DNA of 64,000 nucleotides, from positions 1 through 64,000 of the forward strand of contig PDZW01000016.1 of the NCBI GenBank assembly GCA_002753155.1. Reading direction: 5' to 3'. Below, piece by piece: positions 1 to 64,000 of this stretch (the first letter of the stretch is position 1; each line of letters begins with the position of its first letter). The stretch is from Alphaproteobacteria bacterium WMHbin7. Its GTDB lineage: Bacteria > Pseudomonadota > Alphaproteobacteria > Rhodospirillales > WMHbin7. The position numbers and the translations under genes are program-made. The notes under the pieces are model-generated. The model worked only from the letters and a program-made list of their open reading frames with translations, was not told the origin of the DNA and searched no databases.

Positions 1-369
1 CCTGCGAAATACGACTTCGAGCAGATGCGCAAATCCTATTGGCAGAGCATGGAAACCTACAAAGCCGAGCTTGCGCAGAAACAGCAGGCTGCCGCGGATC
101 AGACCTCGCCGGAGATGCGCGCCTATCCGCAACAGCAAGACCCGCGCCCCGGTGCCGATGATCGAAAGCCGGGCGATGAGACACAAGTCGCCTTTGCACC
201 CGCCGCCGCAGTGACCGCCCCTGTTGTCATTGAAGGAGCTGCCGCAGCCTCGGCGGCAGCGTTGGCTTATTGGACGGATACATGGGCTGGGAAAGGCCCG
301 TCTACCCTCCCGACAGCTGCGGCTTTATTGAACCAGAAAGTGAAGAAAATTCATAATCCCGTCCATTAG
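1..369 (+). CDS. 5'-truncated hypothetical protein
   Basis: The reading frame is open from the first base of the window, so the gene begins upstream; the first ATG inside is at 25. The visible part is a Gln/Lys-rich, probably helical stretch, a Pro/Asp-rich stretch, then an Ala/Val-rich segment of about 30 residues that could be a transmembrane or glycine-zipper-like hairpin. It stops at a TAG at 367-369. The same frame stays open after the TAG and reads as plausible protein for about 40 codons (see findings), so this may be a nonsense-truncated gene. I do not recognise the family. Confidence 0.4.
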   Translation, partial: PAKYDFEQMRKSYWQSMETYKAELAQKQQAAADQTSPEMRAYPQQQDPRPGADDRKPGDETQVAFAPAAAVTAPVVIEGAAAASAAALAYWTDTWAGKGPSTLPTAAALLNQKVKKIHNPVH

Positions 370-504
370 GGCTGGCACCGCATCGTCGGCAACAAGCGCG
401 TCATGCACGAGGACTGGGCGCGGGTCATCAACAAAGCGCCGGATTTCGGGGGCATCCTTCCCACCTTAAAGCGGTACAGGAACCCCGAAGAGATCACGGC
501 GAAA

Positions 505-1059
505 TCACCCCTCCCCCAGCAGCGCCAGGGCCAGCGTAGCGGCACAGGACAGCACGGCGATCCGCCCGTCGCGCATGGCGGCCAGGGCCTCTTTTCTGCT
601 GACCAGCAAAATCTCCGTCTCCTCCAGATCGCCCGAGCAGGGCTCGGCCACCTTCCTGGCCCCCGTTGCGTGAAAGAGATGCACGGTGCAGAAGCGGCCG
701 TTGGCTCCCAGCACGTAGGAGCCCAACGCCCGCCACTGCGCGGCCTTGTGCCCGGTTTCCTCCAGCAACTCCCGCCGGGCGGCGGCAAGGGGCGCCTCGC
801 CCGGTTCGATCCCGCCCGCAGGCAGAGTGAGTGTGACATCCCCCACCCCATGGCGATAATGACGCTCCAGAATCACCTGGCCCTCCTCGGTCTCGACCGC
901 GATCATGGCGTAGTCGGGCACATCGACCCGCCAGAAATCATCGATCCGCCGTCCATCGGGCAGCAGTATCTCTTCCTTCCAAACCCTGATTCTGGGCGAT
1001 CCGTCCAGTTCCAGGCTGCGCCCGAGAACGCGCCAAGGGGCCAGCCTCTTGCCCGTCAT
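505..1059 (-). CDS. Nudix hydrolase
   Basis: Predicted pyrophosphohydrolase of about 184 residues, probably acting on an ADP-ribose-like or other nucleoside-diphosphate substrate. A complete Nudix box GX5EX7REUXEEXGU is visible (GGIEPGE...AARRELLEETGH) in mid-protein. I chose the ATG at 1059 rather than the longer frame to 1116 because an AAGGAG sequence lies seven bases upstream and the extra 19 residues look unlike protein. It is transcribed divergently from the DUF1178 gene at 1115. The substrate cannot be read from the sequence. Confidence 0.85.
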   Translation of the reverse strand: MTGKRLAPWRVLGRSLELDGSPRIRVWKEEILLPDGRRIDDFWRVDVPDYAMIAVETEEGQVILERHYRHGVGDVTLTLPAGGIEPGEAPLAAARRELLEETGHKAAQWRALGSYVLGANGRFCTVHLFHATGARKVAEPCSGDLEETEILLVSRKEALAAMRDGRIAVLSCAATLALALLGEG

Positions 1060-1114
1060 GACTTTCTCCTTATATAAACAGCCAACTCGTCTTGATCCTT
1101 GGGAGTGTGTGCGC

Positions 1115-1363
1115 ATGATCCGCTACAGCCTGACCTGCAGCAAGGGCCACGTTTTCGAAGAGTGGTTCGACAACATGGCCGATTACGACACCAAGGCGGA
1201 AAAGAAGAAACTGCTCTGCCCCGAATGCGGCGACAAGAAGGTGGCCAAGGCCCTGATGGCACCCAGCATCGGCGCCGCCTCACAGGCCCCCGCCCCGGCA
1301 CCGTCCTGCGGCATGGGCGGAGGTGGTTGCGGCGGCTGCCCGATGGCGGGGATGCACGGGTAG
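1115..1363 (+). CDS. DUF1178 zinc-ribbon protein
   Basis: Small protein of 82 residues matching the DUF1178 family common in alphaproteobacteria. It starts MIRYSLTCSKGHVFEEWF and has a CXnC...CPECG pattern typical of a zinc ribbon (Cys at about 8, 36 and 39). The C-terminus is Gly/Cys/Met-rich (CGMGGGGCGGCPMAGM), which could bind a soft metal. The start follows a GGGAG sequence. Members often lie near carbon-nitrogen hydrolase or Nudix genes, as here. Molecular function is unknown. Confidence 0.75.
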   Translation: MIRYSLTCSKGHVFEEWFDNMADYDTKAEKKKLLCPECGDKKVAKALMAPSIGAASQAPAPAPSCGMGGGGCGGCPMAGMHG

Positions 1364-1428
1364 CAAGAATGTGCCTATAATTTAGGCTGCGTCTATTTTT
1401 TAATCATATTCGTGGTTTCGTATTTGGG

Positions 1429-1517
1429 CTCCTTTCCCCTGGAAAGGGCCTAACCCCCTGTTTTCCGCGCTTTCCGCCCCTCATTCAAAACTGGCACGGG
1501 TTTTGAAAATGCTTAGT
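1429..1517 (+). promoter_or_regulatory. candidate sigma-54 promoter of glnK-amtB
   Basis: TGGCACG at 1492-1498 followed by TTGAA at 1503-1507 matches the -24/-12 consensus TGGCACG-N4-TTGCW with one mismatch (A for C in the -12 element). Predicted start of transcription is near 1517, about 118 bases before glnK. A 7-bp inverted repeat, CCTTTCC-CCT-GGAAAGG (1431-1447), lies about 78 bases upstream of that point. NtrC/sigma-54 control of glnK-amtB is known in many proteobacteria. Confidence 0.55.
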
Positions 1518-1634
1518 CACGCCAGCTCGGCCAGCGGTTCATCCGCTCAAGAGTTGGATTGGACAGCAACCGAGCGAGCTTACCCCCGGGACATCCCCGA
1601 CCAGGACAGGCCGCCGCAACGTGGGGACCAAACG

Positions 1635-1973
1635 ATGAAATTCGTCATGGCCATCATCAAGCCCTTCAAGCTCGACGAGGTTCGCGAAGCCTTGATGCCT
1701 CTGGGCATCCAGGGGCTGACCGTCAGCGAGGTGAAGGGTTTTGGACGTCAGAAGGGGCAAACGGAAATCTACCGTGGCGCCGAATATATGGTGAACTTCC
1801 TGCCCAAGGTGAAGATCGAGGTCGCCGTCAACGATGACATGGCCGACCGCGTGGTGGAGGCCATTCAAGGAGCGGCTAACACCGGAAAGATCGGCGACGG
1901 CAAGGTATTCGTCTTCGATCTCAAGTCCGCCGTGCGAATCCGCACCGGCGAGACCGATGCCAGCGCTCTTTAG
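1635..1973 (+). CDS. glnK: PII nitrogen regulatory protein
   Basis: 112-residue PII signal protein that senses 2-oxoglutarate, ATP/ADP and, through uridylylation, glutamine. The start MKFVMAIIKPFKLDEVREAL is the PII signature. The T-loop carries the uridylylation site Tyr51 (in RGAEYMVNF), and the C-terminal signature GKIGDGKVFVF is present. It is followed ten bases later by amtB, the usual glnK-amtB arrangement in which GlnK plugs the ammonium channel when nitrogen is plentiful. The longer upstream frame to 1503 was rejected because it is leader sequence below the sigma-54-like promoter. Confidence 0.92.
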   Translation: MKFVMAIIKPFKLDEVREALMPLGIQGLTVSEVKGFGRQKGQTEIYRGAEYMVNFLPKVKIEVAVNDDMADRVVEAIQGAANTGKIGDGKVFVFDLKSAVRIRTGETDASAL

Positions 1974-1983
1974 GAGAATCGCA

Positions 1984-3339
1984 ATGACCTTCAAGATGCC
2001 CCGTATCCTTTCCAGCGCAGCGGTTGCCGTTCCGGCGCTGCTGGCCTCTGGCCTCGCCTGGGCCGAAGAAGCGGCCGCCCCCGCCGCAGAAGCCGCCGCC
2101 GAAGCGGCCACCGCAGCGGCGCCGGTTCTCAATTCCGGCGATACCGCCTGGATGCTGGTTTCCAGCCTCCTGGTGCTCATGATGACCATTCCCGGCCTTG
2201 CCCTCTTCTATGGCGGCATGGTGCGCAAGAAGAACGTGCTGGCCATGCTGATGCAGAATTTCATGATCACCGCCCTGGTGTCGGTGATCTGGTTCGTCAT
2301 CGGCTATTCCCTGGCCTTCACCGAGGGCAGCCCCTATATCGGCGGCCTGGGCCGTTTGATGCTGGGCGGCGTCGATCCTTCGACCCTGTCGGGCACCATT
2401 CCCGAGACGGTGTTCGCCATGTTCCAGGGCACCTTCGCCATCATCACGCCGGCCCTGATCACCGGCGCCTTCGCAGACCGCATGAAGTTCGGCCCCATGC
2501 TGGCCTTCATCGTTCTGTGGTTGCTGGGCGTCTATGTCCCGGTGGCGCACATGGTATGGGGTCCCGGCGGACTGATGCTGGGCATGGGCACCATGGACTT
2601 CGCAGGCGGCACCGTTGTCCACATCAATGCCGGCGTGGCCGGTCTGGTGGCGGCCCTGGTGATCGGCAAGCGCAAGGGCTACGGCACCGAGCATCTGGCT
2701 CCGCACAACTTGGTGCTGTCGATGATCGGCGCCTCGATGCTGTGGGTGGGCTGGTTCGGCTTCAACGCCGGTTCCGCCCTGGCGGCAAACGGTCTGGCCG
2801 GTTACGCCATGGCCAACACCCACCTGGCCACTGCAGCGGCGGCGGTCTCCTGGACCTTTGCCGAGTGGATGCTGAAGGGCAAGCCCAGCCTGTTGGGCGC
2901 GGTGTCGGGTGCTGTGGCCGGTCTGGTCGCCATCACCCCGGCCTGCGGTTTCGTCGATCTCAAGGGTGCGCTGATCATCGGCCTGCTGGCGGGTGTGGTC
3001 TGCCTGTGGGGCGTGACGGGACTTAAGAAGCTGACCGGCGCCGACGACGCGCTGGACTGCTTCGGCGTCCATGGTGTCGGCGGCATGCTGGGCGCCATCC
3101 TGACCGGCGTCTTCGCGGTCGCCAGTGTCGGCGGCGAAGGCAAGAGCGGCCTTCTCGACGGCAATGCCGGGCAGTTGGTCACCCAGCTGATCAGCGTCGG
3201 CATCACCATCGCCTGGACGGCTATCGGCAGCTTCATCATCCTCAAGGTTCTCGATCTGACCGTGGGCTTAAGGGTTACCGAAGAAGCCGAGCGCGAAGGC
3301 CTCGATCTGGCCTGCCACGGCGAGACCATCCACAGCTAA
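1984..3339 (+). CDS. amtB: ammonium transporter
   Basis: 451-residue inner-membrane ammonium channel. It starts with a cleavable-looking signal peptide (MTFKMPRILSS...ASGLAWA) and an Ala/Glu-rich stretch, then the Amt core with about eleven membrane segments. Family motifs include FYGGMVRKKN, GPGGLMLGMGTMDFAGGTVVHINAG and DDALDCFGVHGVGGMLG with the pore histidines. An AGGAGAATCGCA sequence precedes the ATG. It is cotranscribed with glnK and ends in a strong terminator at 3364. Confidence 0.93.
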   Translation: MTFKMPRILSSAAVAVPALLASGLAWAEEAAAPAAEAAAEAATAAAPVLNSGDTAWMLVSSLLVLMMTIPGLALFYGGMVRKKNVLAMLMQNFMITALVSVIWFVIGYSLAFTEGSPYIGGLGRLMLGGVDPSTLSGTIPETVFAMFQGTFAIITPALITGAFADRMKFGPMLAFIVLWLLGVYVPVAHMVWGPGGLMLGMGTMDFAGGTVVHINAGVAGLVAALVIGKRKGYGTEHLAPHNLVLSMIGASMLWVGWFGFNAGSALAANGLAGYAMANTHLATAAAAVSWTFAEWMLKGKPSLLGAVSGAVAGLVAITPACGFVDLKGALIIGLLAGVVCLWGVTGLKKLTGADDALDCFGVHGVGGMLGAILTGVFAVASVGGEGKSGLLDGNAGQLVTQLISVGITIAWTAIGSFIILKVLDLTVGLRVTEEAEREGLDLACHGETIHS

Positions 3340-3363
3340 TCCGTTACTCCCTCCAACTTGAGA

Positions 3364-3396
3364 CGGGGAGGCCAAAAGCCTCCCCGATTTTTTTAT
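3364..3396 (+). terminator. rho-independent terminator after amtB
   Basis: Perfect nine-base stem CGGGGAGGC (3364-3372) and GCCTCCCCG (3378-3386) around a CAAAA loop, followed by a run of seven T. It ends glnK-amtB just before the convergent membrane-protein gene. Confidence 0.9.
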
Positions 3397-5219
3397 CCTG
3401 GCACAGACGTCCAACGGAAAACGATTACCGACACCAGCAGCAAGGATTTGGTGGCCGGGCGCCAGATGTACCAATGCTCTTTCTTGCGCATATGGATGAC
3501 ATCATCCGCTTCGATCCATGGCAGACTGATGTCCTGACCGTCGACGACAAGAGAACTCGACCTGCGCTGCTCCTCCGGCGTCAAGAGAAGGATACCCGCC
3601 TTCTCGGTGACAAAGCGCTTCTCTCCGGCATCCCAAGGAACGGGAAGCCCCTCGCGACCAAATTCGACAAGCTTGCCCTCGGGGTAACCAACGCGGAAAT
3701 TCGTCCTCTTGGGAAGCTTGTTTTCGAGCTCACTGGGCAAATCGATTAATCGAGCCACCTCAACCTTCTCGACGAATTGGGCGAACCCAGGCACATCCGC
3801 CAGCACATCGGGACCGAACTCATAGGCGTAATAGCCACTGTATTTCGGCAAGGAGAATGTGTTAAAGCCCCGCCCGGGCAGGTTCAAGATGAAGCTGTTG
3901 CTGGCATAGATTCTATTTGGCGGCAAAGGCGGTGCCGTGGGTTCATCCGACAGGAATACAGCACCCTTGCCAAGGCGCACCCCTGATCCCTTGGCTTCAA
4001 AAGAAACCTTAGCCGGGAAATATTCTATGCGTTGCGGTTGTTCCGCATTGTCGGCCAGTAACATAGGCCAGGGAAAGGGCGGCACTTGACCAAGTGAAAA
4101 ATTCACTTTCCCCGTCAGCGAAGCCTGCCGGGAAACGAAGCGGCACATCTGCTCTGTCGGAATAACGGCAACACCCTTTTCGCCAATACGAGAATAATTG
4201 TCAGAGGCTCCCGATACGATCAATGCTTGACCATCGTCGATTCGCCTCGTTTGACATATCTGCTCAATGAATACGTCAACAGGCTTTCCATCGATCTCCA
4301 TATCGGCCTTGATCAAAAGCCTGAGGGCATATCCGAAATAGGTATCCCGGAAGATAGGGGTGAAGAGGACGGCGCCGATCAGAAAAACAAGCCCTATCGC
4401 GAACCAATTCCGTCGCAAAAGCGCACCTCGTCCAAACACCTTGACCTCGACGGGTTCGGGCAGCGAAACCGATTTTGCATAGGCTGCGCCGAACGCGCCC
4501 GCCATGCCCACCACCAGCAATCCATCCAACACGAGGGGAGCCGTCTTGAACCCATAGGGGATGAAGGATATCCAGAAATACAAAGCCTTGACTGGATAAA
4601 ACCAAAGGCTCGAAGGCCCACTTGCCAATGTAACCGCAGGCAAGACGCGCAGCATGACGAATAGAATGAGAAACAGGCCTAGGGCTGATTTCATCTGACC
4701 GCCCGCTTCCGCCCAGGCACTTCCAAAGCTCAAGGAACCTCCAGCCAATGTTCGCGGCAACACAAAGGCAAATCGAAGCGTGACCGCCAAAAACGGAAAA
4801 ATAAGTAAAAACAGAACAAGCTGGGGAGTGCCGCTCGAGGCCCCAACGAACACGAGCACGGCGAATATCTGTCTGATTTCAGGCGACCCAACCGCGAGTG
4901 CTTTCTGGATCAGGAATCCCGGCCCTTCGAGGGCAAGAAACAACAAAATTGAAATGAGGACATATGCGGCAATAAATCGAAGCAAGCGCTTGTGATCCCG
5001 GCGCAGCAAGTCGATGAATTGCAGAACATTGACGCGATACATGGCGCAGCCACTTGCCAGCATGGCCGGAAAGAAGCAGACGGACATCGTGACAACATGC
5101 AGCGCCCACCATTTGTTTGGCAGACGGAGATAGATCAGCAGCCCCATCCAGAAGACGAGTAGCATCAAGGGAAGCAGTCGCAGCCACGTCAAGCCAACGA
5201 TCTTGATGAGTGTCCCCAT
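3393..5219 (-). CDS. large membrane protein of unknown function
   Basis: About 608 residues. The N-terminal half holds roughly seven or eight hydrophobic segments (residues about 10 to 300). A soluble region of about 280 residues follows, and a last hydrophobic stretch (LLLVSVIVF) lies at the end. No catalytic motif or known domain was recognised. The composition is less GC-rich than the neighbours and more AT-biased, which may indicate acquisition by transfer. The ATG at 5219 has GGTGGAG directly upstream; a TTG at 5234 is an alternative. It is isolated between amtB and infA, so context gives no role. Confidence 0.7.
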   Translation of the reverse strand: MGTLIKIVGLTWLRLLPLMLLVFWMGLLIYLRLPNKWWALHVVTMSVCFFPAMLASGCAMYRVNVLQFIDLLRRDHKRLLRFIAAYVLISILLFLALEGPGFLIQKALAVGSPEIRQIFAVLVFVGASSGTPQLVLFLLIFPFLAVTLRFAFVLPRTLAGGSLSFGSAWAEAGGQMKSALGLFLILFVMLRVLPAVTLASGPSSLWFYPVKALYFWISFIPYGFKTAPLVLDGLLVVGMAGAFGAAYAKSVSLPEPVEVKVFGRGALLRRNWFAIGLVFLIGAVLFTPIFRDTYFGYALRLLIKADMEIDGKPVDVFIEQICQTRRIDDGQALIVSGASDNYSRIGEKGVAVIPTEQMCRFVSRQASLTGKVNFSLGQVPPFPWPMLLADNAEQPQRIEYFPAKVSFEAKGSGVRLGKGAVFLSDEPTAPPLPPNRIYASNSFILNLPGRGFNTFSLPKYSGYYAYEFGPDVLADVPGFAQFVEKVEVARLIDLPSELENKLPKRTNFRVGYPEGKLVEFGREGLPVPWDAGEKRFVTEKAGILLLTPEEQRRSSSLVVDGQDISLPWIEADDVIHMRKKEHWYIWRPATKSLLLVSVIVFRWTSVPG

Positions 5220-5302
5220 ATCTCCACCCCACAAAGATATTCACGCATATTAATGCAACTTTTGGGGTGTTATTGCAACAGGCAACGTTCATGAAAAGAA
5301 AA

Positions 5303-5321
5303 GCCGGGGAAATGCCCCGGC
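5303..5321 (-). terminator. terminator downstream of infA
   Basis: GCCGGGG (5303-5309) pairs with CCCCGGC (5315-5321). On the minus strand the hairpin is followed by TTTTCTTTTC, so it most likely ends infA transcription; a weaker T-run (CTGTTTTA) on the plus side allows some bidirectional action. Confidence 0.75.
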
Positions 5322-5347
5322 CTGTTTTACTTGCCTGATATGACGTT

Positions 5348-5626
5348 TTAGCGCCGCTTGGGCGGCGGCCGGCGCACGGGGCCGGTTGGCGAGGCCGAGG
5401 CGCGCTCGTCCTTATGGCGGAAATTGATCCGCGCCTTGGTCAGGTCGTAGGGGGTCATTTCCACGGTGACGCGGTCGCCCGCCAGGATGCGGATGCGATT
5501 CTTCTTCATACGGCCCGACATATAGGCCATCACGTCATGCCCGGTATCCAGCTTTACCCGAAAACGGGCGTCGGGCAGCACTTCGTCGACGATACCGTCG
5601 AACTCGATCAGATCTTCCTTGGCCAT
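5348..5626 (-). CDS. infA: translation initiation factor IF-1
   Basis: 92-residue S1-fold factor that binds the 30S A site during initiation. The core ([11 protein letters not shown] to [16 protein letters not shown]) matches IF-1 throughout. Usual length is about 72 residues; this one carries an additional tail of about 20 residues rich in Pro, Arg and Lys ([16 protein letters not shown]). An AAAGGGG sequence precedes the ATG. It lies directly downstream of a cold-shock gene on the same strand. Confidence 0.9.
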
Positions 5627-5647
5627 TTGGCCCCTTTCAAACCGAAA

Positions 5648-5667
5648 GGGGCGGCTTGCGCCGCCCC
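5648..5667 (-). terminator. hairpin between cspA and infA
   Basis: Eight-base stem GGGGCGGC (5648-5655) and GCCGCCCC (5660-5667) with a TTGC loop. On the minus strand it is followed by TTTCGGTTT, a weak T-tract, so it may be a terminator for cspA or a processing/attenuation hairpin in front of infA. Confidence 0.55.
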
Positions 5668-5677
5668 CTGGTTTAAC

Positions 5678-5884
5678 TTAGACCGCCTTGAGGTTGGCGG
5701 CGGCCATCTTGCCGGTCTTGCCACGCTCGAGGTCGAAGGAAACCTTCTGGCCCTCGTTCAGGCCGGAAAGGCCCGCGCGCTCAACGGCAGAGATGTGCAC
5801 GAAAACATCGGCTCCGCCCTCGTCGGGCTGAATGAAACCGAAACCCTTGGTGCTGTTGAACCACTTCACAGTGCCAGTGGACAT
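5678..5884 (-). CDS. cspA: cold-shock protein (CspA family)
   Basis: 68-residue single-strand nucleic acid-binding protein. The start [32 protein letters not shown] contains both RNP motifs (KGFGFI and VFVHIS). The ATG at 5884 follows GGAGGATAAT. More than 100 bases of untranslated leader to the next upstream feature fits the long regulated leaders of cspA mRNAs. It precedes infA on the same strand; both act on translation, and cold induction of both is known in other bacteria. Confidence 0.9.
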
Positions 5885-6046
5885 ATTATCCTCCAATGCT
5901 GGCGTCGCCCCACACGACATGTGGGAGGCATCAAACTCAGTTTGGAGAAGCCTTGGGATGTGCTTATTAAAGCGCCGCAGGGGTAACACCGTCACGAATT
6001 CGACGGCCCTATATAGGTCATTTCCCTTTGCCCTTCAAGCACAAAA

Positions 6047-6074
6047 GCCGGGGAGTCCCCTCCCCGGCCTATTT
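6047..6074. terminator. bidirectional terminator (gcdH / cspA leader side)
   Basis: GCCGGGGA (6047-6054) pairs with TCCCCGGC (6061-6068). T-runs occur on both sides (ATTTTTT on plus, CTTTTG on minus). It lies 10 bases beyond the gcdH stop, so it is best read as the gcdH terminator. Confidence 0.75.
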
Positions 6075-6083
6075 TTTCCCCTA

Positions 6084-7268
6084 TCAGGCTGAAAAGGCCT
6101 GAATTCCGGTCTGAGCGCGACCCAGAATCAGGGCATGGACGTCATGGGTGCCCTCATAGGTGTTAACAGCTTCCAGATTCATGACATGGCGGATGACATG
6201 GAATTCGTCCGCCACCCCGTTGCCGCCATGCATGTCGCGGGCAACCCTGGCGATATCCAGCGATTTTCCGCAGGAATTGCGCTTGATCAGCGAAATCATC
6301 TCGGGCGCCATGCGGCCTTCGTCAAACAGACGCCCCACCCTGAGGCAGGACTGAAGCCCCAGCGTGATCTCGGTCTGCATATTGGCCAGTTTCCATTGAA
6401 TCAATTGGTTGGCCGCCAGGGGGCGTCCAAACTGCTTTCTGTCCATGGTGTATTGGCGCGCCGCCATCCAGCAGAATTCGGCAGCCCCCAAAGCCCCCCA
6501 GGCGATGCCATAGCGGGCGCGGTTCAGGCAGCCGAAGGGGCCTTTAAGCCCTTCGACATTGGGCAACAGGCTTTCTTCCGGCACCTCGACATTGTCCATG
6601 ACGATTTCGCCGGTGACCGAGGCCCTGAGACTGAACTTGCCCTCGATCTTGGGCGCCGACAGGCCCTTCATGCCCTTTTCGAGAATGAAACCACGAATCA
6701 CCCCGTCCAGCTTGGCCCAGACCACGAAGACATCGGCGATAGGCGAATTGGTGATCCACATCTTGGAGCCGTTCAGGACATAGCCGCCCTGCACCTTGGC
6801 AGCCCGGCTTTTCATGCCGCCGGGGTCCGATCCGTGATCGGGCTCGGTCAGGCCGAAACAGCCCACCCATTCGCCGGTGGCCAGTTTGGGCAGATATTTC
6901 ATGCGCTGCTCTTCCGAGCCATAGGCATAAATCGGATACATCACGAGGCTGGACTGTACGCTCATAGCCGAGCGATAGCCTGAATCGACCCGCTCCACCT
7001 CGCGGGCCACCAGCCCATAGGCCACGTAATTGGTGGCAGCGCAGCCGTATTTCTCGGGCAGGGTCGAGCCCAGAAAGCCCAACTCGCCCATCTCGTTCAT
7101 GATGGCGCGATCGAATTTCTCGTGTCGATTGGCTTCGACGATGCGCGGCATCAGCTTGTCCTGGCAATAGGCGCGGGCAGCGTCTTTGATCAGCCGTTCG
7201 TCCTCGGTCAACTGATCCTCGAACAGGAAGGGGTCTTCCCACACGAAGCCGGACTTGGATGCAGACAT
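6084..7268 (-). CDS. gcdH: glutaryl-CoA dehydrogenase
   Basis: 394-residue FAD flavoenzyme that oxidises and decarboxylates glutaryl-CoA to crotonyl-CoA, the last step of the specific benzoyl-CoA pathway. The acyl-CoA dehydrogenase fold is evident, with [17 protein letters not shown] (substrate and FAD site), the arginine-rich [11 protein letters not shown] segment of glutaryl-CoA enzymes, and the catalytic Glu within [16 protein letters not shown] near residue 370. A GAGGAGAGAAAG sequence precedes the ATG. It is the second gene of a ridA-gcdH unit (13-base gap) divergent from the bcr operon. Confidence 0.93.
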
Positions 7269-7281
7269 GTTCTTTCTCTCC

Positions 7282-7683
7282 TCAATCGGGAATGACGGCG
7301 GTGGCTTCCAACTCGATCTTAGCGGGATGATCCAGCAGATCGGACACGAAAATCATGCTCATGCAAGGATAATGATGGCCCATCTGTTCCTTCCAGATGC
7401 GCCCCAAATCCGCCCTGGCGGCCAGATAGGCCGCGCGATCGCAGCAAAAGGCCGTGATCTTGCAGATATCCTGGGGCTTGCCCCCGGCGGCCCTGACCAG
7501 CGCCAGAATATTCTTCAGCGCCTGCTCGAATTGCGGCGCAATCTGCTCCGAGGCAAAAGTCTCGCTGGCTGAGTCCCAGCCCACCTGCCCGGCCAGAAAC
7601 AAGCTGCGCCCCGGCTTGGCCAGAATGGCGTTGGAATAGCCCTTGGGCCTTGGCCAGCCTTCCGGAAGAATCACGTCATGCAT
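7282..7683 (-). CDS. RidA/YjgF-family protein
   Basis: 133-residue member of the RidA (enamine/imine deaminase) superfamily. It begins [21 protein letters not shown] and has the family's GQVGWD segment and the conserved [12 protein letters not shown]-terminus. The start at 7683 follows AGGGGAG. It is the first gene of the unit with gcdH, reading away from the had-bcr operon across a shared 148-base promoter region. A role in the aromatic pathway is inferred from position only; RidA proteins are often found in catabolic operons without a proven step. Confidence 0.8.
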
Positions 7684-7736
7684 ATTTAACTCCCCTGCCC
7701 TGTCTCTTTTCTGTCGTTTCCCGCCTTGACGGCTAA

Positions 7737-7753
7737 TTCGGTATTGTGGTACG
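7737..7753 (+). promoter_or_regulatory. candidate BadM operator, site A (ridA/had)
   Basis: TTCGGTATTGTGGTACG: the arms GGTA and TACG are separated by six bases. It lies between divergent ridA and had, so one site could control both the ring-reduction operon and gcdH. A CATAAT (7760-7765) lies 17 bases from the TTCGGT, so the site could overlap the -35 region of the had promoter. The motif recurs at 18727, 21633 and 25142. Confidence 0.55.
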
Positions 7754-7831
7754 CCTTTGCATAATATTACGGAGGGCAAACCCTCCCGTCAAGGAAACTT
7801 GCAGCCAGGCCCAACGAGGAGACCCAAAAAG

Positions 7832-8893
7832 ATGAGCAGCGCCTATCGCTGGATGATGACGGCCCCCGGCCAGCCCATGGTCAAGGAAAGCTTCACCCCC
7901 GATCCCAAGGACGGCGATGTGGTGGTTGAGGTGGCGGGCTGTGGCGTCTGCCATACCGATCTTGGCTATTATTATGATGGCGTGCGCCTGAACCATCCCC
8001 TGCCCCTGGCCCTGGGTCACGAGATCAGCGGCTATGTGCGGGCTGCGGGCAAGGGCGCCGAACACTGGATCGGAAGACCGGTGCTGGTTCCCGCCGTCAC
8101 CCCATGCGGCACCTGCGATCTGTGCAAAAGCGGCAAGGGCACCATCTGCCGGGCCCAGAAGATGCCCGGCAACGATATTCAGGGCGGCTTTGCTAGCCAC
8201 ATCGTCGTCCATTCGCACGGCCTGTGCCCAGTGGACATGGACAAGCTGGCCAAGGCAGGGCTGGAACTGGCCGATATCTCCGTGGTGGCCGATGCCGTCA
8301 CCACCCCCTATCAGGCGGTGCTGCAGGCCGACATCAAGCCGGGCTCGCTGGCCGTGGTGATCGGCGTGGGCGGTGTTGGCGGCTATTGCGTTCAGATGGC
8401 GGCCGCTTTCGGCGCCACCGTGGTGGCCCTGGATGTCGATGCGAAGAAGCTTGAAGTCATCTCCCAGCACGGCGCCGCCAAGACCATCAATGTCCGCGAG
8501 GTCGATCCCAAGGACTTGAAGAAGATCATCGGCGGTTTCGCCAAGGAAAAGGGTTTGCCCAGCACCTGCTGGACCATCCTGGAATGTTCGGGAACCGCTG
8601 CGGGCCAAGGCACTGCCTGGAACCTGTTGGTGCATGGCGCAACACTCTGCGTGGTCGGTTTCACCATGGACAAGGTGGAAGTGCGCCTGTCCAACCTGAT
8701 GGCCTTCCATGCCCGCGTGCTGGGCAACTGGGGCTGTCTGGTCGAGAATTATCCGGCAGCCCTTGACATGGTGCTTTCGGGCAAGGTGCAGGTGAAGCCC
8801 TTTGTCGAGCATCACCCGCTCTCACAGATCAACGACATCTTCGAAGCCGTGCACAGCCACAAGCTAACGCGGCGCGCCATCCTGATTCCTTAA
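7832..8893 (+). CDS. had: 6-hydroxycyclohex-1-ene-1-carbonyl-CoA dehydrogenase
   Basis: 353-residue zinc-type, NAD-dependent alcohol dehydrogenase that oxidises 6-hydroxycyclohex-1-ene-1-carbonyl-CoA to the 6-oxo compound. Visible motifs are GCGVCHTD (catalytic zinc Cys at about 40), GHE, the structural-zinc lobe [15 protein letters not shown], and the Rossmann GVGGVGGY. Identity within the large ADH family comes from close resemblance to Had and from gene order had-oah-dch-bcrCBAD, as in Thauera and Magnetospirillum. The start at 7832 follows GAGGAGAC. It is the first gene of the operon. Confidence 0.9.
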
Positions 8894-8914
8894 TTCTTGC
8901 AAGGGAAAGAACCG

Positions 8915-10042
8915 ATGTCCTCGACTACCGCCGCCATCGTCAAAGCCACGGCGCCTGCCGATCTCAAGGACCACAATCTGGCGCCTTTGAACAAGACGCC
9001 GGGCGTGATCTTCGAGAAGCGTCCGGCCCGAAATCACGACGGATCGGTCGTTCCCGGCCTTTATAACGCCTGGATCGTCCTGGACAATCCCAAGCAGTTT
9101 AATTCCTACACCACCGACATGGTCAAGAACGTCATCTTGGCCTTCCGCGAAGCTTCGAACATGCGCGACGTGGTGGCTGTGGTCTTCACCGGTGTTGGCG
9201 ACAAGGCTTTCTGCACCGGCGGCAACACCAAGGAATATGCCGAATATTACGCGGGCAATCCCCAGGAATACCGCCAGTATATGCGCCTGTTCAACGACAT
9301 GGTCTCGGCCATTCTGGGCTGTGACAAGCCGGTGATCTGCCGCGTCAACGGCATGCGCATCGGCGGCGGCCAGGAAATCGGCATGGCCTGCGATTTTACC
9401 GTAGCCCAGGATCTGGCCCGCTTCGGCCAGGCAGGCCCCAAGCATGGTTCGGCCCCCATCGGCGGCGCCACCGATTTTCTGCCTGTGATGATCGGTTGCG
9501 AGCAGGCCATGGTCTCGGGTTCGCTCTGCGTGCCCTGGTCGGCCCACAAGGCCTATCGCACCGGCATGATCATGGAGATCGTCCCCGGCCTGAAGGTGGA
9601 AGGCGATTACGTGCCCAACCCCCTGGTCATCACGGATCGTTATCTCGACGCTTTCGGGCGCATCGTGCTGGGCGAGCCTAAAACCGGCGACGAGCTTAAG
9701 AAAGGCAAGGACATCCTGGCCAAGGGCACCGTGGATCTGTCGGCGCTGGACGCCAAGATCGAAGAACTGTGCACCACCATCCTGCACACCTTCCCCGACT
9801 GCTTCACCAAGACCATCGCGGAACTGCGCAAACCCAAGCTGATCGCCTGGAACGCCAACAAGGAAAACAGCCGCGACTGGCTGGGCCTCAACATGATGAC
9901 CGAGGCCAATACGGGATTCCGCGCCTTCAACGAAGGCCCCAAGGATAATCGCGAGATCGATTTTGTGGCGTTGCGTCAGGCCTTGGCGGCGGGAACGCCC
10001 TGGACGCCCAACCTGATCGACAGCCTGATGCCCAAGGCCTAG
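8915..10042 (+). CDS. oah: 6-oxocyclohex-1-ene-1-carbonyl-CoA hydrolase
   Basis: 375-residue crotonase-superfamily hydrolase that adds water to, and opens the ring of, 6-oxocyclohex-1-ene-1-carbonyl-CoA to give 3-hydroxypimelyl-CoA. Crotonase features include the oxyanion-hole segment DKAFCTGGNTKEYAEYY and NGMRIGGGQEIGMACDF. The length is typical of Oah and about 110 residues longer than ordinary enoyl-CoA hydratases. The ATG at 8915 follows AAGGGA, 21 bases after had. The TTG at 8897 is a less likely start. Confidence 0.92.
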   Translation: MSSTTAAIVKATAPADLKDHNLAPLNKTPGVIFEKRPARNHDGSVVPGLYNAWIVLDNPKQFNSYTTDMVKNVILAFREASNMRDVVAVVFTGVGDKAFCTGGNTKEYAEYYAGNPQEYRQYMRLFNDMVSAILGCDKPVICRVNGMRIGGGQEIGMACDFTVAQDLARFGQAGPKHGSAPIGGATDFLPVMIGCEQAMVSGSLCVPWSAHKAYRTGMIMEIVPGLKVEGDYVPNPLVITDRYLDAFGRIVLGEPKTGDELKKGKDILAKGTVDLSALDAKIEELCTTILHTFPDCFTKTIAELRKPKLIAWNANKENSRDWLGLNMMTEANTGFRAFNEGPKDNREIDFVALRQALAAGTPWTPNLIDSLMPKA

Positions 10043-10054
10043 GGACAAAACGAG

Positions 10055-10825
10055 ATGAGCGACACGCCCTTAAAGGTAACGTTGGATGGAGACGGAAAAC
10101 TCCTCCGCCTGCGGCTCAACATGCCCAAGCCCAACATCGTCGATGCCGCGATGATCGCAGCACTCTCCAAGGCTCTGGACGGCCATGCAGGCCAGAAAAA
10201 TCTGCGGGCCGTGCTGCTGGAACATGAAGGGCCGCATTTCAGCTTCGGCGCCAGCGTGGCCGAACACATGCCCGATCAGTGCGCGGACATGCTGAAAACG
10301 CTGCATGCGCTGATTCTGAAGATGGTGGCCTATCCGGTGCCCATTCTGGTCGCCATCAAGGGCCAGTGCCTGGGCGGCGGCCTGGAAGTGGCGCTGGCGG
10401 GCCATCTGATGTTCGTCTCACCCGATGCCAGGCTGGGCCAGCCGGAAATCCAATTGGCGGTCTTCGCGCCCGCGGCTTCTTGCCTTCTGCCCGAGCGACT
10501 GCCCCGGGCGATGGCCGAGGACATGCTCTATTCCGGCCGTTCGATCACCGGCGCCGAGGCAGCAGGGTACGGCCTGGCCAATGGCGCAGGCGATGACCCC
10601 GAGGCGGCAGCGCTGGCCTATTTCGATGCGCATCTGGCCAAACATTCGGCCTCCAGCCTGCGCTTTGCGGTGACAGCCGCGCGCCAGGACCTGATCGAAC
10701 GCGTTACCAAGCGCATCGCTTTCGTCGAAGAGCTTTATCTAAAATGCCTGATGGCATCCAAGGATGCCGTCGAGGGTCTTTCCGCCTTTATCGAAAAACG
10801 TCCCGCCCGCTGGGAGGATCAATAA
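10055..10825 (+). CDS. dch: cyclohexa-1,5-diene-1-carbonyl-CoA hydratase
   Basis: 256-residue crotonase-fold hydratase that acts on the dienoyl-CoA product of benzoyl-CoA reductase to form 6-hydroxycyclohex-1-ene-1-carbonyl-CoA. The oxyanion-hole elements HFSFGASVAEH and IKGQCLGGGLEVALAGH are present. It starts 12 bases after oah and is followed immediately by bcrC, the standard cluster order, which supports the specific name over generic enoyl-CoA hydratase. Confidence 0.9.
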   Translation: MSDTPLKVTLDGDGKLLRLRLNMPKPNIVDAAMIAALSKALDGHAGQKNLRAVLLEHEGPHFSFGASVAEHMPDQCADMLKTLHALILKMVAYPVPILVAIKGQCLGGGLEVALAGHLMFVSPDARLGQPEIQLAVFAPAASCLLPERLPRAMAEDMLYSGRSITGAEAAGYGLANGAGDDPEAAALAYFDAHLAKHSASSLRFAVTAARQDLIERVTKRIAFVEELYLKCLMASKDAVEGLSAFIEKRPARWEDQ

Positions 10826-10827
10826 TC

Positions 10828-11988
10828 ATGGGAACGCAAGAAATCGTCGCTAAGTGTCAGGCCATCTTCGATGACCTGAATTTCACCGTCGCTCGCGAAT
10901 GGAAGGCCGCCAAACCAGGGCGCAAGGTGATCGGCTTCATGCCTGTCTATGTACCGATGGAACTTATCCATGCCGCCAACGCGCTTCCCTTGGGCATCAT
11001 GGGCGGCGGCGATTCGATGGAAGTCATCCATGGCGACGCCTATTATCAGTCCTATATCTGCCGCATCCCGCGCTCGACCATCGAACTGGGCGTTACCGGG
11101 CGCCTCGACTTCGTCGATATGATGCTGTTTCCCTTCGTCTGCGACGTCATCCGCAATCTCTCGGGCATCTGGAAGATGATGTTCCCGAACGTGGTGTCGC
11201 GCTTCTTCGACACGCCGCAGAATTTTGACGAGAAGATCGGCGGCACCTATTACGAACACGAGCTTCTGGAACTGAAGGAAGCCATCGAGCAGGCCACCGG
11301 CAACAAGATCACCGACGAGGCGCTTCGTAACTCGATCAAGCTTTACAACGAAAACCGCAAGCTGATCTGGAGCCTTTACGACTCCAGAGCCAAGGAACCC
11401 TGGAAGTTTCCGACCTGGGAAATCTATCTCTTGATGCGGGCAGGTCTTCAGATTCCGGTGGACGAGCATAACCAGATGCTGAAGGACTACATTGCAGCCG
11501 CCCATGCCGAGGACAAGCCCAAGCGCGACAATTCCAGAATCGTGCTGAACGGCTCGTTCTGCGAACAGCCTCCCTTGAACCTCATCAAATCGATCGAGAT
11601 GGCGGGCTGTTATGTGGTCGATGACGACTATGTGCTGGTCAACCGCTTCCTGACTGAAGACGTTCCCCTGGAAGGCGATCTGCTTAAGAACCTGTCGACG
11701 ACCTATCTCAAGCACTCGGTCGAAACCTCGTGCAAATACGTGCCCAAGGAAGAAGACAAGGGAAAGTATCTCCTGAACCGCATCAGCCAGTGTCAGGCCG
11801 AGGGCGTGATCTTCGCCGCCCCCAGCTTCTGCGATCCGGCCCTTCTGGACCGGCCCATGCTGTCGCACCGCGTCTCCGAGAACAACATTCCTTCGATTTC
11901 CTTCAAATACGCCGAGAATTCCGGCCAGATGCAGCCCATCCGCGAACAGGCCGGAACTTTCGCCGATTCAATCAAGCTGTGGAGTTGA
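10828..11988 (+). CDS. bcrC: benzoyl-CoA reductase, gamma subunit
   Basis: 386-residue subunit of the ATP-dependent class I benzoyl-CoA reductase (BcrABCD), which reduces benzoyl-CoA to the 1,5-dienoyl-CoA. BcrC with BcrB forms the module that holds the substrate and a [4Fe-4S] cluster; both belong to the 2-hydroxyacyl-CoA dehydratase D family. Here the family segments KVIGFMPVYVPMELIHAANALPLGIMGGG and the Cys-containing QSYICRIPRS and IRNLSGIW parts are visible. The start at 10828 follows GGGAGGATC, two bases after dch. It is the first of four contiguous subunits in the Thauera-type order C-B-A-D. Confidence 0.95.
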   Translation: MGTQEIVAKCQAIFDDLNFTVAREWKAAKPGRKVIGFMPVYVPMELIHAANALPLGIMGGGDSMEVIHGDAYYQSYICRIPRSTIELGVTGRLDFVDMMLFPFVCDVIRNLSGIWKMMFPNVVSRFFDTPQNFDEKIGGTYYEHELLELKEAIEQATGNKITDEALRNSIKLYNENRKLIWSLYDSRAKEPWKFPTWEIYLLMRAGLQIPVDEHNQMLKDYIAAAHAEDKPKRDNSRIVLNGSFCEQPPLNLIKSIEMAGCYVVDDDYVLVNRFLTEDVPLEGDLLKNLSTTYLKHSVETSCKYVPKEEDKGKYLLNRISQCQAEGVIFAAPSFCDPALLDRPMLSHRVSENNIPSISFKYAENSGQMQPIREQAGTFADSIKLWS

Positions 11989-11992
11989 TGCC

Positions 11993-13282
11993 ATGAGCGC
12001 CGAGAAAGAAGCCGTCAAAGACGAATCGATGCTGCTGCAAAAGGCGATGATTTCCCGCAATTACGACGCCATCACCAGCAAGCACGAAACCGGCCGCAAG
12101 GTCGTCTCCACCTTCGTTCCGGGCAACCTGAACGAATTGGTCATGTGCTTTGACATGCTGAACAACCTGCCCGAGATCAACGCCATTCAGGCGGGCATGC
12201 GCAAGCTGTCGGGCGGCTATATCATGGAAGCCGAGAAGGGCGGACATTCCGAAGATGTCTGCACCTATGTGAAGGCGGATATCGGCCAGATGGCCAGGGG
12301 CAACATCGCCCCCAACGGCAAGCCCTTCCCCGACCCCGACATTCTTCTGCTCTCTTATACCGGCTGCTACACCTTCATGAAATGGTTCGAGCTGCTGCGC
12401 GAGCAGTACAAATGCCCGACGGTGATGGTGCATGTGCCCTATCAGGGCGACGGCCACACCACCCAGAACATGCGCGACTATATCGTCAAGCAGTTGAAGG
12501 AAGAGGTAATCCCCACCTTCGAGCGCATTTCAGGCAAGAAATTCGATATCGACCTTCTGCGCGAATTGATGACCCGCTCGGCCAAGGCCGAGGACGATCT
12601 GGTCTGGGTGATCGAGACCGCCAAGCACAAGCCGTCGCCCATCGACGCCTATTTCGGCGCGGTCTATTACGTCGGCCCCATCTTCTCGGCCTTCCGGGGC
12701 ACACAGGAAGCCGTCGATTATTACAAGGTTCTGAAGAAGGAAATCCAGTACCGCATCGACAACAAGATGGGCCCCATCACGCCCGAGGGCGAGATGAAGG
12801 AGCAGAAATACCGCATCGTCGTTGAGGGTCCGCCCAACTGGACCAACTACCGCGAATTCTGGAAGATGTTCTACGACGAAGGCGCCGTGGTGGTGGCCAG
12901 TTCCTATTCCAAGGTCGGCGGCACCTACGACATGGGATTCCGTCACGATCCCAAGAATCCGCTGGAAAGCCTGGCCGACTATTGCCTGGGTTGCTACACC
13001 AACCGCAATTTGCCGACCCGTGTCGATATTCTTGAGAAATACATCAACGACTACGAGGCCGACGGGCTGCTCACCAACTCGATCAAGAGCTGCAACAGCT
13101 TCTCGGCAGGGCAGTTGATGATGATGCGCGAAGTCGAGAAGCGCACCGGAAAACCCGGCGCCTTCATCGAAACCGATCTGGTCGATCCGCGCTATTTCTC
13201 GGCCGCCAACGTGAAGAATCGCCTGGAAAGCTATTTCCAGATGATCGAACAAAAGCGCCGCGGCGTAAAGTCTGCGGCTTAA
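11993..13282 (+). CDS. bcrB: benzoyl-CoA reductase, beta subunit
   Basis: 429-residue partner of BcrC, from the same dehydratase-D family. Recognisable parts are the N-terminal [31 protein letters not shown] region, [15 protein letters not shown] with a likely cluster-ligating Cys, and the C-terminal [11 protein letters not shown] and [11 protein letters not shown] segments. The gene begins four bases after bcrC, which implies translational coupling. Its length and position agree with the Thauera aromatica enzyme. Confidence 0.95.
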
Positions 13283-13295
13283 GGAGGACAACCAG

Positions 13296-14600
13296 ATGCG
13301 TTGCTTCATCGGGATCGATCTCGGATCGACCACCACCAAGTCGGTGCTGATGGACGAGAACATGAAGGTTCTCGGCCGTGGCATTACCGGCTCGCGATCG
13401 AACTATGATATCGCGGCTGCCGTCACCAAGCAGGAGGCCAAGATCGGCACCCGCTTCACGCTGTTTCGCGACAGGCTGGCCAGCAACGGCAAGGCCCAGG
13501 ACGCCGAGCATCTGATTAGCGATTTGGAACGCACCTTCCGCCTCGAGCAGTTCTTGTACATGCTGTCCGAGTTGGAAAGCACCTGCGACGGATTTGTTTC
13601 TGGCCCCCGCGTGGTGGGCAAGGAAAGCATCATCCGCGAAGCCCTCGACACCGTGTTCAAGAATTTGCGCTCCGAGGCCATCGGCATCTATGGTCCCAAC
13701 GCCGCCCGCAAGTCCGACTTTTTCCGCGACATCGCGGGCTCGCGCTACATGGCGCTGGCCGAAGACGTCGCCAAAAAGGCCGATCTGAATTTCGACCTGT
13801 TGGTCAATATCTACGACAAGTCGATCAACGAAATCGAGAACCGCATGTCGTCGGACGACGATGTGTCGAAATGGTTTGTCAAAGCGCTTGATCGCGTTCT
13901 GGCCGACGGCAGCACGCTGAACAAGGAGAACATCACGTCGGCGATGAACGATACGCTGTCGATCCCCTTGGACGAGACCTATGTGGTAGGCACCGGCTAT
14001 GGCCGCGTGCGCCTGCCCTTCCCCAAGGAACATATCCGTTCGGAAATCCTCTGCCACGGCCTGGGCGCCCATATGATGTTCCCCGGGACCCGCACAGTGC
14101 TCGACATCGGCGGCCAGGATACCAAGGGCATTCAAGTTGACGAGAACGGCATTGTCGAAAATTTCCAGATGAACGACCGCTGCGCCGCCGGTTGTGGCCG
14201 CTATCTCGGCTATATCGCCAACGAGATGAACATGGGCCTGCATGAACTGGGACCCATGGCCATGAAGGCCAACAAAGTCTCTCGCATCAATTCAACCTGC
14301 ACGGTCTTCGCCGGCGCCGAGTTGCGGGATCGCCTTTCGCTGGGCGAAAAGCGCGAGGACATTCTGGCCGGCCTGCACCGCGCCATCATCTTGCGCGCCA
14401 TGTCGATTTTATCCCGCGCCGGGGGCATTCGCGACGAATTCACCTTCACCGGGGGCGTGGCCAAGAACGAGGCCGCCGTGCGCGAACTGAACAAGCTGGT
14501 CGAAGAAAATTACGGCAAGCTGAAAATCAACATCGACCCCGATTCCATCTATACCGGGGCTCTGGGCGGCGCCACCTTCGCGCACCGCGCCTGCAACTGA
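13296..14600 (+). CDS. bcrA: benzoyl-CoA reductase, alpha subunit (ATPase)
   Basis: 434-residue ATP-hydrolysing electron activator of the ASKHA/BadF-BcrA family. The N-terminal phosphate-binding loop [13 protein letters not shown] and the second loop [12 protein letters not shown] are clear. The cysteines in [12 protein letters not shown] and NSTCTVFA are expected to ligate the [4Fe-4S] cluster shared with BcrD. The start follows AAGGAGGACAACCAG, 13 bases after bcrB. Confidence 0.95.
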
Positions 14601-14618
14601 GCCAAAGGGAGAACGCGC

Positions 14619-15467
14619 ATGACCACACTTTATACTGCGGGTATCGATATCGGCTCGGGTGCTGTGAAGTCCGTTTTGTTCAAGCATGAAGACGGCAAGG
14701 AGACCTGGCTGGCCAAGCGCGTCGATCGCATCCGCACACGCGATCCCCTGCTTCTGGCCCAGGAATCCTACCAGGATGTGCTGGCCCAGGCGGGAGTCAA
14801 GGAATCCGACGTGGCCTACATGGCCACCACGGGAGACGCCGAGAATCTGAAATTCTCGACCGGCCACTTCTATTCCATGACCACGCATGGCCGCGGCGGA
14901 GTCTATCTGGTGGCCGATGCCAGGGCAGTGCTGGATGTGGGCGCACTCAATGGCCGGGCGATTCGCATCGATGGGCGCGGTAAGGTCGAAAATTACCGCA
15001 TGACCAGCCAATGCGCCTCAGGCTCGGGCCAGTTCCTGGAGAATATCGCCCGCTATCTGGGCATCGCCCAGGACGAAATCGGATCGCTTTCGAAACAGGC
15101 CGACAATCCCGAGAAAGTTTCGTCGATTTGCGCCGTTCTGGCCGAAACCGACGTCATCAACATGGTCTCTCGCGGCATCTCGGCACCTAACATATTGAAA
15201 GGTATCCATCTTTCAATGGCGACGCGCTTGGCCAAGCTGTTAAAGACCATCGGCGCCAAAGATGGCGTGGCCGCCATGACCGGCGGTTTGGCCCTGGATG
15301 ACGGCCTTGTCCAGGCCTTGAACGAGGCATTGGTCGAGGAAAAGATGAACATAGTTGTCAAAGGCCACCCAGATTCGATATATGCAGGCGCAATCGGCGC
15401 CGCACTCTGGGGTGCCTTCCGCCACGAAAAGCTGGCCCGACTGGGCCAACTGGCCAAGGCGGCCTGA
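14619..15467 (+). CDS. bcrD: benzoyl-CoA reductase, delta subunit (ATPase)
   Basis: 282-residue second ATPase of the BadF-BcrA family, forming the AD module with BcrA that drives electrons from ferredoxin into BcrBC. The ATP loops AGIDIGSGAVKSVLF and VLDVGALNGRAI and the cluster cysteines in SQCASGSGQFLE and SSICAVLAET are visible. The length equals that of the Thauera homolog. It starts 18 bases after bcrA with AAAGGGAGAA upstream. Confidence 0.95.
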   Translation: MTTLYTAGIDIGSGAVKSVLFKHEDGKETWLAKRVDRIRTRDPLLLAQESYQDVLAQAGVKESDVAYMATTGDAENLKFSTGHFYSMTTHGRGGVYLVADARAVLDVGALNGRAIRIDGRGKVENYRMTSQCASGSGQFLENIARYLGIAQDEIGSLSKQADNPEKVSSICAVLAETDVINMVSRGISAPNILKGIHLSMATRLAKLLKTIGAKDGVAAMTGGLALDDGLVQALNEALVEEKMNIVVKGHPDSIYAGAIGAALWGAFRHEKLARLGQLAKAA

Positions 15468-15497
15468 CCATTTACGCCAACTGAAGGACCCTAACCC

Positions 15498-15740
15498 ATG
15501 GCTTTGTTGATCACCGAAGACTGCACCTGCTGCGACGCCTGCGTTCCCGTTTGCCCCAACAAGGCAATCTCGGCTGGCGACACCATCTATCTCATCGAAC
15601 CCGCCAAGTGCACCGAATGCGTGGGTGCCGAGGACAGCCCGCAGTGCCAGTTGGTCTGCCCGGCCGACTGCATCACGCAGGACCCCAAGCATGTCGAGAC
15701 CAAGGAACAGCTTGAGGCCAAGTACAAGGGCCTGCACTGA
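15498..15740 (+). CDS. fdx: 2[4Fe-4S] ferredoxin, donor to benzoyl-CoA reductase
   Basis: 80-residue ferredoxin. The first motif is CTCCDACVPVCPN (CX2CX2CX3CP); the second is CTECVGAEDSPQCQLVCP (CX2CX8CX3CP). The eight-residue insertion between the second and third cysteines of one motif plus a C-terminal extension are typical of the Alvin/Thauera-type low-potential ferredoxins. In Thauera the gene ending the bcr operon encodes the electron donor to the reductase; here it is in the same place, 30 bases after bcrD. The ferredoxin-reducing enzyme (2-oxoglutarate oxidoreductase, korAB) is not in the window. Confidence 0.93.
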   Translation: MALLITEDCTCCDACVPVCPNKAISAGDTIYLIEPAKCTECVGAEDSPQCQLVCPADCITQDPKHVETKEQLEAKYKGLH

Positions 15741-15886
15741 TTACATTTGTCCCTCGGCCTCGCGGTCACGCCTGCTTTGCAGGCTTAAATGTATCAGTCG
15801 GCGAAGCCGACGGCGCGACCTTGGCCGCCGCCTCAATGGCGGCTGATTGGCGAGTTGTCAAAGATCGATCCGCTTACAGTTTCAAA

Positions 15887-15910
15887 GGGCCGGGGAAACC
15901 CGGCCCTTAT
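15887..15910. terminator. hairpin at the end of the bcr operon / GGDEF gene
   Basis: Perfect eight-base stem GGGCCGGG (15887-15894) and CCCGGCCC (15899-15906) with a GAAA tetraloop between convergent fdx and the CHASE4-GGDEF gene. It lacks a good T-run on either strand, so termination efficiency is uncertain. A second small hairpin, GTCGGC-GAA-GCCGAC (15797-15811), lies between it and fdx. Apart from these, 15741-15906 shows no gene. Confidence 0.5.
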
Positions 15911-17496
15911 GATTCCTGGGGGGCCTGCCCTTCTTGCTGATCCGGCAGGCAATTGAGCGTTTCGGCATGGCAGCGCCAGGTATTGCCACCCGCCGACTTG
16001 GCCCGGTACATGGCGATATCGGCCTTACGCAGAAGATCATCCACCGTTGCGCCGTCATCTGGATAGACGGCAATGCCGATACTGCAACTGCGCCCATGAC
16101 GGATATCTTCCGGCGGCAAGGGCTGCTTGAAGACAGCCAGAATACGCTTGGCCAGTTCCGCCGGTCCGGTCACCAGGGGAAGATTCTCGGCCAGCACCAG
16201 GAATTCGTCGCCGCCGAAACGCGCCAGCGTGTCCGACTCGCGCAGGACGCCTTTCAGCATCCCGGCGATGGCCACCAGCAGACGGTCACCCGCCTGATGG
16301 CCCAAGGTGACATTCACCTCCTTGAAGCCGTCCAGATCGAGCAAAAGGACCGCAACATGGGTTCTGTTGCGCTTGGCCAGGGTCAGGGCATGCTCGGCCC
16401 TTTCGGCAAAGAAGGTGCGGTTGGGAAGATCGGTCAGGCTGTCCATATGCGCCAAGTGGTTGATCCGTTCCAGCATGCCGCCCACTTCGCGCGTTACATC
16501 GGCCAATTCGCCGCTTCCCCTAGGCGAGGGAAGTGTGCCCGATCCCGTCGTTTGAATGCCCTTGGCCAGATCGATCAGAGGCTGGGTGACCTGTATGCGC
16601 AGCAGAAGATAGACCAGCCCCATCAGAAACACGCCGCTGACCGCCAGAACGATCAGGGCGATCTGCAAGCTATCCATGCCCTGCATGATGATCGTACGGC
16701 TTCTTTCCGTGGTCAGAAGGAAGATTGGACTGCCGCCCAGATCATAGACCGACGCCGAGGCCGATATTCTGTTCCGCCCCTCATCAACGGCCAGACGGAC
16801 TTCACCCGGAACCTGCAGGGATAAAAGGCGAGACTGGGGCGACCCAGCCTCAAGCTGGCCAAGGGCAAAGCCTGTCACTTCGACGCCGATGCGTTGAGAC
16901 ATGGCGGCCAGACGATGCTCGTTCAGAAGCTTTCCAACGATGAGAAAGCCGCGCACGGGTCCTTCGAAATGGCTGGTGACAATGGGACGCGACGCCACCA
17001 GCATGACCCCCAAGGGGGTTTGCATGAATCCCTTCAGACCGACATCCGTTTCCTTGATACCGATCAGGGGATGATCCAGCGGCAGGTGCTGGCCGGGAAA
17101 GGCGCCATGAGGCTTGGGCATGGGCTGGTCGGGATCAAGCGCCCTTCCCCAGATGGTTTTGCCTTGGGGATCGACGAGCCACATCAGAGAGACATGTTGC
17201 TCAAGCATCACCTTGGTTTCCAGATTGCTCTGAAGAAAGGCCTGATTGCGATCCTTGGCGAACTGATAGACATCGTCCCAGGCCGACCAGTCGGTGGCGA
17301 ACCGATCAAGCTGTACGAGCTGATCGTCAAATTCCGCCTGAACGCGGCGCATATCCTCGCGAGCCCCCTGCTCCTCCAGAACCGCGAAGCGGGGCAGCAC
17401 GATTTTGCCAAGGACAAGCGCATCCACGGCCAGCAAAAGCAGCAAGGCGGCAGCAACCAATGCCCCAACCCGATTGGCGATCGTCATCCTGACCAA
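15907..17496 (-). CDS. CHASE4-HAMP-GGDEF diguanylate cyclase
   Basis: 529-residue membrane sensor that should make c-di-GMP. An N-terminal membrane segment (about 10-30) is followed by a periplasmic region resembling CHASE4 (about 40-260, with DWSAWDDVYQF, typical of that domain). A second membrane segment (about 280-300), a HAMP linker and a GGDEF domain (about 350-510) with intact FGGDEF follow. It lies between the bcr operon and the GNAT pair, convergent with the former. There is no evidence that it takes part in benzoate metabolism. Confidence 0.85.
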   Translation of the reverse strand: MVRMTIANRVGALVAAALLLLLAVDALVLGKIVLPRFAVLEEQGAREDMRRVQAEFDDQLVQLDRFATDWSAWDDVYQFAKDRNQAFLQSNLETKVMLEQHVSLMWLVDPQGKTIWGRALDPDQPMPKPHGAFPGQHLPLDHPLIGIKETDVGLKGFMQTPLGVMLVASRPIVTSHFEGPVRGFLIVGKLLNEHRLAAMSQRIGVEVTGFALGQLEAGSPQSRLLSLQVPGEVRLAVDEGRNRISASASVYDLGGSPIFLLTTERSRTIIMQGMDSLQIALIVLAVSGVFLMGLVYLLLRIQVTQPLIDLAKGIQTTGSGTLPSPRGSGELADVTREVGGMLERINHLAHMDSLTDLPNRTFFAERAEHALTLAKRNRTHVAVLLLDLDGFKEVNVTLGHQAGDRLLVAIAGMLKGVLRESDTLARFGGDEFLVLAENLPLVTGPAELAKRILAVFKQPLPPEDIRHGRSCSIGIAVYPDDGATVDDLLRKADIAMYRAKSAGGNTWRCHAETLNCLPDQQEGQAPQES

Positions 17497-17587
17497 CCTT
17501 CCCCACCCCTCCCTAGACGCGCCGCACTTGAAAAACGAGCCTATCTCGCTTTACCTACCAACTCAAGGTCGTGAAGAGGGCAAAAAA

Positions 17588-17611
17588 AACGCGGGGAAAA
17601 GACCCCGCGTT
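17588..17611 (-). terminator. terminator after the GNAT pair
   Basis: Nine-base stem AACGCGGGG (17588-17596) and CCCCGCGTT (17603-17611). On the minus strand it is followed by a run of eight T. It ends the two-gene acetyltransferase unit starting at 18643. Confidence 0.9.
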
Positions 17612-17638
17612 CAAGTTGATCCACATCCAGCGGCCGGG

Positions 17639-18163
17639 TCAACCGACCCGACGGGAGAAGGAGAGACGCTGGGAGGGATAAAAACCACACCGCTTCAGGA
17701 AGGCCAGAAGCGCGAAATTGTCCCAACTGACCGTGGTGGTCACCTGCTCGACCTTCAGCGAGGACAGATTGGACAAAAGCTGACTGAGAAGGGCGCGACC
17801 GACATCGCGCCCGGCGTAACCGGGATTGACCCCCATGGTTTCGATGACCGCCGTCGCCTCGGTGCGACCGAATTCACCGAAATCGACCCTGGCCATCAGA
17901 AAGCCCGCAAAGCCTCCCTCCAACTCGGCGACCAAGGATAAGCGAACACCCGACTCGCGCAGGACTTCCTCCATCTTGCGCTTATAGAAGGCCTTGCGGT
18001 CACGCCCGGTGATCTTGCGGTCGGTGGCGATGACATTTTGAAGATCAGCCTCGGTCATCGAACGCACCGGAATGCGGTCCCTGGACAGCGCCTCGTAATC
18101 GTCGCCGGAAGGGTCTGACAGATTGACTTCCTGAGAAACCGTAGGAACCTTGCTGCGCGCCAT
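17639..18163 (-). CDS. GNAT N-acetyltransferase, BadL-like paralog 2
   Basis: 174-residue acetyltransferase. After an N-terminal tail of about 30 residues comes the GNAT core: TEADLQNVIATDRKITGRDRK, the beta-4 strand ending AVIETMGVNPGYAGRDVGRALL (acetyl-CoA binding, R/Q-X-X-G-X-G/A-like) and the C-terminal FLKRCGF. The D-X-K-I-T-G motif near the start is shared with the proteins at 18182 and 21092, so the three are paralogs. It follows the 18182 gene by 18 bases and is probably in one unit with it. By analogy with R. palustris BadL it may acetylate aminobenzoates; this is inferred. Confidence 0.8.
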   Translation of the reverse strand: MARSKVPTVSQEVNLSDPSGDDYEALSRDRIPVRSMTEADLQNVIATDRKITGRDRKAFYKRKMEEVLRESGVRLSLVAELEGGFAGFLMARVDFGEFGRTEATAVIETMGVNPGYAGRDVGRALLSQLLSNLSSLKVEQVTTTVSWDNFALLAFLKRCGFYPSQRLSFSRRVG

Positions 18164-18181
18164 TGCCCTCTCCTCTCGCCT

Positions 18182-18643
18182 TCAGAAATCGACCGGCTGA
18201 TTGGCCGAGCGTTCAAGAGCCAAACGTGGCGCCAGTTGGAAACCCGAGGCGATGAAAAATCCCACCAGATCATGTTCGGCCAAAGCCGCCTGAGTCTGCA
18301 ATTCCTTGACCCCTTTGGTCTTCAAAACCTGATCCAGGCTGGACATGAGCGAGCGGGCCAGACCCGCGCCGCGCGCCCGGGAATCGACGCCCAGGGCATC
18401 CATGACGGCCACCGGCGACTTGCCGCCGAATTCGCCATCCAACAAATAGGCCATCAGGAATCCCTTGATCTGTCCGCCGGTTTCGGCGGCCAGAGCGATG
18501 AAGGAAGAGGCGTCGTTGCCCATGGCCTTCAAGCGCTTTTCATAAAAGCCGCGCCGGGAATGTCCGGTGATTTTCTGGTCAAGGGCAACGATGGCATCCA
18601 GATCGCCTGCCTGCAAAGGCCGCACTGTCACTTGGTCCGCCAT
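18182..18643 (-). CDS. GNAT N-acetyltransferase, BadL-like paralog 1
   Basis: 153-residue GNAT protein with GDLDAIVALDQKITGHSRRGFYEKRL at the start and VDSRARGAGLARSLM as acetyl-CoA-binding motif A. The ATG at 18643 follows GAGAGGG. It is the first gene of a two-gene unit that diverges from the SDR gene at 18772, with candidate operator site B in the shared promoter region. A minus-strand promoter, TTGACT (18761-18756) and TAGGGT (18738-18733) with a 17-base spacer, would have its -10 inside that operator. The substrate is unknown. Confidence 0.82.
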   Translation of the reverse strand: MADQVTVRPLQAGDLDAIVALDQKITGHSRRGFYEKRLKAMGNDASSFIALAAETGGQIKGFLMAYLLDGEFGGKSPVAVMDALGVDSRARGAGLARSLMSSLDQVLKTKGVKELQTQAALAEHDLVGFFIASGFQLAPRLALERSANQPVDF

Positions 18644-18726
18644 CCCTCTCTCCCCTCTGCCTTGATCAACCATCCCTCCGCAGCTTGACTTGCTGGCCCT
18701 GGAAGGATAGCCTTGGAAAGCAATAA

Positions 18727-18743
18727 TTCGGTACCCTAATGCC
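18727..18743 (+). promoter_or_regulatory. candidate BadM operator, site B (GNAT pair/SDR)
   Basis: TTCGGTACCCTAATGCC: GGTA and TGCC arms with six bases between, followed by TATTTA exactly as at site C. It overlaps a possible -10 box of the minus-strand GNAT promoter and lies 29 bases upstream of the SDR start. Confidence 0.5.
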
Positions 18744-18771
18744 TATTTAGGGGTGAGTCAAGGGGGCTTTC

Positions 18772-19524
18772 ATGGCAGTGCAAAAGAACGATGCGGCAAA
18801 GGCGTGCGACTATTCCGCCTTCGGATTCAAAGGCCGGACGGCCATTGTGACCGGTGGTGTGCGGGGTCTGGGACGTGCCATCGCGGACGCGCTGGTCGCA
18901 GCCGGGGCCGAGGTTCATGTCTTCGACTGGGATATTTCGGGCGCCGAGGACGCCCCCTTCACGGTCCACAAGGTCGATATATCGAGTTCTGAAAGCGTCA
19001 ACGCCGCCGTAAGCGCCCTGCCAAGCCCCCCTGAACTGTTGGTCAACAATGCAGGCATCACCCGAGACAAACGCATCGTCAATATGAGCGACGAGGACTG
19101 GGCCCAGGTTATCGGAGTCAATCTGACCGGCGCCTTCAATCTGATTCGCGCCACAGCGCCTGCGATGAGTGCGTCTGGATTCGGGCGCATCGTCAATATC
19201 GCCTCGATCAACGGCATTCGCGGCAAATTCGGCCAGGCTAACTACACGGCGGCCAAGGCGGGGCTGATCGGCCTTACCAAAACAGCCGCCCGCGAGCTGG
19301 GCGCCAAGGGAATCACCGTCAATGCCGTAGCGCCCGGCATGGTGTTGACCGATATGACCCTGGCACTTGATGAACAGTTCCGCCAGAAGGCCCTGGACGA
19401 AACAGTGCTAAAGGCCCTGCCCGCCGCCCCTGATCTGGCCAACGCAGTCCTATTCTTTCTGTCGGATGCCGCCAAATTCGTCACGGGTCAGGTCCTGAAA
19501 GTGGATTCCGGACAGTATATCTAA
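18772..19524 (+). CDS. SDR-family 3-hydroxyacyl dehydrogenase (FabG-like)
   Basis: 250-residue classical short-chain dehydrogenase. It has the NAD(P) motif TGGVRGLG, the NNAG motif, catalytic Ser in VNIASINGIRG and YTAAK (Tyr-X3-Lys). AAGGGGG precedes the ATG. Generic resemblance is to 3-oxoacyl-ACP reductases, but it sits behind candidate BadM operator B inside the benzoate island, and no other gene in the window could oxidise 3-hydroxypimelyl-CoA. I therefore suggest, as inference, that it serves that step. Confidence 0.8.
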   Translation: MAVQKNDAAKACDYSAFGFKGRTAIVTGGVRGLGRAIADALVAAGAEVHVFDWDISGAEDAPFTVHKVDISSSESVNAAVSALPSPPELLVNNAGITRDKRIVNMSDEDWAQVIGVNLTGAFNLIRATAPAMSASGFGRIVNIASINGIRGKFGQANYTAAKAGLIGLTKTAARELGAKGITVNAVAPGMVLTDMTLALDEQFRQKALDETVLKALPAAPDLANAVLFFLSDAAKFVTGQVLKVDSGQYI

Positions 19525-19589
19525 CCTGCAAATTCGCCTATACTCCCCCCGTTACTGGGCATCACCAAAGAGTCCGGACTGACAGGGAA

Positions 19590-20678
19590 ATGAGTAAGTT
19601 GCGTCCTTCATTCCTAATCGTGTTCAGCCTGCTTGCCTGCCTGGCATCCGCCCCGCTTCGCGCCGAAAGCGAAACTGCGCTGGCTGAATTGATGCTGGCC
19701 TCCGCCCCCACGCCAAGTGAAATCGCTAAATTGTCCGGCACGGACGGCTGGTGGCCGGAACCCCCGGAATTTTTGGGTCGCCTGGATCCCGCCACGGGGC
19801 TGCGCACCCTGATCATGCAATCCTATCGTCGGCCCGAACCCGGCACCAGAGACCGCATCATGCTGGCCTTGTCTGCCTATGCATCAGCAGAAAGCGCCGC
19901 CGCCCGCTTTTCCGACATGGAGCCCGACGATAATCGTAATTTCGGCTCGACCCATGTTCTGCTCTCGCCTGAAAACGGACAGATGCGCCTGCATGTGGCG
20001 CATAATCCCAAGGGCCAGTCGCTGCGCGTTCAGAAGGGCCGCTATATCCTGCGCCTGACTCACTGGTCCGATGGGCCGCACCTCTCTGTCGAGCAGATGA
20101 CCGAGCTTTCGGATCGGACGTTGGAGCGACTGAACGCCCTTGAGCGAGGTCGGCAGAAACGCCCCGCCCGATTATCAGAGCAGGCCCGGCATCTGCCCCT
20201 CTCCAGCCCCGGACTGGGCGCAATCATGGGCACGGCCAGTGGACCGATGGAATGGGCGGCCTTCGACCATGCAGAAGGCGAAAATGTTCCCGATCCCGAC
20301 GTGCTGAAATTTCTGGAAAAGCACATGCGCCCGCAAAGCGTTGCCCTGCGCCGGTGGCCGCTTCTGAACACGCCGGGCGGGCAAGTGGTGGACGCTTTGC
20401 TGTTTTCATTGGCCGACCGGCAGGCGGCCCAGGCTTTCATGGCTCTTGACCGCAAGAACCGCACACCCGAGCGGCTGGTCTTAGCTCCCCTGCCCCAATA
20501 TGAGTCGCATCTCGAAGGTGAGTCCGGCGAGTACGGGGGCAAGTTCACGCTGACCTTTGCCGTGGGAAGAACCATCGCCATGCTGTCTTGCGGCGCACCC
20601 TATTTCTTTGCCACCAAAGAATGCGAGCCCGCCATGAAGGCGTTGGCCTACGAGATCGCCAAGCAGGCAGCGAGGTAA
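19590..20678 (+). CDS. secreted protein of unknown function
   Basis: 362 residues with a clear signal peptide (MSKLRPSFLIVFSLLACLASAPLRA, cleavage likely after residue 25). The mature part appears to hold two similar halves, each with a segment about movement or scoring of a residue-rich alpha/beta domain, but no family was recognised. Only two cysteines occur, both near the C-terminus (SCGAPYFFATKEC), so a single disulfide is possible. It follows the SDR gene by 65 bases and may be cotranscribed with it; it is convergent with badM. Confidence 0.65.
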   Translation: MSKLRPSFLIVFSLLACLASAPLRAESETALAELMLASAPTPSEIAKLSGTDGWWPEPPEFLGRLDPATGLRTLIMQSYRRPEPGTRDRIMLALSAYASAESAAARFSDMEPDDNRNFGSTHVLLSPENGQMRLHVAHNPKGQSLRVQKGRYILRLTHWSDGPHLSVEQMTELSDRTLERLNALERGRQKRPARLSEQARHLPLSSPGLGAIMGTASGPMEWAAFDHAEGENVPDPDVLKFLEKHMRPQSVALRRWPLLNTPGGQVVDALLFSLADRQAAQAFMALDRKNRTPERLVLAPLPQYESHLEGESGEYGGKFTLTFAVGRTIAMLSCGAPYFFATKECEPAMKALAYEIAKQAAR

Positions 20679-20681
20679 AAG

Positions 20682-21095
20682 TTATTTCCGGTAGCGCCCG
20701 ACCAGCTTCAGCATGGTATCCAGCGTGATCGAATTGAAGGTGGCACGCTCGATGGCCTCGATTTCCATGGTCACCTGGGTCAGCGCCAGTCCTTCCGCCG
20801 TCTCGTCGCCCGGCTCGCGTTCGCCCGCCGAAACCGTTTCCACCGTTTCGAACAGGCGAATGACGTCAAGCAAGGTCGTGCGTTTGGCATTGCCCGAAAA
20901 ACGATAACCGCCACCGGCGCCGCGTACCGCCTCGACCAGTCCCTCACGGCCCAGGCTGCGCAGCACCTTGGCCAGGTGGTTGGTGGAGATATCGTATTTC
21001 TCGGCGATTTCGTTGGCCGACAACTGGCGCTTGGGATCGGACGCCAATTCCAGAATGGCGTACAGCGCGCAACGCGTGGCTTTCTGAAGTCTCAT
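20682..21095 (-). CDS. badM: Rrf2-family repressor, BadM-like
   Basis: 137-residue winged-helix regulator. The Rrf2 signature is plain: MRLQKATRCALYAILELA, the recognition region SANEIAEKYDISTNHLAKVLRSLGREGLVEAVRGAGGGY, and a dimerisation helix. The three-cysteine Fe-S motif of IscR/NsrR is absent (only Cys9 is present), so it is not expected to hold a cluster. In R. palustris BadM represses the benzoyl-CoA reductase operon and is encoded beside BadL. Here the gene overlaps the upstream BadL-like gene by four bases (ATGA). It is likely to bind the GGTA-N6-TACC-type sites. Confidence 0.85.
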   Translation of the reverse strand: MRLQKATRCALYAILELASDPKRQLSANEIAEKYDISTNHLAKVLRSLGREGLVEAVRGAGGGYRFSGNAKRTTLLDVIRLFETVETVSAGEREPGDETAEGLALTQVTMEIEAIERATFNSITLDTMLKLVGRYRK

Positions 21096-21559
21096 GGATC
21101 CAGCTCCGTCTCAAGCTGGATGTAATGGCTGGCCATCATGCCCTGGCTGCGAAAGAAACTCATCACCAGCTCGTTTTTGCGCGACACCGTGGTGCGCACC
21201 GTATGCACACCCACCTTGCGAAAACCATCGCAAATGGCCTGGAAAAGCGCCGTGCCGATGCCGCCCAGACGTCCGTCGGAATCGACATTGATTCCGAACA
21301 CCCAGCCGCAGGGCGGGGAATCGAATTCCCAGGCCCTAACCTCGCCCATGATATAGCCCAACAGTTTTTTGTTGCCGTCCTCGGCCATCAGGAAAAAGCG
21401 ACCCTTGCGCCGCCCGCCATAGCGCTCGAACACATCTTGCCAATAGTCGTGCTTGGCGATTCCTGAAATCCGCTGGTCCAGATCCGCCACGGCAGACATG
21501 TCGTCTGCCGTCACGGTGCGGATGGAAAAGGAACGCCCATCCGAAGATGACACATTCAT
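21092..21559 (-). CDS. badL: GNAT N-acetyltransferase, BadL-like
   Basis: 155-residue GNAT protein with ADDMSAVADLDQRISGIAKHDYW near the start and NVDSDGRLGGIGTALFQ as the acetyl-CoA site. It overlaps the BadM-like gene by four bases and diverges from bclA. In R. palustris, BadL acetylates aminobenzoates and the acetamidobenzoates relieve repression by BadM (VanDrisse and Escalante-Semerena). The same gene pairing supports that role here. Of the three paralogs in the window this one is the best BadL candidate because of the overlap with badM. Confidence 0.8.
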   Translation of the reverse strand: MNVSSSDGRSFSIRTVTADDMSAVADLDQRISGIAKHDYWQDVFERYGGRRKGRFFLMAEDGNKKLLGYIMGEVRAWEFDSPPCGWVFGINVDSDGRLGGIGTALFQAICDGFRKVGVHTVRTTVSRKNELVMSFFRSQGMMASHYIQLETELDP

Positions 21560-21632
21560 AATAAACGAATTCCCCTCTCGACTTGATGTGCGCTGGTTGA
21601 CAGCATGGCCTGAAGACGACAGACTGTAAATA

Positions 21633-21649
21633 GGTAACTCAGTACCGAA
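21633..21649 (-). promoter_or_regulatory. candidate BadM operator, site C (badL/bclA)
   Basis: On the minus strand TTCGGTACTGAGTTACC, the most symmetric copy: GGTA-N6-TACC is perfect. As at site B it is followed by TATTTA. It lies in the 133-base divergent region between badLM and bclA, so it could give autoregulation and control of the ligase at once. Confidence 0.6.
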
Positions 21650-21663
21650 TTGCCGTGGCAGGC

Positions 21664-21677
21664 TTGACGTTGGTCAA
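21664..21677. promoter_or_regulatory. candidate FNR/FixK/AadR-type box
   Basis: TTGAC-GTTG-GTCAA, a perfect palindrome of the CRP/FNR superfamily type, 16 bases before the bclA start. AadR, an FNR homolog, activates benzoate genes in R. palustris. The position suits activation of the divergent badL unit, or repression of bclA, better than activation of bclA. Confidence 0.45.
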
Positions 21678-21692
21678 CAGGGGAGGCGAAAA

Positions 21693-23264
21693 ATGGACAA
21701 TCACACCATCCGCATCGAGCGCCAGATGGGGCCGAGCGAGCTTCATTTCTCGCCTATTTTCAATGTTGCCGTCCCCTTCATCGACCGCCATATAACCGAG
21801 GGCCGGGGTGCTAAGCTGGCCATCCGCTCGGAGGCGGGCGACGTCACCTATGCCCAACTGGCGGCCAATGTGAACCGGGCGGCGAACGCGCTGCGCAAAT
21901 TGGACGTTGCCCCCGGACAGCGCATGCTGATGGTGGTCAAGGATTGCGCCGAGTTCTTCTATCTCTTCTGGGGCGCCATCAAGGCGGGTGTGGTGCCCGT
22001 GCCGCTGAATACGCTGCTCAGAGCCAGCGACTATGCCTATATGATCGAAGATTCGGCCTGCGCCGTCTTCGTTTATTCCCAGGAATTCGCGGGCGAATCC
22101 GAAGCCGCCCTGGCTGCTGCGAAGTTCCGCCCCGATCACGTTCTGAAATGCGCTGATTTCGGTCAAGGGCTCGCCACGGAATCGGACAAGTTCGAGGCCC
22201 AACCCGCCACGGCGACCACGGAATGTTTCTGGAATTATTCCTCGGGCTCGACCGGCAGGCCCAAGGGCACCGTGCATTGCCACCGCGACATTCCCGTCAC
22301 CGCGCAATGCTACGCCGTGGATGTGTTGGGCGCTAAGGAAAGCGACATCTTTTTCTCGGCGGCCAAACTGTTCTTCGCCTACGGCATGGGCAACGGCATG
22401 ACCTTTCCGCTTTGGGTGGGCGGAACCTCGGTTCTTCTGGAGCCTCGCCCCACGCCGGAAAGCACCTTCGCCACTATCGCGAAATTCAAACCAACCTTGT
22501 ATTTCGGCGTCCCCACCCTCTATGCCGCGCAATTGGCATCCTTGGAAACCAGCAAGCCCGATCTTGCCTCGATCCGCTATTGCGTTTCGGCGGGCGAGGC
22601 CCTGCCCGGCGACATCTATCGGCGCTGGAAGGAGACCACCGGCCTTCACATTCTGGACGGCATCGGCTCGACCGAGGCCCTGCACATCTTCATCTCGAAC
22701 CGCCCGGACGATATCAAGCCCGGCACCTCGGGGCGCATCGTTCCCGGCTATGAAGCCCGCATCGTTGGCGAGGACGGCCATGTTCTGCCCCCTGGCGAAT
22801 CAGGCAAGCTGCATATTCGCGGCGCATCGACCGCCACCTATTACTGGAACCAGCCCGAAAAGACCCAAAGCACCATGCTGGCAGACGGCTGGCTGAATAC
22901 CGGCGACACCTACATTCTGAACGAGGACGGACATTTCCAATATTGCGGTCGTTCGGACGACATGATGAAGGTGGGCGGCATCTGGTGTTCGCCCTTCGAA
23001 ATCGAAGCACGGCTGGTCGAACATCCCAAGGTGCTGGAGGCCGCCATCGTGGGCCGGGGCGACGATGACGGGCTGATCAAGCCCGAGGCCTGGATCGTGC
23101 TGAAGGATCAGCGCGACGCCTCAGAAACCATGGAAGGCGAGTTGCGCGAGCATTGCAAGAAAGGCTTGGCCCCCTATAAATATCCGCGCTGGTTCCATTT
23201 CGTCGAGGAACTGCCCAAGACCGCGACTGGCAAGATTCAGCGCTTCAAGCTGCGCCAGCATTGA
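21693..23264 (+). CDS. bclA: benzoate-CoA ligase
   Basis: 523-residue AMP-forming ligase that activates benzoate to benzoyl-CoA with ATP and CoA. Adenylating-enzyme motifs are complete: YSSGSTGRPKG, the GSTEALHIF aromatic-ligase A5 motif, WLNTGDTY, and the catalytic lysine in KTATGKIQRFK. N-terminal and active-site segments (HFSPIFNVAVPFIDRH, SAAKLFFAYGMGNGMTFPL) are those of benzoate-CoA ligases. GGGGAGG precedes the ATG. It is the first gene of a unit with the CoA-transferase pair. Confidence 0.93.
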   Translation: MDNHTIRIERQMGPSELHFSPIFNVAVPFIDRHITEGRGAKLAIRSEAGDVTYAQLAANVNRAANALRKLDVAPGQRMLMVVKDCAEFFYLFWGAIKAGVVPVPLNTLLRASDYAYMIEDSACAVFVYSQEFAGESEAALAAAKFRPDHVLKCADFGQGLATESDKFEAQPATATTECFWNYSSGSTGRPKGTVHCHRDIPVTAQCYAVDVLGAKESDIFFSAAKLFFAYGMGNGMTFPLWVGGTSVLLEPRPTPESTFATIAKFKPTLYFGVPTLYAAQLASLETSKPDLASIRYCVSAGEALPGDIYRRWKETTGLHILDGIGSTEALHIFISNRPDDIKPGTSGRIVPGYEARIVGEDGHVLPPGESGKLHIRGASTATYYWNQPEKTQSTMLADGWLNTGDTYILNEDGHFQYCGRSDDMMKVGGIWCSPFEIEARLVEHPKVLEAAIVGRGDDDGLIKPEAWIVLKDQRDASETMEGELREHCKKGLAPYKYPRWFHFVEELPKTATGKIQRFKLRQH

Positions 23265-24187
23265 TGAAAAGCAAGCTGGTTTCCCTCAAGGAGGCGGTGG
23301 GCTCCTTCATCAAGGATGGCGACCGCGTGGTGATCGGCGCCGGCCTTGAACATGCCATTCCCTTTGCCGCCACCTTCGAACTGATCAGGCAGGGCAAACG
23401 TCATCTCGATCTGATCGCCCCGATTTCCGATGCATCGGCCGACATGCTGATCGGCGCCGGATGTGCAAGCTCCGTCACCGGAGCCTGGGTGGGCAATGTT
23501 TCGGGCGGGCTGGGGCATAATTACCGGCGCGCCATGGAACAGGGCATTCCCCATCCCCTGAAGGTCAACGACTTCTCGAACTTCTCGCTGGCCATGGCCC
23601 TGATGGCAGGGGCTTATGGCATGCCTTTCGTTCCCGTCCGCTCGCTTTTGGGCTCCGACATCACGCAATCCAATCCTGATCACCGCCTCTTACAAAACCC
23701 TTTAAGCGACGAAGCCGATCCCGTTGTTTTGGTCAAACCCCTACTGCCCGATGTCGCCGTTTTTTCCGTGCCGCGCTCCGATCTCTTCGGAAACGCCCAT
23801 CACTGGGGAAGCCTGGGGGTAACGCAGGAAGCCGGACTGGCCGCAAGGAAAGTGATTCTGCTGGCCGACGAGATCGTTGATCCCGCCGTCATCTCCTCCG
23901 ACCCCAATCGCGTATTGTTTCCCGGTTTCAAGGTCGTGGCCGTGGTGCATGAACCGGCAGGCCAATATCCCTCGCCGCTGACCGGATGCTGGAAGCGCGA
24001 CAACGCCTTTTTCAACGACTATCACCAGCGCTCGCGCCAGCGCGACGGCTATCTGAGCTGGATGGATGAATGGGTTTTGTCCCTGCCCGATCATGCCAGT
24101 TTGCGCACCAAGCTGGGGGGACGCCTTTCCGATCTTCGCATCAAGGGCCAGGCCTTCTCGGCCCCCGCCAACTTCGCGTCGGAGTGA
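23264..24187 (+). CDS. CoA-transferase family I, subunit A (GctA/IpdA-like)
   Basis: 307-residue alpha subunit of a heterodimeric CoA-transferase, resembling glutaconate CoA-transferase A and IpdA. It begins MKSKLVSLKEAVGSFIKDGDRVVIGAGLEHAIP and has the GGLGHNYRRAMEQG segment of that branch. The start overlaps the bclA stop (TGATG), so the two are translationally coupled. It might transfer CoA between an intermediate of the benzoate pathway and a dicarboxylate, or between acyl-CoA and benzoate. Some IpdAB relatives are ring hydrolases rather than transferases, so the reaction is open. Confidence 0.8.
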   Translation: MKSKLVSLKEAVGSFIKDGDRVVIGAGLEHAIPFAATFELIRQGKRHLDLIAPISDASADMLIGAGCASSVTGAWVGNVSGGLGHNYRRAMEQGIPHPLKVNDFSNFSLAMALMAGAYGMPFVPVRSLLGSDITQSNPDHRLLQNPLSDEADPVVLVKPLLPDVAVFSVPRSDLFGNAHHWGSLGVTQEAGLAARKVILLADEIVDPAVISSDPNRVLFPGFKVVAVVHEPAGQYPSPLTGCWKRDNAFFNDYHQRSRQRDGYLSWMDEWVLSLPDHASLRTKLGGRLSDLRIKGQAFSAPANFASE

Positions 24188-24192
24188 TCCCC

Positions 24193-24957
24193 ATGGCAGC
24201 GGCCTTTTCCACGCAAGAGCTGATGATCATAGCAAGTGCCAGGGAAATTCAAGACGGCGAGGTGGTTTTCGTCGGCATGCGCCTGCCCATCACCGCCTTC
24301 GGCGTGGCGCGCCTGACCCATGCCCCCAATGCGGTGGGCCTGTTCGAATGCGGAATCTTGCGAAACGAACCCGCCAAGGACATGCTCTACACCATGAGCG
24401 ATCCGCCCAACCAGCAGGACGCCGCCTGGTGTACCGGAACGGCCCAGGTGATGGGACTTTTGCAGGGCGGGCAGGTCGATGCCGGATTCATCGGTGGCGC
24501 CGAGATCGACCGTTTCGGCAATATCAACACCAGCTATATCGGCGGCCATCGCCAAATGAAAACCAAATTGCCCGGATCGGGAGGGGCTGCCGACATCGCC
24601 GCCATGTCCAAGCGCCTTCTAGCCATCATGAATCACGAGCCGCATCGTCTGGTCCGGCGCGTGGGCTATGTCACCTCACCGGGGGGTCTCGATGGCGGCA
24701 CCTCGCGGCGCAAGGCGGGCCTTGCCTGGGGCGGAACGGCGGCCGTGATCACCGACCGCGCCATCTTGAAACCTCATGGTGAAGAGGGCGAGTTGCACCT
24801 GTTCAGCGTTCATCCCGGCCATACGGCCGACGAGATCAAGGCCCATACCGGCTGGGAATTGAAGGATCACCCCCTGCTTGCTCCCACACCCGAGCCCAGC
24901 GCCCTTGAAATGGACGCCCTGCACGCCATCGACAAGGATGGTTTCTGGCGGTCTTGA
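24193..24957 (+). CDS. CoA-transferase family I, subunit B (GctB/IpdB-like)
   Basis: 254-residue beta subunit. The catalytic region reads GLFECGILRNEP. In true family I transferases a Glu in this neighbourhood forms the thioester; the Glu in LFECG occupies the matching place. Further family segments are GGAEIDRFGNINTSYIG and GGLDGG. It starts six bases after subunit A, with the unit bclA-A-B ending here. No terminator is evident directly after it. Confidence 0.8.
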   Translation: MAAAFSTQELMIIASAREIQDGEVVFVGMRLPITAFGVARLTHAPNAVGLFECGILRNEPAKDMLYTMSDPPNQQDAAWCTGTAQVMGLLQGGQVDAGFIGGAEIDRFGNINTSYIGGHRQMKTKLPGSGGAADIAAMSKRLLAIMNHEPHRLVRRVGYVTSPGGLDGGTSRRKAGLAWGGTAAVITDRAILKPHGEEGELHLFSVHPGHTADEIKAHTGWELKDHPLLAPTPEPSALEMDALHAIDKDGFWRS

Positions 24958-25100
24958 TCAACCAAAGATATCAAGCGATCAAAGAAACGATTCTCTTCAA
25001 AATCAGGGCGCTTACGGCTGGACCTGGGCTCAGGATTCGGGCAGGCTTAGGGCAGAACAAGGCGTGCCTGGGCGATTTTTTGCGCTCGCAGCAAATCCCC

Positions 25101-25128
25101 TTGCATCCTTTGTGAACTCGCCTATAAA
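25101..25128 (+). promoter_or_regulatory. candidate sigma-70 promoter of the aromatic uptake operon
   Basis: TTGCAT (25101-25106) and TATAAA (25123-25128) with a 16-base spacer, about 110 bases before the binding-protein gene. Transcription would start near 25135, just before candidate operator site D. The stretch 24958-25242 holds this promoter, site D and a ribosome-binding site (GGGAGGAAACC); I see no gene in it. Confidence 0.5.
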
Positions 25129-25141
25129 TGTAATGTCGCAT

Positions 25142-25158
25142 TTCGGTATTAAAATACT
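25142..25158 (+). promoter_or_regulatory. candidate BadM operator, site D (uptake operon)
   Basis: TTCGGTATTAAAATACT: GGTA and TACT arms with six bases between, followed by GTTTTA where sites B and C have TATTTA. It lies just downstream of the promoter at 25101-25128, a typical place for a repressor. Confidence 0.5.
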
Positions 25159-25242
25159 GTTTTAAGCCGGGCAAAGCCCCAATCCGTATCACGTCCGAAC
25201 CAACGGACACCCATAAATGGCCATTTTCCGGGAGGAAACCAG

Positions 25243-26445
25243 ATGACGATGTTCAACAATCCCCTGTCTCGCCGCAGCCTTCTCGTCGGCACCGCCGCCG
25301 GTGTCGCTGCTGTCAGCACCTTTACGCCCACCCGTTTCGCCATCGGCCAAACGGCCAAGATCAAGATCGGCTTGATGCTGCCCTATAGCGGCACCTATGC
25401 CTCGCTCGGCAACAACATCACCGACGCCTTCAAGCTGCGCCTAGCCGAAGTGGGCGGCAAGCTGGGTGGCCGCGAGGTCGAATTCGTCCAACTCGACGAC
25501 GAATCAGCTCCCCCCAAGGGCAAGGACAATGCCGCCAAGCTGGTCACCAAGGACAAGGTGGACATTCTGGTCGGCACCGTGCACTCCGGCGTGGCCATGG
25601 GCATGGCCGCCATCGCGCGCGAGGAAAACGTGCTGCTGGTCGTTCCCAATGCGGGAGCGGGCGACATCACGGGCAAGATGTGCGCACCCAACATCTTCCG
25701 CACCTCCTTCTCTAACTGGCAGCCCGGCTATGCCTGCGGCCCGGTGATGATGAAGGACGGCAAGAAGAACGTCGTGACCATGACCTGGAACTATCCGGCC
25801 GGTCACGAGCAGATCGGCGGCTTCAAGGAATCCTACACCGCCGCCGGCGGCAAGATCGTCAAGGAAATCCTGCTCGACTTCCCCAAGGTCGAATTCCAGG
25901 CCTACCTGACCGAAATCGCCGCTCTGAAGCCCGATGCCGTGTTCGTCTTCTTCTCGGGCGACGGTGCGGTCAAGTTCATCAAGGATTATGCGGGCGCAGG
26001 CCTTAAGGGCAAGATCCCCCTCTATGCCACGGGCTTCTTGACCGACGGCGTTCTGCAGGCCGTGGGCAACGATGCCGAGGGCATCAAGAACACTCTGCAT
26101 TATGCCGACTCGCTCGACAATCCGGTGAACAAGAAGTTCGTGAAGGCCTTCGAAGCTGCGACCAAGCGTCCGGTCGATGTCTTCGCAGTTCAGGGCTACG
26201 ACACCTGCTCGCTGCTCGCCACCGGCCTCGAGGCCGTCAAGGGCGACATCAAGGCAGGCGCCACGCTTTACTCGACGATGCGCAACACCATCGTCGACAG
26301 CCCGCGCGGCAAGTTCACCTTCTCGGCATCGCACAACCCCGTCCAGGACTTCTATGTCCGCCAGGTCAAGGGCGGCAAGGATGTGGTGCTGGGCGTTGCC
26401 GTCAAGGCCCTGGCCGATCCCGCCAAGGGATGCTCGATGGTCTAA
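25243..26445 (+). CDS. periplasmic substrate-binding protein of aromatic-acid ABC transporter
   Basis: 400-residue LivK/HAAT-type binding protein (peripla_BP_6). The N-terminus has a twin-arginine-like signal, LSRRSLLVGTAAGVAAVSTF, so export may be by Tat. The mature part starts near KIKIGLMLPYSGTYASLG. Close linkage to bclA and the downstream permease and ATPase genes, and candidate operator D, suggest benzoate or a related aromatic acid as the ligand; this is inferred. GGGAGG precedes the ATG. Confidence 0.85.
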   Translation: MTMFNNPLSRRSLLVGTAAGVAAVSTFTPTRFAIGQTAKIKIGLMLPYSGTYASLGNNITDAFKLRLAEVGGKLGGREVEFVQLDDESAPPKGKDNAAKLVTKDKVDILVGTVHSGVAMGMAAIAREENVLLVVPNAGAGDITGKMCAPNIFRTSFSNWQPGYACGPVMMKDGKKNVVTMTWNYPAGHEQIGGFKESYTAAGGKIVKEILLDFPKVEFQAYLTEIAALKPDAVFVFFSGDGAVKFIKDYAGAGLKGKIPLYATGFLTDGVLQAVGNDAEGIKNTLHYADSLDNPVNKKFVKAFEAATKRPVDVFAVQGYDTCSLLATGLEAVKGDIKAGATLYSTMRNTIVDSPRGKFTFSASHNPVQDFYVRQVKGGKDVVLGVAVKALADPAKGCSMV

Positions 26446-26464
26446 TGCCCCGCATTTAGGAAAC

Positions 26465-26492
26465 GAGGCCCGTCCGTAACAGGGCGGGCCTC
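26465..26492 (+). terminator. intercistronic hairpin after the binding-protein gene
   Basis: GAGGCCCG (26465-26472) pairs with CGGGCCTC (26485-26492). No T-run follows. Such hairpins between a binding-protein gene and its permease gene usually stabilise the upstream mRNA or reduce readthrough, giving more binding protein than membrane components. Confidence 0.6.
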
Positions 26493-26529
26493 ATCCTAGC
26501 CAACCTGCCTTCTTGCGGTTTTTAGCCAC

Positions 26530-27396
26530 ATGGATACCAGCTATTATTTTATCCAGGCGCTCAACGGCATTCAGTACGGCTTTCTGCTGTTTCTGGTGGC
26601 CAGTGGCCTGACCCTGATTTTCGGCATCATGGGCATCATCAACCTGGCCCATGGCTCTTTTTACATGATCGGCGCCTATCTCTGCTGGTGGCTGACCCAG
26701 ATGATCGGCAACCTGTTTCTCGGCATTGTCGCTGGCGTGCCTCTGGTCGTTCTGCTTGGCTTGTTCATTGAACGCTTCGGAATCATCCACCTCTACAAGC
26801 GAGATCATCTCTATCAGGTGCTTTTCACCTTCGGCCTGATTCTCATTTTCAATGAAATGCGCAGCGTCCTTTGGGGCAATGAAGTTCAGTCGGTACAGAT
26901 ACCGGAAATCCTCTCCCACGGCATCCCGCTTACCGATGTTCAGTCCTATCCGGTCTACCGCCTCTTCATCTCGCTGGTCTGCATGGCGCTGGCTGCCATG
27001 CTCTATCTTGTCGTGCAGCGCACCCGGCTTGGCATGACCATCCGCGCCGGTGCCTCCAATCGCGAAATGGTGCAGGCCCTGGGCATCGACATCGTCAAGC
27101 TGTTTGCCATCGTCTTTGCCATGGGCGCAGCACTTGCCGCCTTTGCGGGCATGGTCTCGGCCCCCGTGCAATCCGTCTTTCCCGGCATGGGCGACGAAAT
27201 CCTGATCGTTTCCCTGGTTGTCGTTGTGGTCGGCGGCGTCGGCTCGATCAAAGGCGCCTTCCTGGGCGCCATGTTGATCGGCATGGCCGACACTTTCGGC
27301 GCCGTCTTTCTGCCTCATGGTGCTGGCATCGTGATCTATGCCGTGATGGCGATCGTGCTGCTCTGGCGCCCGCAGGGCCTGTTCGGTCGGACCTGA
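26530..27396 (+). CDS. LivH-type ABC transporter permease
   Basis: 288-residue inner-membrane permease with about eight hydrophobic segments. The family signature GLTLIFGIMGIINLAHGSFYMIGAY at residues 25-50 and the EAA-like loop GASNREMVQALGID are clear. It is the second gene of the uptake operon, 84 bases after the binding-protein gene across the hairpin, and forms a heterodimer with the next protein. Confidence 0.9.
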   Translation: MDTSYYFIQALNGIQYGFLLFLVASGLTLIFGIMGIINLAHGSFYMIGAYLCWWLTQMIGNLFLGIVAGVPLVVLLGLFIERFGIIHLYKRDHLYQVLFTFGLILIFNEMRSVLWGNEVQSVQIPEILSHGIPLTDVQSYPVYRLFISLVCMALAAMLYLVVQRTRLGMTIRAGASNREMVQALGIDIVKLFAIVFAMGAALAAFAGMVSAPVQSVFPGMGDEILIVSLVVVVVGGVGSIKGAFLGAMLIGMADTFGAVFLPHGAGIVIYAVMAIVLLWRPQGLFGRT

Positions 27397-27399
27397 CGG

Positions 27400-28389
27400 A
27401 TGTACAGGATCTCCCGCCCCTCGCTTGTCATTCTTCTCGTGATGGCCATCGGCCTGGCACTTTATCCCTTCGTGGGCGAAAGCTACTACATCCGCCTGAT
27501 GACCAAGATCATGGCGCTGGGCATCTTCGCCATGAGCCTGGACCTGCTGATCGGCTTTACCGGCCTGATCAGCCTGGGACACGCCGCCTTCTTCGGCGTG
27601 GCCAGCTATGTTGTCGCTTGGTATATCGTGAAGGCGGGTGTTACCAACGCTCTTTTCATGCTGCCCACCGCAGTTGCCGTATCCGGATTGTGCGCGCTGG
27701 TCATCGGCTGGCTGTCCATCCGCACCTCGGGCATCTATTTCATCATGATCACCCTGGCCTTCGCCCAGATGCTGCACGCCTTCTTCAAGGACCAAAGCTA
27801 TTGGGGGGGCACCGACGGATTCAATTTCTACACCAAGCCCAACCTTGCCATTGGCGATACTGTTCTGCTCGATCTTGGCAACAAGGTGACGCTCTATTAC
27901 GTCACCTTCGCCTTGATGGTGGCGACCTTCGTTTTTCTGGCGGTTCTGTTGCACTCGCCCTTCGGGCGCGCCATTCAGGGCGTCAAGGTCAACGAGGGGC
28001 GCATGCGCGCCATGGGCTATAACGTGCGCAATCTCAAACTGATGAGCTTTGTGATCGCGGGCATGCTGGCGGGCGTTGCCGGTTTCATCGAGGCGACGCG
28101 TACGGCCTATGTCAATCCCGAGATGATGAGCTGGCATGCTTCGGGCAATGTCATGGTGATGGTGATCCTGGGCGGCATGGGAACGCTTTACGGCCCCATT
28201 CTGGGCGCCCTGGCGCTGACCCTTCTGGGCGACAACATCTCGAGCCTGTGGGATCACTGGCTGCTGATCATGGGCGCCTTTGTGATCGCCGTCGTCATGT
28301 TCCTGCCCGAAGGCATCGCTGGCTTGATCGAGGGCGTTTCCCAGAAATTCGGGAAAAAACCGCCTCCCAAGGAGGAGTCGGAGCCATGA
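27400..28389 (+). CDS. LivM-type ABC transporter permease
   Basis: 329-residue permease. The LivM signature is AMSLDLLIGFTGLISLGHAAFFGVASY, and the cytoplasmic loop VNEGRMRAMGYNV should contact the ATPases. It starts three bases after the LivH-type gene and its end overlaps the next gene's start by four bases, so the genes are translationally coupled. Confidence 0.9.
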   Translation: MYRISRPSLVILLVMAIGLALYPFVGESYYIRLMTKIMALGIFAMSLDLLIGFTGLISLGHAAFFGVASYVVAWYIVKAGVTNALFMLPTAVAVSGLCALVIGWLSIRTSGIYFIMITLAFAQMLHAFFKDQSYWGGTDGFNFYTKPNLAIGDTVLLDLGNKVTLYYVTFALMVATFVFLAVLLHSPFGRAIQGVKVNEGRMRAMGYNVRNLKLMSFVIAGMLAGVAGFIEATRTAYVNPEMMSWHASGNVMVMVILGGMGTLYGPILGALALTLLGDNISSLWDHWLLIMGAFVIAVVMFLPEGIAGLIEGVSQKFGKKPPPKEESEP

Positions 28390-29141
28390 GCGACATTATC
28401 CTGGAAACCCAGAATCTGTCGCGGCACTTCGGCGCCCTGATGGCCGTCGATGACGTGACACTGCAATTTGAAAGAAGCCTGGTCTATGCCGTGTTGGGAC
28501 CGAATGGCGCTGGCAAGACGACGCTGATCAATCTGCTCTCGGGCGAGATTCTGCCCTCGGGCGGCTCCATCCGCTTCAAGGACCAGGACATCACGAACCT
28601 GCCCGCCAATGCCATCAGCCAACTGGGCATCGGGCGCAGCTTCCAGAAGACCAACATCTTTCCCAACTTCACCTGCTTCGAGAATTGCCGTCTGGCCGCC
28701 CAGTCGCGCATGAAAGGCTCGTTCAGTTTCTTCAAGCCCGCCCTCTCCTACCGGCAAATCAATCAGCAGGCCGAGCGCGCTCTTGAGATGTGTGGCCTGT
28801 CCATGCGCTGCCATACGCTGGCCCAGGCCATGAGCTATGGCGAACAACGCCAGCTTGAAATCGGCATGATGCTGGCGACGGGACCTGAACTTTTGCTGCT
28901 CGACGAACCCCTGGCCGGCATGGGGGCCGATGAATCCCTGAAGGTGATCGAGCTGTTGCGCCGATTGGCCAAGGAACACACCCTGATCCTGATCGAGCAC
29001 GATATGGATGCCGTATTCGCCGTTGCCGACCGACTGGCCGTGATGGTCAATGGTCGCCTGCTGGAAACCGGAACGGTTGCCGAGGTCAGGGCCAGCAAGG
29101 CCGTCCAGGAAGCCTATCTCGGTGCGGAGGAGGAGCATTGA
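28386..29141 (+). CDS. LivG-type ABC transporter ATP-binding protein
   Basis: 251-residue ATPase. Walker A GPNGAGKTT, a signature sequence SYGEQRQLEIGMML in place of LSGGQ, Walker B LLLLDEPLAGM and the switch His in LIEHDMD are visible. The C-terminal segment contains the HAAT-specific EVRASKAVQEAYLG end. The start chosen overlaps the stop of the preceding permease. Confidence 0.9.
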   Translation: MSDIILETQNLSRHFGALMAVDDVTLQFERSLVYAVLGPNGAGKTTLINLLSGEILPSGGSIRFKDQDITNLPANAISQLGIGRSFQKTNIFPNFTCFENCRLAAQSRMKGSFSFFKPALSYRQINQQAERALEMCGLSMRCHTLAQAMSYGEQRQLEIGMMLATGPELLLLDEPLAGMGADESLKVIELLRRLAKEHTLILIEHDMDAVFAVADRLAVMVNGRLLETGTVAEVRASKAVQEAYLGAEEEH

Positions 29142-29142
29142 C

Positions 29143-29862
29143 ATGACCTCCGCCACGCCCCTTCTCGCCGTCGAAAACCTGCATACCTATTATGGCGCCA
29201 GCCATATCCTCCACGGCGTTTCCTTTCACGTCATGCCGGGCGAGACCGTTTGCCTGATGGGCCGCAACGGCATGGGCAAAACGACGACGCTGCGCTCGGT
29301 TCTGGGCCTGACGGTGCCGCGCCACGGCTCTGTCAAGGTTGAGGGCCGCGATGTGACCGGCATGCCCGCCCACAAGATCGTCAAGCTGGGCATCGGATTC
29401 GTTCCTGAAAATCGCGGCATATTCCCCAATCTGTCGGTTCGCGAAAATCTGATCATGGCGTCGCGCCCAGGCCGCGACGGGCGCATGGACTGGGGATTCG
29501 AGAGAACCATCGACCTGTTCCCGCGCCTGGGCGAGCGGCTTGAGAATATGGGCAATCAGCTTTCGGGCGGCGAGCAGCAGATGCTGACCATCGGGCGCGC
29601 CCTCATGACCAATCCCGACCTGTTGATTCTGGACGAGGCAACGGAAGGCCTGGCCCCCCTGATCCGCAAGGAAATCTGGGGCGTGATCAAAACCATCAAG
29701 GCAACCGGCATCGCCGCCATCGTGGTTGACAAGGATGTGAAATCCCTGCTCTCCATCAGCGATCGCGGATTGATCATGGTCAAGGGCCGCATTGTCCATG
29801 ATGGCCCTGCCGCCCAATTGGCCGCAAACCCCGACCTGCATGTGAAATATCTGGGCGTCTGA
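29143..29862 (+). CDS. LivF-type ABC transporter ATP-binding protein
   Basis: 239-residue second ATPase with Walker A GRNGMGKTTT, signature LSGGEQQM and Walker B LLILDEATEGLAP. In the switch region the usual EHD/EQN is replaced by VDKDVKSLLS (Lys-Asp), as in many LivF proteins with variant H-loops. The catalytic histidine is therefore not evident in this half, and the LivG-type partner may carry the full site. It begins one base after the LivG-type stop, with GGAGGAGC upstream, and its TGA overlaps the next gene's ATG. Confidence 0.88.
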   Translation: MTSATPLLAVENLHTYYGASHILHGVSFHVMPGETVCLMGRNGMGKTTTLRSVLGLTVPRHGSVKVEGRDVTGMPAHKIVKLGIGFVPENRGIFPNLSVRENLIMASRPGRDGRMDWGFERTIDLFPRLGERLENMGNQLSGGEQQMLTIGRALMTNPDLLILDEATEGLAPLIRKEIWGVIKTIKATGIAAIVVDKDVKSLLSISDRGLIMVKGRIVHDGPAAQLAANPDLHVKYLGV

Positions 29863-30101
29863 TGACATCTGACTGCACCAGCGACGGACTGATCCACGAG
29901 TCCGTTCTGACCTGCCCCTCTTGCCGTCACCGCTGGACGGAATCCATGCCCGACAATGCCTGCATCCAATGGAGCCTCTGTCCGGCCTGTGGGCACAGGC
30001 TTGTGCCCAAACGGGGCGATTGCTGCGTCTATTGCAGCTTTGGCTTCATCCCCTGCCCGCCCATCCAGAAATCAGGGCGCAGTTGCTGCGGAGGGACTTG
30101 A
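29862..30101 (+). CDS. GDCCVxC-type cysteine-rich small protein
   Basis: 79 residues with eleven cysteines. A CPSC...CPACG pair resembles a zinc ribbon (residues about 18-44), followed by GDCCVYCSFGFIPCPPIQ. This is the motif of a family annotated as GDCCVxC-domain (seleno)proteins, in which some members have selenocysteine at the first Cys of CC. Here both positions are TGC (cysteine). The start overlaps the stop of the LivF-type gene, so it is the sixth cistron of the uptake operon. Function unknown. Confidence 0.7.
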   Translation: MTSDCTSDGLIHESVLTCPSCRHRWTESMPDNACIQWSLCPACGHRLVPKRGDCCVYCSFGFIPCPPIQKSGRSCCGGT

Positions 30102-30104
30102 AGA

Positions 30105-31940
30105 TTATTTGGGAAATGCCACGAAGAAGGTGCTGCCCTCACCAGGCTCGGACAGAACCCAGATGCGCCCACCATGATGCTCGACGATTTTTCTGCAAAT
30201 AGAGAGACCGATGCCGGTTCCCGCGTACTGGTCCTTGCGCACCAGACGCTGAAAAATACGAAAAACCTTTTCGTAATAGTCAGGATCGATGCCGATGCCG
30301 TTGTCACTGAAGCGCAGCACCCACTCCGATCCCTTGTCCTCGAAGGCAACGCTAACCTCTGGCGCACGGTCGGGATGGTGAAACTTGATGGCATTACCGA
30401 TCAGATTCTGAAACAGTCTGACCAGTTCGCTCCGATCTCCAATCACCTTGGGCAATCCCTCTTGCAGAGTAACGCAGGCTCCCTCCTCCTGAATCGATAC
30501 ACTGAGGTTCAACAAGCTTTCTTGCGCAACATCCGCCAGAGAAACCGATTCGAAGGTTCCGCCCCTGCGCCCAATTCTGGCATAATCAAGAAGCCCCAGA
30601 ATCAGGGCATCCATCCGCTTCGATCCCTCGACGGCATAACCGATATACTGCGCCATATCCTCATCGAGTTCGGGGCCCAAACGCTTTTTGATCAGACCGA
30701 CATAGCTGCTGACCATGCGCAAGGGTTCGCGCAGATCGTGCGAAGCAACCCAGGCAAAGCTTTCCAGATCGGCATTGGTGCGCTTTAACTCTGTTGTCTG
30801 CTCTTCCAGTTGCCGATTGATCTCAAGCAGGCGCGCATCTGCTTCCTTGCGCTCGGTGATGTCTTCGGTCACCGTGACGAAATACAAGGGGCTATCGGCG
30901 CCGTCACGGGCCAATGCCGTCGTGATACGAGCCCAGATAGGGCGTCCATCCTTGCGCCGATAGCGCGTCTCCCAGGAGTCATAGACCTTCTTTCCCGAAA
31001 GAATATCTTTCACCCGCAAGATATCCGTCTGCAGATTCTCAGGCAGGGTAAAGGCCTGATAGTTCGCAGCCAGAAACTCAGAGCGCTCATAACCCAGGAT
31101 ATCGCACAGGCATTGATTGACTTCCAGCCAGTCGCCATTCGGAGAAACGATCGACATGCCAACGGCGGCCTGCTCGAATATATTGCGAAACCGCTCTGAG
31201 ATCGATTGCACCTGCTTGCGCGCCGTCTCTTGCTCATCAAGCAAATGATTGAAGGTCACGCAGACGGCACCGATCTCGTCATCGTCATGCACCGGCGCCT
31301 TGGCGGCTTGACCATCGCGCAAACTGTGAATGGTTTGGCGCAAGTCGTACAAGGGCGCCAGAATTGTTCTGCGAAACAGCAGCGATACGAAAACGCCGTA
31401 GACGGAAACCAGACCGGTGAACAGGCTGAAAATGATGACTTGGCGATGTTTGACTGTTTCATAGGCTGATTTGAAGGACTCGTCTGCGGCCGACTTCAGG
31501 CTGCGCAGTGACGCCTGCAACTGCGTGGAATCCTGGTAGAGCTGCGAAGCGATAATATCGACCACCTGGGAATCGGCGTTCCGATCCCTGCTTTGCGTCA
31601 GCTTTTCCTGAAGAGGCAGCAGATGCGCATAACGGATGCGCAAAGGCCCCAGGATTTCCTGCAATTCCGGTTTGGATGGCAGGCTGTTGTCATCGATCAG
31701 AAGGCCGACATCGCGGTATTGCTGCTGCCACTGGTCGAGCGCTCGGGGCTCGCCATACAAAAGGACTTCGTTGGTCAACTGAACCAACTGCATGCCCTCG
31801 TTGGATATCTTGTCCAGTCGTTCGCTGTACGACGTATCCTCAAAAAAGGCGTATTGACTGAAACCAAAGGCAAGAATAGTGGCCGCGAGAAGGGCTGCCC
31901 CCAAAATCAAGACGTTGAAAAATCCCGTCTTGATATCCAT
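30105..31940 (-). CDS. membrane sensor histidine kinase with PAS domain
   Basis: About 611 residues: an N-terminal membrane segment (about 8-30), a periplasmic helical sensor region (about 30-175), a second membrane segment (about 180-205), HAMP, a PAS domain (about 265-385), and a kinase core. The phosphoacceptor motif SHDLREPL, the N-box NLIGNAIKFHH, DNGIGID and GTGIGLSI are all intact. No response regulator is adjacent. The ATG at 31940 is eight bases after the stop of the anchored binding protein, so the two form one unit. The longer frame to 32129 overlaps that gene and is rejected. Confidence 0.87.
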   Translation of the reverse strand: MDIKTGFFNVLILGAALLAATILAFGFSQYAFFEDTSYSERLDKISNEGMQLVQLTNEVLLYGEPRALDQWQQQYRDVGLLIDDNSLPSKPELQEILGPLRIRYAHLLPLQEKLTQSRDRNADSQVVDIIASQLYQDSTQLQASLRSLKSAADESFKSAYETVKHRQVIIFSLFTGLVSVYGVFVSLLFRRTILAPLYDLRQTIHSLRDGQAAKAPVHDDDEIGAVCVTFNHLLDEQETARKQVQSISERFRNIFEQAAVGMSIVSPNGDWLEVNQCLCDILGYERSEFLAANYQAFTLPENLQTDILRVKDILSGKKVYDSWETRYRRKDGRPIWARITTALARDGADSPLYFVTVTEDITERKEADARLLEINRQLEEQTTELKRTNADLESFAWVASHDLREPLRMVSSYVGLIKKRLGPELDEDMAQYIGYAVEGSKRMDALILGLLDYARIGRRGGTFESVSLADVAQESLLNLSVSIQEEGACVTLQEGLPKVIGDRSELVRLFQNLIGNAIKFHHPDRAPEVSVAFEDKGSEWVLRFSDNGIGIDPDYYEKVFRIFQRLVRKDQYAGTGIGLSICRKIVEHHGGRIWVLSEPGEGSTFFVAFPK

Positions 31941-31948
31941 GCCAAACC

Positions 31949-32953
31949 TTACTTCGTAAACACGCTGACCGCCGACGGCCTGACAGAGGCCAGGGGTGCG
32001 GTGTAAATGGTCTCGGCGAAATTGGGAACGGCTTCGACATTGACGGACTTCGCAAGCCAGCGCGCCTCGCTGTCCATGGCTCCCAGAATTTCCTGGGGAA
32101 GACTGACGCTTAGCTGCATGCGCGGCCACAAGGCTTCGATATAGTCCCTGTCCAGCTTGAAACGCGAGATGAGATAGGTTTTTGCTTCCTGGGGATTCTC
32201 GCGAACCCAGTCATCAGCCATCACCAAGCCCTTCATCAGTTTTTTCAGCGCCTCTGTCTGAATTGGCAACTGATCCTTAAGTGTCAGGATCAGAAGGTTG
32301 GCCTCGGTTCCGCCATCCATGATCAAAACCGCATTATCACCCAACTGGCTTACAATAGCGGCAACATGCGGCTGCCAGGTAATGGCTGCATCGATCGTAC
32401 CTGCCGAGATTTCCTCGACCAGCCCCTTGGGCGGCAGATCGACAAGGGTGACATCCTCCGTCGTCAATCCCTGAAGTGCCAGGAACACCACAAGATTATG
32501 CTCGGCACTTGAGGTGGCGGAAACGCCGATCCGCTTGCCCCTCAAATCGGCCGGGGTGGAAATGCCGCTATCCTTGCGGCCCACCAACCCCTTGTTCCAG
32601 TAGCGACAGATATCAGCCAGAACGCGCAAATCCTTTTCCTTGAAACTGCGCTTGGCGACAACCAGATCGGCTGCCGTCGCTACATCAACGTCACCCTTTC
32701 TCATGGCATCGACCGCGGCATTGCCCGAAGGATAAGGCTTCATCTCGACATTAAGCCCCACCTTGTCGAAGAATCCCCTTTCCTTGGCGATCCATTCCAA
32801 GGCCCCGACATCACCGTCATAGGCGCCCAGGCGCAGATTGTCGATCTTGCCAGGGGCCTGAAGCATGAAATAAATAACGACGGCCAACGCCACCGCCGAA
32901 GAGAGCCCAAGGAGATAGGCGCTACGGCGCATTTTCGACTTGTCGTTTTCCAT
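31949..32953 (-). CDS. membrane-anchored NMT1/TauA-type substrate-binding protein
   Basis: 334 residues. One N-terminal hydrophobic helix (AYLLGLSSAVALAVVIYFML) lacks an obvious signal-peptidase site, so the protein is probably tethered to the inner membrane. The remainder is a type 2 periplasmic-binding fold of the NMT1/SsuA/TauA group (RGFFDKVGLNVEMKPYPSGNAAVDAM, LRGKRIGVSATSSAEHNLV). There are no permease or ATPase genes beside it; the histidine kinase follows eight bases later. I infer a ligand-binding partner for that kinase. The start could also be the GTG at 33001. Confidence 0.8.
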   Translation of the reverse strand: MENDKSKMRRSAYLLGLSSAVALAVVIYFMLQAPGKIDNLRLGAYDGDVGALEWIAKERGFFDKVGLNVEMKPYPSGNAAVDAMRKGDVDVATAADLVVAKRSFKEKDLRVLADICRYWNKGLVGRKDSGISTPADLRGKRIGVSATSSAEHNLVVFLALQGLTTEDVTLVDLPPKGLVEEISAGTIDAAITWQPHVAAIVSQLGDNAVLIMDGGTEANLLILTLKDQLPIQTEALKKLMKGLVMADDWVRENPQEAKTYLISRFKLDRDYIEALWPRMQLSVSLPQEILGAMDSEARWLAKSVNVEAVPNFAETIYTAPLASVRPSAVSVFTK

Positions 32954-33131
32954 GTTATTGGCGTCTTTTCGTTTAAGAAACCCGTTTGGTCGGGCTCGCA
33001 CACTTCGGCAAATTCATAATGTAAAATATAGCTTATTCCGCCAAGCGCATCACGCCAAATCTGCGACTTGAGACATGAGATAATCAAAAACTCTGCTTAT
33101 AAATTAGCCCTGCAGGACTGTTATGGTCGCA

Positions 33132-33602
33132 TTACTTGGTAAATGCAATTTTTCCGCTGGGCAGCAGATAGAGCACCAAGGCGGGACCGCCGGTTACAGT
33201 GGGATAGTGGCCCGAGCCGGGTGGATAAACCAGCCAGCCTGCCCCTCTGGCATCGAACCTTGCAGCAGGCGTTTGCGGCATTGTCAGGACGATTTCGCCC
33301 AAAGGATGGGAATGATGCGGGCCATGACCATGTGCCATCGCCACGACATCAACCGAAAAATCATGCAATTCCGGGCTTGGCTCGTTGACCCGGCCCCAGC
33401 GGCGGTCACCTTCGCCCTGGCTGCACATCCAGCCTTCTGCGATGGCCTTCAGGCACAAATCCTCGATCTTGGAAAAGTCGGGCGAGCCAGCGCTATAGCG
33501 CTCGTTCAAAAACTGCTCGAGCGACTTATCAACCGGCATGCCAGCAATTGCCGCGGCAATCTTGCACATGCTGGTATCGAATTCTTGGCGTGTCTCGGTC
33601 AT
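33132..33602 (-). CDS. DUF4863 / PnbB-like cupin protein
   Basis: 156 residues. A helical N-terminal half (LEQFLNERYSAGSPDFSKIEDLCLKAIAEGWM) is followed by a small cupin-like barrel with a His-rich metal-site candidate, HGHGPHHSHPLGEI. From memory the family (DUF4863) includes a 4-hydroxylaminobenzoate lyase and occurs near aerobic and anaerobic benzoyl-CoA genes. Substrate here is unknown. It lies just upstream of the anchored binding-protein gene on the same strand (about 180 bases) and close after the large PAS gene. Confidence 0.65.
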   Translation of the reverse strand: MTETRQEFDTSMCKIAAAIAGMPVDKSLEQFLNERYSAGSPDFSKIEDLCLKAIAEGWMCSQGEGDRRWGRVNEPSPELHDFSVDVVAMAHGHGPHHSHPLGEIVLTMPQTPAARFDARGAGWLVYPPGSGHYPTVTGGPALVLYLLPSGKIAFTK

Positions 33603-33609
33603 GTCGCAC

Positions 33610-36600
33610 CTACCATTTCGGATCGCGTGAAATCAGGTTCGTCGCATCGGCCTCGGGCATGGGCCTTGAGAAATAATAGCCTTGTGCAAAGTGGCAGCCA
33701 AGCTCGCGCAATACCTCATACTGCTCTGCCGTCTCAACACCCTCGGCCACGATCTTCATGCCCAGATTGGTTCCCAGCGCCACGATCGCACGCACGATCT
33801 CCATGTTTTCGCGCTTTTCAAACATGGTGGCGACGAAGGATCGGTCAACTTTCAGATTATCGAAGGGGAAACGGTGCAGATAACTGAGCGAGGAGTAGCC
33901 GGTGCCGAAATCATCGATGGACAGGGAAACGCCCAAAGCCTTCAGCTTGGCCAGCCATTCAGTTGCCACTTCGGGATTGTCCATCAACAGGCTTTCCGTG
34001 ATTTCAAGCTTGATCTGCGAGGCGTTCAGCGCATTTTCCTCGATCAAATCGGCGATTCGATCAATCAAGCCAGGTTCCTTGAACTGCCTAGCCGAGATAT
34101 TGATACTCATCATCAGATGCTTGTCTTCGCTTCGCTTGACATTCCAGTCCTGCATGCGCTTTGACGATTCCTCGATCACCCACCAACCGATGGGGATGAT
34201 CAGCCCCGTTTCCTCGGCCAGGGGAATGAAATCGCCTGGCGACACCAGGCCTTTGGTCGCATGGCGCCAGCGAATTAGCGCCTCGAAACCAGCAATGCGG
34301 CCAGTCTCCATGGCGATGATGGGTTGATAGAACATGACAAGTTCGTTGCGCTCGAAGGCCCGGCGCAAATCCGATCCCAGCTCAAGCTGCTTGGAGGAAT
34401 GCACCCGCATGGCCGGAGTGAACACGGCAATACGGTCGCGTCCGATGGATTTGGCCTCGTACATGGCTAGATCGGCATCAATCAGCATGTCCTCGGGACG
34501 TTCATAGTCGGGATGGGCGATGGCGATGCCCATGCTGGCCGTCGGAAAAATCTCTTGCCCCATCAGATTAACCGGCTTGGTCAGCGACTGGCGCAAACGT
34601 TCGGCGATATCCTGCGCACTGTCGTTGCTGGTGATGTCCTCGATCAGAAGGGCGAATTCGTCGCCCCCCAGTCGGGCCACGGTATCGGAGGCGCGTCTTG
34701 ATGTATCCAGTCTTTTGGCGATGCAGACGATCAGGCTGTCGCCCGCCGAATGCCCCAGGCTGTCATTGACGTATTTGAAGCGGTCGAGATCCAGAAACAT
34801 GACGGCGAACGAGCGGGATGAATCGCGCTTGGCGCGTGTCAGGGCCTGGCCGAGACGGTCCATGAACAGGGCGCGATTGGGCAGGCCGGTCAAACCATCG
34901 TGGAAGGCGTCATGCAATAATTGCTGCTCGGTGCGCTTGCGCTCGGTGATATCCGTTTGCGATCCGGCGATGCGGGCGGGTTTTCCCGTCAGGGGTTCGG
35001 CCACCGAAGCGCCACGCAGCAGCATCCAGCGATAGCGCCCGTCATTGTGACGAACGCGGTATTCGACTTCGACATGCGTGGTGGATCCGCTCATATGCGA
35101 ATCGAACGCCGCCTTCAACTCATCGGCCTCGTCCGGATGGACGCGCGAGAACCACTCGTCGGGATCGGTGCCGATCTCGTCTTCGCGGCAACCCAGCATG
35201 TTCTTCCAACGCGGCGAATAATAAACCCGGTTCGTCTTCAGGTCCCAATCCCACAAGCCGTCATTGGCTCCCTGGGCCGCCAGGGCGTAGCGCTCTTCGC
35301 TTTGCTTGAGAGCAGCCTCTCTGCGCTTCAGATCGGTGACATCGGTATAGGTCAACAGCACCTTTCCGTCATCAAGGCGCCGTGCGGATACCTGCACCAC
35401 CGCTCCGCTTGCCAACTGCCGCTCGACCTTGGCCAACATGGGTTCGGTGCCCTGGGCAACCTGCCAATCTGGATCATCAACGCCGATGGCATCGCCACGC
35501 TCGCTCATGAAACGCATGATGGCTACGACATGCGTGCCATTGGACATGAGCTTCGCGGGCAGATTCAGCATCCGCCCGAACAAGGCATTGACGTCGAGCA
35601 GACGCAGATCGAAGTCGAAAATGGCAACGCCCTGGGTGATGTTGTCCAGTGTGGCTTCAAGCAGCGCCTGCTTCTCGGCGGCTTCCTGCTCGGCCAGTTT
35701 GCGCTCGGAAATATCCTCGACGGTTCCTTCGTAATACAACACCTCGCCTTTTTCGTTACGCACGGCCCGACAGTTCTCGGAGACCCAAAGCGCAACGCCG
35801 TCGCGGCGCAATATCTGATATTCAAACCCGCGCACATCTCCGGTCTTGTTCATCAAGTCGAGAAAGCGTTCTCGATCCTTGGAGTCCAGGTAGATCTGGC
35901 AGGAAATATCGACGATGCCGGCAATCAGTTCTTCGGGGCTATCATAGCCGTACAACTTGGCCAAAGAGGGGCTGGCCTCGATATAGCGGCCATCGGGCGT
36001 TGATTGGAAAATCCCTTCCACCGCCTGTTCAAAGATCGAGCGATAGCGGCTTTCGCTTTGCTTCAGTTCTTCGGTGCGCGACGTCACACGGGTTTCAAGC
36101 GTGGCATTCACCTTTTCCAAGGAATCCTGGGCGCGTTTCAATTCCGTAATATCGCCGACGGAACCGACAAGACGGACGGCGCGTCCCTTGGCATTGCGTT
36201 GACAAACCGAACGCTCGCGAATCCAAAGAACATCGCCCACGGGATTGGTAATCCTGTATTCGGCGCTGACCGATGGCGCAAGGCCCCTGAAATGGTCCAG
36301 CGTCGCCTTGCGGTAAGGCGGCAGGTCATCGGGATGGATACGCGAAATCCAGTCCCTGGCCGAACGCAGTCCGTTGGCCGGAATACCGAAAATAACCTCG
36401 GTGCGAGGCGAGACGTAGAGCTGCCCACTTTCCAGATCCAGATCATAGATACCTTCCCGCGAGGCATCCATGGCCAGCGCATAGCGCTCCTGGCTTTTCT
36501 TAAGATCGCTGCTGATCTGAGCCAGGCTTTCACGCGTCTCATGCTCTTCCGAGACATCGTAAAGCGTTGAGAGAACGGCTTCAGTCTTGGCGAAGGTGAC

Positions 36601-37638
36601 AAGCCGTGAAGAGGCTCTGGCCCAAAAAGCCCTGCCATGATCGCCTACGAGATGAACGTCGAAACCATTGACCTCACCCTCGCGCTTCAAACGCGTCGTC
36701 AGTTCGCGCCGCTGCGTCTTGTCGGAATAGATGTCCGTAACGGGACGGCCCAGCAGCTTGGTCAGGGGCATGCCGATGGCCCGCCCCATCATGGGGTTGG
36801 CGTGCAGAATTACGCCGTCGGCGACACGGGTAACCAGAACCGCAATGGGCAGGCCCTCGACGATTTCCTTGAGCGTCTGCCCCTCTTCGGCATCCTGGCG
36901 TTCGCGCATCCGGCGTTCGGAAAAATCGCGGAAAGAAGAGAAAATGAACTCCTCATCGCCATAAGCAATAAAGGCAGCGCTTATCTCGGCCGGAAATGTC
37001 GAGCCATCCTTGCGCCGGTACAGGGCCTCGAAGGAATTGCGCAGCTTTTGCTCGCGCACACGCCGCCAAAGACCATTCCACTTTTCCGGTATCAGATGCA
37101 GATCGATCTCGAAAATCCGCTTGGTCAGGATTTCCAGGGGGCTGAAACCCAACAAATCACAGGCGGACTGGTTGGCCGAAAGAATGGCCCCGTCTGCTCC
37201 GATCCGCATCATGCCGTCATGAGATTCGTCGAAAGAGAGCTTGGCCAGTTCCTGCCCGGCCTCCAGGGCCATGCTGTCGTGAATGTCTTGCAGCAGGGCC
37301 AGAAGAACGATGCCATCGCGATCTTGATAGCGCGCGACCAGGCATTCAACGGCCAATCGCCCGCCATCCTTGCGCAAAAGCGTTTTGGCAAGGGCGTAGC
37401 TGTCATCGCCCCCTTCCTTAAGCGCCGAGAAGAGAGGAGCCTCGCGGATTTCGTCATCAGGACAGGAAAGGGACAGATAGTCAGGAGGGAGCGCATCACT
37501 CTCGGAAAGGCCCAGCATGCGCCGAAGTTGCGGGTTAACCGCCAACACGACGCCTTCTTCGCCAACCAGGGCAACGCCCAGGGTGGGAAGGGATGAATAA
37601 CGACCAAAGATCGCCTCGCGGCTGCCGTCTTCCGGCAT
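33610..37638 (-). CDS. multi-PAS GGDEF-EAL protein
   Basis: 1342 residues, apparently soluble. About seven PAS domains are spread over residues 15-900, joined by PAC segments ending in variants of DITERK. A GGDEF domain (about 910-1070, motif RLGGDEF) and an EAL domain (about 1090-1335, with GFEALIRWRH and DDFGTGYSSLSYL) follow. Both catalytic motifs look intact, so it could make and break c-di-GMP, with activity set by the PAS ligands (redox, light or small aromatic molecules). It ends eight bases before the DUF4863 gene. Confidence 0.88.
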   Translation of the reverse strand: MPEDGSREAIFGRYSSLPTLGVALVGEEGVVLAVNPQLRRMLGLSESDALPPDYLSLSCPDDEIREAPLFSALKEGGDDSYALAKTLLRKDGGRLAVECLVARYQDRDGIVLLALLQDIHDSMALEAGQELAKLSFDESHDGMMRIGADGAILSANQSACDLLGFSPLEILTKRIFEIDLHLIPEKWNGLWRRVREQKLRNSFEALYRRKDGSTFPAEISAAFIAYGDEEFIFSSFRDFSERRMRERQDAEEGQTLKEIVEGLPIAVLVTRVADGVILHANPMMGRAIGMPLTKLLGRPVTDIYSDKTQRRELTTRLKREGEVNGFDVHLVGDHGRAFWARASSRLVTFAKTEAVLSTLYDVSEEHETRESLAQISSDLKKSQERYALAMDASREGIYDLDLESGQLYVSPRTEVIFGIPANGLRSARDWISRIHPDDLPPYRKATLDHFRGLAPSVSAEYRITNPVGDVLWIRERSVCQRNAKGRAVRLVGSVGDITELKRAQDSLEKVNATLETRVTSRTEELKQSESRYRSIFEQAVEGIFQSTPDGRYIEASPSLAKLYGYDSPEELIAGIVDISCQIYLDSKDRERFLDLMNKTGDVRGFEYQILRRDGVALWVSENCRAVRNEKGEVLYYEGTVEDISERKLAEQEAAEKQALLEATLDNITQGVAIFDFDLRLLDVNALFGRMLNLPAKLMSNGTHVVAIMRFMSERGDAIGVDDPDWQVAQGTEPMLAKVERQLASGAVVQVSARRLDDGKVLLTYTDVTDLKRREAALKQSEERYALAAQGANDGLWDWDLKTNRVYYSPRWKNMLGCREDEIGTDPDEWFSRVHPDEADELKAAFDSHMSGSTTHVEVEYRVRHNDGRYRWMLLRGASVAEPLTGKPARIAGSQTDITERKRTEQQLLHDAFHDGLTGLPNRALFMDRLGQALTRAKRDSSRSFAVMFLDLDRFKYVNDSLGHSAGDSLIVCIAKRLDTSRRASDTVARLGGDEFALLIEDITSNDSAQDIAERLRQSLTKPVNLMGQEIFPTASMGIAIAHPDYERPEDMLIDADLAMYEAKSIGRDRIAVFTPAMRVHSSKQLELGSDLRRAFERNELVMFYQPIIAMETGRIAGFEALIRWRHATKGLVSPGDFIPLAEETGLIIPIGWWVIEESSKRMQDWNVKRSEDKHLMMSINISARQFKEPGLIDRIADLIEENALNASQIKLEITESLLMDNPEVATEWLAKLKALGVSLSIDDFGTGYSSLSYLHRFPFDNLKVDRSFVATMFEKRENMEIVRAIVALGTNLGMKIVAEGVETAEQYEVLRELGCHFAQGYYFSRPMPEADATNLISRDPKW

Positions 37639-37791
37639 CCTGACCTACCTCATGCAAACAGCGAAACCGGGATCGCCGTCTGTCCCCCCTTAACCAACCC
37701 CCTCAGACACGAATACGCAACTGTATTTCGACAGCATTCTACAATATTACCCTGGACAGGCCAGGGGTATTTGCGGGCCTGCGGTTCAGCA

Positions 37792-39069
37792 TCAAGATTG
37801 CGGCTGCCGATAGAAGCCAAATCCGTTCTTGCCCTTCTGCTTGATGGCGTACATGGCCGCATCCGCCGCGATCAGAAGCTTGTCGCTGTCTGTGGCATCA
37901 TCGGGATAAAGCGCAATGCCGACGCTGGCAGAGATACTGGCCTGGCCCTCTTTGAGCAGGAAGGGCTGCGAGAGGGTTTCCACCACCTTCTCCGCCACGG
38001 TGCTGGCGTCTTGCCACTTGATCACGCCCGAGAGGATCAAGGTAAATTCATCACCGGCCAGCCTGGCCACGGTATCTGTGGCGCGAACCAGTGCCTGCAG
38101 GCGCGTCGCCACCTCTATCAGCAACTGATCGCCCGCCATATGACCATAGCTGTCGTTGACCTCCTTGAAGCCATCGAGATCGACGAACAGAAGGGCCGCC
38201 TTTTGCGTGGATCGATCCGCCTGGGCAAGGGCATGCAGCAGCCGGTCGGTAAACAGATAGCGGTTGGGCAAGCCCGTCAAGGTATCGTGTGTCGCCTGCA
38301 GGCGAAGCTGGTTTTCGATTTCCTTCCTGAAGGTGATGTCGGTAAAGGTGGCGACATAGTTGGTCAGACGCCCGGCAGAGTCGAGAACCGCATCGATGCG
38401 CAGCCATTCAGGATAGATATTTCCTGATTTGCGACGGTTCCAGATTTCACCTTCCCAATGGCCAAGGGAACGCAGTTTCTCCCACATTTCCTCATAGAAA
38501 CTATCTTCCTGCACACCTGACTTCAAAAGATCGGCCGTCTTTCCGATGACGTCCTCAGACTCATAGCCGGTGATGCGCGTGAAAGCGGGATTGGTTCTGA
38601 CGATGGCCCCCTCGGCATCGGTCACGAAAATGCCGGTATCGACATTCTTGAAAACGGCCTCGGCCAAACGCATGGCTTCTTCAATCCGCTGGCGCTCGAT
38701 GGCATAGCGGATGGCACGGCGCAGCACGTCACCGTCCGAGCGCCCCTTGACCAGATAATCCTGCGCCCCCTGCTTCACGGCCTCCAAGGCTAGTTCTTCG
38801 TCATCAAGGCCCGAAAGAACGACCACCGCCGCCTTGGGCGGGGCCGACTCAAGGATCTTCTTGACCGTCTCAAGGCCAAAGGAATCGGGCAAAGACAGAT
38901 CAAGCAGGATAACGTCGAAATGCTGGGCTGCCAGATGCTGCACAGCCTCTTTCAAGGAGGAGGCATGGGCAATCGTGAAGCGCCCCTGGCCAGGCTCGGC
39001 CAGCGAATAGCGAATCAGCGCCGCATCACCGGGATTGTCCTCAACTACCAGTACGCGAATTTCACCCAC
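37792..39069 (-). CDS. response regulator with PAS and GGDEF domains
   Basis: 425 residues: receiver (1-125, phospho-Asp in ILLDLSLPD, conserved Lys in YLVKGRS), PAS (about 135-255) and GGDEF (about 260-420). The GGDEF motif is LAGDEF, with Ala in place of the first Gly. Some AGDEF cyclases are active, so output is uncertain. The N-terminus is MGEIRVLVVEDNPGDAALI. It lies between the multi-PAS gene and the CBS kinase-like gene, all minus strand, and could be the partner of either kinase nearby. Confidence 0.85.
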   Translation of the reverse strand: MGEIRVLVVEDNPGDAALIRYSLAEPGQGRFTIAHASSLKEAVQHLAAQHFDVILLDLSLPDSFGLETVKKILESAPPKAAVVVLSGLDDEELALEAVKQGAQDYLVKGRSDGDVLRRAIRYAIERQRIEEAMRLAEAVFKNVDTGIFVTDAEGAIVRTNPAFTRITGYESEDVIGKTADLLKSGVQEDSFYEEMWEKLRSLGHWEGEIWNRRKSGNIYPEWLRIDAVLDSAGRLTNYVATFTDITFRKEIENQLRLQATHDTLTGLPNRYLFTDRLLHALAQADRSTQKAALLFVDLDGFKEVNDSYGHMAGDQLLIEVATRLQALVRATDTVARLAGDEFTLILSGVIKWQDASTVAEKVVETLSQPFLLKEGQASISASVGIALYPDDATDSDKLLIAADAAMYAIKQKGKNGFGFYRQPQS

Positions 39070-39203
39070 TCATCACCCCGCTTAATAAATAACATGGGCA
39101 GAAGGCGCTCTCACATTGCACATGACCCCTTCAGGGTGTCGAGCGTAAGATCGGCCTACAGCCTCCGGCATAGAGAATCAAGACGCCTGCCCAGCGGACT
39201 ACC

Positions 39204-40760
39204 TTAAATAGCACCTGCTTCAAACAACGTCATCCGCATAACGTTTCCCTGTCCAGGGAATGTTTCAACCCAAATCCGCCCCCCGTGGCGTTCGACAATC
39301 CTTCGGGCGATCGCCAGGCCAACACCCGGCGTCTCCACCCCGGCACCGGCAGCCTGAAACAGGCCGAACAGGCTTTCCGCCCGGGCCGGATCGATCCCAG
39401 GGCCGTTATCATGAAGGCTGATCAACCAGCGCCCTTGCTCGCGTTCCGCCGATAGGCGAATTTCCGGTTTGCGGTCAGCGCAAACTGGGCGCAACGCATT
39501 GTCGAAAAGGGCGGTAAACAGGGTTCGAATCATCGCTGGATCACCTTTGATGCGTGGCAACGAGCCCTCAATCTTGATCTTGGCCCCCTTGTCGCGAATG
39601 AGACCGGCCATTTCGGCCATCACCTTGGCGATTTCCAGATCGAGTTCGACCGACTGACCGGGTTCCTCCAACTGGCCCAGGCGGGCATAATCGGCGATGC
39701 CATCCAGAAAGCTCTGCATTTGCGCAACCTCTGCTCTGGCTAGCGCAAGGGCTTCGGCATCGCCCCTTTGAATGCGATCGAGATGGCCCGCAAGACGGGC
39801 CAAAGGCGGTTTGCACCCGGCTGAAACGCCGTGAATGAATTGCTCCAGCTCCTCATTGCTGCGGTTCAATTCCTCCAGGCTGCCTCGCAGCCGGTTTTGG
39901 GCCTGATTCAAAGCGCGCGAGCGTTCGGCCAGCATTTCCTCGACATAGCGCAGGATGGAAAATTCAACGCTGGCCAGAATATCGGCAAAGGAAAGCAGGC
40001 CGACCGGAACGCCCTCGCCATCCGTCACACCCAGATGGCGGATACCTTTGCGCTCCATGGTTTCGCGCGCTTCGAGAACGCTGACCGTTTGCGGAACGGC
40101 CATGATCGGGCTATGCGCCACATCTCCCACTCGAAGCCCGTTTTTGCGGCTGGCTACGGCCTTCAACAGATCGCGCTCAGTCACGATACCGCGACGGCCA
40201 TCGCCCCAGATGACGACCGCGCAATCGCCACCATGATTATGCAAACGGCTTGCCGCCTGCGCCAGGGTCGATGAGGCCTGAAGAATCAGCGTCGAGCGAC
40301 GAATGACGGTGGAGACGGAGCGCATCGACAGATAGTGGCGGACATCTTGCTGGCGCACGACGTCGCTCTGGCTGACCACGCCAACCAGCTGATCCCTGTC
40401 ATCGACCACCACATAATGGCGCAGCCCCTCGTCCCTGAAACGCAAGGTGGCGGCCTCGATCGTGACATCCTGTCGGATGGTGCGCACCGGCTTGCTCATG
40501 ACCTCGCGGATGGGCAGGTCAAGCGCATGGCCGTCATCGAGATCGATCAGAAGCGCGTCATGCTCTGTCCAGATTCCCTCGGGCCGGTCGTTTTCGACAA
40601 CGACGATGGAACTGCAGCGGGAATCGACCATGCGCCCAGCCGCCTCGGCCACCTTGGTTTCGGGCGAACAGGTAAGGATGTCGCGGCGCATGATCTGAGA
40701 GAGATTCTGAACCTGTCCGCGCAACAGGTGATCCAGATTTTCTTGAGTGGAATCGGACAT
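39204..40760 (-). CDS. CBS-domain histidine-kinase-like protein, acceptor His missing
   Basis: 518 residues. Four CBS motifs form two Bateman modules (residues about 20-265), likely binding adenine nucleotides. A coiled coil (about 270-308) leads into a dimerisation helix and a HATPase domain with NALRP, DNGPGIDP and GVGLAIARR. In the H-box the usual FAWVASHDLREPL is replaced by FIHGVSAGCKPPL: aligned without gaps, the acceptor His is Ala314. So it is probably not an autophosphorylating kinase as such. The CBS half closely resembles the protein at 46462. Confidence 0.82.
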   Translation of the reverse strand: MSDSTQENLDHLLRGQVQNLSQIMRRDILTCSPETKVAEAAGRMVDSRCSSIVVVENDRPEGIWTEHDALLIDLDDGHALDLPIREVMSKPVRTIRQDVTIEAATLRFRDEGLRHYVVVDDRDQLVGVVSQSDVVRQQDVRHYLSMRSVSTVIRRSTLILQASSTLAQAASRLHNHGGDCAVVIWGDGRRGIVTERDLLKAVASRKNGLRVGDVAHSPIMAVPQTVSVLEARETMERKGIRHLGVTDGEGVPVGLLSFADILASVEFSILRYVEEMLAERSRALNQAQNRLRGSLEELNRSNEELEQFIHGVSAGCKPPLARLAGHLDRIQRGDAEALALARAEVAQMQSFLDGIADYARLGQLEEPGQSVELDLEIAKVMAEMAGLIRDKGAKIKIEGSLPRIKGDPAMIRTLFTALFDNALRPVCADRKPEIRLSAEREQGRWLISLHDNGPGIDPARAESLFGLFQAAGAGVETPGVGLAIARRIVERHGGRIWVETFPGQGNVMRMTLFEAGAI

Positions 40761-40799
40761 CAGTCGTCAGGTTTCAAATATTGGATCTCTGGCCCGCCA

Positions 40800-41876
40800 T
40801 TAAACCACATCCTCGGTTTTGCCGCTATCGCCCAGCTGGATGGCTTCGACCTGCTCGGAGTGACGGACAACCTTGTCGACCGATACCTTCAAAAGGCGTA
40901 AATCATCGCTAGCCTGTGTGAAATGCTTTTCCAGATTTCCCGCCCGCTCGGCCAGACGCTTCACATCATCCAGCAAATGGCGCACCTGGGCCTGGATGAC
41001 ATCGGCCTGCTCACGCATGCGCGCATCCTTCAGCACCGCCCGGATCGTGGTCAGCGTCGCCATCAGTGTGGTGGGCGAAACGATCCACACGCGCGCACGG
41101 TAGGACTTTTCCACCACCTCGGGAAAATTGGCGTATAATTCAGCATATACCGATTCGGAAGGCAGGAACATCAGGGCGGATTCCGCCGTTTCGCCGGGCA
41201 CGATGTATTTTTCGGAAATATCCCGCACATGGGTCAGAACCGCCGTGGCGAAGGCCCTGCCCGCCTGCGTGCGCTCGGCGTCGTCCTTGGCCGAGCGCAG
41301 TTGGTGGAAGCTTTCCAGGGGGAATTTGGCGTCGATGGCGATTGATCCCGGCGGGCGCGGCAGCTTGATCAGGCAATCGACCCGCCTGCGCTCGCCAATC
41401 GGTGCCTGAAACTCATAGGCCTGCGGCGGCAACACCTGACTGATCAAATCCTGAAGCTGAATTTCGCCAAACGCCCCTCGGGCCTGCTTGTTAGACAGGA
41501 TGTCTTGCAGGCTGACCATGCGCTCGGACAGTTGGGCGATATTGGCCTGGGCGGAATCGATCACGGCCAGGCGCTCGCGCAGTTCGGACAGGGTGGCTCC
41601 GGTGCGCAGCGAGGACTGGTCGAGCCCGTCATTCAAGCGCTTGCCCATGTCGGACAGCCGTTCTTCCAGAACCCGGCCAAGCTGGCGCTCCTGAGATTGC
41701 AGCCGCTCGGCCAACTGTGCCTGCTGGGCGGCCAGACTGTCGGCCATCTGAGCCAATCGCCCGGACAGTTCCCCCGATGACGCACTGCCGGTCCTTAACA
41801 CCAGCCAGGTCACCAGGACGCCGACGCCCAGGGCCAAAGCACCCGCCAGAACGGGAAAAAGAAAGGGATTCTCCAT
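40800..41876 (-). CDS. rmuC: DNA recombination protein RmuC
   Basis: 358 residues. An N-terminal membrane anchor (MENPFLFPVLAGALALGVGVLVTWLVL) is followed by a long coiled coil and the RmuC nuclease-like core (QARGAFGEIQLQDLI, VDCLIKLP, IAIDAKFPLESF, FLPSESVYAE). RmuC limits rearrangements at inverted repeats; the exact activity is not settled. I chose the ATG at 41876, which gives the usual membrane anchor. The longer open frame to 42302 overlaps the divergent gene. Confidence 0.9.
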   Translation of the reverse strand: MENPFLFPVLAGALALGVGVLVTWLVLRTGSASSGELSGRLAQMADSLAAQQAQLAERLQSQERQLGRVLEERLSDMGKRLNDGLDQSSLRTGATLSELRERLAVIDSAQANIAQLSERMVSLQDILSNKQARGAFGEIQLQDLISQVLPPQAYEFQAPIGERRRVDCLIKLPRPPGSIAIDAKFPLESFHQLRSAKDDAERTQAGRAFATAVLTHVRDISEKYIVPGETAESALMFLPSESVYAELYANFPEVVEKSYRARVWIVSPTTLMATLTTIRAVLKDARMREQADVIQAQVRHLLDDVKRLAERAGNLEKHFTQASDDLRLLKVSVDKVVRHSEQVEAIQLGDSGKTEDVV

Positions 41877-41921
41877 ACCCTTCTCTTTACAGTCCCCGGA
41901 TCGGAAGTGCAAACTTGACCT

Positions 41922-43226
41922 ATGACTTCCGACATTCCCGTCCTGGCCGCGAAAAAGGCCCTGGCCCAGGGCGATTACGCCCTGGCCTGGATGCATGTCA
42001 GCTCGTTTCTTCAAGAATGCCCCCGGCATCCCGAAGCGCTGATCCTGGCCAGCCAGGCCGCCTGGGCCATCGGCAACAGCGAAGCGGCCGTTCCCTTGCA
42101 GTTGGAAGCCCTTATCCGCTCGCCTGAGAACGGACAAGTCCAGGCGGCAGTCCTTAAGGCCTTCATGACGGATGCAAAGCAGGAATTCACCCTTCCCGAA
42201 GACCCCCTGGCCGGACTGCTGACCTTGATGCATGCCCTTCCCCATGTGGGACAGATTCCCCTGGCTCTGGGCAGGGCGCTTCTGGCCAGAGGGCGGATGC
42301 AAGAGGCGATCAGCGCCTTAAAGACCGCCGTCAGGCTGATGCCTGCCCATGGCTTGCCTACGACTTTACTTGGTTTGGTGGAACTCGGTCTGGCGCTGGG
42401 CCCTGCCCCGGCCCGGCCCCAAGCCCCCGCCTCTCCCGACAGGCGCATCGCCATGAGCGATCTGGGCGAACGCGGACGGTTCGGCAATCAGATCGTTCAG
42501 TATCTGTTTTTGCTGTGTCACGCGAAAAAGGAAGGTCTGTCGTTGGAGACGCCCGACTGGCTGGGCTCGCGCCTGCTGCGTCTTGAGGGCGACAACGCAT
42601 TGGGGGCTCCCCTGCCGCTCTGGAAAGAACCATCCACCGGCGCTCTTCCTTTCCTGGAAAAGGCCGGACCATCCCTGGCCGGTCGCGATATCAGCGGCTA
42701 TTTCAACCTTCCCCCCCAAGTCTACCGCCCCTGGAAAGAGGAAATTCAGGCGGCGCTAACCCCTTCCACCCAACTTGCCCCCCGCCTTCATCGCCTGCAG
42801 GCGGCGGTTTCAAGCCGCGGCAAGACCCTGGTCGCCCTGCATCTGCGCCGGGCCGATCAGGGCAAGGAAAGCCTTATGCCCGAGGCCCCCGCCGCCTGGT
42901 ATCTCGACTGGCTGAAGGCGCTATGGCCCCGGCTGGATGCTCCGGTCCTGTATCTGGCCAGCAACAGGCCAGGAGAGACCTTGCCCGATTTTGCCGCCTT
43001 CGATCCCTTAAGCGAGCGCGATCTGTCCCCCCCGCTTGCCGGGGCGGAATTCATCGACGATTTCATGGCACTTTCGCAAGCCCAGCACCTGGCCCTCTCT
43101 CCCAGCACTTTCAGTCTGGCCGCCGCCCTGGCCGCCAGGAGCCTGAAAAGCGCTGCCATCCCCGATTTTGGCGCCCAGTGCCTTGTTCCGGTTGATCCCT
43201 GGATGTCGCCTCCCTTCATTTCTTGA
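41922..43226 (+). CDS. TPR protein with GT11/fucosyltransferase-like domain
   Basis: 434 residues. The N-terminal third (about 5-160) reads as TPR-like helical repeats (AKKALAQGDYALAWMHVSSFLQECPRHPEALIL). From about 175 the segments GRFGNQIVQYLFLLCHAKKEG, VALHLRRADQ and SPSTFSLAAALAARS match the three motifs of alpha-1,2-fucosyltransferases (GT11: G-GN-Q, HXRRXD and STFS). The donor and acceptor sugars are unknown. It diverges from rmuC and lies 31 bases before def, possibly in one unit. Confidence 0.65.
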   Translation: MTSDIPVLAAKKALAQGDYALAWMHVSSFLQECPRHPEALILASQAAWAIGNSEAAVPLQLEALIRSPENGQVQAAVLKAFMTDAKQEFTLPEDPLAGLLTLMHALPHVGQIPLALGRALLARGRMQEAISALKTAVRLMPAHGLPTTLLGLVELGLALGPAPARPQAPASPDRRIAMSDLGERGRFGNQIVQYLFLLCHAKKEGLSLETPDWLGSRLLRLEGDNALGAPLPLWKEPSTGALPFLEKAGPSLAGRDISGYFNLPPQVYRPWKEEIQAALTPSTQLAPRLHRLQAAVSSRGKTLVALHLRRADQGKESLMPEAPAAWYLDWLKALWPRLDAPVLYLASNRPGETLPDFAAFDPLSERDLSPPLAGAEFIDDFMALSQAQHLALSPSTFSLAAALAARSLKSAAIPDFGAQCLVPVDPWMSPPFIS

Positions 43227-43257
43227 CGCCTGGGCTTTCTCCACTTATGTCAGCCTT

Positions 43258-43776
43258 ATGAGCATTCTTCCCATCCTTGTGGCGCCCGATCCGCGCCTGA
43301 AAGTCAAAGCCCAGCCCGTGACGGAGGTGGATGACGCCCTGCGCCGCCTGATCGCGGATATGCTGGAAACCATGTATGCCGCCCCCGGCGTCGGCCTGGC
43401 CGCCCCCCAGGTCGGCATCAACAAGCAATTGGTCGTCCTCGATATCGCCAAGAAGGACGAGGAAGCCCAGCCGATGGCCCTGATCAATCCGGAAATCCTC
43501 TGGCGCTCGGAGGAGACAAATGTCTATGAGGAAGGCTGCCTGTCCGTGCCCGAACATTATGCCGAGGTAACAAGACCGGCCCGGGTCCGGCTGCGCTATC
43601 AAGACAGCCAGAACGAAATCCGCGAAATCGAGGCGGACGGCCTGCTGGCCACCGTCCTTCAGCATGAGATCGACCATTTATCGGGAACCTTGTTCGTCGA
43701 TCATCTCTCGACCCTGAAGCGCGGCATGATCCTGCGCAAGCTGGAAAAAGCCCGCAAATTCAACATGAAAATGTAG
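43258..43776 (+). CDS. def: peptide deformylase
   Basis: 172-residue metalloenzyme that removes the formyl group from nascent proteins. All three motifs are intact: GVGLAAPQ (about 45-52), EGCLSVPE (with the metal Cys) and QHEIDHL (HEXXH). The ATG at 43258 was preferred to the longer frame. It is followed at five bases by fmt, the usual def-fmt pairing in which one enzyme adds and the other removes the formyl group. Confidence 0.95.
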   Translation: MSILPILVAPDPRLKVKAQPVTEVDDALRRLIADMLETMYAAPGVGLAAPQVGINKQLVVLDIAKKDEEAQPMALINPEILWRSEETNVYEEGCLSVPEHYAEVTRPARVRLRYQDSQNEIREIEADGLLATVLQHEIDHLSGTLFVDHLSTLKRGMILRKLEKARKFNMKM

Positions 43777-43781
43777 CCGCC

Positions 43782-44690
43782 ATGCGTCTCGTCTTCATGG
43801 GCACCCCCGACTTCTCAGCCATCCTTCTGAAAGGACTGATCGAAGCCGGACATGAAATCGCCTGCGTCTATTCCCAGCCGCCGCGCCCGGCGGGACGCGG
43901 CCACAAGCCCCAGCCCTCACCCGTGCAGGTGCTGGCCGAAGCAAAGGGCATTGAGGTTCGCACCCCGGCATCCTTGAAAAATCTTGAAGAACAGGCCGCC
44001 TTTGCCGGTCTGGGGGCCGAGCTGGCCGTGGTGGCGGCCTATGGGCTGATTTTGCCCAAAGCCATTTTGGATGCCCCCAAACGGGGATGCATCAATGTCC
44101 ATGCCTCGCTGCTGCCTCGCTGGCGCGGGGCCGCCCCCATTCAGCGCGCAATCATGGCGGGCGATTTAGAAACCGGAATCTGCATCATGCAAATGGACGA
44201 GGGGCTTGATACCGGCCCCGTCCTGATGCGTCAAAGCCTGCCCATTGCCCAAGACTGCACAGCCGGAAGGCTGCATGACCAATTGGCGGAACTGGGAACC
44301 CGGCTGATGACCGCCACCCTTGAGGGGCTCGACGGCTTGAAGGGAGTTCCCCAGCCCGATAGCGGAGCCAGCTATGCCAAAAAAATCGAGCGCGGCGAAA
44401 GCAAGATCGACTGGAACCGCGAAGCCGTTGAGATCGAACGGCTGGTGCGCGCCATGGCGCCGCATCCCGGCGCCTGGTTCGAGATGGCAGGAGAGCGTTT
44501 CAAGGTGCTTGCGGCGCAAGTGATCGATCTTCAAGGACGGCCGGGAACGGTTCTCGATGACCGGCTGACCATCGCCTGCGCCAAGGAATCGCTGCGCATC
44601 CTGTCCATCCAGCGCCAGGGCAAGGCCGCCCTGGACACCGGGGCTTTTCTGCGCGGATGCGCCTTGCCGCCGGGAACGGTTCTGGAATGA
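43782..44690 (+). CDS. fmt: methionyl-tRNA formyltransferase
   Basis: 302 residues. The N-terminal formyltransferase domain starts MRLVFMGTPDFSAILL and contains the catalytic INVHASLLPRWRGAAPIQRAI segment (Asn, His) with an Asp further on in MDEGLDTGPVL. The C-terminal OB-like domain follows. The stop overlaps the start of truA (ATGA). Confidence 0.95.
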   Translation: MRLVFMGTPDFSAILLKGLIEAGHEIACVYSQPPRPAGRGHKPQPSPVQVLAEAKGIEVRTPASLKNLEEQAAFAGLGAELAVVAAYGLILPKAILDAPKRGCINVHASLLPRWRGAAPIQRAIMAGDLETGICIMQMDEGLDTGPVLMRQSLPIAQDCTAGRLHDQLAELGTRLMTATLEGLDGLKGVPQPDSGASYAKKIERGESKIDWNREAVEIERLVRAMAPHPGAWFEMAGERFKVLAAQVIDLQGRPGTVLDDRLTIACAKESLRILSIQRQGKAALDTGAFLRGCALPPGTVLE

Positions 44691-45433
44691 CCGTCCGCTA
44701 CAAGCTGACGGTGGAATATGACGGCGCGGCCTTTGTCGGCTGGCAGCGCCAAAACAACGGACTTTCAGTGCAGGGCGTTCTGGAAGAGGCGGTGCGCCGC
44801 CTGACCGGATGCGACTGTTCGGCCGTGGCGGCCGGGCGCACCGATACGGGGGTTCATGCCCTGGCCATGGGGGCGCATGTCGATCTGATCCGCGATTACG
44901 ACCCGGAAACCGTGCGCAAGGCCCTTAATTTCCACATGAAACCCCATCCGGTGGCGGTCATCGAGGCCAGCCTGGCCCCCCAAGGCTTTCATGCCCGCTT
45001 TTCAGCACTCGAACGCAGCTATCTCTACCGTATCTCGAACCGGCCTACCCCACCGGTTCTGGAGCGCCACCGCGTCTGGTGGATATCGAACCCGCTGGAT
45101 GCGGAAAGGATGTCCCTGGGGGCGGCCCACCTAATCGGACATCACGACTTTTCAACTTTTAGGGCGGGGGATTGCCAGGCCAAATCCCCTTTCAAGACCT
45201 TGGACGACCTAAGCGTCGAACGCCAGGGCGACGAGGTTCATATCCACGCCCGCTCGCGCTCCTTCCTGCACCGCCAAGTCCGCAACATGGTGGGAACCTT
45301 GAAAATGGTGGGCGAGGGCAAGTGGTCGCCCCAGGACGTCAAGACAGCCCTTGAAGCCCGCGCCCGCGCCGCAGGCGGACCCACCGCCCCCCCGCAAGGC
45401 CTTTATTTCGTTAAGGTTATTTACCCTGCCTAA
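44687..45433 (+). CDS. truA: tRNA pseudouridine synthase A
   Basis: 248 residues. Modifies uridines 38-40 of the tRNA anticodon arm. The catalytic Asp is in AAGRTDTGVHAL (about residue 51), and the family start YKLTVEYDGAAFVGWQRQ and SFLHRQVRNMVGTL are present. It starts inside the fmt stop and ends the def-fmt-truA unit. Confidence 0.95.
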   Translation: MTVRYKLTVEYDGAAFVGWQRQNNGLSVQGVLEEAVRRLTGCDCSAVAAGRTDTGVHALAMGAHVDLIRDYDPETVRKALNFHMKPHPVAVIEASLAPQGFHARFSALERSYLYRISNRPTPPVLERHRVWWISNPLDAERMSLGAAHLIGHHDFSTFRAGDCQAKSPFKTLDDLSVERQGDEVHIHARSRSFLHRQVRNMVGTLKMVGEGKWSPQDVKTALEARARAAGGPTAPPQGLYFVKVIYPA

Positions 45434-45443
45434 TATTTTCCAC

Positions 45444-45472
45444 TTGCCCTGTTGATAAAACCGCAGCATAAA
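45444..45472 (+). promoter_or_regulatory. candidate promoter of the second cold-shock gene
   Basis: TTGCCC (45444-45449) and CATAAA (45467-45472) are separated by 17 bases. Transcription from here would give a leader of about 150 bases. The leader contains an inverted repeat CTCGAG-CCAATG-CTCGAG just before the ribosome-binding site, which may help thermal control. No gene is seen in 45434-45628. Confidence 0.35.
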
Positions 45473-45628
45473 GTTTAGGCATATTCCGTGCGGGAGGCGC
45501 TTTGCGCTCCGGCGTACGCAGTCCAAGCGCCTACCCGCGTTTGACCCTGGCAGTACCTACCCCCCATGCGGTTCATGCCTCGAGCCAATGCTCGAGTTTA
45601 TGTTCAACATGAAGGAAAGGACGTGCCA

Positions 45629-45835
45629 ATGGCGACCGGCACTGTGAAATGGTTCAATACCACCAAGGGCTTTGGCTTCATTGCCCCCGAAGACGGCGGC
45701 AAGGACGTGTTCGTTCACATCTCGGCCCTTGAACGCTCGGGTATGCAAGGCCTGCGCGAAGGCCAGAAGGTGGCTTTCGAGCTACGCCAGGACCCCAAGG
45801 GTGCGAAGGCTGTGGATCTGCGCGCCCTCGATTAA
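45629..45835 (+). CDS. cold-shock protein (CspA family), second copy
   Basis: 68 residues, [32 protein letters not shown], with both RNP motifs. AAGGAAAGGA precedes the ATG. It is about two thirds identical by eye to the copy at 5678. The longer in-frame start at 45566 lies in the structured leader and is rejected. Confidence 0.92.
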   Translation: MATGTVKWFNTTKGFGFIAPEDGGKDVFVHISALERSGMQGLREGQKVAFELRQDPKGAKAVDLRALD

Positions 45836-45864
45836 GAGAGAGCCAGCAGTCTGACCTTTGAAGC

Positions 45865-45897
45865 GACCGATGGGAAACCATCGGTCGTTTTCGTTTT
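45865..45897 (+). terminator. terminator after the second cold-shock gene
   Basis: Nine-base stem GACCGATGG (45865-45873), GAAA tetraloop, CCATCGGTC (45878-45886), then GTTTTCGTTTT. It lies between convergent genes. Confidence 0.9.
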
Positions 45898-46415
45898 CAG
45901 CGAACGCCGCCCACCGGGGCAAGGGGCTTCGAGGTCACGCCCGACTGCGAGGCTCCCGGGCTGTAGCCTGCGCTGGTTCCCTGGGGTGAAACGGTCAGTT
46001 CGGCATAAGAACCGATGATGGTCCCCGAACGGATCTGCAGCGTGGAAACACGCTCCATGCGCTTGTAGGTGAGGACGCTGACCGTTGAACGCACGCTGGT
46101 CACTTCTTCCCAGCCATAGCGAGGCATTTCCTGCTTATAGAAGTCGAAAAGTTCCGTTGTTGAGAGACGGCTGGAAAAGGCCAAACGCCCCACCCAGGTA
46201 TCGGCCGCCCCCAGCACCAGCGTCCGGTCAAGATCCATCGAAGCGTTGGCGGGTCTGGGAATATCCGTGAAATCCCCGAAATGCGGCGAGATGCTTTCAT
46301 TCTCGCTACGCGCACTGGGGGTCAGAGAGGGGCTTTGGCAAGCCGACAACAGAACGAGGCAAGCGGCCAGGGCCACCCTATCCAGTCTGCCACCGATGAA
46401 GCGTCTACCCCGCAT
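45897..46415 (-). CDS. hypothetical lipoprotein
   Basis: 172 residues with a basic N-terminus, a hydrophobic segment and a lipobox LLSAC (Cys about 26), so it should be lipid-anchored in the envelope. The mature part has one recognisable element, an FYKQEMPRYGWEEV segment followed by beta-strands (VLTYKRMERVSTLQI), as seen in several uncharacterised alphaproteobacterial lipoproteins. It stands alone between a cold-shock gene and the CBS-PAS gene. Confidence 0.7.
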   Translation of the reverse strand: MRGRRFIGGRLDRVALAACLVLLSACQSPSLTPSARSENESISPHFGDFTDIPRPANASMDLDRTLVLGAADTWVGRLAFSSRLSTTELFDFYKQEMPRYGWEEVTSVRSTVSVLTYKRMERVSTLQIRSGTIIGSYAELTVSPQGTSAGYSPGASQSGVTSKPLAPVGGVR

Positions 46416-46461
46416 GGGCTCTTTCTAACACAATTGGCAGCCCTGTCCAACCGGGGAAACA

Positions 46462-49005
46462 CTACTTCTTGCGTTTGCCGGGAGGATTTCGCACGCCGGG
46501 GGGCTGAACCAGAAGGTCTTGAACAAAAAGTTGCTCGAAATTCTCGGCACTTACCGGACGACTGACCAAAAAACCCTGGATTTCGTCGCAGCCATGGCTG
46601 CGCAGAAAAGCGATCTGCTCTTCAGTCTCGACCCCCTCGGCCACCACTTTCAAGCGAAGATTATGGGCCAGTCCGATGATCGCCGAAACGATCTCGGCAT
46701 CGCTTTCGTCCGTCGCGATCTCGTGCATAAAGCTGGCGTCGATCTTCAAGGCGTCGATGGGAATGCGCTTGAGATAGGCCAGGCTGGAATAGCCGGTTCC
46801 GAAGTCGTCGATCGAGGTGACGACGCCCAGCGAGCGCAATTCATTCAGCATCAAGGCCGCGATATCCATATGCTCCATCAAGACGGATTCAGTGACTTCC
46901 AGCTCGAGATATTTGGGATCAAGCCCCGTTTCGGCCAGAATGCCCCTGACGCGTCCAACCAGATCGGCCTGATTGAACTGATGCGGCGAGATGTTGACCG
47001 CCATGCGGATGGGGGGCAATCCCCGGTCCTGCCAGGCCTTGTTCTGCTGGCAGGCGGCGCGCAGGACCCATTCGCCCAATGGCACGATCAATCCGGTATC
47101 CTCGGCCAGGGGAATGAAGTCAGCGGGCGGCACAAGCCCCAGATCGGGATGATTCCAGCGCACCAAAGCCTCGGCACCCGCGATGCCGCCGGTATCCAGG
47201 TTCATCTTGACCTGATAGTTCAATAGGAATTCGCCGCGCTCGATGGCCTTGCGCATTTCGTTTTCCATGGCCAGACGCTCGAACGACTTGGCGTTCATCT
47301 GCGGCGTATAGAGCTGGTAGCTGTTGCGACCCAGATCCTTGGCCCGGTACATGGCGATGTCGGCATTCTTGACCAGCACTTCGGGATTGTCGCCATCTTC
47401 GGGAAAAACACTAATGCCGATCGATGTGGTGACGAACAATTCCCTGTCCTCGACCAAGAAGGGCTCGCGAATGCTTTCGATGATGCGCCTAGCCGAGCGC
47501 ACGGCATCATCGACATCATGAATTTCGCTCATCAGAACGGTGAATTCGTCGCCGCCCATACGCGATACCGTATCGGCTTCGCGCATGGATAGTTTCAGGC
47601 GATTTGACATTTCCTCAAGCACACGGTCGCCGACGCTATGGCCCAGCGTATCGTTGATGCGCTTGAAAAGATCGAGATCAAGAAAAAGAATGGCCAGGCG
47701 CTGGTGGTGGCGCTTGGCCGAATTGATCGCCATCGCCAGACGGTCATTGAACAGGCGCCGGTTGGGCAGACCGGTCAATACGTCGAAATAGGCCAGATTG
47801 CGGATGCGTTCCTCGGCCTTCTTGCGTTCCGTGATGTCGCTGAAAATGCCTGCGAACTTCGTGGCACCACCCTCGACATCCTGGATGCGGGTAATGGTCA
47901 GCCACTCCGGATAGATGTCGCCATTCTTGCGCCGGTTCCAAACTTCGCCCTGCCAATGGCCGCGCGCGATAATGGAATTCCACATCTGGGCGTAAAATTC
48001 CGCGTCATGACGCCCTGAACGCAGCATGGCAGGCTTCTGGCCGATGACTTCCTCGGCCATGTAACCAGTCAACGTGGTAAAGGCCGGATTGACGGCTTCG
48101 ATCACGCCTTCCATATCCGTGATGATGATGCCATCCAGCGAGGCCTCGATCACCTTGTGGGCCAGATTCAAATGACGCTTCGATTCCTCAAGTGCCCGGT
48201 CGCGCTGATGCAGAGCGTCTTCCAGGCGGCGAACATATTCGTGTTCCAAGCTGGTCAGAATGTCTGAGAAAGACAGAATTCCCGTCAACAGGCCGTGATC
48301 GTCGGTAACGCCTAGATGGCGAAAGCCCTTCTGCTCCAGAAGGTCGCGCGCATGCAAAAGCGTGGTCTGTGCGGAAATCGTAAAAAGCGGCTTACTGGCG
48401 ATGGCATCGACGGACTGAACCGGCTGGCGCCTGGCGATTAGCCGCAGGATATCGCGTTCGGTGACGATGCCGACATGCTGATTATGCGCATCCACAACCA
48501 CGGCGGCATCCGTCCGCTCTTCGCGCATGATCCGCATGGCCTCGGTAAAGGGCATGTCCGCGCCCACGGTGACCAGTGCTCTGGGAACGGCCGAACGCAC
48601 ATCACGCATATAGAGATAATGCTGAATGCCGAAATGCTTGATGATATCGGTCTGGCTGACCAAACCCAGAAGCTTGCCGTGGGGACCGGTCACCACCAGG
48701 TGACGCATGCCCTCGTCCTTCATGCGCCGACCTGCCTCGGAGACAGTCATCTCCGGGCCCACCGTCACCAGGGGCGCACTCATGACCTTGCCGATGGGAA
48801 TATCGAGCGAACCGCCCACATCAAGATCGAGCCCCAGCGCATCATGCTCGGTCCAAATGCCCACGGGACGCTCGCCATCCATCACCAGAATCGATCCGCA
48901 GCGATGTTGCTGCATCATTTCGGCCGCTTCAGACAAAGGGGTCGAAGGCTCGCAATTCAAGACATCCGTGCGCATGATCGTGCCGATAGTCCGGTCTTCA
49001 GTCAC
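46462..49005 (-). CDS. CBS-PAS-GGDEF-EAL protein
   Basis: 847 residues: four CBS motifs (about 1-270), a short coiled coil, PAS (about 290-400), GGDEF (about 410-570, motif RMGGDEF) and EAL (about 585-835, with AEALVRWNH and DDFGTGYSSLAYLKR). The GGDEF and EAL catalytic motifs look intact. The CBS part suggests that adenine nucleotides set the balance of synthesis and hydrolysis. The start overlaps by four bases the stop of the receiver gene upstream, so the two proteins should work together. Confidence 0.88.
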   Translation of the reverse strand: MTEDRTIGTIMRTDVLNCEPSTPLSEAAEMMQQHRCGSILVMDGERPVGIWTEHDALGLDLDVGGSLDIPIGKVMSAPLVTVGPEMTVSEAGRRMKDEGMRHLVVTGPHGKLLGLVSQTDIIKHFGIQHYLYMRDVRSAVPRALVTVGADMPFTEAMRIMREERTDAAVVVDAHNQHVGIVTERDILRLIARRQPVQSVDAIASKPLFTISAQTTLLHARDLLEQKGFRHLGVTDDHGLLTGILSFSDILTSLEHEYVRRLEDALHQRDRALEESKRHLNLAHKVIEASLDGIIITDMEGVIEAVNPAFTTLTGYMAEEVIGQKPAMLRSGRHDAEFYAQMWNSIIARGHWQGEVWNRRKNGDIYPEWLTITRIQDVEGGATKFAGIFSDITERKKAEERIRNLAYFDVLTGLPNRRLFNDRLAMAINSAKRHHQRLAILFLDLDLFKRINDTLGHSVGDRVLEEMSNRLKLSMREADTVSRMGGDEFTVLMSEIHDVDDAVRSARRIIESIREPFLVEDRELFVTTSIGISVFPEDGDNPEVLVKNADIAMYRAKDLGRNSYQLYTPQMNAKSFERLAMENEMRKAIERGEFLLNYQVKMNLDTGGIAGAEALVRWNHPDLGLVPPADFIPLAEDTGLIVPLGEWVLRAACQQNKAWQDRGLPPIRMAVNISPHQFNQADLVGRVRGILAETGLDPKYLELEVTESVLMEHMDIAALMLNELRSLGVVTSIDDFGTGYSSLAYLKRIPIDALKIDASFMHEIATDESDAEIVSAIIGLAHNLRLKVVAEGVETEEQIAFLRSHGCDEIQGFLVSRPVSAENFEQLFVQDLLVQPPGVRNPPGKRKK

Positions 49006-49409
49006 CTTGTCACTCCTTCAAGGCCAACGGCCTCTTCGATTTTCGTTCGCAATATTTCAGGGGCCACCGGCTTGATCAAATAGGCTTCGATACCAAGCGG
49101 CATCAATTCGGAGGGCGGAACCGCATTCGGATTGAGTGTTAGAATGATCACCTTCAGCTTCCTGATCGCCTCGATGGCGTGCGACCGCATTCTACGCAAC
49201 AGTTCAACGCCCCCCACCGGCTCCATCACCAGATCCAAGATCATCAGATCGGGGCAGGATTTCTCCATGAGCTTAAGCGCATTACCGCCGTCATTCGCCT
49301 CTTCGACCATGTGGATTTCCATGCTTGCCAGCATACGGCGCAGAATCTCGCGGACAAACGCTTCGTCCTCCACCACCATCACTTTGAGATTGCTCAACCC
49401 GCTCGGCAT
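49002..49409 (-). CDS. single-domain response regulator
   Basis: 135 residues, a complete receiver domain: acidic pair in VVEDEAF, phospho-Asp in LMILDLVMEPVGG, Thr in IILTLN and Lys in YLIKPVA. There is no output domain, so it probably acts by contact with the following CBS-PAS-GGDEF-EAL protein, whose gene overlaps its end (ATGA). The cognate kinase is not next to it. Confidence 0.85.
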   Translation of the reverse strand: MPSGLSNLKVMVVEDEAFVREILRRMLASMEIHMVEEANDGGNALKLMEKSCPDLMILDLVMEPVGGVELLRRMRSHAIEAIRKLKVIILTLNPNAVPPSELMPLGIEAYLIKPVAPEILRTKIEEAVGLEGVTR

Positions 49410-49457
49410 GACAAACGCCCGGCCACCTCGTCACAAGATCAGCTTCTATTAGCAGCT

Positions 49458-49937
49458 TCAAGCCGCTCTGTCAGCCCGAGGAGAGGTTATAAGGGTTAAG
49501 ACTGTCTCCAGCGCCAAATCCAGGGCACTGGCCACATCCCGGCTAAGTTCTTGACCATGCTTGAAATCCTGTCCCTCAACGCCCACGATCCATAATTGTT
49601 TTGGAAGCTGGTCAAGGTTGCGTGCCATCTCGACGGCCTCGGCCAATCCAAAGGCATGGCTGGAGAAAAGAATTAAATCAGGAGGGACCGAGTCGCGAAC
49701 GGCATCAATGACATGAAGAGAACCGGCAGGCTTTCCCGACGAAACGGCATCGATAACCACGGCCAGCGAACGTCCCTGCCAAAGGGCCATCAAACCCGTC
49801 CCTTCCCCGTGATGCAAAACGACATCGAGCGCAGGAATCTGTCGAGCCTTCAGTCGTTCGGCCAGAATCAAGCCAACGCCATCATCGCGCCTGAATTCAT
49901 TGCCGATGCCGACGACAAGACGGTTATTCGCGCTCAA
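49458..49937 (-). CDS. hoxW: [NiFe]-hydrogenase maturation protease
   Basis: 159-residue endopeptidase of the HycI/HyaD/HoxW family. It cuts the C-terminal tail of the large subunit after nickel insertion. The family start [17 protein letters not shown], nickel-sensing Asp in DDG and VIDAVSSG and a His in [11 protein letters not shown] are visible. The gene overlaps the end of the large subunit gene, whose C-terminal extension it should remove. Confidence 0.87.
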
Positions 49938-51219
49938 CGGTCAGCTTCAGGAAGTGGGTCGCACAGGAGATGCAGGGGTCATAATTGCGAATCGCCTGCT
50001 CGCAACGCCATTTCAAATCCTCGTCCGACAGGGCCAGATTTGCCGAGACCACCTTGAACAGGTCGCTTTCGATGATCTTCTGGTTCTGCGCCGTGGGAGG
50101 CATGATGCGCGCCGTTTTTACCAGCCCCTGATCGTCGATCTCATAGCGGTGATAGCAGATGCCCCGAGGCGCTTCCGTGCAGCCATGGCCGGTCGAAGCC
50201 TTGATGACCGGCTCGATGAAAGCCCGGTCAGGCTCGACATAGTTCTTGGCGATGGCCAGACCATCCAGACAGACCTGCAAAATCTCGACCGCGCGCACGA
50301 CGATGCTTTGGAAGGGATTGCGCACCACGGGTCCCAGCCCCGCCTCCTTGGCCGAGCTTTTCGCCTCGGGATGCAGGCGATCATAATTGATGGCGTAGCG
50401 GGCCAGCGGCCCGGTGTGATAGGGCTGCTTGCCGGGCTTCTGGAAGCCATGCAGGGCGTTGGAATGTTTGACATGCTCCTCGTCGAAATGATCGAGGAAT
50501 TGCGGCAGATCGATATCCAGCCCGCGGTTGGAAACCACGCGGCCTTCATGAATGGCATATTCGCTTTCATGGCGCAGGGCCACGAAATTATAATGCTGCT
50601 CGATATCGGGGAAGTTGAATCCGCCGACCAGGCGGATCGTGTCGTGGCTGGCCTCGATGGCCCATTCCAACTCTTCGATCAGGGGTTTGATCTCGGATTT
50701 TTTGGGAATGCGGTAAAAGCCGCCAACCCGCATATTCACCGGATGAATGGCGCGTCCGCCACCGATGGCCTCTAGAATATCGTTGCCGATTTTCTTCAAA
50801 CGAAGCGCTTTTTGCACCAAATCGCGGTTCGACTTGGCCAATTGAATGGCGTCGGGAAGACCCAGAAAATCCGGAGCATGCAGCATATAGACATGCAGCG
50901 CATGGCTTTCGATCCATTCACCGCAATAGATCAGGCGGCGAAGGGCTCGGACAGGCTCCGGCACAACGATGCCCAGGGCGTTTTCCATGGCTTGAATCGA
51001 CCCCATCTGATAGGCGATGGGACAGATTCCGCAGATGCGCGCCGTGATGTCGGGAACTTCCATGAAGTGGCGGCCACGTAGAAAGGCCTCGAAGAAGCGC
51101 GGCGGCTCGAAAATGCCGAAACGCACTTCCTTGATCTCATTGTCCTTGACGCGGACATAGAGCGATCCCTCGCCCTCGACGCGGGCCAGCGCATCGACCT
51201 TGATGACGCGGTTACTCAT
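49924..51219 (-). CDS. hyhL: group 3b-like [NiFe]-hydrogenase large subunit
   Basis: 431 residues carrying the Ni-Fe active site. L1 motif RICGIC at 61-66 and L2 motif DPCISCATH at 414-422 supply four cysteines. After His422 is a nine-residue tail (FLKLTVERE) to be removed by the protease encoded next. Overall it resembles the cytoplasmic, NADP-linked sulfhydrogenase type (group 3b), consistent with the hyhB-G-S-L gene order. It overlaps the small-subunit gene by eight bases. Confidence 0.9.
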
Positions 51220-51991
51220 GTTTCAGGCTCTCCTCACGGAAGGCTGGCGCATTGGCATTGAAGTTGCGGAAAGACCGCATGACAGAGGCCTTATCCTGAC
51301 CCAGCTCGGTCAGCAAGCGCTTGGCCAAGGCGTCTGTGTTGGGCGTTTCCATCGGGCCGAAGCAGCCAAAGCAGCCGCGATGCACCGAGGGGCAGAGATT
51401 GCCGCATCCGGCCTGCGTAACAGGCCCCAAGCAGGGCATGCCCTTGGCCACCATGACGCAGACGGTGCCTTTCTGCTTGCATTCCACGCATTCGGCAAAG
51501 TTGGGAATGTTGGGTTTTCTGCCGTTGAGCAGCGCGTTCAGCACTTCAAGCAATTGATATTTGTTGATCGGGCAGCCACGCAATTCGAAATCGACCTGCA
51601 CATGTTCGGCGATGGGGGTCGATGTATCCAGCGTCTCGATATAGTCGGGCCTGGCATAGACGATCTCAAGGAAGCCGTTGACATCTTTGAAGTTGCGAAG
51701 CGCCTGAATGCCGCCTGAGGTGGCGCAGGCGCCGATGGTGATCAGGGCCTTGGTCGATTTTCTGATCTGGCGGATCAGTTCGGCCTCGTGCGGCGTGGTG
51801 ATCGAGCCCTCGACCAGCACGACATCGAAAGGCCCCTTCATGTCCTTGCGGGTGGCTTCCAGGAAATAGGCAATCTCGACCGCATCAGTCACCGCCAGCA
51901 GTTCCAGCTCGCAATCCAAGAGCGACAGCTGACAGCCATCGCAGCTTGAAAATTTGAAGACGCCCAGCCTGGGTTTTGCGCGCGCTGTCAT
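51212..51991 (-). CDS. hyhS: group 3b-like [NiFe]-hydrogenase small subunit
   Basis: 259 residues, Fe-S electron relay. The proximal cluster motif [13 protein letters not shown] is near the N-terminus, and further cysteines lie in [54 protein letters not shown]. There is no Tat signal peptide, so the enzyme is cytoplasmic. The ATG at 51991 was chosen because the preceding gene ends two bases upstream. Confidence 0.9.
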
Positions 51992-51993
51992 TT

Positions 51994-52839
51994 TTATAGC
52001 TCCCGCACCGTGAAGGCATCGGCCACCTCGTCGAAGCGAAAGACCGGCCCATCCTTGCAGACGAAAGGCGCCCCCCACTGGCAATGGCCGCAAAGCCCGA
52101 TGCCGCATTTCATGTTGCGCTCCATCGAGACATAGATGCCGCTGCGGTCGATCCCAGCCCCCTCAAGTGCCTGAATGCCATAACGCATCATGATCTCAGG
52201 GCCGCAGACAAAGGCTACCGTATGCATGGGATCGAAGCCCGCCCCCTTGACCAACTTGGTGACCACGCCGACATGGCCGCCCCAGCCCGGCTCGGCGCGG
52301 TCCACCGTCACGCGCACCTTGGTATCGAAGCGGCCCCGCCACTTTTCCAATTCCTTGGGAAAAAGAATTTCCGAAGGCGAGCGCGATCCGTACAGCAAAA
52401 CCACCTTGCCGAAACGATGGCGATTGGCCAAGGCCATGTAAATGGCGGGACGCAGGGGGGCAAGACCCAGGCCGCCCGCCAGAATGACCAGATCGGAGCC
52501 GAAAGCCTCCTCGACCGGCCAAGGCTTGCCGAAGGGACCGCGAATGCCGACCGCCATGCCTTCGGACAGATTGCCGATCGCCTGGGTGACCGCACCCACG
52601 CGCCTGATGGTATGCACGATCTTCGATGTGTCGCTGGGATCACCAGAAATGCTGATCGGCACCTCGCCCGCGCCAAAGGTGTAGAGCATGTTGAACTGGC
52701 CGGGCTTGAAGGAAAAGCTTCCCCCACCCTCGGGCACCAGCTCCATGGTAAAGGAATCAGCCAGTTCCTTCCTGATCTTCTCGATGCGGAAGGGGCGGAT
52801 ATCCATGGGATCGGCCTGCGCTTGCATGGCGACGTTCAT
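51994..52839 (-). CDS. hyhG: hydrogenase FAD/NAD(P)-binding subunit (HyhG-like)
   Basis: 281 residues of the ferredoxin-NADP reductase type. An FAD-binding barrel ([23 protein letters not shown]) is followed by an NAD(P)-binding domain ([26 protein letters not shown]). A C-terminal [2Fe-2S] site is formed by [24 protein letters not shown] (CX4CX2CX7C). This is the subunit that exchanges electrons with NAD(P)H. It follows the cNMP-binding gene by four bases. Confidence 0.88.
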
Positions 52840-52843
52840 GCCA

Positions 52844-53320
52844 TCAACCCTTCTTCGCCGGACCGTAGAGATCGAACATCTGCATGCGGGCCGCATGCAG
52901 CCGGTGCGCCATGACCGGCACGAACCGCTTCATGACCTGATAGCCCAGGGCCGGATCGCTTTCCATCTTGCGGGTCAGGCAGGTGGCGTCGAAAGAGAGG
53001 GCGCGCACCAAAGTCTGCGCCCTGGCATCGAAGGCCCACTTATGAGGCGGCACCAGCCACGACCAACCCAGAACGCCCCCATCGCCCACGGTTTCCACCA
53101 TCAGGGGCGGACGCCCCGGCGCATGCACCTCGACCGCCACCACGCCCGAGCGGATGAGATAGAATTTTTTGGCATCGCCGCCTTCGCGAAACAGGAACTG
53201 CCCCGCCTCGAAACGCTCGTTGGCGGCACAGCCGATCATGACGTCCTTAAGCGCCTGATCCAGCCCCTCGGCGAAGGGATGCTCTTCCAGGATGCGGCCA
53301 AGATTGTCCACCTGAACCAT
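52844..53320 (-). CDS. cyclic-nucleotide-binding-domain protein within the hydrogenase operon
   Basis: 158 residues, essentially one cNMP-binding beta-roll (ERFEAGQFLFREGGDAKKFYLIRSGVVAVEV) with no DNA-binding domain. The phosphate-binding cassette region reads GVLGWSWLVPPHKWAFDARA, where the usual phosphate-contacting Arg is not in its standard place. It lies between the Fe-S subunit gene and the FAD subunit gene, four bases from each. Similar stand-alone cNMP domains occur in other group 3b operons. Its role is unknown. Confidence 0.8.
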   Translation of the reverse strand: MVQVDNLGRILEEHPFAEGLDQALKDVMIGCAANERFEAGQFLFREGGDAKKFYLIRSGVVAVEVHAPGRPPLMVETVGDGGVLGWSWLVPPHKWAFDARAQTLVRALSFDATCLTRKMESDPALGYQVMKRFVPVMAHRLHAARMQMFDLYGPAKKG

Positions 53321-53324
53321 GATC

Positions 53325-54434
53325 TTACGCTCCCTTTCCGATGGCCTTGGCTTCGGCCGTGATGTCGATACCCACCGGACACCAGATGATGCAACGCCCG
53401 CAGCCGACACATCCGGAATGGCCGAACTGCTTGACCCAGTGAGAAAGCTTGTGCGTCATCCATTGGCGATAGCGCGAGGCCCCGGTGTTGCGCACCGATC
53501 CGCCATGGATATAGGAATAATCGATACTAAAGCAGCTATCCCATTTGCGCGACCGCTCGGCCTTAAGGCCGGAAAGATCGGTCGTATCCTCAACCGTCGA
53601 GCAAAAGCAGGTGGGACAGACCATGGTGCAGTTGCCGCAAGACATGCAGCGCTTGGCCACGTCCTCCCAATGCGGGCTCTCCAGATTGGCCGCCAGCAGA
53701 TCGGCGACACCCGCAATCATGGCCCGCTTCTGACCCTTGGCGGCGGCATCGATCTGTGCGGCTGCAGCGTTCTTGTCGCCCTCTTCTGCCACCTGTTTGG
53801 GCAGGCGCTCCAGCACCGCGCGGCCCTTCTCGCTTCCCGCTTCCGCCAGGAAAACATGACGCGATCCGTCCAGAATTTCCGCAAGCTTCAAATCAAAGCC
53901 TTCGGAAACGTCCGGCCCGGTCTTTTGCGATGCGCAGAAGCAGGCATTGCCCGCATGATTGCAGGTGACGACAGCGATGAAACTGTTCTTGCGCCGCTCG
54001 GCATAGCCCTTGTCAGTATAAGGCCCGCCCTCGAACACCTTGTCTTGAATGACCATGGCCGCCAACTCGCAGGCGCGCACACCGATGAAGGCATAACGGG
54101 GCTGGGGTGATGAGTCCTTGACGACGCGAAAACCGTGGCCCGCCTTTTCCGCCGACCATAATTTCTGGCGGGCCGGATAGAGATGGGCCTTCAGACCCTG
54201 AACAGCTTTGGTATGGCCGAAGAGCTGGGCGTCGTTCCGGTTGGAAAGGCGGTAGTGCCCGCCCTCCTCCTCATCGCCCATGCCCCTTGGCAAATCATCA
54301 GGGCCGGAAACCGGCGCGTATAGGATGGCACCATCCTCTGCCCTGGGGCCTATCACCTGATAGCCCTCCTCGGTCAGAAGGGTGAACAAAGCGTCGAGAT
54401 CCTTGCGATCGATAACGGCCTGACTGTTCGCCAT
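53325..54434 (-). CDS. hyhB: hydrogenase Fe-S subunit (HyhB-like)
   Basis: 369 residues. The N-terminal region contains [16 protein letters not shown] and [17 protein letters not shown], and two C-terminal [4Fe-4S] motifs are [14 protein letters not shown] and [14 protein letters not shown]. It matches the beta subunit of sulfhydrogenase, the electron link between the hydrogenase dimer and the FAD subunit. The ATG at 54434 was chosen; the frame to 54560 runs into the promoter region. It is the first gene of the operon. Confidence 0.87.
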
Positions 54435-54639
54435 GTACACCTCGTCGGACGGAAACTGCCTAGGCGGACTATGCCACGCGGCTGCTGAAAATGCACTCAG
54501 GAAAACTGGGGTATAGACTAAAGTATAATGACAGAGGAGGCCCGCTGTGCGTTCCGTCACTGTGCGACCGGCAGCAAATGACTAAACTCGTTTTTACAGA
54601 GCGGAAATTTCGTCTCTGAGGTCTTATCGAAGGTGTGTC
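54435..54639. promoter_or_regulatory. divergent region, hydrogenase operon / small membrane gene
   Basis: 205 bases without a gene. A TATAAT-like sequence (54534-54539, plus strand) is the only recognisable promoter element; no convincing -35 box stands 16-18 bases before it. No FNR-type palindrome was found for the hydrogenase operon. Confidence 0.3.
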
Positions 54640-55011
54640 ATGCGTCTGATCTCGTTATCCCCGCCCATTCTGGTCATCAGCCTCGTTCTGCTGGGTTCGG
54701 ACGGATTGCGCTTCCTTTTGAAAGCGACATGGCAAAGCTTTTCTTTGGGCGACGTGCTCAATCAAGTGGGAATGGCCTCCGCCCTACCCGATTCCTGGAT
54801 GAGCGTGTCCTTCGGCTGGGTTCTGCTGACGCTGGGATTGGTGATCGGCGAAATCGGCTTGATTCAGGAACGTGTACGCGCCGTCCAGGAAGAAAAGTTG
54901 ATGAAGAAGCTTTGGGAGGAGGCCGAACGCAGGCGGGCGGAAGAGCGTCATGCCGACATGCTTCAAAGGCTCGGTCGTCGAAAGGGCCGCATTCTGAACA
55001 GCCCCGCCTAA
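54640..55011 (+). CDS. small membrane protein of unknown function
   Basis: 123 residues. Two hydrophobic segments (about 5-25 and 56-76) are followed by a charged coiled-coil-like tail (QEERVRAVQEEKLMKKLWEEAERRRAEER) that should be cytoplasmic. GAAGG precedes the ATG. It is convergent with the ODP-GGDEF gene, whose end is seven bases away. No family recognised. Confidence 0.6.
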   Translation: MRLISLSPPILVISLVLLGSDGLRFLLKATWQSFSLGDVLNQVGMASALPDSWMSVSFGWVLLTLGLVIGEIGLIQERVRAVQEEKLMKKLWEEAERRRAEERHADMLQRLGRRKGRILNSPA

Positions 55012-55017
55012 GAAACG

Positions 55018-56799
55018 CTATTTCTTGATGGGCGGGACCAACTGACAACAGACCTGATTGCGCCCGCTCTGCTTGGCCTTGTAAAGAGCGGCGTCGGCGC
55101 GCCCCAGAAATTCGATCAGGCTTTCCTTCTGACGGCGCTCGGCCACCCCCAAGCTGGCCGTGACCTTTCTGCCCCGCATGGGCTCGTCGAATTCCAAAGC
55201 CTCGACCGCTTCGCGTAGACGTTCCGCAAAGGCGCCAATTTCCTGGGATGAACGTCCTGCCACGAAAACGGCGAATTCCTCGCCCCCCAGCCGCACGGGA
55301 AGGTCGCCCTGACGGCTGGTCTTGACCAGAACCTCGGACACCATTTTCAAGACAATGTCGCCCTGATTGTGACCGTAGGTATCGTTGACCGACTTGAAAT
55401 GATCGATGTCGAGAAGGGCCACACTGATCCCTGACCCCTTGTCGCGGTCGTGAATGGCAAACAGCCGCTCGACCATGTCTTGCATGTAAAAACGGGTGAA
55501 GAGGCCGGTCAGCGCATCGCGAATCGAGCGCTCGTAGAATTGCTGGCGCTCAAGGTCCAGTGTGCGGTAGATCGACTCGCGCTCGACCGCCACCTGAAGC
55601 GGGATGTTCATCTGCTGGACCATCTCCACCACTTCGGAATTGATGGCGATGCGCTTGGAGAGATGGATCAGCACCAAGGCCTCGATGGTTCCCTTGTCGG
55701 GCGAAAACAAGGGGATCAAAAGAGCGCTGTGGCGCCGCCCGGCATCGTCGGGACCGACCAGGGTGAAGTTCCATTTATGCCGCTTGCCCCAGCTTTTGGC
55801 ATCCTTGCCCAAGGTGGTGGCGACCAGCAAAGGTGGCGCCACCAAGGTTCCCTTGTAGCGGCTTTCCGGCCCCAGATGCAGCACCAGATCGTCATGGCTT
55901 TGCGAGCGTGAGAAGAACTCGATCAGATGGGCGGGAACGAAGCGCCTGGCCACGTCAAGCAGGGCGCGTGCCACGTCCTGGAAATCGCGGTACCCGGTCA
56001 TCGTCTTGGTAATGTCGGTCAGCATCTGGTTCAGACGCGACAGACGGTGGATGTCGGTATCCTCCTTGGCCAGGAGGTAAAGGCCGCAATCCAGCGTTTT
56101 CAGCCGGTCGATGATGGGGTGAATCAGGTCTTCGGGAATGATCGAGCCGTGTTGCGGGCAGATCATCTTGAGATCCAGCTTCTCGATGCGGGTCAGCGAA
56201 TGCAACAGCACGTCGCGGCTGGGGATATAGTGTTCGTGAAAGGGTCTTAGTTGTTCGAAATAATCGATGCTATCGGCCACCAGCGAGAAGCCATCGGTAA
56301 AGCCGCCGAAGATATCGCTGGAGAACAGGGCTCCCGTCTGCTCGTCAAAGGTCACGAAGGCGCCGGGAAAATGGGCGTAGGGGGTAAAGAGGAAGCGCAG
56401 CATCCGCCCCCCCAGATCCAGCTTCCAGTCATGCTCCTCCACCAGCCAGAAGGGCATCTTGAAGCCGTAATGCTTGATCAGGGTCTGGCCCCGCCAGTGC
56501 GAAATGACGGCGGCATCCTTTCTGGTCACCAACTCGTCGAAGCGCGGCATGGCCGAGGTGATATCGGGGTCCTGGTGATGGCAAACGAACCAGCGGATAT
56601 TGTTAAGATCGGTGACTTCGGCGATCTTCTTCAGCGTATGCTCGTAGGTCAGCATCGAGCCGGGATCGAACAGAATGGATTGATCCCCATGCTCGATCAA
56701 ATAGACATGGCACTGGAAGGCGTCGCCGGGCAGGTAATGCCCCACCCACCACACCCGATCCGCGATCTCGATCGCGTGATTGGGATCGGCGGATTTCAT
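55018..56799 (-). CDS. ODP-type diiron/metallo-beta-lactamase-fold protein with GGDEF domain
   Basis: About 593 residues. The N-terminal part (about 10-240) is a metallo-beta-lactamase fold of the flavodiiron/ODP group: CHHQDPDITSAM, YAHFPGAF, LFSSDIFGG and CPQHGSII provide His, Asp and His candidates for a diiron site, as in FprA and oxygen-binding diiron proteins. A GAF-like middle part (about 260-420) leads to GGDEF (about 430-585) with RLGGEEF. This suggests an O2- or NO-sensing diguanylate cyclase. A TTG at 56817 with AAGGGG upstream is an alternative start. Confidence 0.8.
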   Translation of the reverse strand: MKSADPNHAIEIADRVWWVGHYLPGDAFQCHVYLIEHGDQSILFDPGSMLTYEHTLKKIAEVTDLNNIRWFVCHHQDPDITSAMPRFDELVTRKDAAVISHWRGQTLIKHYGFKMPFWLVEEHDWKLDLGGRMLRFLFTPYAHFPGAFVTFDEQTGALFSSDIFGGFTDGFSLVADSIDYFEQLRPFHEHYIPSRDVLLHSLTRIEKLDLKMICPQHGSIIPEDLIHPIIDRLKTLDCGLYLLAKEDTDIHRLSRLNQMLTDITKTMTGYRDFQDVARALLDVARRFVPAHLIEFFSRSQSHDDLVLHLGPESRYKGTLVAPPLLVATTLGKDAKSWGKRHKWNFTLVGPDDAGRRHSALLIPLFSPDKGTIEALVLIHLSKRIAINSEVVEMVQQMNIPLQVAVERESIYRTLDLERQQFYERSIRDALTGLFTRFYMQDMVERLFAIHDRDKGSGISVALLDIDHFKSVNDTYGHNQGDIVLKMVSEVLVKTSRQGDLPVRLGGEEFAVFVAGRSSQEIGAFAERLREAVEALEFDEPMRGRKVTASLGVAERRQKESLIEFLGRADAALYKAKQSGRNQVCCQLVPPIKK

Positions 56800-56933
56800 G
56801 ATTTCTGCCAGTGACAAAAGATGCCCCTTCAATTATCTGGCCCGATGATAGGCCTTTGGGATCATGAAACAAAGATGAATCAAACATCTGTTTCGCCAAG
56901 CCGCACCGTGTTACATATTGCTAATATGACCAA

Positions 56934-58976
56934 ATGGGGGATTGTGTGACGTTGCTACTCGTGCTGGCCTTGGCTGCTCTGGCGGCCTGGATGGGGCTAT
57001 TAATGGGCCGCCATGGCTTTTGGCGGGCCGATCAAAGGCTTCCCAAGGCCCCCCTTCTGCTGCCTCGCAAGCAGCCCCAGGTGGTAGCGGTCATTCCCGC
57101 CCGCGACGAGGCAGCAACCATTGCCGCCGCCCTGCAATCCATTCTGTCCCAGGATTACGAGGCCCTTTCCCATGTCATCCTGGTCGATGACCACAGCAGC
57201 GACGGAACCGCCGAGGCCGCCCAATCCCTCAATGATCCCCGCCTGACGGTCATTTCAGCGCCCGATCTGGCCAAGGGCTGGGCGGGAAAACTGTGGGCGA
57301 TGGCCCAGGGAATCGCCAAAGCCAACGAATTGGCCCCAAATGCCCCCTATCTGTGGTTGACCGATGCCGACATCGCGCATGGTCCTGCCACCCTGTCCCG
57401 CCTGGCCGCCAAGGCCGAGGGCGAAGGGGCTGTTCTGGTGTCCCTGATGGCAAGGCTCAATTGCCAGGGATTCTGGGAACGTCTGCTTATTCCGGCCTTT
57501 GTCTTCTTTTTTCAAAAGCTTTATCCCTTTCCGGCTGTAAATGAAGCGACAACCAATCTGGCCGCCGCCGCCGGTGGCTGCATGCTGGTCAGAAACGAAG
57601 CCCTCACGCGAGCCGGGGGCTTAAGCGCTATCCGCGACCAGATCATCGATGATTGCGCCCTGGCCGCCATCTTGAAGCCCAAAGGGCCGATCTGGCTGGG
57701 ACTGGCCGAAGAGGACGAATCGCAAAGCCTGCGTCCTTATTCAGGTCTGGGCGGCATCTGGTCCATGGTGGCCCGCACCGCCTTTGTCCAGCTTCGCCAT
57801 TCCTGGCTGCTGCTGCTGGGCACCGTGCTGGCGATGAGCCTGCTCTATCTGGTCCCTCTCCTTGCGCTTGTCCTGGGCATCCTTGACGGCCAAGCCCCGC
57901 TGACTCTGGCTGGCGCCCTGGGATGGCTGTGCATGACCATCGCTTACAGCCCCACCATCGCCTATTACCGGATGAAGCCCTTCCTTTTATGGGCAGTCAC
58001 CCTGCCGGCCGCCGGGTTCTTCTATCTGCTGATGACCCTGGCTTCCGCCCTTCAGGGTGGCGGCGACTGGAAGGGGCGAAAGGGCGGCAAAGGGATCGAA
58101 GACCCGGATGCCGACCGCGCCTCGATGGAAATGGCCCGCGATGTCGTGGAAAAGGCGGGCACCTCCTTTTACTGGGCCATGCGTTCGCTTTCCAGCGAAC
58201 GGCGCGACGCCATTTTCGCCATTTACGCCTTCTGCCGGGCCGTCGACGACATTGCCGATTCCACCGCTCCGGATGACGCCAAACGCCATGATCTTGCCCA
58301 ATGGCGCCAAGGGATTGCCTGCCTTTACGAAGACAGGGAGACACCGGAAAACCTGCCTCTCCTGCGCGCCCTGAAGGCGCCGATCCGCCGCTTTGCCTTA
58401 AGCAGGAAGGATTTCGAGGCCATCATCGACGGCATGGAAATGGATGTGGGAACGCCCATCCGGGCCCCCTCGCGCGAACAGTTCGATCTTTATCTCGACC
58501 GCGTCGCCTGCGCCGTGGGCCGTCTGTCCAACCGGATCATGGGGGCGCCCGAGCGCATCGCCAACGCCCTGGCCAACAGTCTGGGACGCGCTCTTCAAAC
58601 CACCAACATCCTGCGCGATCTGGCTGAAGACGCGACCCTGGGGCGCCTTTACCTGCCGCTGCCCCTGCTGCTCAAATACCGCATCCAGGACACTGATCCC
58701 GCCCGGGTGCTGGCGCACCCCAACCTTCACGCGGCCTGCCTGGCCTTGGCGGCCGAGGCGCAAGACCTGTTCTTGCAATCGGCGGGGCTGCTGGGACAAA
58801 CGGATTCGCGCCCTCTGCGCCCCTCGCTGGCCATGATGACCGTCTACCGGCTGATTCTCAACCGGCTGATCGATCGCGGCTGGAAGGATCCCACGCAGCC
58901 GCTTGCCGTCTCCAAGCGCGAAAAATTATGGGCCGCCCTGCAAGGGGCTTTGAAGGCGGGACCGCCGACCGCCTGA
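56934..58976 (+). CDS. HpnB-HpnD fusion: glycosyltransferase plus presqualene-diphosphate synthase
   Basis: 680 residues in one uninterrupted frame. Residues about 5-380 are HpnB-like: an N-terminal membrane segment, a GT2 core (VVAVIPARDEAATIAAAL, VDDHSSDGT, WLTDADIAH) and three C-terminal membrane segments ending with GGGDWKGR. Residues about 398-665 are HpnD-like, with AVDDIAD and NILRDLAEDATLGRLYLP as the two Asp-rich motifs of squalene/phytoene synthases. An internal ATG at 58125 could be the old hpnD start. HpnD makes presqualene diphosphate for hopanoids. A GTG at 56946 is a possible alternative start. Confidence 0.82.
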   Translation: MGDCVTLLLVLALAALAAWMGLLMGRHGFWRADQRLPKAPLLLPRKQPQVVAVIPARDEAATIAAALQSILSQDYEALSHVILVDDHSSDGTAEAAQSLNDPRLTVISAPDLAKGWAGKLWAMAQGIAKANELAPNAPYLWLTDADIAHGPATLSRLAAKAEGEGAVLVSLMARLNCQGFWERLLIPAFVFFFQKLYPFPAVNEATTNLAAAAGGCMLVRNEALTRAGGLSAIRDQIIDDCALAAILKPKGPIWLGLAEEDESQSLRPYSGLGGIWSMVARTAFVQLRHSWLLLLGTVLAMSLLYLVPLLALVLGILDGQAPLTLAGALGWLCMTIAYSPTIAYYRMKPFLLWAVTLPAAGFFYLLMTLASALQGGGDWKGRKGGKGIEDPDADRASMEMARDVVEKAGTSFYWAMRSLSSERRDAIFAIYAFCRAVDDIADSTAPDDAKRHDLAQWRQGIACLYEDRETPENLPLLRALKAPIRRFALSRKDFEAIIDGMEMDVGTPIRAPSREQFDLYLDRVACAVGRLSNRIMGAPERIANALANSLGRALQTTNILRDLAEDATLGRLYLPLPLLLKYRIQDTDPARVLAHPNLHAACLALAAEAQDLFLQSAGLLGQTDSRPLRPSLAMMTVYRLILNRLIDRGWKDPTQPLAVSKREKLWAALQGALKAGPPTA

Positions 58977-58981
58977 ATTCG

Positions 58982-58995
58982 TTGATCCAGATCAA
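58982..58995. promoter_or_regulatory. FNR-type box upstream of the copper operon
   Basis: TTGAT-CCAG-ATCAA, a perfect match to the FNR consensus TTGAT-N4-ATCAA. With a class II spacing of -41.5 transcription would start near 59030, and TTGATT (59018-59023) would be a weak -10. It is 58 bases before the DUF2946-like gene. Confidence 0.7.
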
Positions 58996-59052
58996 CGATT
59001 TTTGTCAATTCAGCGGATTGATTCCCAATTTCTAATTCCGTAGCATCGCCGC

Positions 59053-59472
59053 ATGCTGACTTATGCACAGTCTGACCGGCCTGCTCTGACCGCGCCTTCA
59101 AGGCGTCATGGCCTGTTGTTCCGCTTGGCCGCCAGACTTGGGCTTGTCGTTCTGTCGCTCAATCTGCTGCTGGGCGTCCTTTTGCCGCAGCCGGGATTCG
59201 ATCTGGCCGACGGGCTGGAACTGTGCGTCACCCACCTTGAGAAAGAAGCCGATTCATCGGCGCAATCCTCTGGCCAGAAGGCCTTGGGCGCACCGCATTG
59301 CGTCTTCTGCCTGCAACATCATCAAGCGGCGGCCCTGCCGGAAAGAGCCGCCCAACCCGTCCTGGCCTCCCTGGCCGGGCTGACGGACTATCCACCCGGC
59401 ACCGCCGCCTTCCAACTGACAATCGATCCACCGGATCAATCCTCTCCCCGGGCTCCGCCCATCTTCTCCTGA
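59053..59472 (+). CDS. DUF2946-like small exported protein
   Basis: 139 residues. One hydrophobic segment (LAARLGLVVLSLNLLLGVLLP, about 27-47), a mature part with CVFCLQHHQ in mid-protein, and a Pro-rich C-terminus. The layout and CXFCLXXH motif match DUF2946, small proteins often encoded next to copper-related TonB receptors. The Cys/His cluster may bind copper; this is inferred. It follows the FNR box and precedes the receptor gene by 86 bases. Confidence 0.6.
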   Translation: MLTYAQSDRPALTAPSRRHGLLFRLAARLGLVVLSLNLLLGVLLPQPGFDLADGLELCVTHLEKEADSSAQSSGQKALGAPHCVFCLQHHQAAALPERAAQPVLASLAGLTDYPPGTAAFQLTIDPPDQSSPRAPPIFS

Positions 59473-59558
59473 ACCATTCGTCATCCGCGCTTCTGGCGGG
59501 CCTTTTCAGGCCAGCCTGAACTCTGCGCGGTCAATTCCGGTTTTCAGGAGCAAGCCCC

Positions 59559-61730
59559 ATGTCTGTTCGTTTCCTCAATACGTCCTCGTTACTGGCCCTG
59601 GCCGCCTGTGCGCTGACCATGTCGCCCGCCCGCGCCCAGCAATCGACCCCGCTGCCGCCGGTCTCCGTCGAGACCGCCAACCCCGTTGACGGCCTCAACC
59701 TGCCCATCTGCCACACCGAAGTCGGAAAAAAAGAGATCGACGCCAAATCGCTCTCCACCAGCGACACGGCAAGATTGCTCGACAACGTGCCCGGGGTCGA
59801 TACCTATACCGGCGGCGGCATCTCCGGTCTGCCCAGCATCCACGGCCTGGCCAGCGACCGCATCCGCACCGAGGTCAACGGCATGCCGATCACCTCGGCC
59901 TGCCCCAACCATATGAATCCCCCCCTGTCCTATGTGGCGCCGCAACGGGTCGAGAAGGTTCAGGTCTGGACCGGCATCACCCCGGTCAGCGAAGGCGGCG
60001 ACAGCATCGGCGGCACCATCAAGGCGGAATCACCCCCGCCGGTCTTTGCGAACAAGGGAGAGGCCTATCATACCGAAGGGAGCCTTTCCTCTTTCTACCG
60101 CAGCAATACGCACGGATTCGGAGGTGCTGTCTCGGCAACGGGGGCCACCGAGAATTTCAGCCTGACCTATTCCGGTTCGGGCGAGCGCGCCAGCGACTAT
60201 CACCGGGGCGGCAAGGATAATAATGCGGTGCTGTATTCGCGCCATATCAACCACAATCACGCCCTGTCCTTCTCGGCCCGGCATGAGAATCATCTTCTCA
60301 CCGTCGAGGGCGGATTGTCCTATATCCCCCAGCAGGGATACCCCAATCAACGCATGGACATGGTGGACAACAAGGGCAAATACATCAACACGCGCTACCA
60401 GGGCGATTTCGACTGGGGCAAGCTGGACGGGCGCGTCTATTACCACTACGTCACGCATGTGATGGATTTCATCGATGGTGCCGGAAAGTTCCCCACCATG
60501 CCGGGCATGCCGATGTATTCGGACGGAACCGACATCGGCTACTCGGTCAAGGCGGAAATCCCCGTCAATGAACGCGACACACTGCGCGTCGGCAACGAAA
60601 TACACCGCTTCATGCTGGATGATTGGTGGCCGCCTTACGGAACCGGCGGCATGTTTCCCTTGAGCTTCGAGAACATCAACAGCGGTGTGCGCGACCAGAT
60701 CGGCACCTTCGCCGAATGGGAAGCGAAGTGGTCCCCCCAATGGACCACGCTGTTCGGTGTTCGCAACGACACCATCATGATGGATACCGGGCGCGTACAC
60801 GGCTACAAGGACAACAGCACGACCTATACCATTGAAGCCGGAGCCTTCAATGATCGCGACCACGCCAAAACAGACATCAATTTCGATCTTACCGCGCTGA
60901 CCCGCTTCGAGCCCGACAAGAAAAGCACCTACGAACTGGGCTATGCCATGAAGACCCGCTCGCCCAATCTCTACGAACGCTACATCTGGTCGAGCGCCAT
61001 GATGCCTTCCGAAATGAACGGCTGGTACGGCGATGCCAACGGCTATACCGGCAGCATCGATATCGACCCCGAAACCGCCCATACCTTAAGCCTTTCGGCC
61101 GAATGGCACGATGACAGCCCTGCACAGAACTGGATGGCCCGCATTACCCCTTATGTCACCTATATTCGCGATTACATTGGCGTCAAACAGATCGGCTTTC
61201 TGTCCACCACGGCCAATACGGCAAAGCTGAAATTTTCCAACATGGACGCCGAACTGCACGGCATCGACCTGTCAGGCCACTACGCACTTTCCACGACGCC
61301 CGATTACGGTCGCTTCGTGATCAAGGGCACACTGGGCTGGGTGCAGGGACGCGTTCTCAATGCGCATCACGAAGAGAGCGGCTTTTACCATCTGATGCCG
61401 CTCAATTCGAAACTGGGGCTTGAACACAATCTGGGGGGCTGGAACAGCGTCATCGAGACGCGTCTGGTCGACAGCAAGACCCAGGTCGATAATCTGCGGC
61501 GCGAACCCAAGACGCCCGCCTACGCCCTCTTCAACCTGCGCTCCAGCTACAGCTGGGAGAACATCACCTTCGGAGCCGGAATCGATAATCTCTTCAACAA
61601 ACTCTATTACGAGCCGCTGGGGGGAAGGGCTTACGGCGATTACAACCAGTATTCCAATAACACGGGCGCCGTTGGCCCCGTGGCCGGCATGGGCCGATCC
61701 TACAATGCCGGCCTGACCATCAAGTTCTGA
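59559..61730 (+). CDS. OprC/NosA-type copper TonB-dependent receptor
   Basis: 723-residue outer-membrane receptor with signal peptide (MSVRFLNTSSLLALAACALTMSPARA), plug domain (about 45-165) and 22-strand-type barrel ending in ...GLTIKF with terminal Phe. The plug has NGMPITSACPNHMNPPLSY, including the CXXXM copper motif (Cys115, Met119), and the barrel has THVMD (His300, Met302), equivalent to the HxM pair of OprC. NosA/OprC take up copper, needed for nitrous oxide reductase and heme-copper oxidases. No TonB box was confidently identified. Confidence 0.85.
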   Translation: MSVRFLNTSSLLALAACALTMSPARAQQSTPLPPVSVETANPVDGLNLPICHTEVGKKEIDAKSLSTSDTARLLDNVPGVDTYTGGGISGLPSIHGLASDRIRTEVNGMPITSACPNHMNPPLSYVAPQRVEKVQVWTGITPVSEGGDSIGGTIKAESPPPVFANKGEAYHTEGSLSSFYRSNTHGFGGAVSATGATENFSLTYSGSGERASDYHRGGKDNNAVLYSRHINHNHALSFSARHENHLLTVEGGLSYIPQQGYPNQRMDMVDNKGKYINTRYQGDFDWGKLDGRVYYHYVTHVMDFIDGAGKFPTMPGMPMYSDGTDIGYSVKAEIPVNERDTLRVGNEIHRFMLDDWWPPYGTGGMFPLSFENINSGVRDQIGTFAEWEAKWSPQWTTLFGVRNDTIMMDTGRVHGYKDNSTTYTIEAGAFNDRDHAKTDINFDLTALTRFEPDKKSTYELGYAMKTRSPNLYERYIWSSAMMPSEMNGWYGDANGYTGSIDIDPETAHTLSLSAEWHDDSPAQNWMARITPYVTYIRDYIGVKQIGFLSTTANTAKLKFSNMDAELHGIDLSGHYALSTTPDYGRFVIKGTLGWVQGRVLNAHHEESGFYHLMPLNSKLGLEHNLGGWNSVIETRLVDSKTQVDNLRREPKTPAYALFNLRSSYSWENITFGAGIDNLFNKLYYEPLGGRAYGDYNQYSNNTGAVGPVAGMGRSYNAGLTIKF

Positions 61731-61736
61731 GAAGGC

Positions 61737-62468
61737 GTGACAAGCGCTGCGCACCAGGAAAGACCCCCGGGGAAAAACCACCCCCCGGGGGTCGAGCGCC
61801 CTGTTCTCTGGGCCGGGTTGGCCTTCTCCGTGATCGTTCACGGCGGGCTGGGCTTTGGGATGCTGGCAATGACCGGCACGATGCCGACATCTCCCCTGGA
61901 AATCGAGAAAGCGATCGAGATCGACCTTGTCGATGCAGCACTTCTGACAAAACCGACCCCGGCAGAGGAAAGTCCCGATCCTAAGCCGCCCGCCCAACCC
62001 GTAAAGCGACGTCTTCCCCCCCCAACGCCCACACCCACGCAGGTTGAGCCGGAAAAGAAGGCGGACGACAGCGCCATTCCCCCCGTCTTGGCTGAGGTTC
62101 CGGCGCAACGAGCAGATCCCCTCCACGCCCCAGCCATGGCGGCAGTGCCCATCTCACCTCCTTTGAATCCTGCTCTGGGCCGCGACCAGTTGCTGGGGCG
62201 ATTCGCCCAGGCCCTGTGGCGTCATATACAGGCTTACAAACCCGCCCGCTTGAGCGCAGAGGGAAGCGTCACCATCTCCTTCACCATCTCCGCCGACGGA
62301 CGCCTGATCACAGCGAAAATTGTCTCCTCAAGCGGCAATGCCCGCCTGGACGGGGCTGCCCTTGGCTCTGTAAGCTTGGCCCAGCCCTTCCCGCCTCGCC
62401 CGCGTGAGTTGGGGTTCGAGCCTTTGACCTTCACCCTTCCCTTCCAGTTTCAGGCCCGTTCCCCTTGA
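61737..62468 (+). CDS. tonB: TonB-like energy-transducing protein
   Basis: 243 residues from a GTG start. A membrane anchor (VLWAGLAFSVIVHGGLGFGML, about 22-42), a Pro/Lys-rich spacer (PKPPAQPVKRRLPPPTPTPTQ), and a C-terminal TonB domain (WRHIQAYKPARLSAEGSVTISFTISADGRL) are visible. It begins six bases after the receptor stop and presumably energises it. The codons near the start form a strong hairpin (61762-61793). Confidence 0.8.
   Translation: MTSAAHQERPPGKNHPPGVERPVLWAGLAFSVIVHGGLGFGMLAMTGTMPTSPLEIEKAIEIDLVDAALLTKPTPAEESPDPKPPAQPVKRRLPPPTPTPTQVEPEKKADDSAIPPVLAEVPAQRADPLHAPAMAAVPISPPLNPALGRDQLLGRFAQALWRHIQAYKPARLSAEGSVTISFTISADGRLITAKIVSSSGNARLDGAALGSVSLAQPFPPRPRELGFEPLTFTLPFQFQARSP
61762..61793 (+). 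repeat. perfect 11-bp inverted repeat at the start of tonB
   Basis: GACCCCCGGGG (61762-61772) and CCCCGGGGGTC (61783-61793) with a ten-base loop, no T-run. It lies inside the proposed coding region (residues about 9-19, ERPPGKNHPPGVERP) and could slow translation or transcription between receptor and TonB. Confidence 0.7.
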
Positions 62469-62543
62469 CGAAATGGCGAATCGGGGACATATTGCACCTG
62501 CGAAACAAGCCCCATCATCATTGTCGAAAGCATCCGGTTCTGC

Positions 62544-64000
62544 ATGACAGTCTCGGCCCTCAGATCCTCTCCCGATTGTCCTGAAGAGGGCGCAGAGCGC
62601 CTTGGTGAGACCTTGTCGCTGGAGAGCATCGAGCGCACCGTCGAAACGGTGGCCGAGGGAATCTTGAAGCGCCAGAAGCCGGACGGGCATTGGGTCTACG
62701 AGCTGGAAGCCGATGCCACCATTCCGGCCGAATACATCTTCCTCAACCGCTATCTGGATACGCCTGAGCCCGAGTTGGAGGCCAAGCTGGCCAATTACCT
62801 GCGCTCGATTCAGAATCCCGACGGCGGATGGCCGCTCTTCGACAAGGGGGCTTCCAACATCTCGGCCTCGGTGAAGGGCTATTACGCGCTCAAGATGGTG
62901 GGCGACGATATCGACGCTTCGCATATGGCCAAGGCCCGCGCCTGCATTCTTGCACTGGGTGGCGCCGAGAAAGCCAATGTCTTTACCCGCTTTGCCCTGG
63001 CCCTTTTCGGCCAGGTGCCCTGGAAGGCCGTCCCGGTCACGCGTCCGGAAACCATCTTGCTTCCGCTCTGGTTCCCGTTCCACATCTCGAAAGTATCCTA
63101 CTGGTCGCGCACCGTGATGGTGCCTCTGTTCGTGTTGTGCGCCTTGAAGCCCCGCGCACGCAACCCAGAGGGAATCGGCGTACAGGAATTATTCGTAACC
63201 CCGCCTGAAAAGATCAGGAAATGGCAAGCCAATCCCTTGGGCTCGCGCCTGGGGCAAAAGCTGCTGATTCTTGATCGCATCCTTCATGCCATTGAGCCCC
63301 TCTTCCCCAAATTTCTGGAACGGAAAGCCATCGCCCGCTGCATGGAATTCACGCTGGAGCGCCTCAATGGCGAAGACGGCCTGGGCGCCATCTTCCCCGC
63401 CATGGCCAACAGCGTGATGGCGATGGATGCCCTGGGCTATTCGCACGACGATCCCCATTTCACCGTCGCCCGTAAATCGATCCGCAATCTGGTGGTGGAA
63501 CATGGCGACCGGGCCTATTGCCAGCCCTGCGTCTCGCCGGTCTGGGATACCGGCCTGGCCGTCCATGCCCTGCTGGAAGCGGGCCTTCCGGGCGACCATC
63601 CCGCCATCGCCAAGGCGACGGACTGGTTGACGAAGCGCCAGATTCTGGACGTCGAAGGTGACTGGATCTGGCAACGCCCCGGCCTTCGTCCCGGCGGCTG
63701 GGCCTTTCAGTACCGCAATGATTATTACCCCGATGTCGACGACACCGCCGTGGTGGCGCTGGCTCTTCACCGCGCCAACCCCGCCCTGTCGCAGGAGTCG
63801 GTGTCACGCGCCGCCGAATGGGTTGAAGGCATGCAATGCGGCAATGGCGGCTGGGCCGCCTTCGACGCCGAGAACGAGCATTATCATCTGAACCACATCC
63901 CCTTTGCCGATCACGGCGCCCTGCTCGACCCGCCGACACTGGATGTCAGCGCGCGCTGCCTGAGCCTGCTGGCCCAGTTGGGCTATGACAAGAACAGCCC
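62544..64000 (+). CDS. shc: squalene-hopene cyclase (3'-truncated by the window end)
   Basis: About 485 residues are visible and the frame is open to the last base. After a 30-residue lead the cyclase alpha-barrel repeats are clear, with QW-type motifs (QKPDGHW, QNPDGGWPLF, CGNGGWAAFDAEN). The catalytic acid motif appears as DVDDTAV (DXDDTA). It cyclises squalene to hopene in the hopanoid pathway, the same pathway as HpnD. The start ATG at 62544 lacks a good ribosome-binding site. It is 75 bases after tonB and separated from the hpnB-hpnD gene by the copper operon. Confidence 0.92.
   Translation, partial: MTVSALRSSPDCPEEGAERLGETLSLESIERTVETVAEGILKRQKPDGHWVYELEADATIPAEYIFLNRYLDTPEPELEAKLANYLRSIQNPDGGWPLFDKGASNISASVKGYYALKMVGDDIDASHMAKARACILALGGAEKANVFTRFALALFGQVPWKAVPVTRPETILLPLWFPFHISKVSYWSRTVMVPLFVLCALKPRARNPEGIGVQELFVTPPEKIRKWQANPLGSRLGQKLLILDRILHAIEPLFPKFLERKAIARCMEFTLERLNGEDGLGAIFPAMANSVMAMDALGYSHDDPHFTVARKSIRNLVVEHGDRAYCQPCVSPVWDTGLAVHALLEAGLPGDHPAIAKATDWLTKRQILDVEGDWIWQRPGLRPGGWAFQYRNDYYPDVDDTAVVALALHRANPALSQESVSRAAEWVEGMQCGNGGWAAFDAENEHYHLNHIPFADHGALLDPPTLDVSARCLSLLAQLGYDKNS

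Follow-up and report, generated by a model that had tools for sequence, protein, structure and literature searches.

We analyzed a 64,000-nucleotide window (positions 1 to 64,000 of contig PDZW01000016.1) from the draft genome of Alphaproteobacteria bacterium WMHbin7, a member of the Rhodospirillales. Reading the open frames of the window identified a gene on the forward strand at 56934..58976 that starts with ATG, ends with TGA (58974-58976) and encodes a single protein of 680 amino acids. The initial annotation had described this frame as a fusion of the hopanoid proteins HpnB and HpnD with an expected size of 70-75 kDa; the mass predicted from the sequence is 73.9 kDa. No internal stop interrupts the frame, and the stretch from the WKGR motif at the end of HpnB (residues 379-382) to the AGTSF motif in HpnD (residues 408-412) is open throughout. 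The protein consists of an HpnB part (residues 1-383, 56934..58082), a linker (residues 384-404, 58083..58145) and an HpnD part (residues 405-672, 58146..58949), all on the forward strand.

Both domains are essentially complete. The NCBIfam model for HpnB (TIGR03469) matches residues 9-383 with 486 bits (curated cut-off 379) and covers profile positions 2-383 of 386. The model for HpnD (TIGR03465) matches residues 405-672 with 286 bits (curated cut-off 279) and covers positions 2-265 of 267. Competing models score far below HpnD on this half, with the HpnC model reaching 102 bits (cut-off 250). Pfam concurs, placing Glycos_transf_2 (PF00535) and SQS_PSY domains in the fusion. The HpnB half carries the nucleotide-sugar motifs of GT2 glycosyltransferases (D86, D144-A-D146 and I238-D239-D240), all of which are invariant in the 14 fusions we compared. 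The HpnD half, a putative presqualene diphosphate synthase, contains two Asp-rich motifs, DDIAD (438-442) and NILRDLAED (558-566, with RDLAED at 561-566), which align with those of CrtM and are likewise invariant across the 14 fusions. That one half might be a dead remnant, making this a pseudogene fusion, is a reading for which we found nothing positive; the profile matches are complete and the catalytic residues of the two halves are invariant across 14 fusions, which makes it very improbable.

The fusion is genuine, and its open frame is well outside what chance would give. The source assembly is fragmented (a draft of 73 contigs, 87% complete), and a sequencing or assembly error that deleted a stop or frameshift was one of the refutations named in the initial annotation, which also suggested examining relatives. 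All three other genomes of the genus that we examined contain a colinear, stop-free frame of 686-689 codons (stop to stop) over both domains, with 68-71% identity to the WMHbin7 protein. The same open frame is thus present in four species, and stop-free fusions also occur in eleven further species, so we rejected sequencing error; the chance that one produced this frame is negligible. The linker has the same length in all four members of the genus examined and keeps the pattern DPDxDRA, in which the codons for D, P and A change at the third position only. These third-position changes indicate that the sequence 5' of a candidate internal start for hpnD is translated. Pairwise codon comparisons across the genus count 52 nonsynonymous and 25 synonymous differences in the linker region (residues 383-404), which evolves faster than the domains.

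The initial annotation also raised the prospect of separate products starting at the ATG at 58125..58127 on the forward strand, which it correctly placed at codon 398. This ATG and a second one at codon 400 (58131) directly precede the HpnD domain and the linker is disordered, so HpnD might additionally be made alone from either codon or released by cleavage in the linker. We consider such a two-product arrangement improbable. The three congeners all have CTG at codon 398, one of them has GCC at codon 400, and the junction of one fused relative (L042) is devoid of ATG, GTG and TTG. A scan of anti-Shine-Dalgarno duplex energies found no Shine-Dalgarno sequence above background at 58125, where the energy is -3.3 kcal/mol and the background of the window has a mean of -2.2 and a 10th percentile of -5.8. 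The same scan gave -7.2 kcal/mol for a hydrogenase-subunit start and -6.3 kcal/mol for a receptor start in the window, though the scan is weak evidence when taken alone, as the start of the fusion itself also scores poorly (0.7). Translation from the hpnB start meets no stop. We therefore rejected 58125 as an internal start, since it is neither conserved nor preceded by a ribosome-binding site, and judge that it is not used.

Fused and separate forms of the two genes coexist in the order. Colinear matches over both domains were found in 29 of 317 genomes of the order, including the source genome. Reading these frame by frame established at least 15 species, in three families, in which a single stop-free frame holds both domains. 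Four belong to the source genus, ten to a second family (f18, seven genera) and one to a third (f19). The second family is probably Rhodospirillaceae, since one of its fused members is Pararhodospirillum oryzae (L069, with a linker identical to that of L047). Two members of a single genus in this family (L052 and L056) retain the fusion in genomes of just 1.3-1.4 Mb that are estimated to be 97% complete, and hopanoid synthesis seems to have been kept in these strongly reduced genomes. Separate genes take several forms. Two congeners of the fused f19 species have a TAG between the genes. In G004, the sister genus of the source genus within the same family, the genes are separate and in different frames, with the TGA of hpnB lying inside an ATGA overlap with hpnD. 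In most other loci that we read from the order, hpnB and hpnD are adjacent yet separate. The statement in the initial annotation that both genes are normally separate therefore holds in general, but the fusion is not a one-off. A class-wide sampling of 385 genomes yielded no fusion outside the order at the threshold used. We found no match indicating that a phage carries the fusion, and the sole plasmid record matching the bulk of the query at a single locus has separately annotated genes.

The fused state arose more than once. We inferred a quick tree from 78 concatenated HpnB and HpnD pairs (IQ-TREE, LG+C20+F+G4), which assumes that both genes moved together. The distribution of fused and separate states on this tree requires at least four changes, and all four are forced by strongly supported branches. 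Constraining all fused sequences to form one clade lowered the log-likelihood by 167 units (p-AU 5e-93), and the AU test thus rejected a single ancient origin for all fusions. Counts of changes cannot by themselves separate gain from loss, but four gains are the simpler reading because separate genes are the rule outside the fused groups. Given the ATGA overlap in the sister genus, fusion in the source genus required no more than losing that stop and shifting the frame. We conclude that the fusion has evolved repeatedly from adjacent genes within one bacterial order.

We examined the rest of the hopanoid pathway in the genome. The initial annotation noted HpnC and HpnE as absent, which is true of the window and reflects where its edges fall: both are encoded on another contig (C69; HpnC 252.5 bits, cut-off 250.45; HpnE 345.5 bits), so we rejected their loss from the genome. 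An hpnC-hpnE pair located apart from hpnB and hpnD is present in all five genomes of the family. The squalene pathway formed by HpnC, HpnD and HpnE is complete in this genome and split between loci. A squalene-hopene cyclase gene (hpnF/shc) occupies 62544..64000 on the forward strand (TIGR01507, 537 bits on the part inside the window) and extends to 64526 of the source contig (C60). It is followed by hpnG (TIGR03468, 184.5 bits, cut-off 187.1), and HpnH is encoded on contig C37. The order on the source contig is hpnBD, a gene for a DUF2946-like protein, a TonB-dependent receptor gene, a TonB gene, the cyclase gene and hpnG. In Pararhodospirillum the order is hpnC-hpnBD-hpnE-shc-hpnG. A third protein with the squalene/phytoene synthase fold, divergent from hpnC, is encoded at L008:158-967 on the reverse strand. 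Its match to HpnD is weak (53 bits), and it may lack catalytic activity and be related to proteins of the complex I assembly factor type.

Several neighboring genes have other apparent functions. The DUF2946-like, receptor and TonB genes occupy 59053-62468, between hpnBD and the cyclase gene; the best NCBIfam match of the receptor is a copper-receptor model, below its cut-off. One congener (L170) has the receptor, and two (L169 and L171) matched for the DUF2946-like protein only. In the sister genus, hpnD lies immediately before the cyclase gene. Divergent from hpnBD, on the reverse strand at 55018-56832, is a gene that combines an ODP-type metallo-beta-lactamase domain with a GGDEF diguanylate cyclase domain; it adjoins hpnBD throughout the genus with 82-86% identity. 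Farther upstream on the reverse strand (49924-54560) are an apparent four-subunit cytoplasmic NiFe hydrogenase and a cyclic-nucleotide-binding-type protein, with families assigned by eye. The hydrogenase-like set is strongly conserved in a congener (G003, 76-93%).

The structure of the fusion was predicted with AlphaFold2 on 60 sequences. The model has a mean pLDDT of 93.3 and a pTM of 0.71, with pLDDT below 50 only at residues 385-390, and on this basis the protein is predicted to comprise two rigid folded domains joined by a short flexible linker. In a Foldseek search, the C-terminal half aligned with CrtM-type synthases at a TM-score by target of 0.85-0.90, and hits to the N-terminal half included PcManGT, WrtF and processive GT2 synthases. 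From the predicted secondary structure and hydropathy, the HpnB half has an N-terminal membrane helix (2-25), a GT2 domain (approximately 45-260), an interface helix (272-286) and three hydrophobic helices (291-318, 321-344 and 357-374). The loop between the first two of these hydrophobic helices is negatively charged, and the charge is +1.4 after residue 344 and on average +4 after residue 374. This distribution suggests that the loop is periplasmic and that the segments after residues 344 and 374 are both cytoplasmic, in which case helix 357-374 would be re-entrant or interfacial. We infer that the linker emerges on the cytoplasmic side, which fits HpnD, whose substrate is cytosolic. If all three hydrophobic helices that follow the cytoplasmic GT domain instead crossed the membrane, HpnD would be placed on the periplasmic side, contrary to the model proposed below.

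We propose, with a probability of about 0.75, that the fusion is a bidomain inner-membrane enzyme whose HpnB half anchors HpnD beside HpnC, HpnE and the cyclase. The fusion would have formed when a stop was lost between adjacent and probably translationally coupled hpnB and hpnD genes, bringing both into one frame. Its N-terminal half would be a membrane-embedded, glycosyltransferase-like enzyme of the GT2 fold that tethers an otherwise soluble HpnD to the inner membrane at a 1:1 ratio. The C-terminal half would condense two farnesyl diphosphates to presqualene diphosphate, with both halves presumably active. Presqualene diphosphate would pass to HpnC and HpnE, and the resulting squalene to the membrane-bound squalene-hopene cyclase. 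The fusion may have been retained by selection because tethering puts the product of HpnD where the next enzymes use it. The proposal in the initial annotation that both enzymes are brought together at the membrane is soundly reasoned. A serious rival concerns why the fusion exists and leaves the nature of the protein unaffected: the stop may have been lost several times by neutral read-through, with the halves acting as if they were separate and the join adding no function. Such fusions would need little, as most loci of the order with separate genes have hpnB and hpnD side by side, and linker sequences are poorly conserved between families. We nevertheless regard a neutral origin as the less probable explanation, as all four genomes of the genus examined (68-71% identity) and at least seven f18 genera have kept the fusion.

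The recurrent fusion bears on the role of HpnB. Its gene is one of few in hopanoid clusters that still have no established function (PMC12583986), and its participation in hopanoid synthesis lacks direct evidence (PMC5462960). One speculative idea, which we think more likely wrong than right, is that HpnB acts at the squalene-forming step itself, either by anchoring or assisting HpnD or by using a prenyl or triterpene intermediate there, and is not a late glycosyltransferase of the hopanoid tail. If so, the recurring fusions would provide the first genetic clue to where HpnB belongs in the pathway. That HpnB has repeatedly been joined to the enzyme committing carbon to squalene points to a physical link early in the pathway, whereas a glycosyltransferase would be expected to act late, in sugar decoration. 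The fusion also matters for annotation pipelines in which hpnB and hpnD are scored as two genes, because one profile may mask the other.

We compared the fusion to known systems. The HpnB-HpnD pairing appears to be new: we found no report of it in the literature searched, with prior mention possible in subscription papers or database architecture lists. In hopanoid clusters, hpnB and hpnD as separate genes (TIGR03469 and TIGR03465) belong to the same families and share their order and direct adjacency, whereas WMHbin7 has one reading frame and one protein. The closest solved structure to the HpnB half by sequence is PcManGT (6yv7), a membrane GT2 mannosyltransferase that was also the first glycosyltransferase in the fold search with the fusion; it differs in being archaeal and unfused and has approximately 21% identity to the HpnB half. 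Staphylococcal CrtM and related dehydrosqualene synthases (2zco, 8is6) share the fold and the Asp-rich motifs of the HpnD half. Unlike the fusion, CrtM-type enzymes are soluble, single-domain proteins, and their product is dehydrosqualene. Fusions that contain HpnD are already known, as HpnC-HpnD (HpnCD) proteins have been published from Acidobacteria SD2, Rhodospirillum centenum and some Actinobacteria (PMC5462960). These resemble the WMHbin7 protein in being hopanoid fusions that include HpnD and recur in unrelated groups. In HpnCD, however, the partner is the sister synthase HpnC, which performs the next step of the pathway, whereas the partner in WMHbin7 is the membrane glycosyltransferase-like HpnB.
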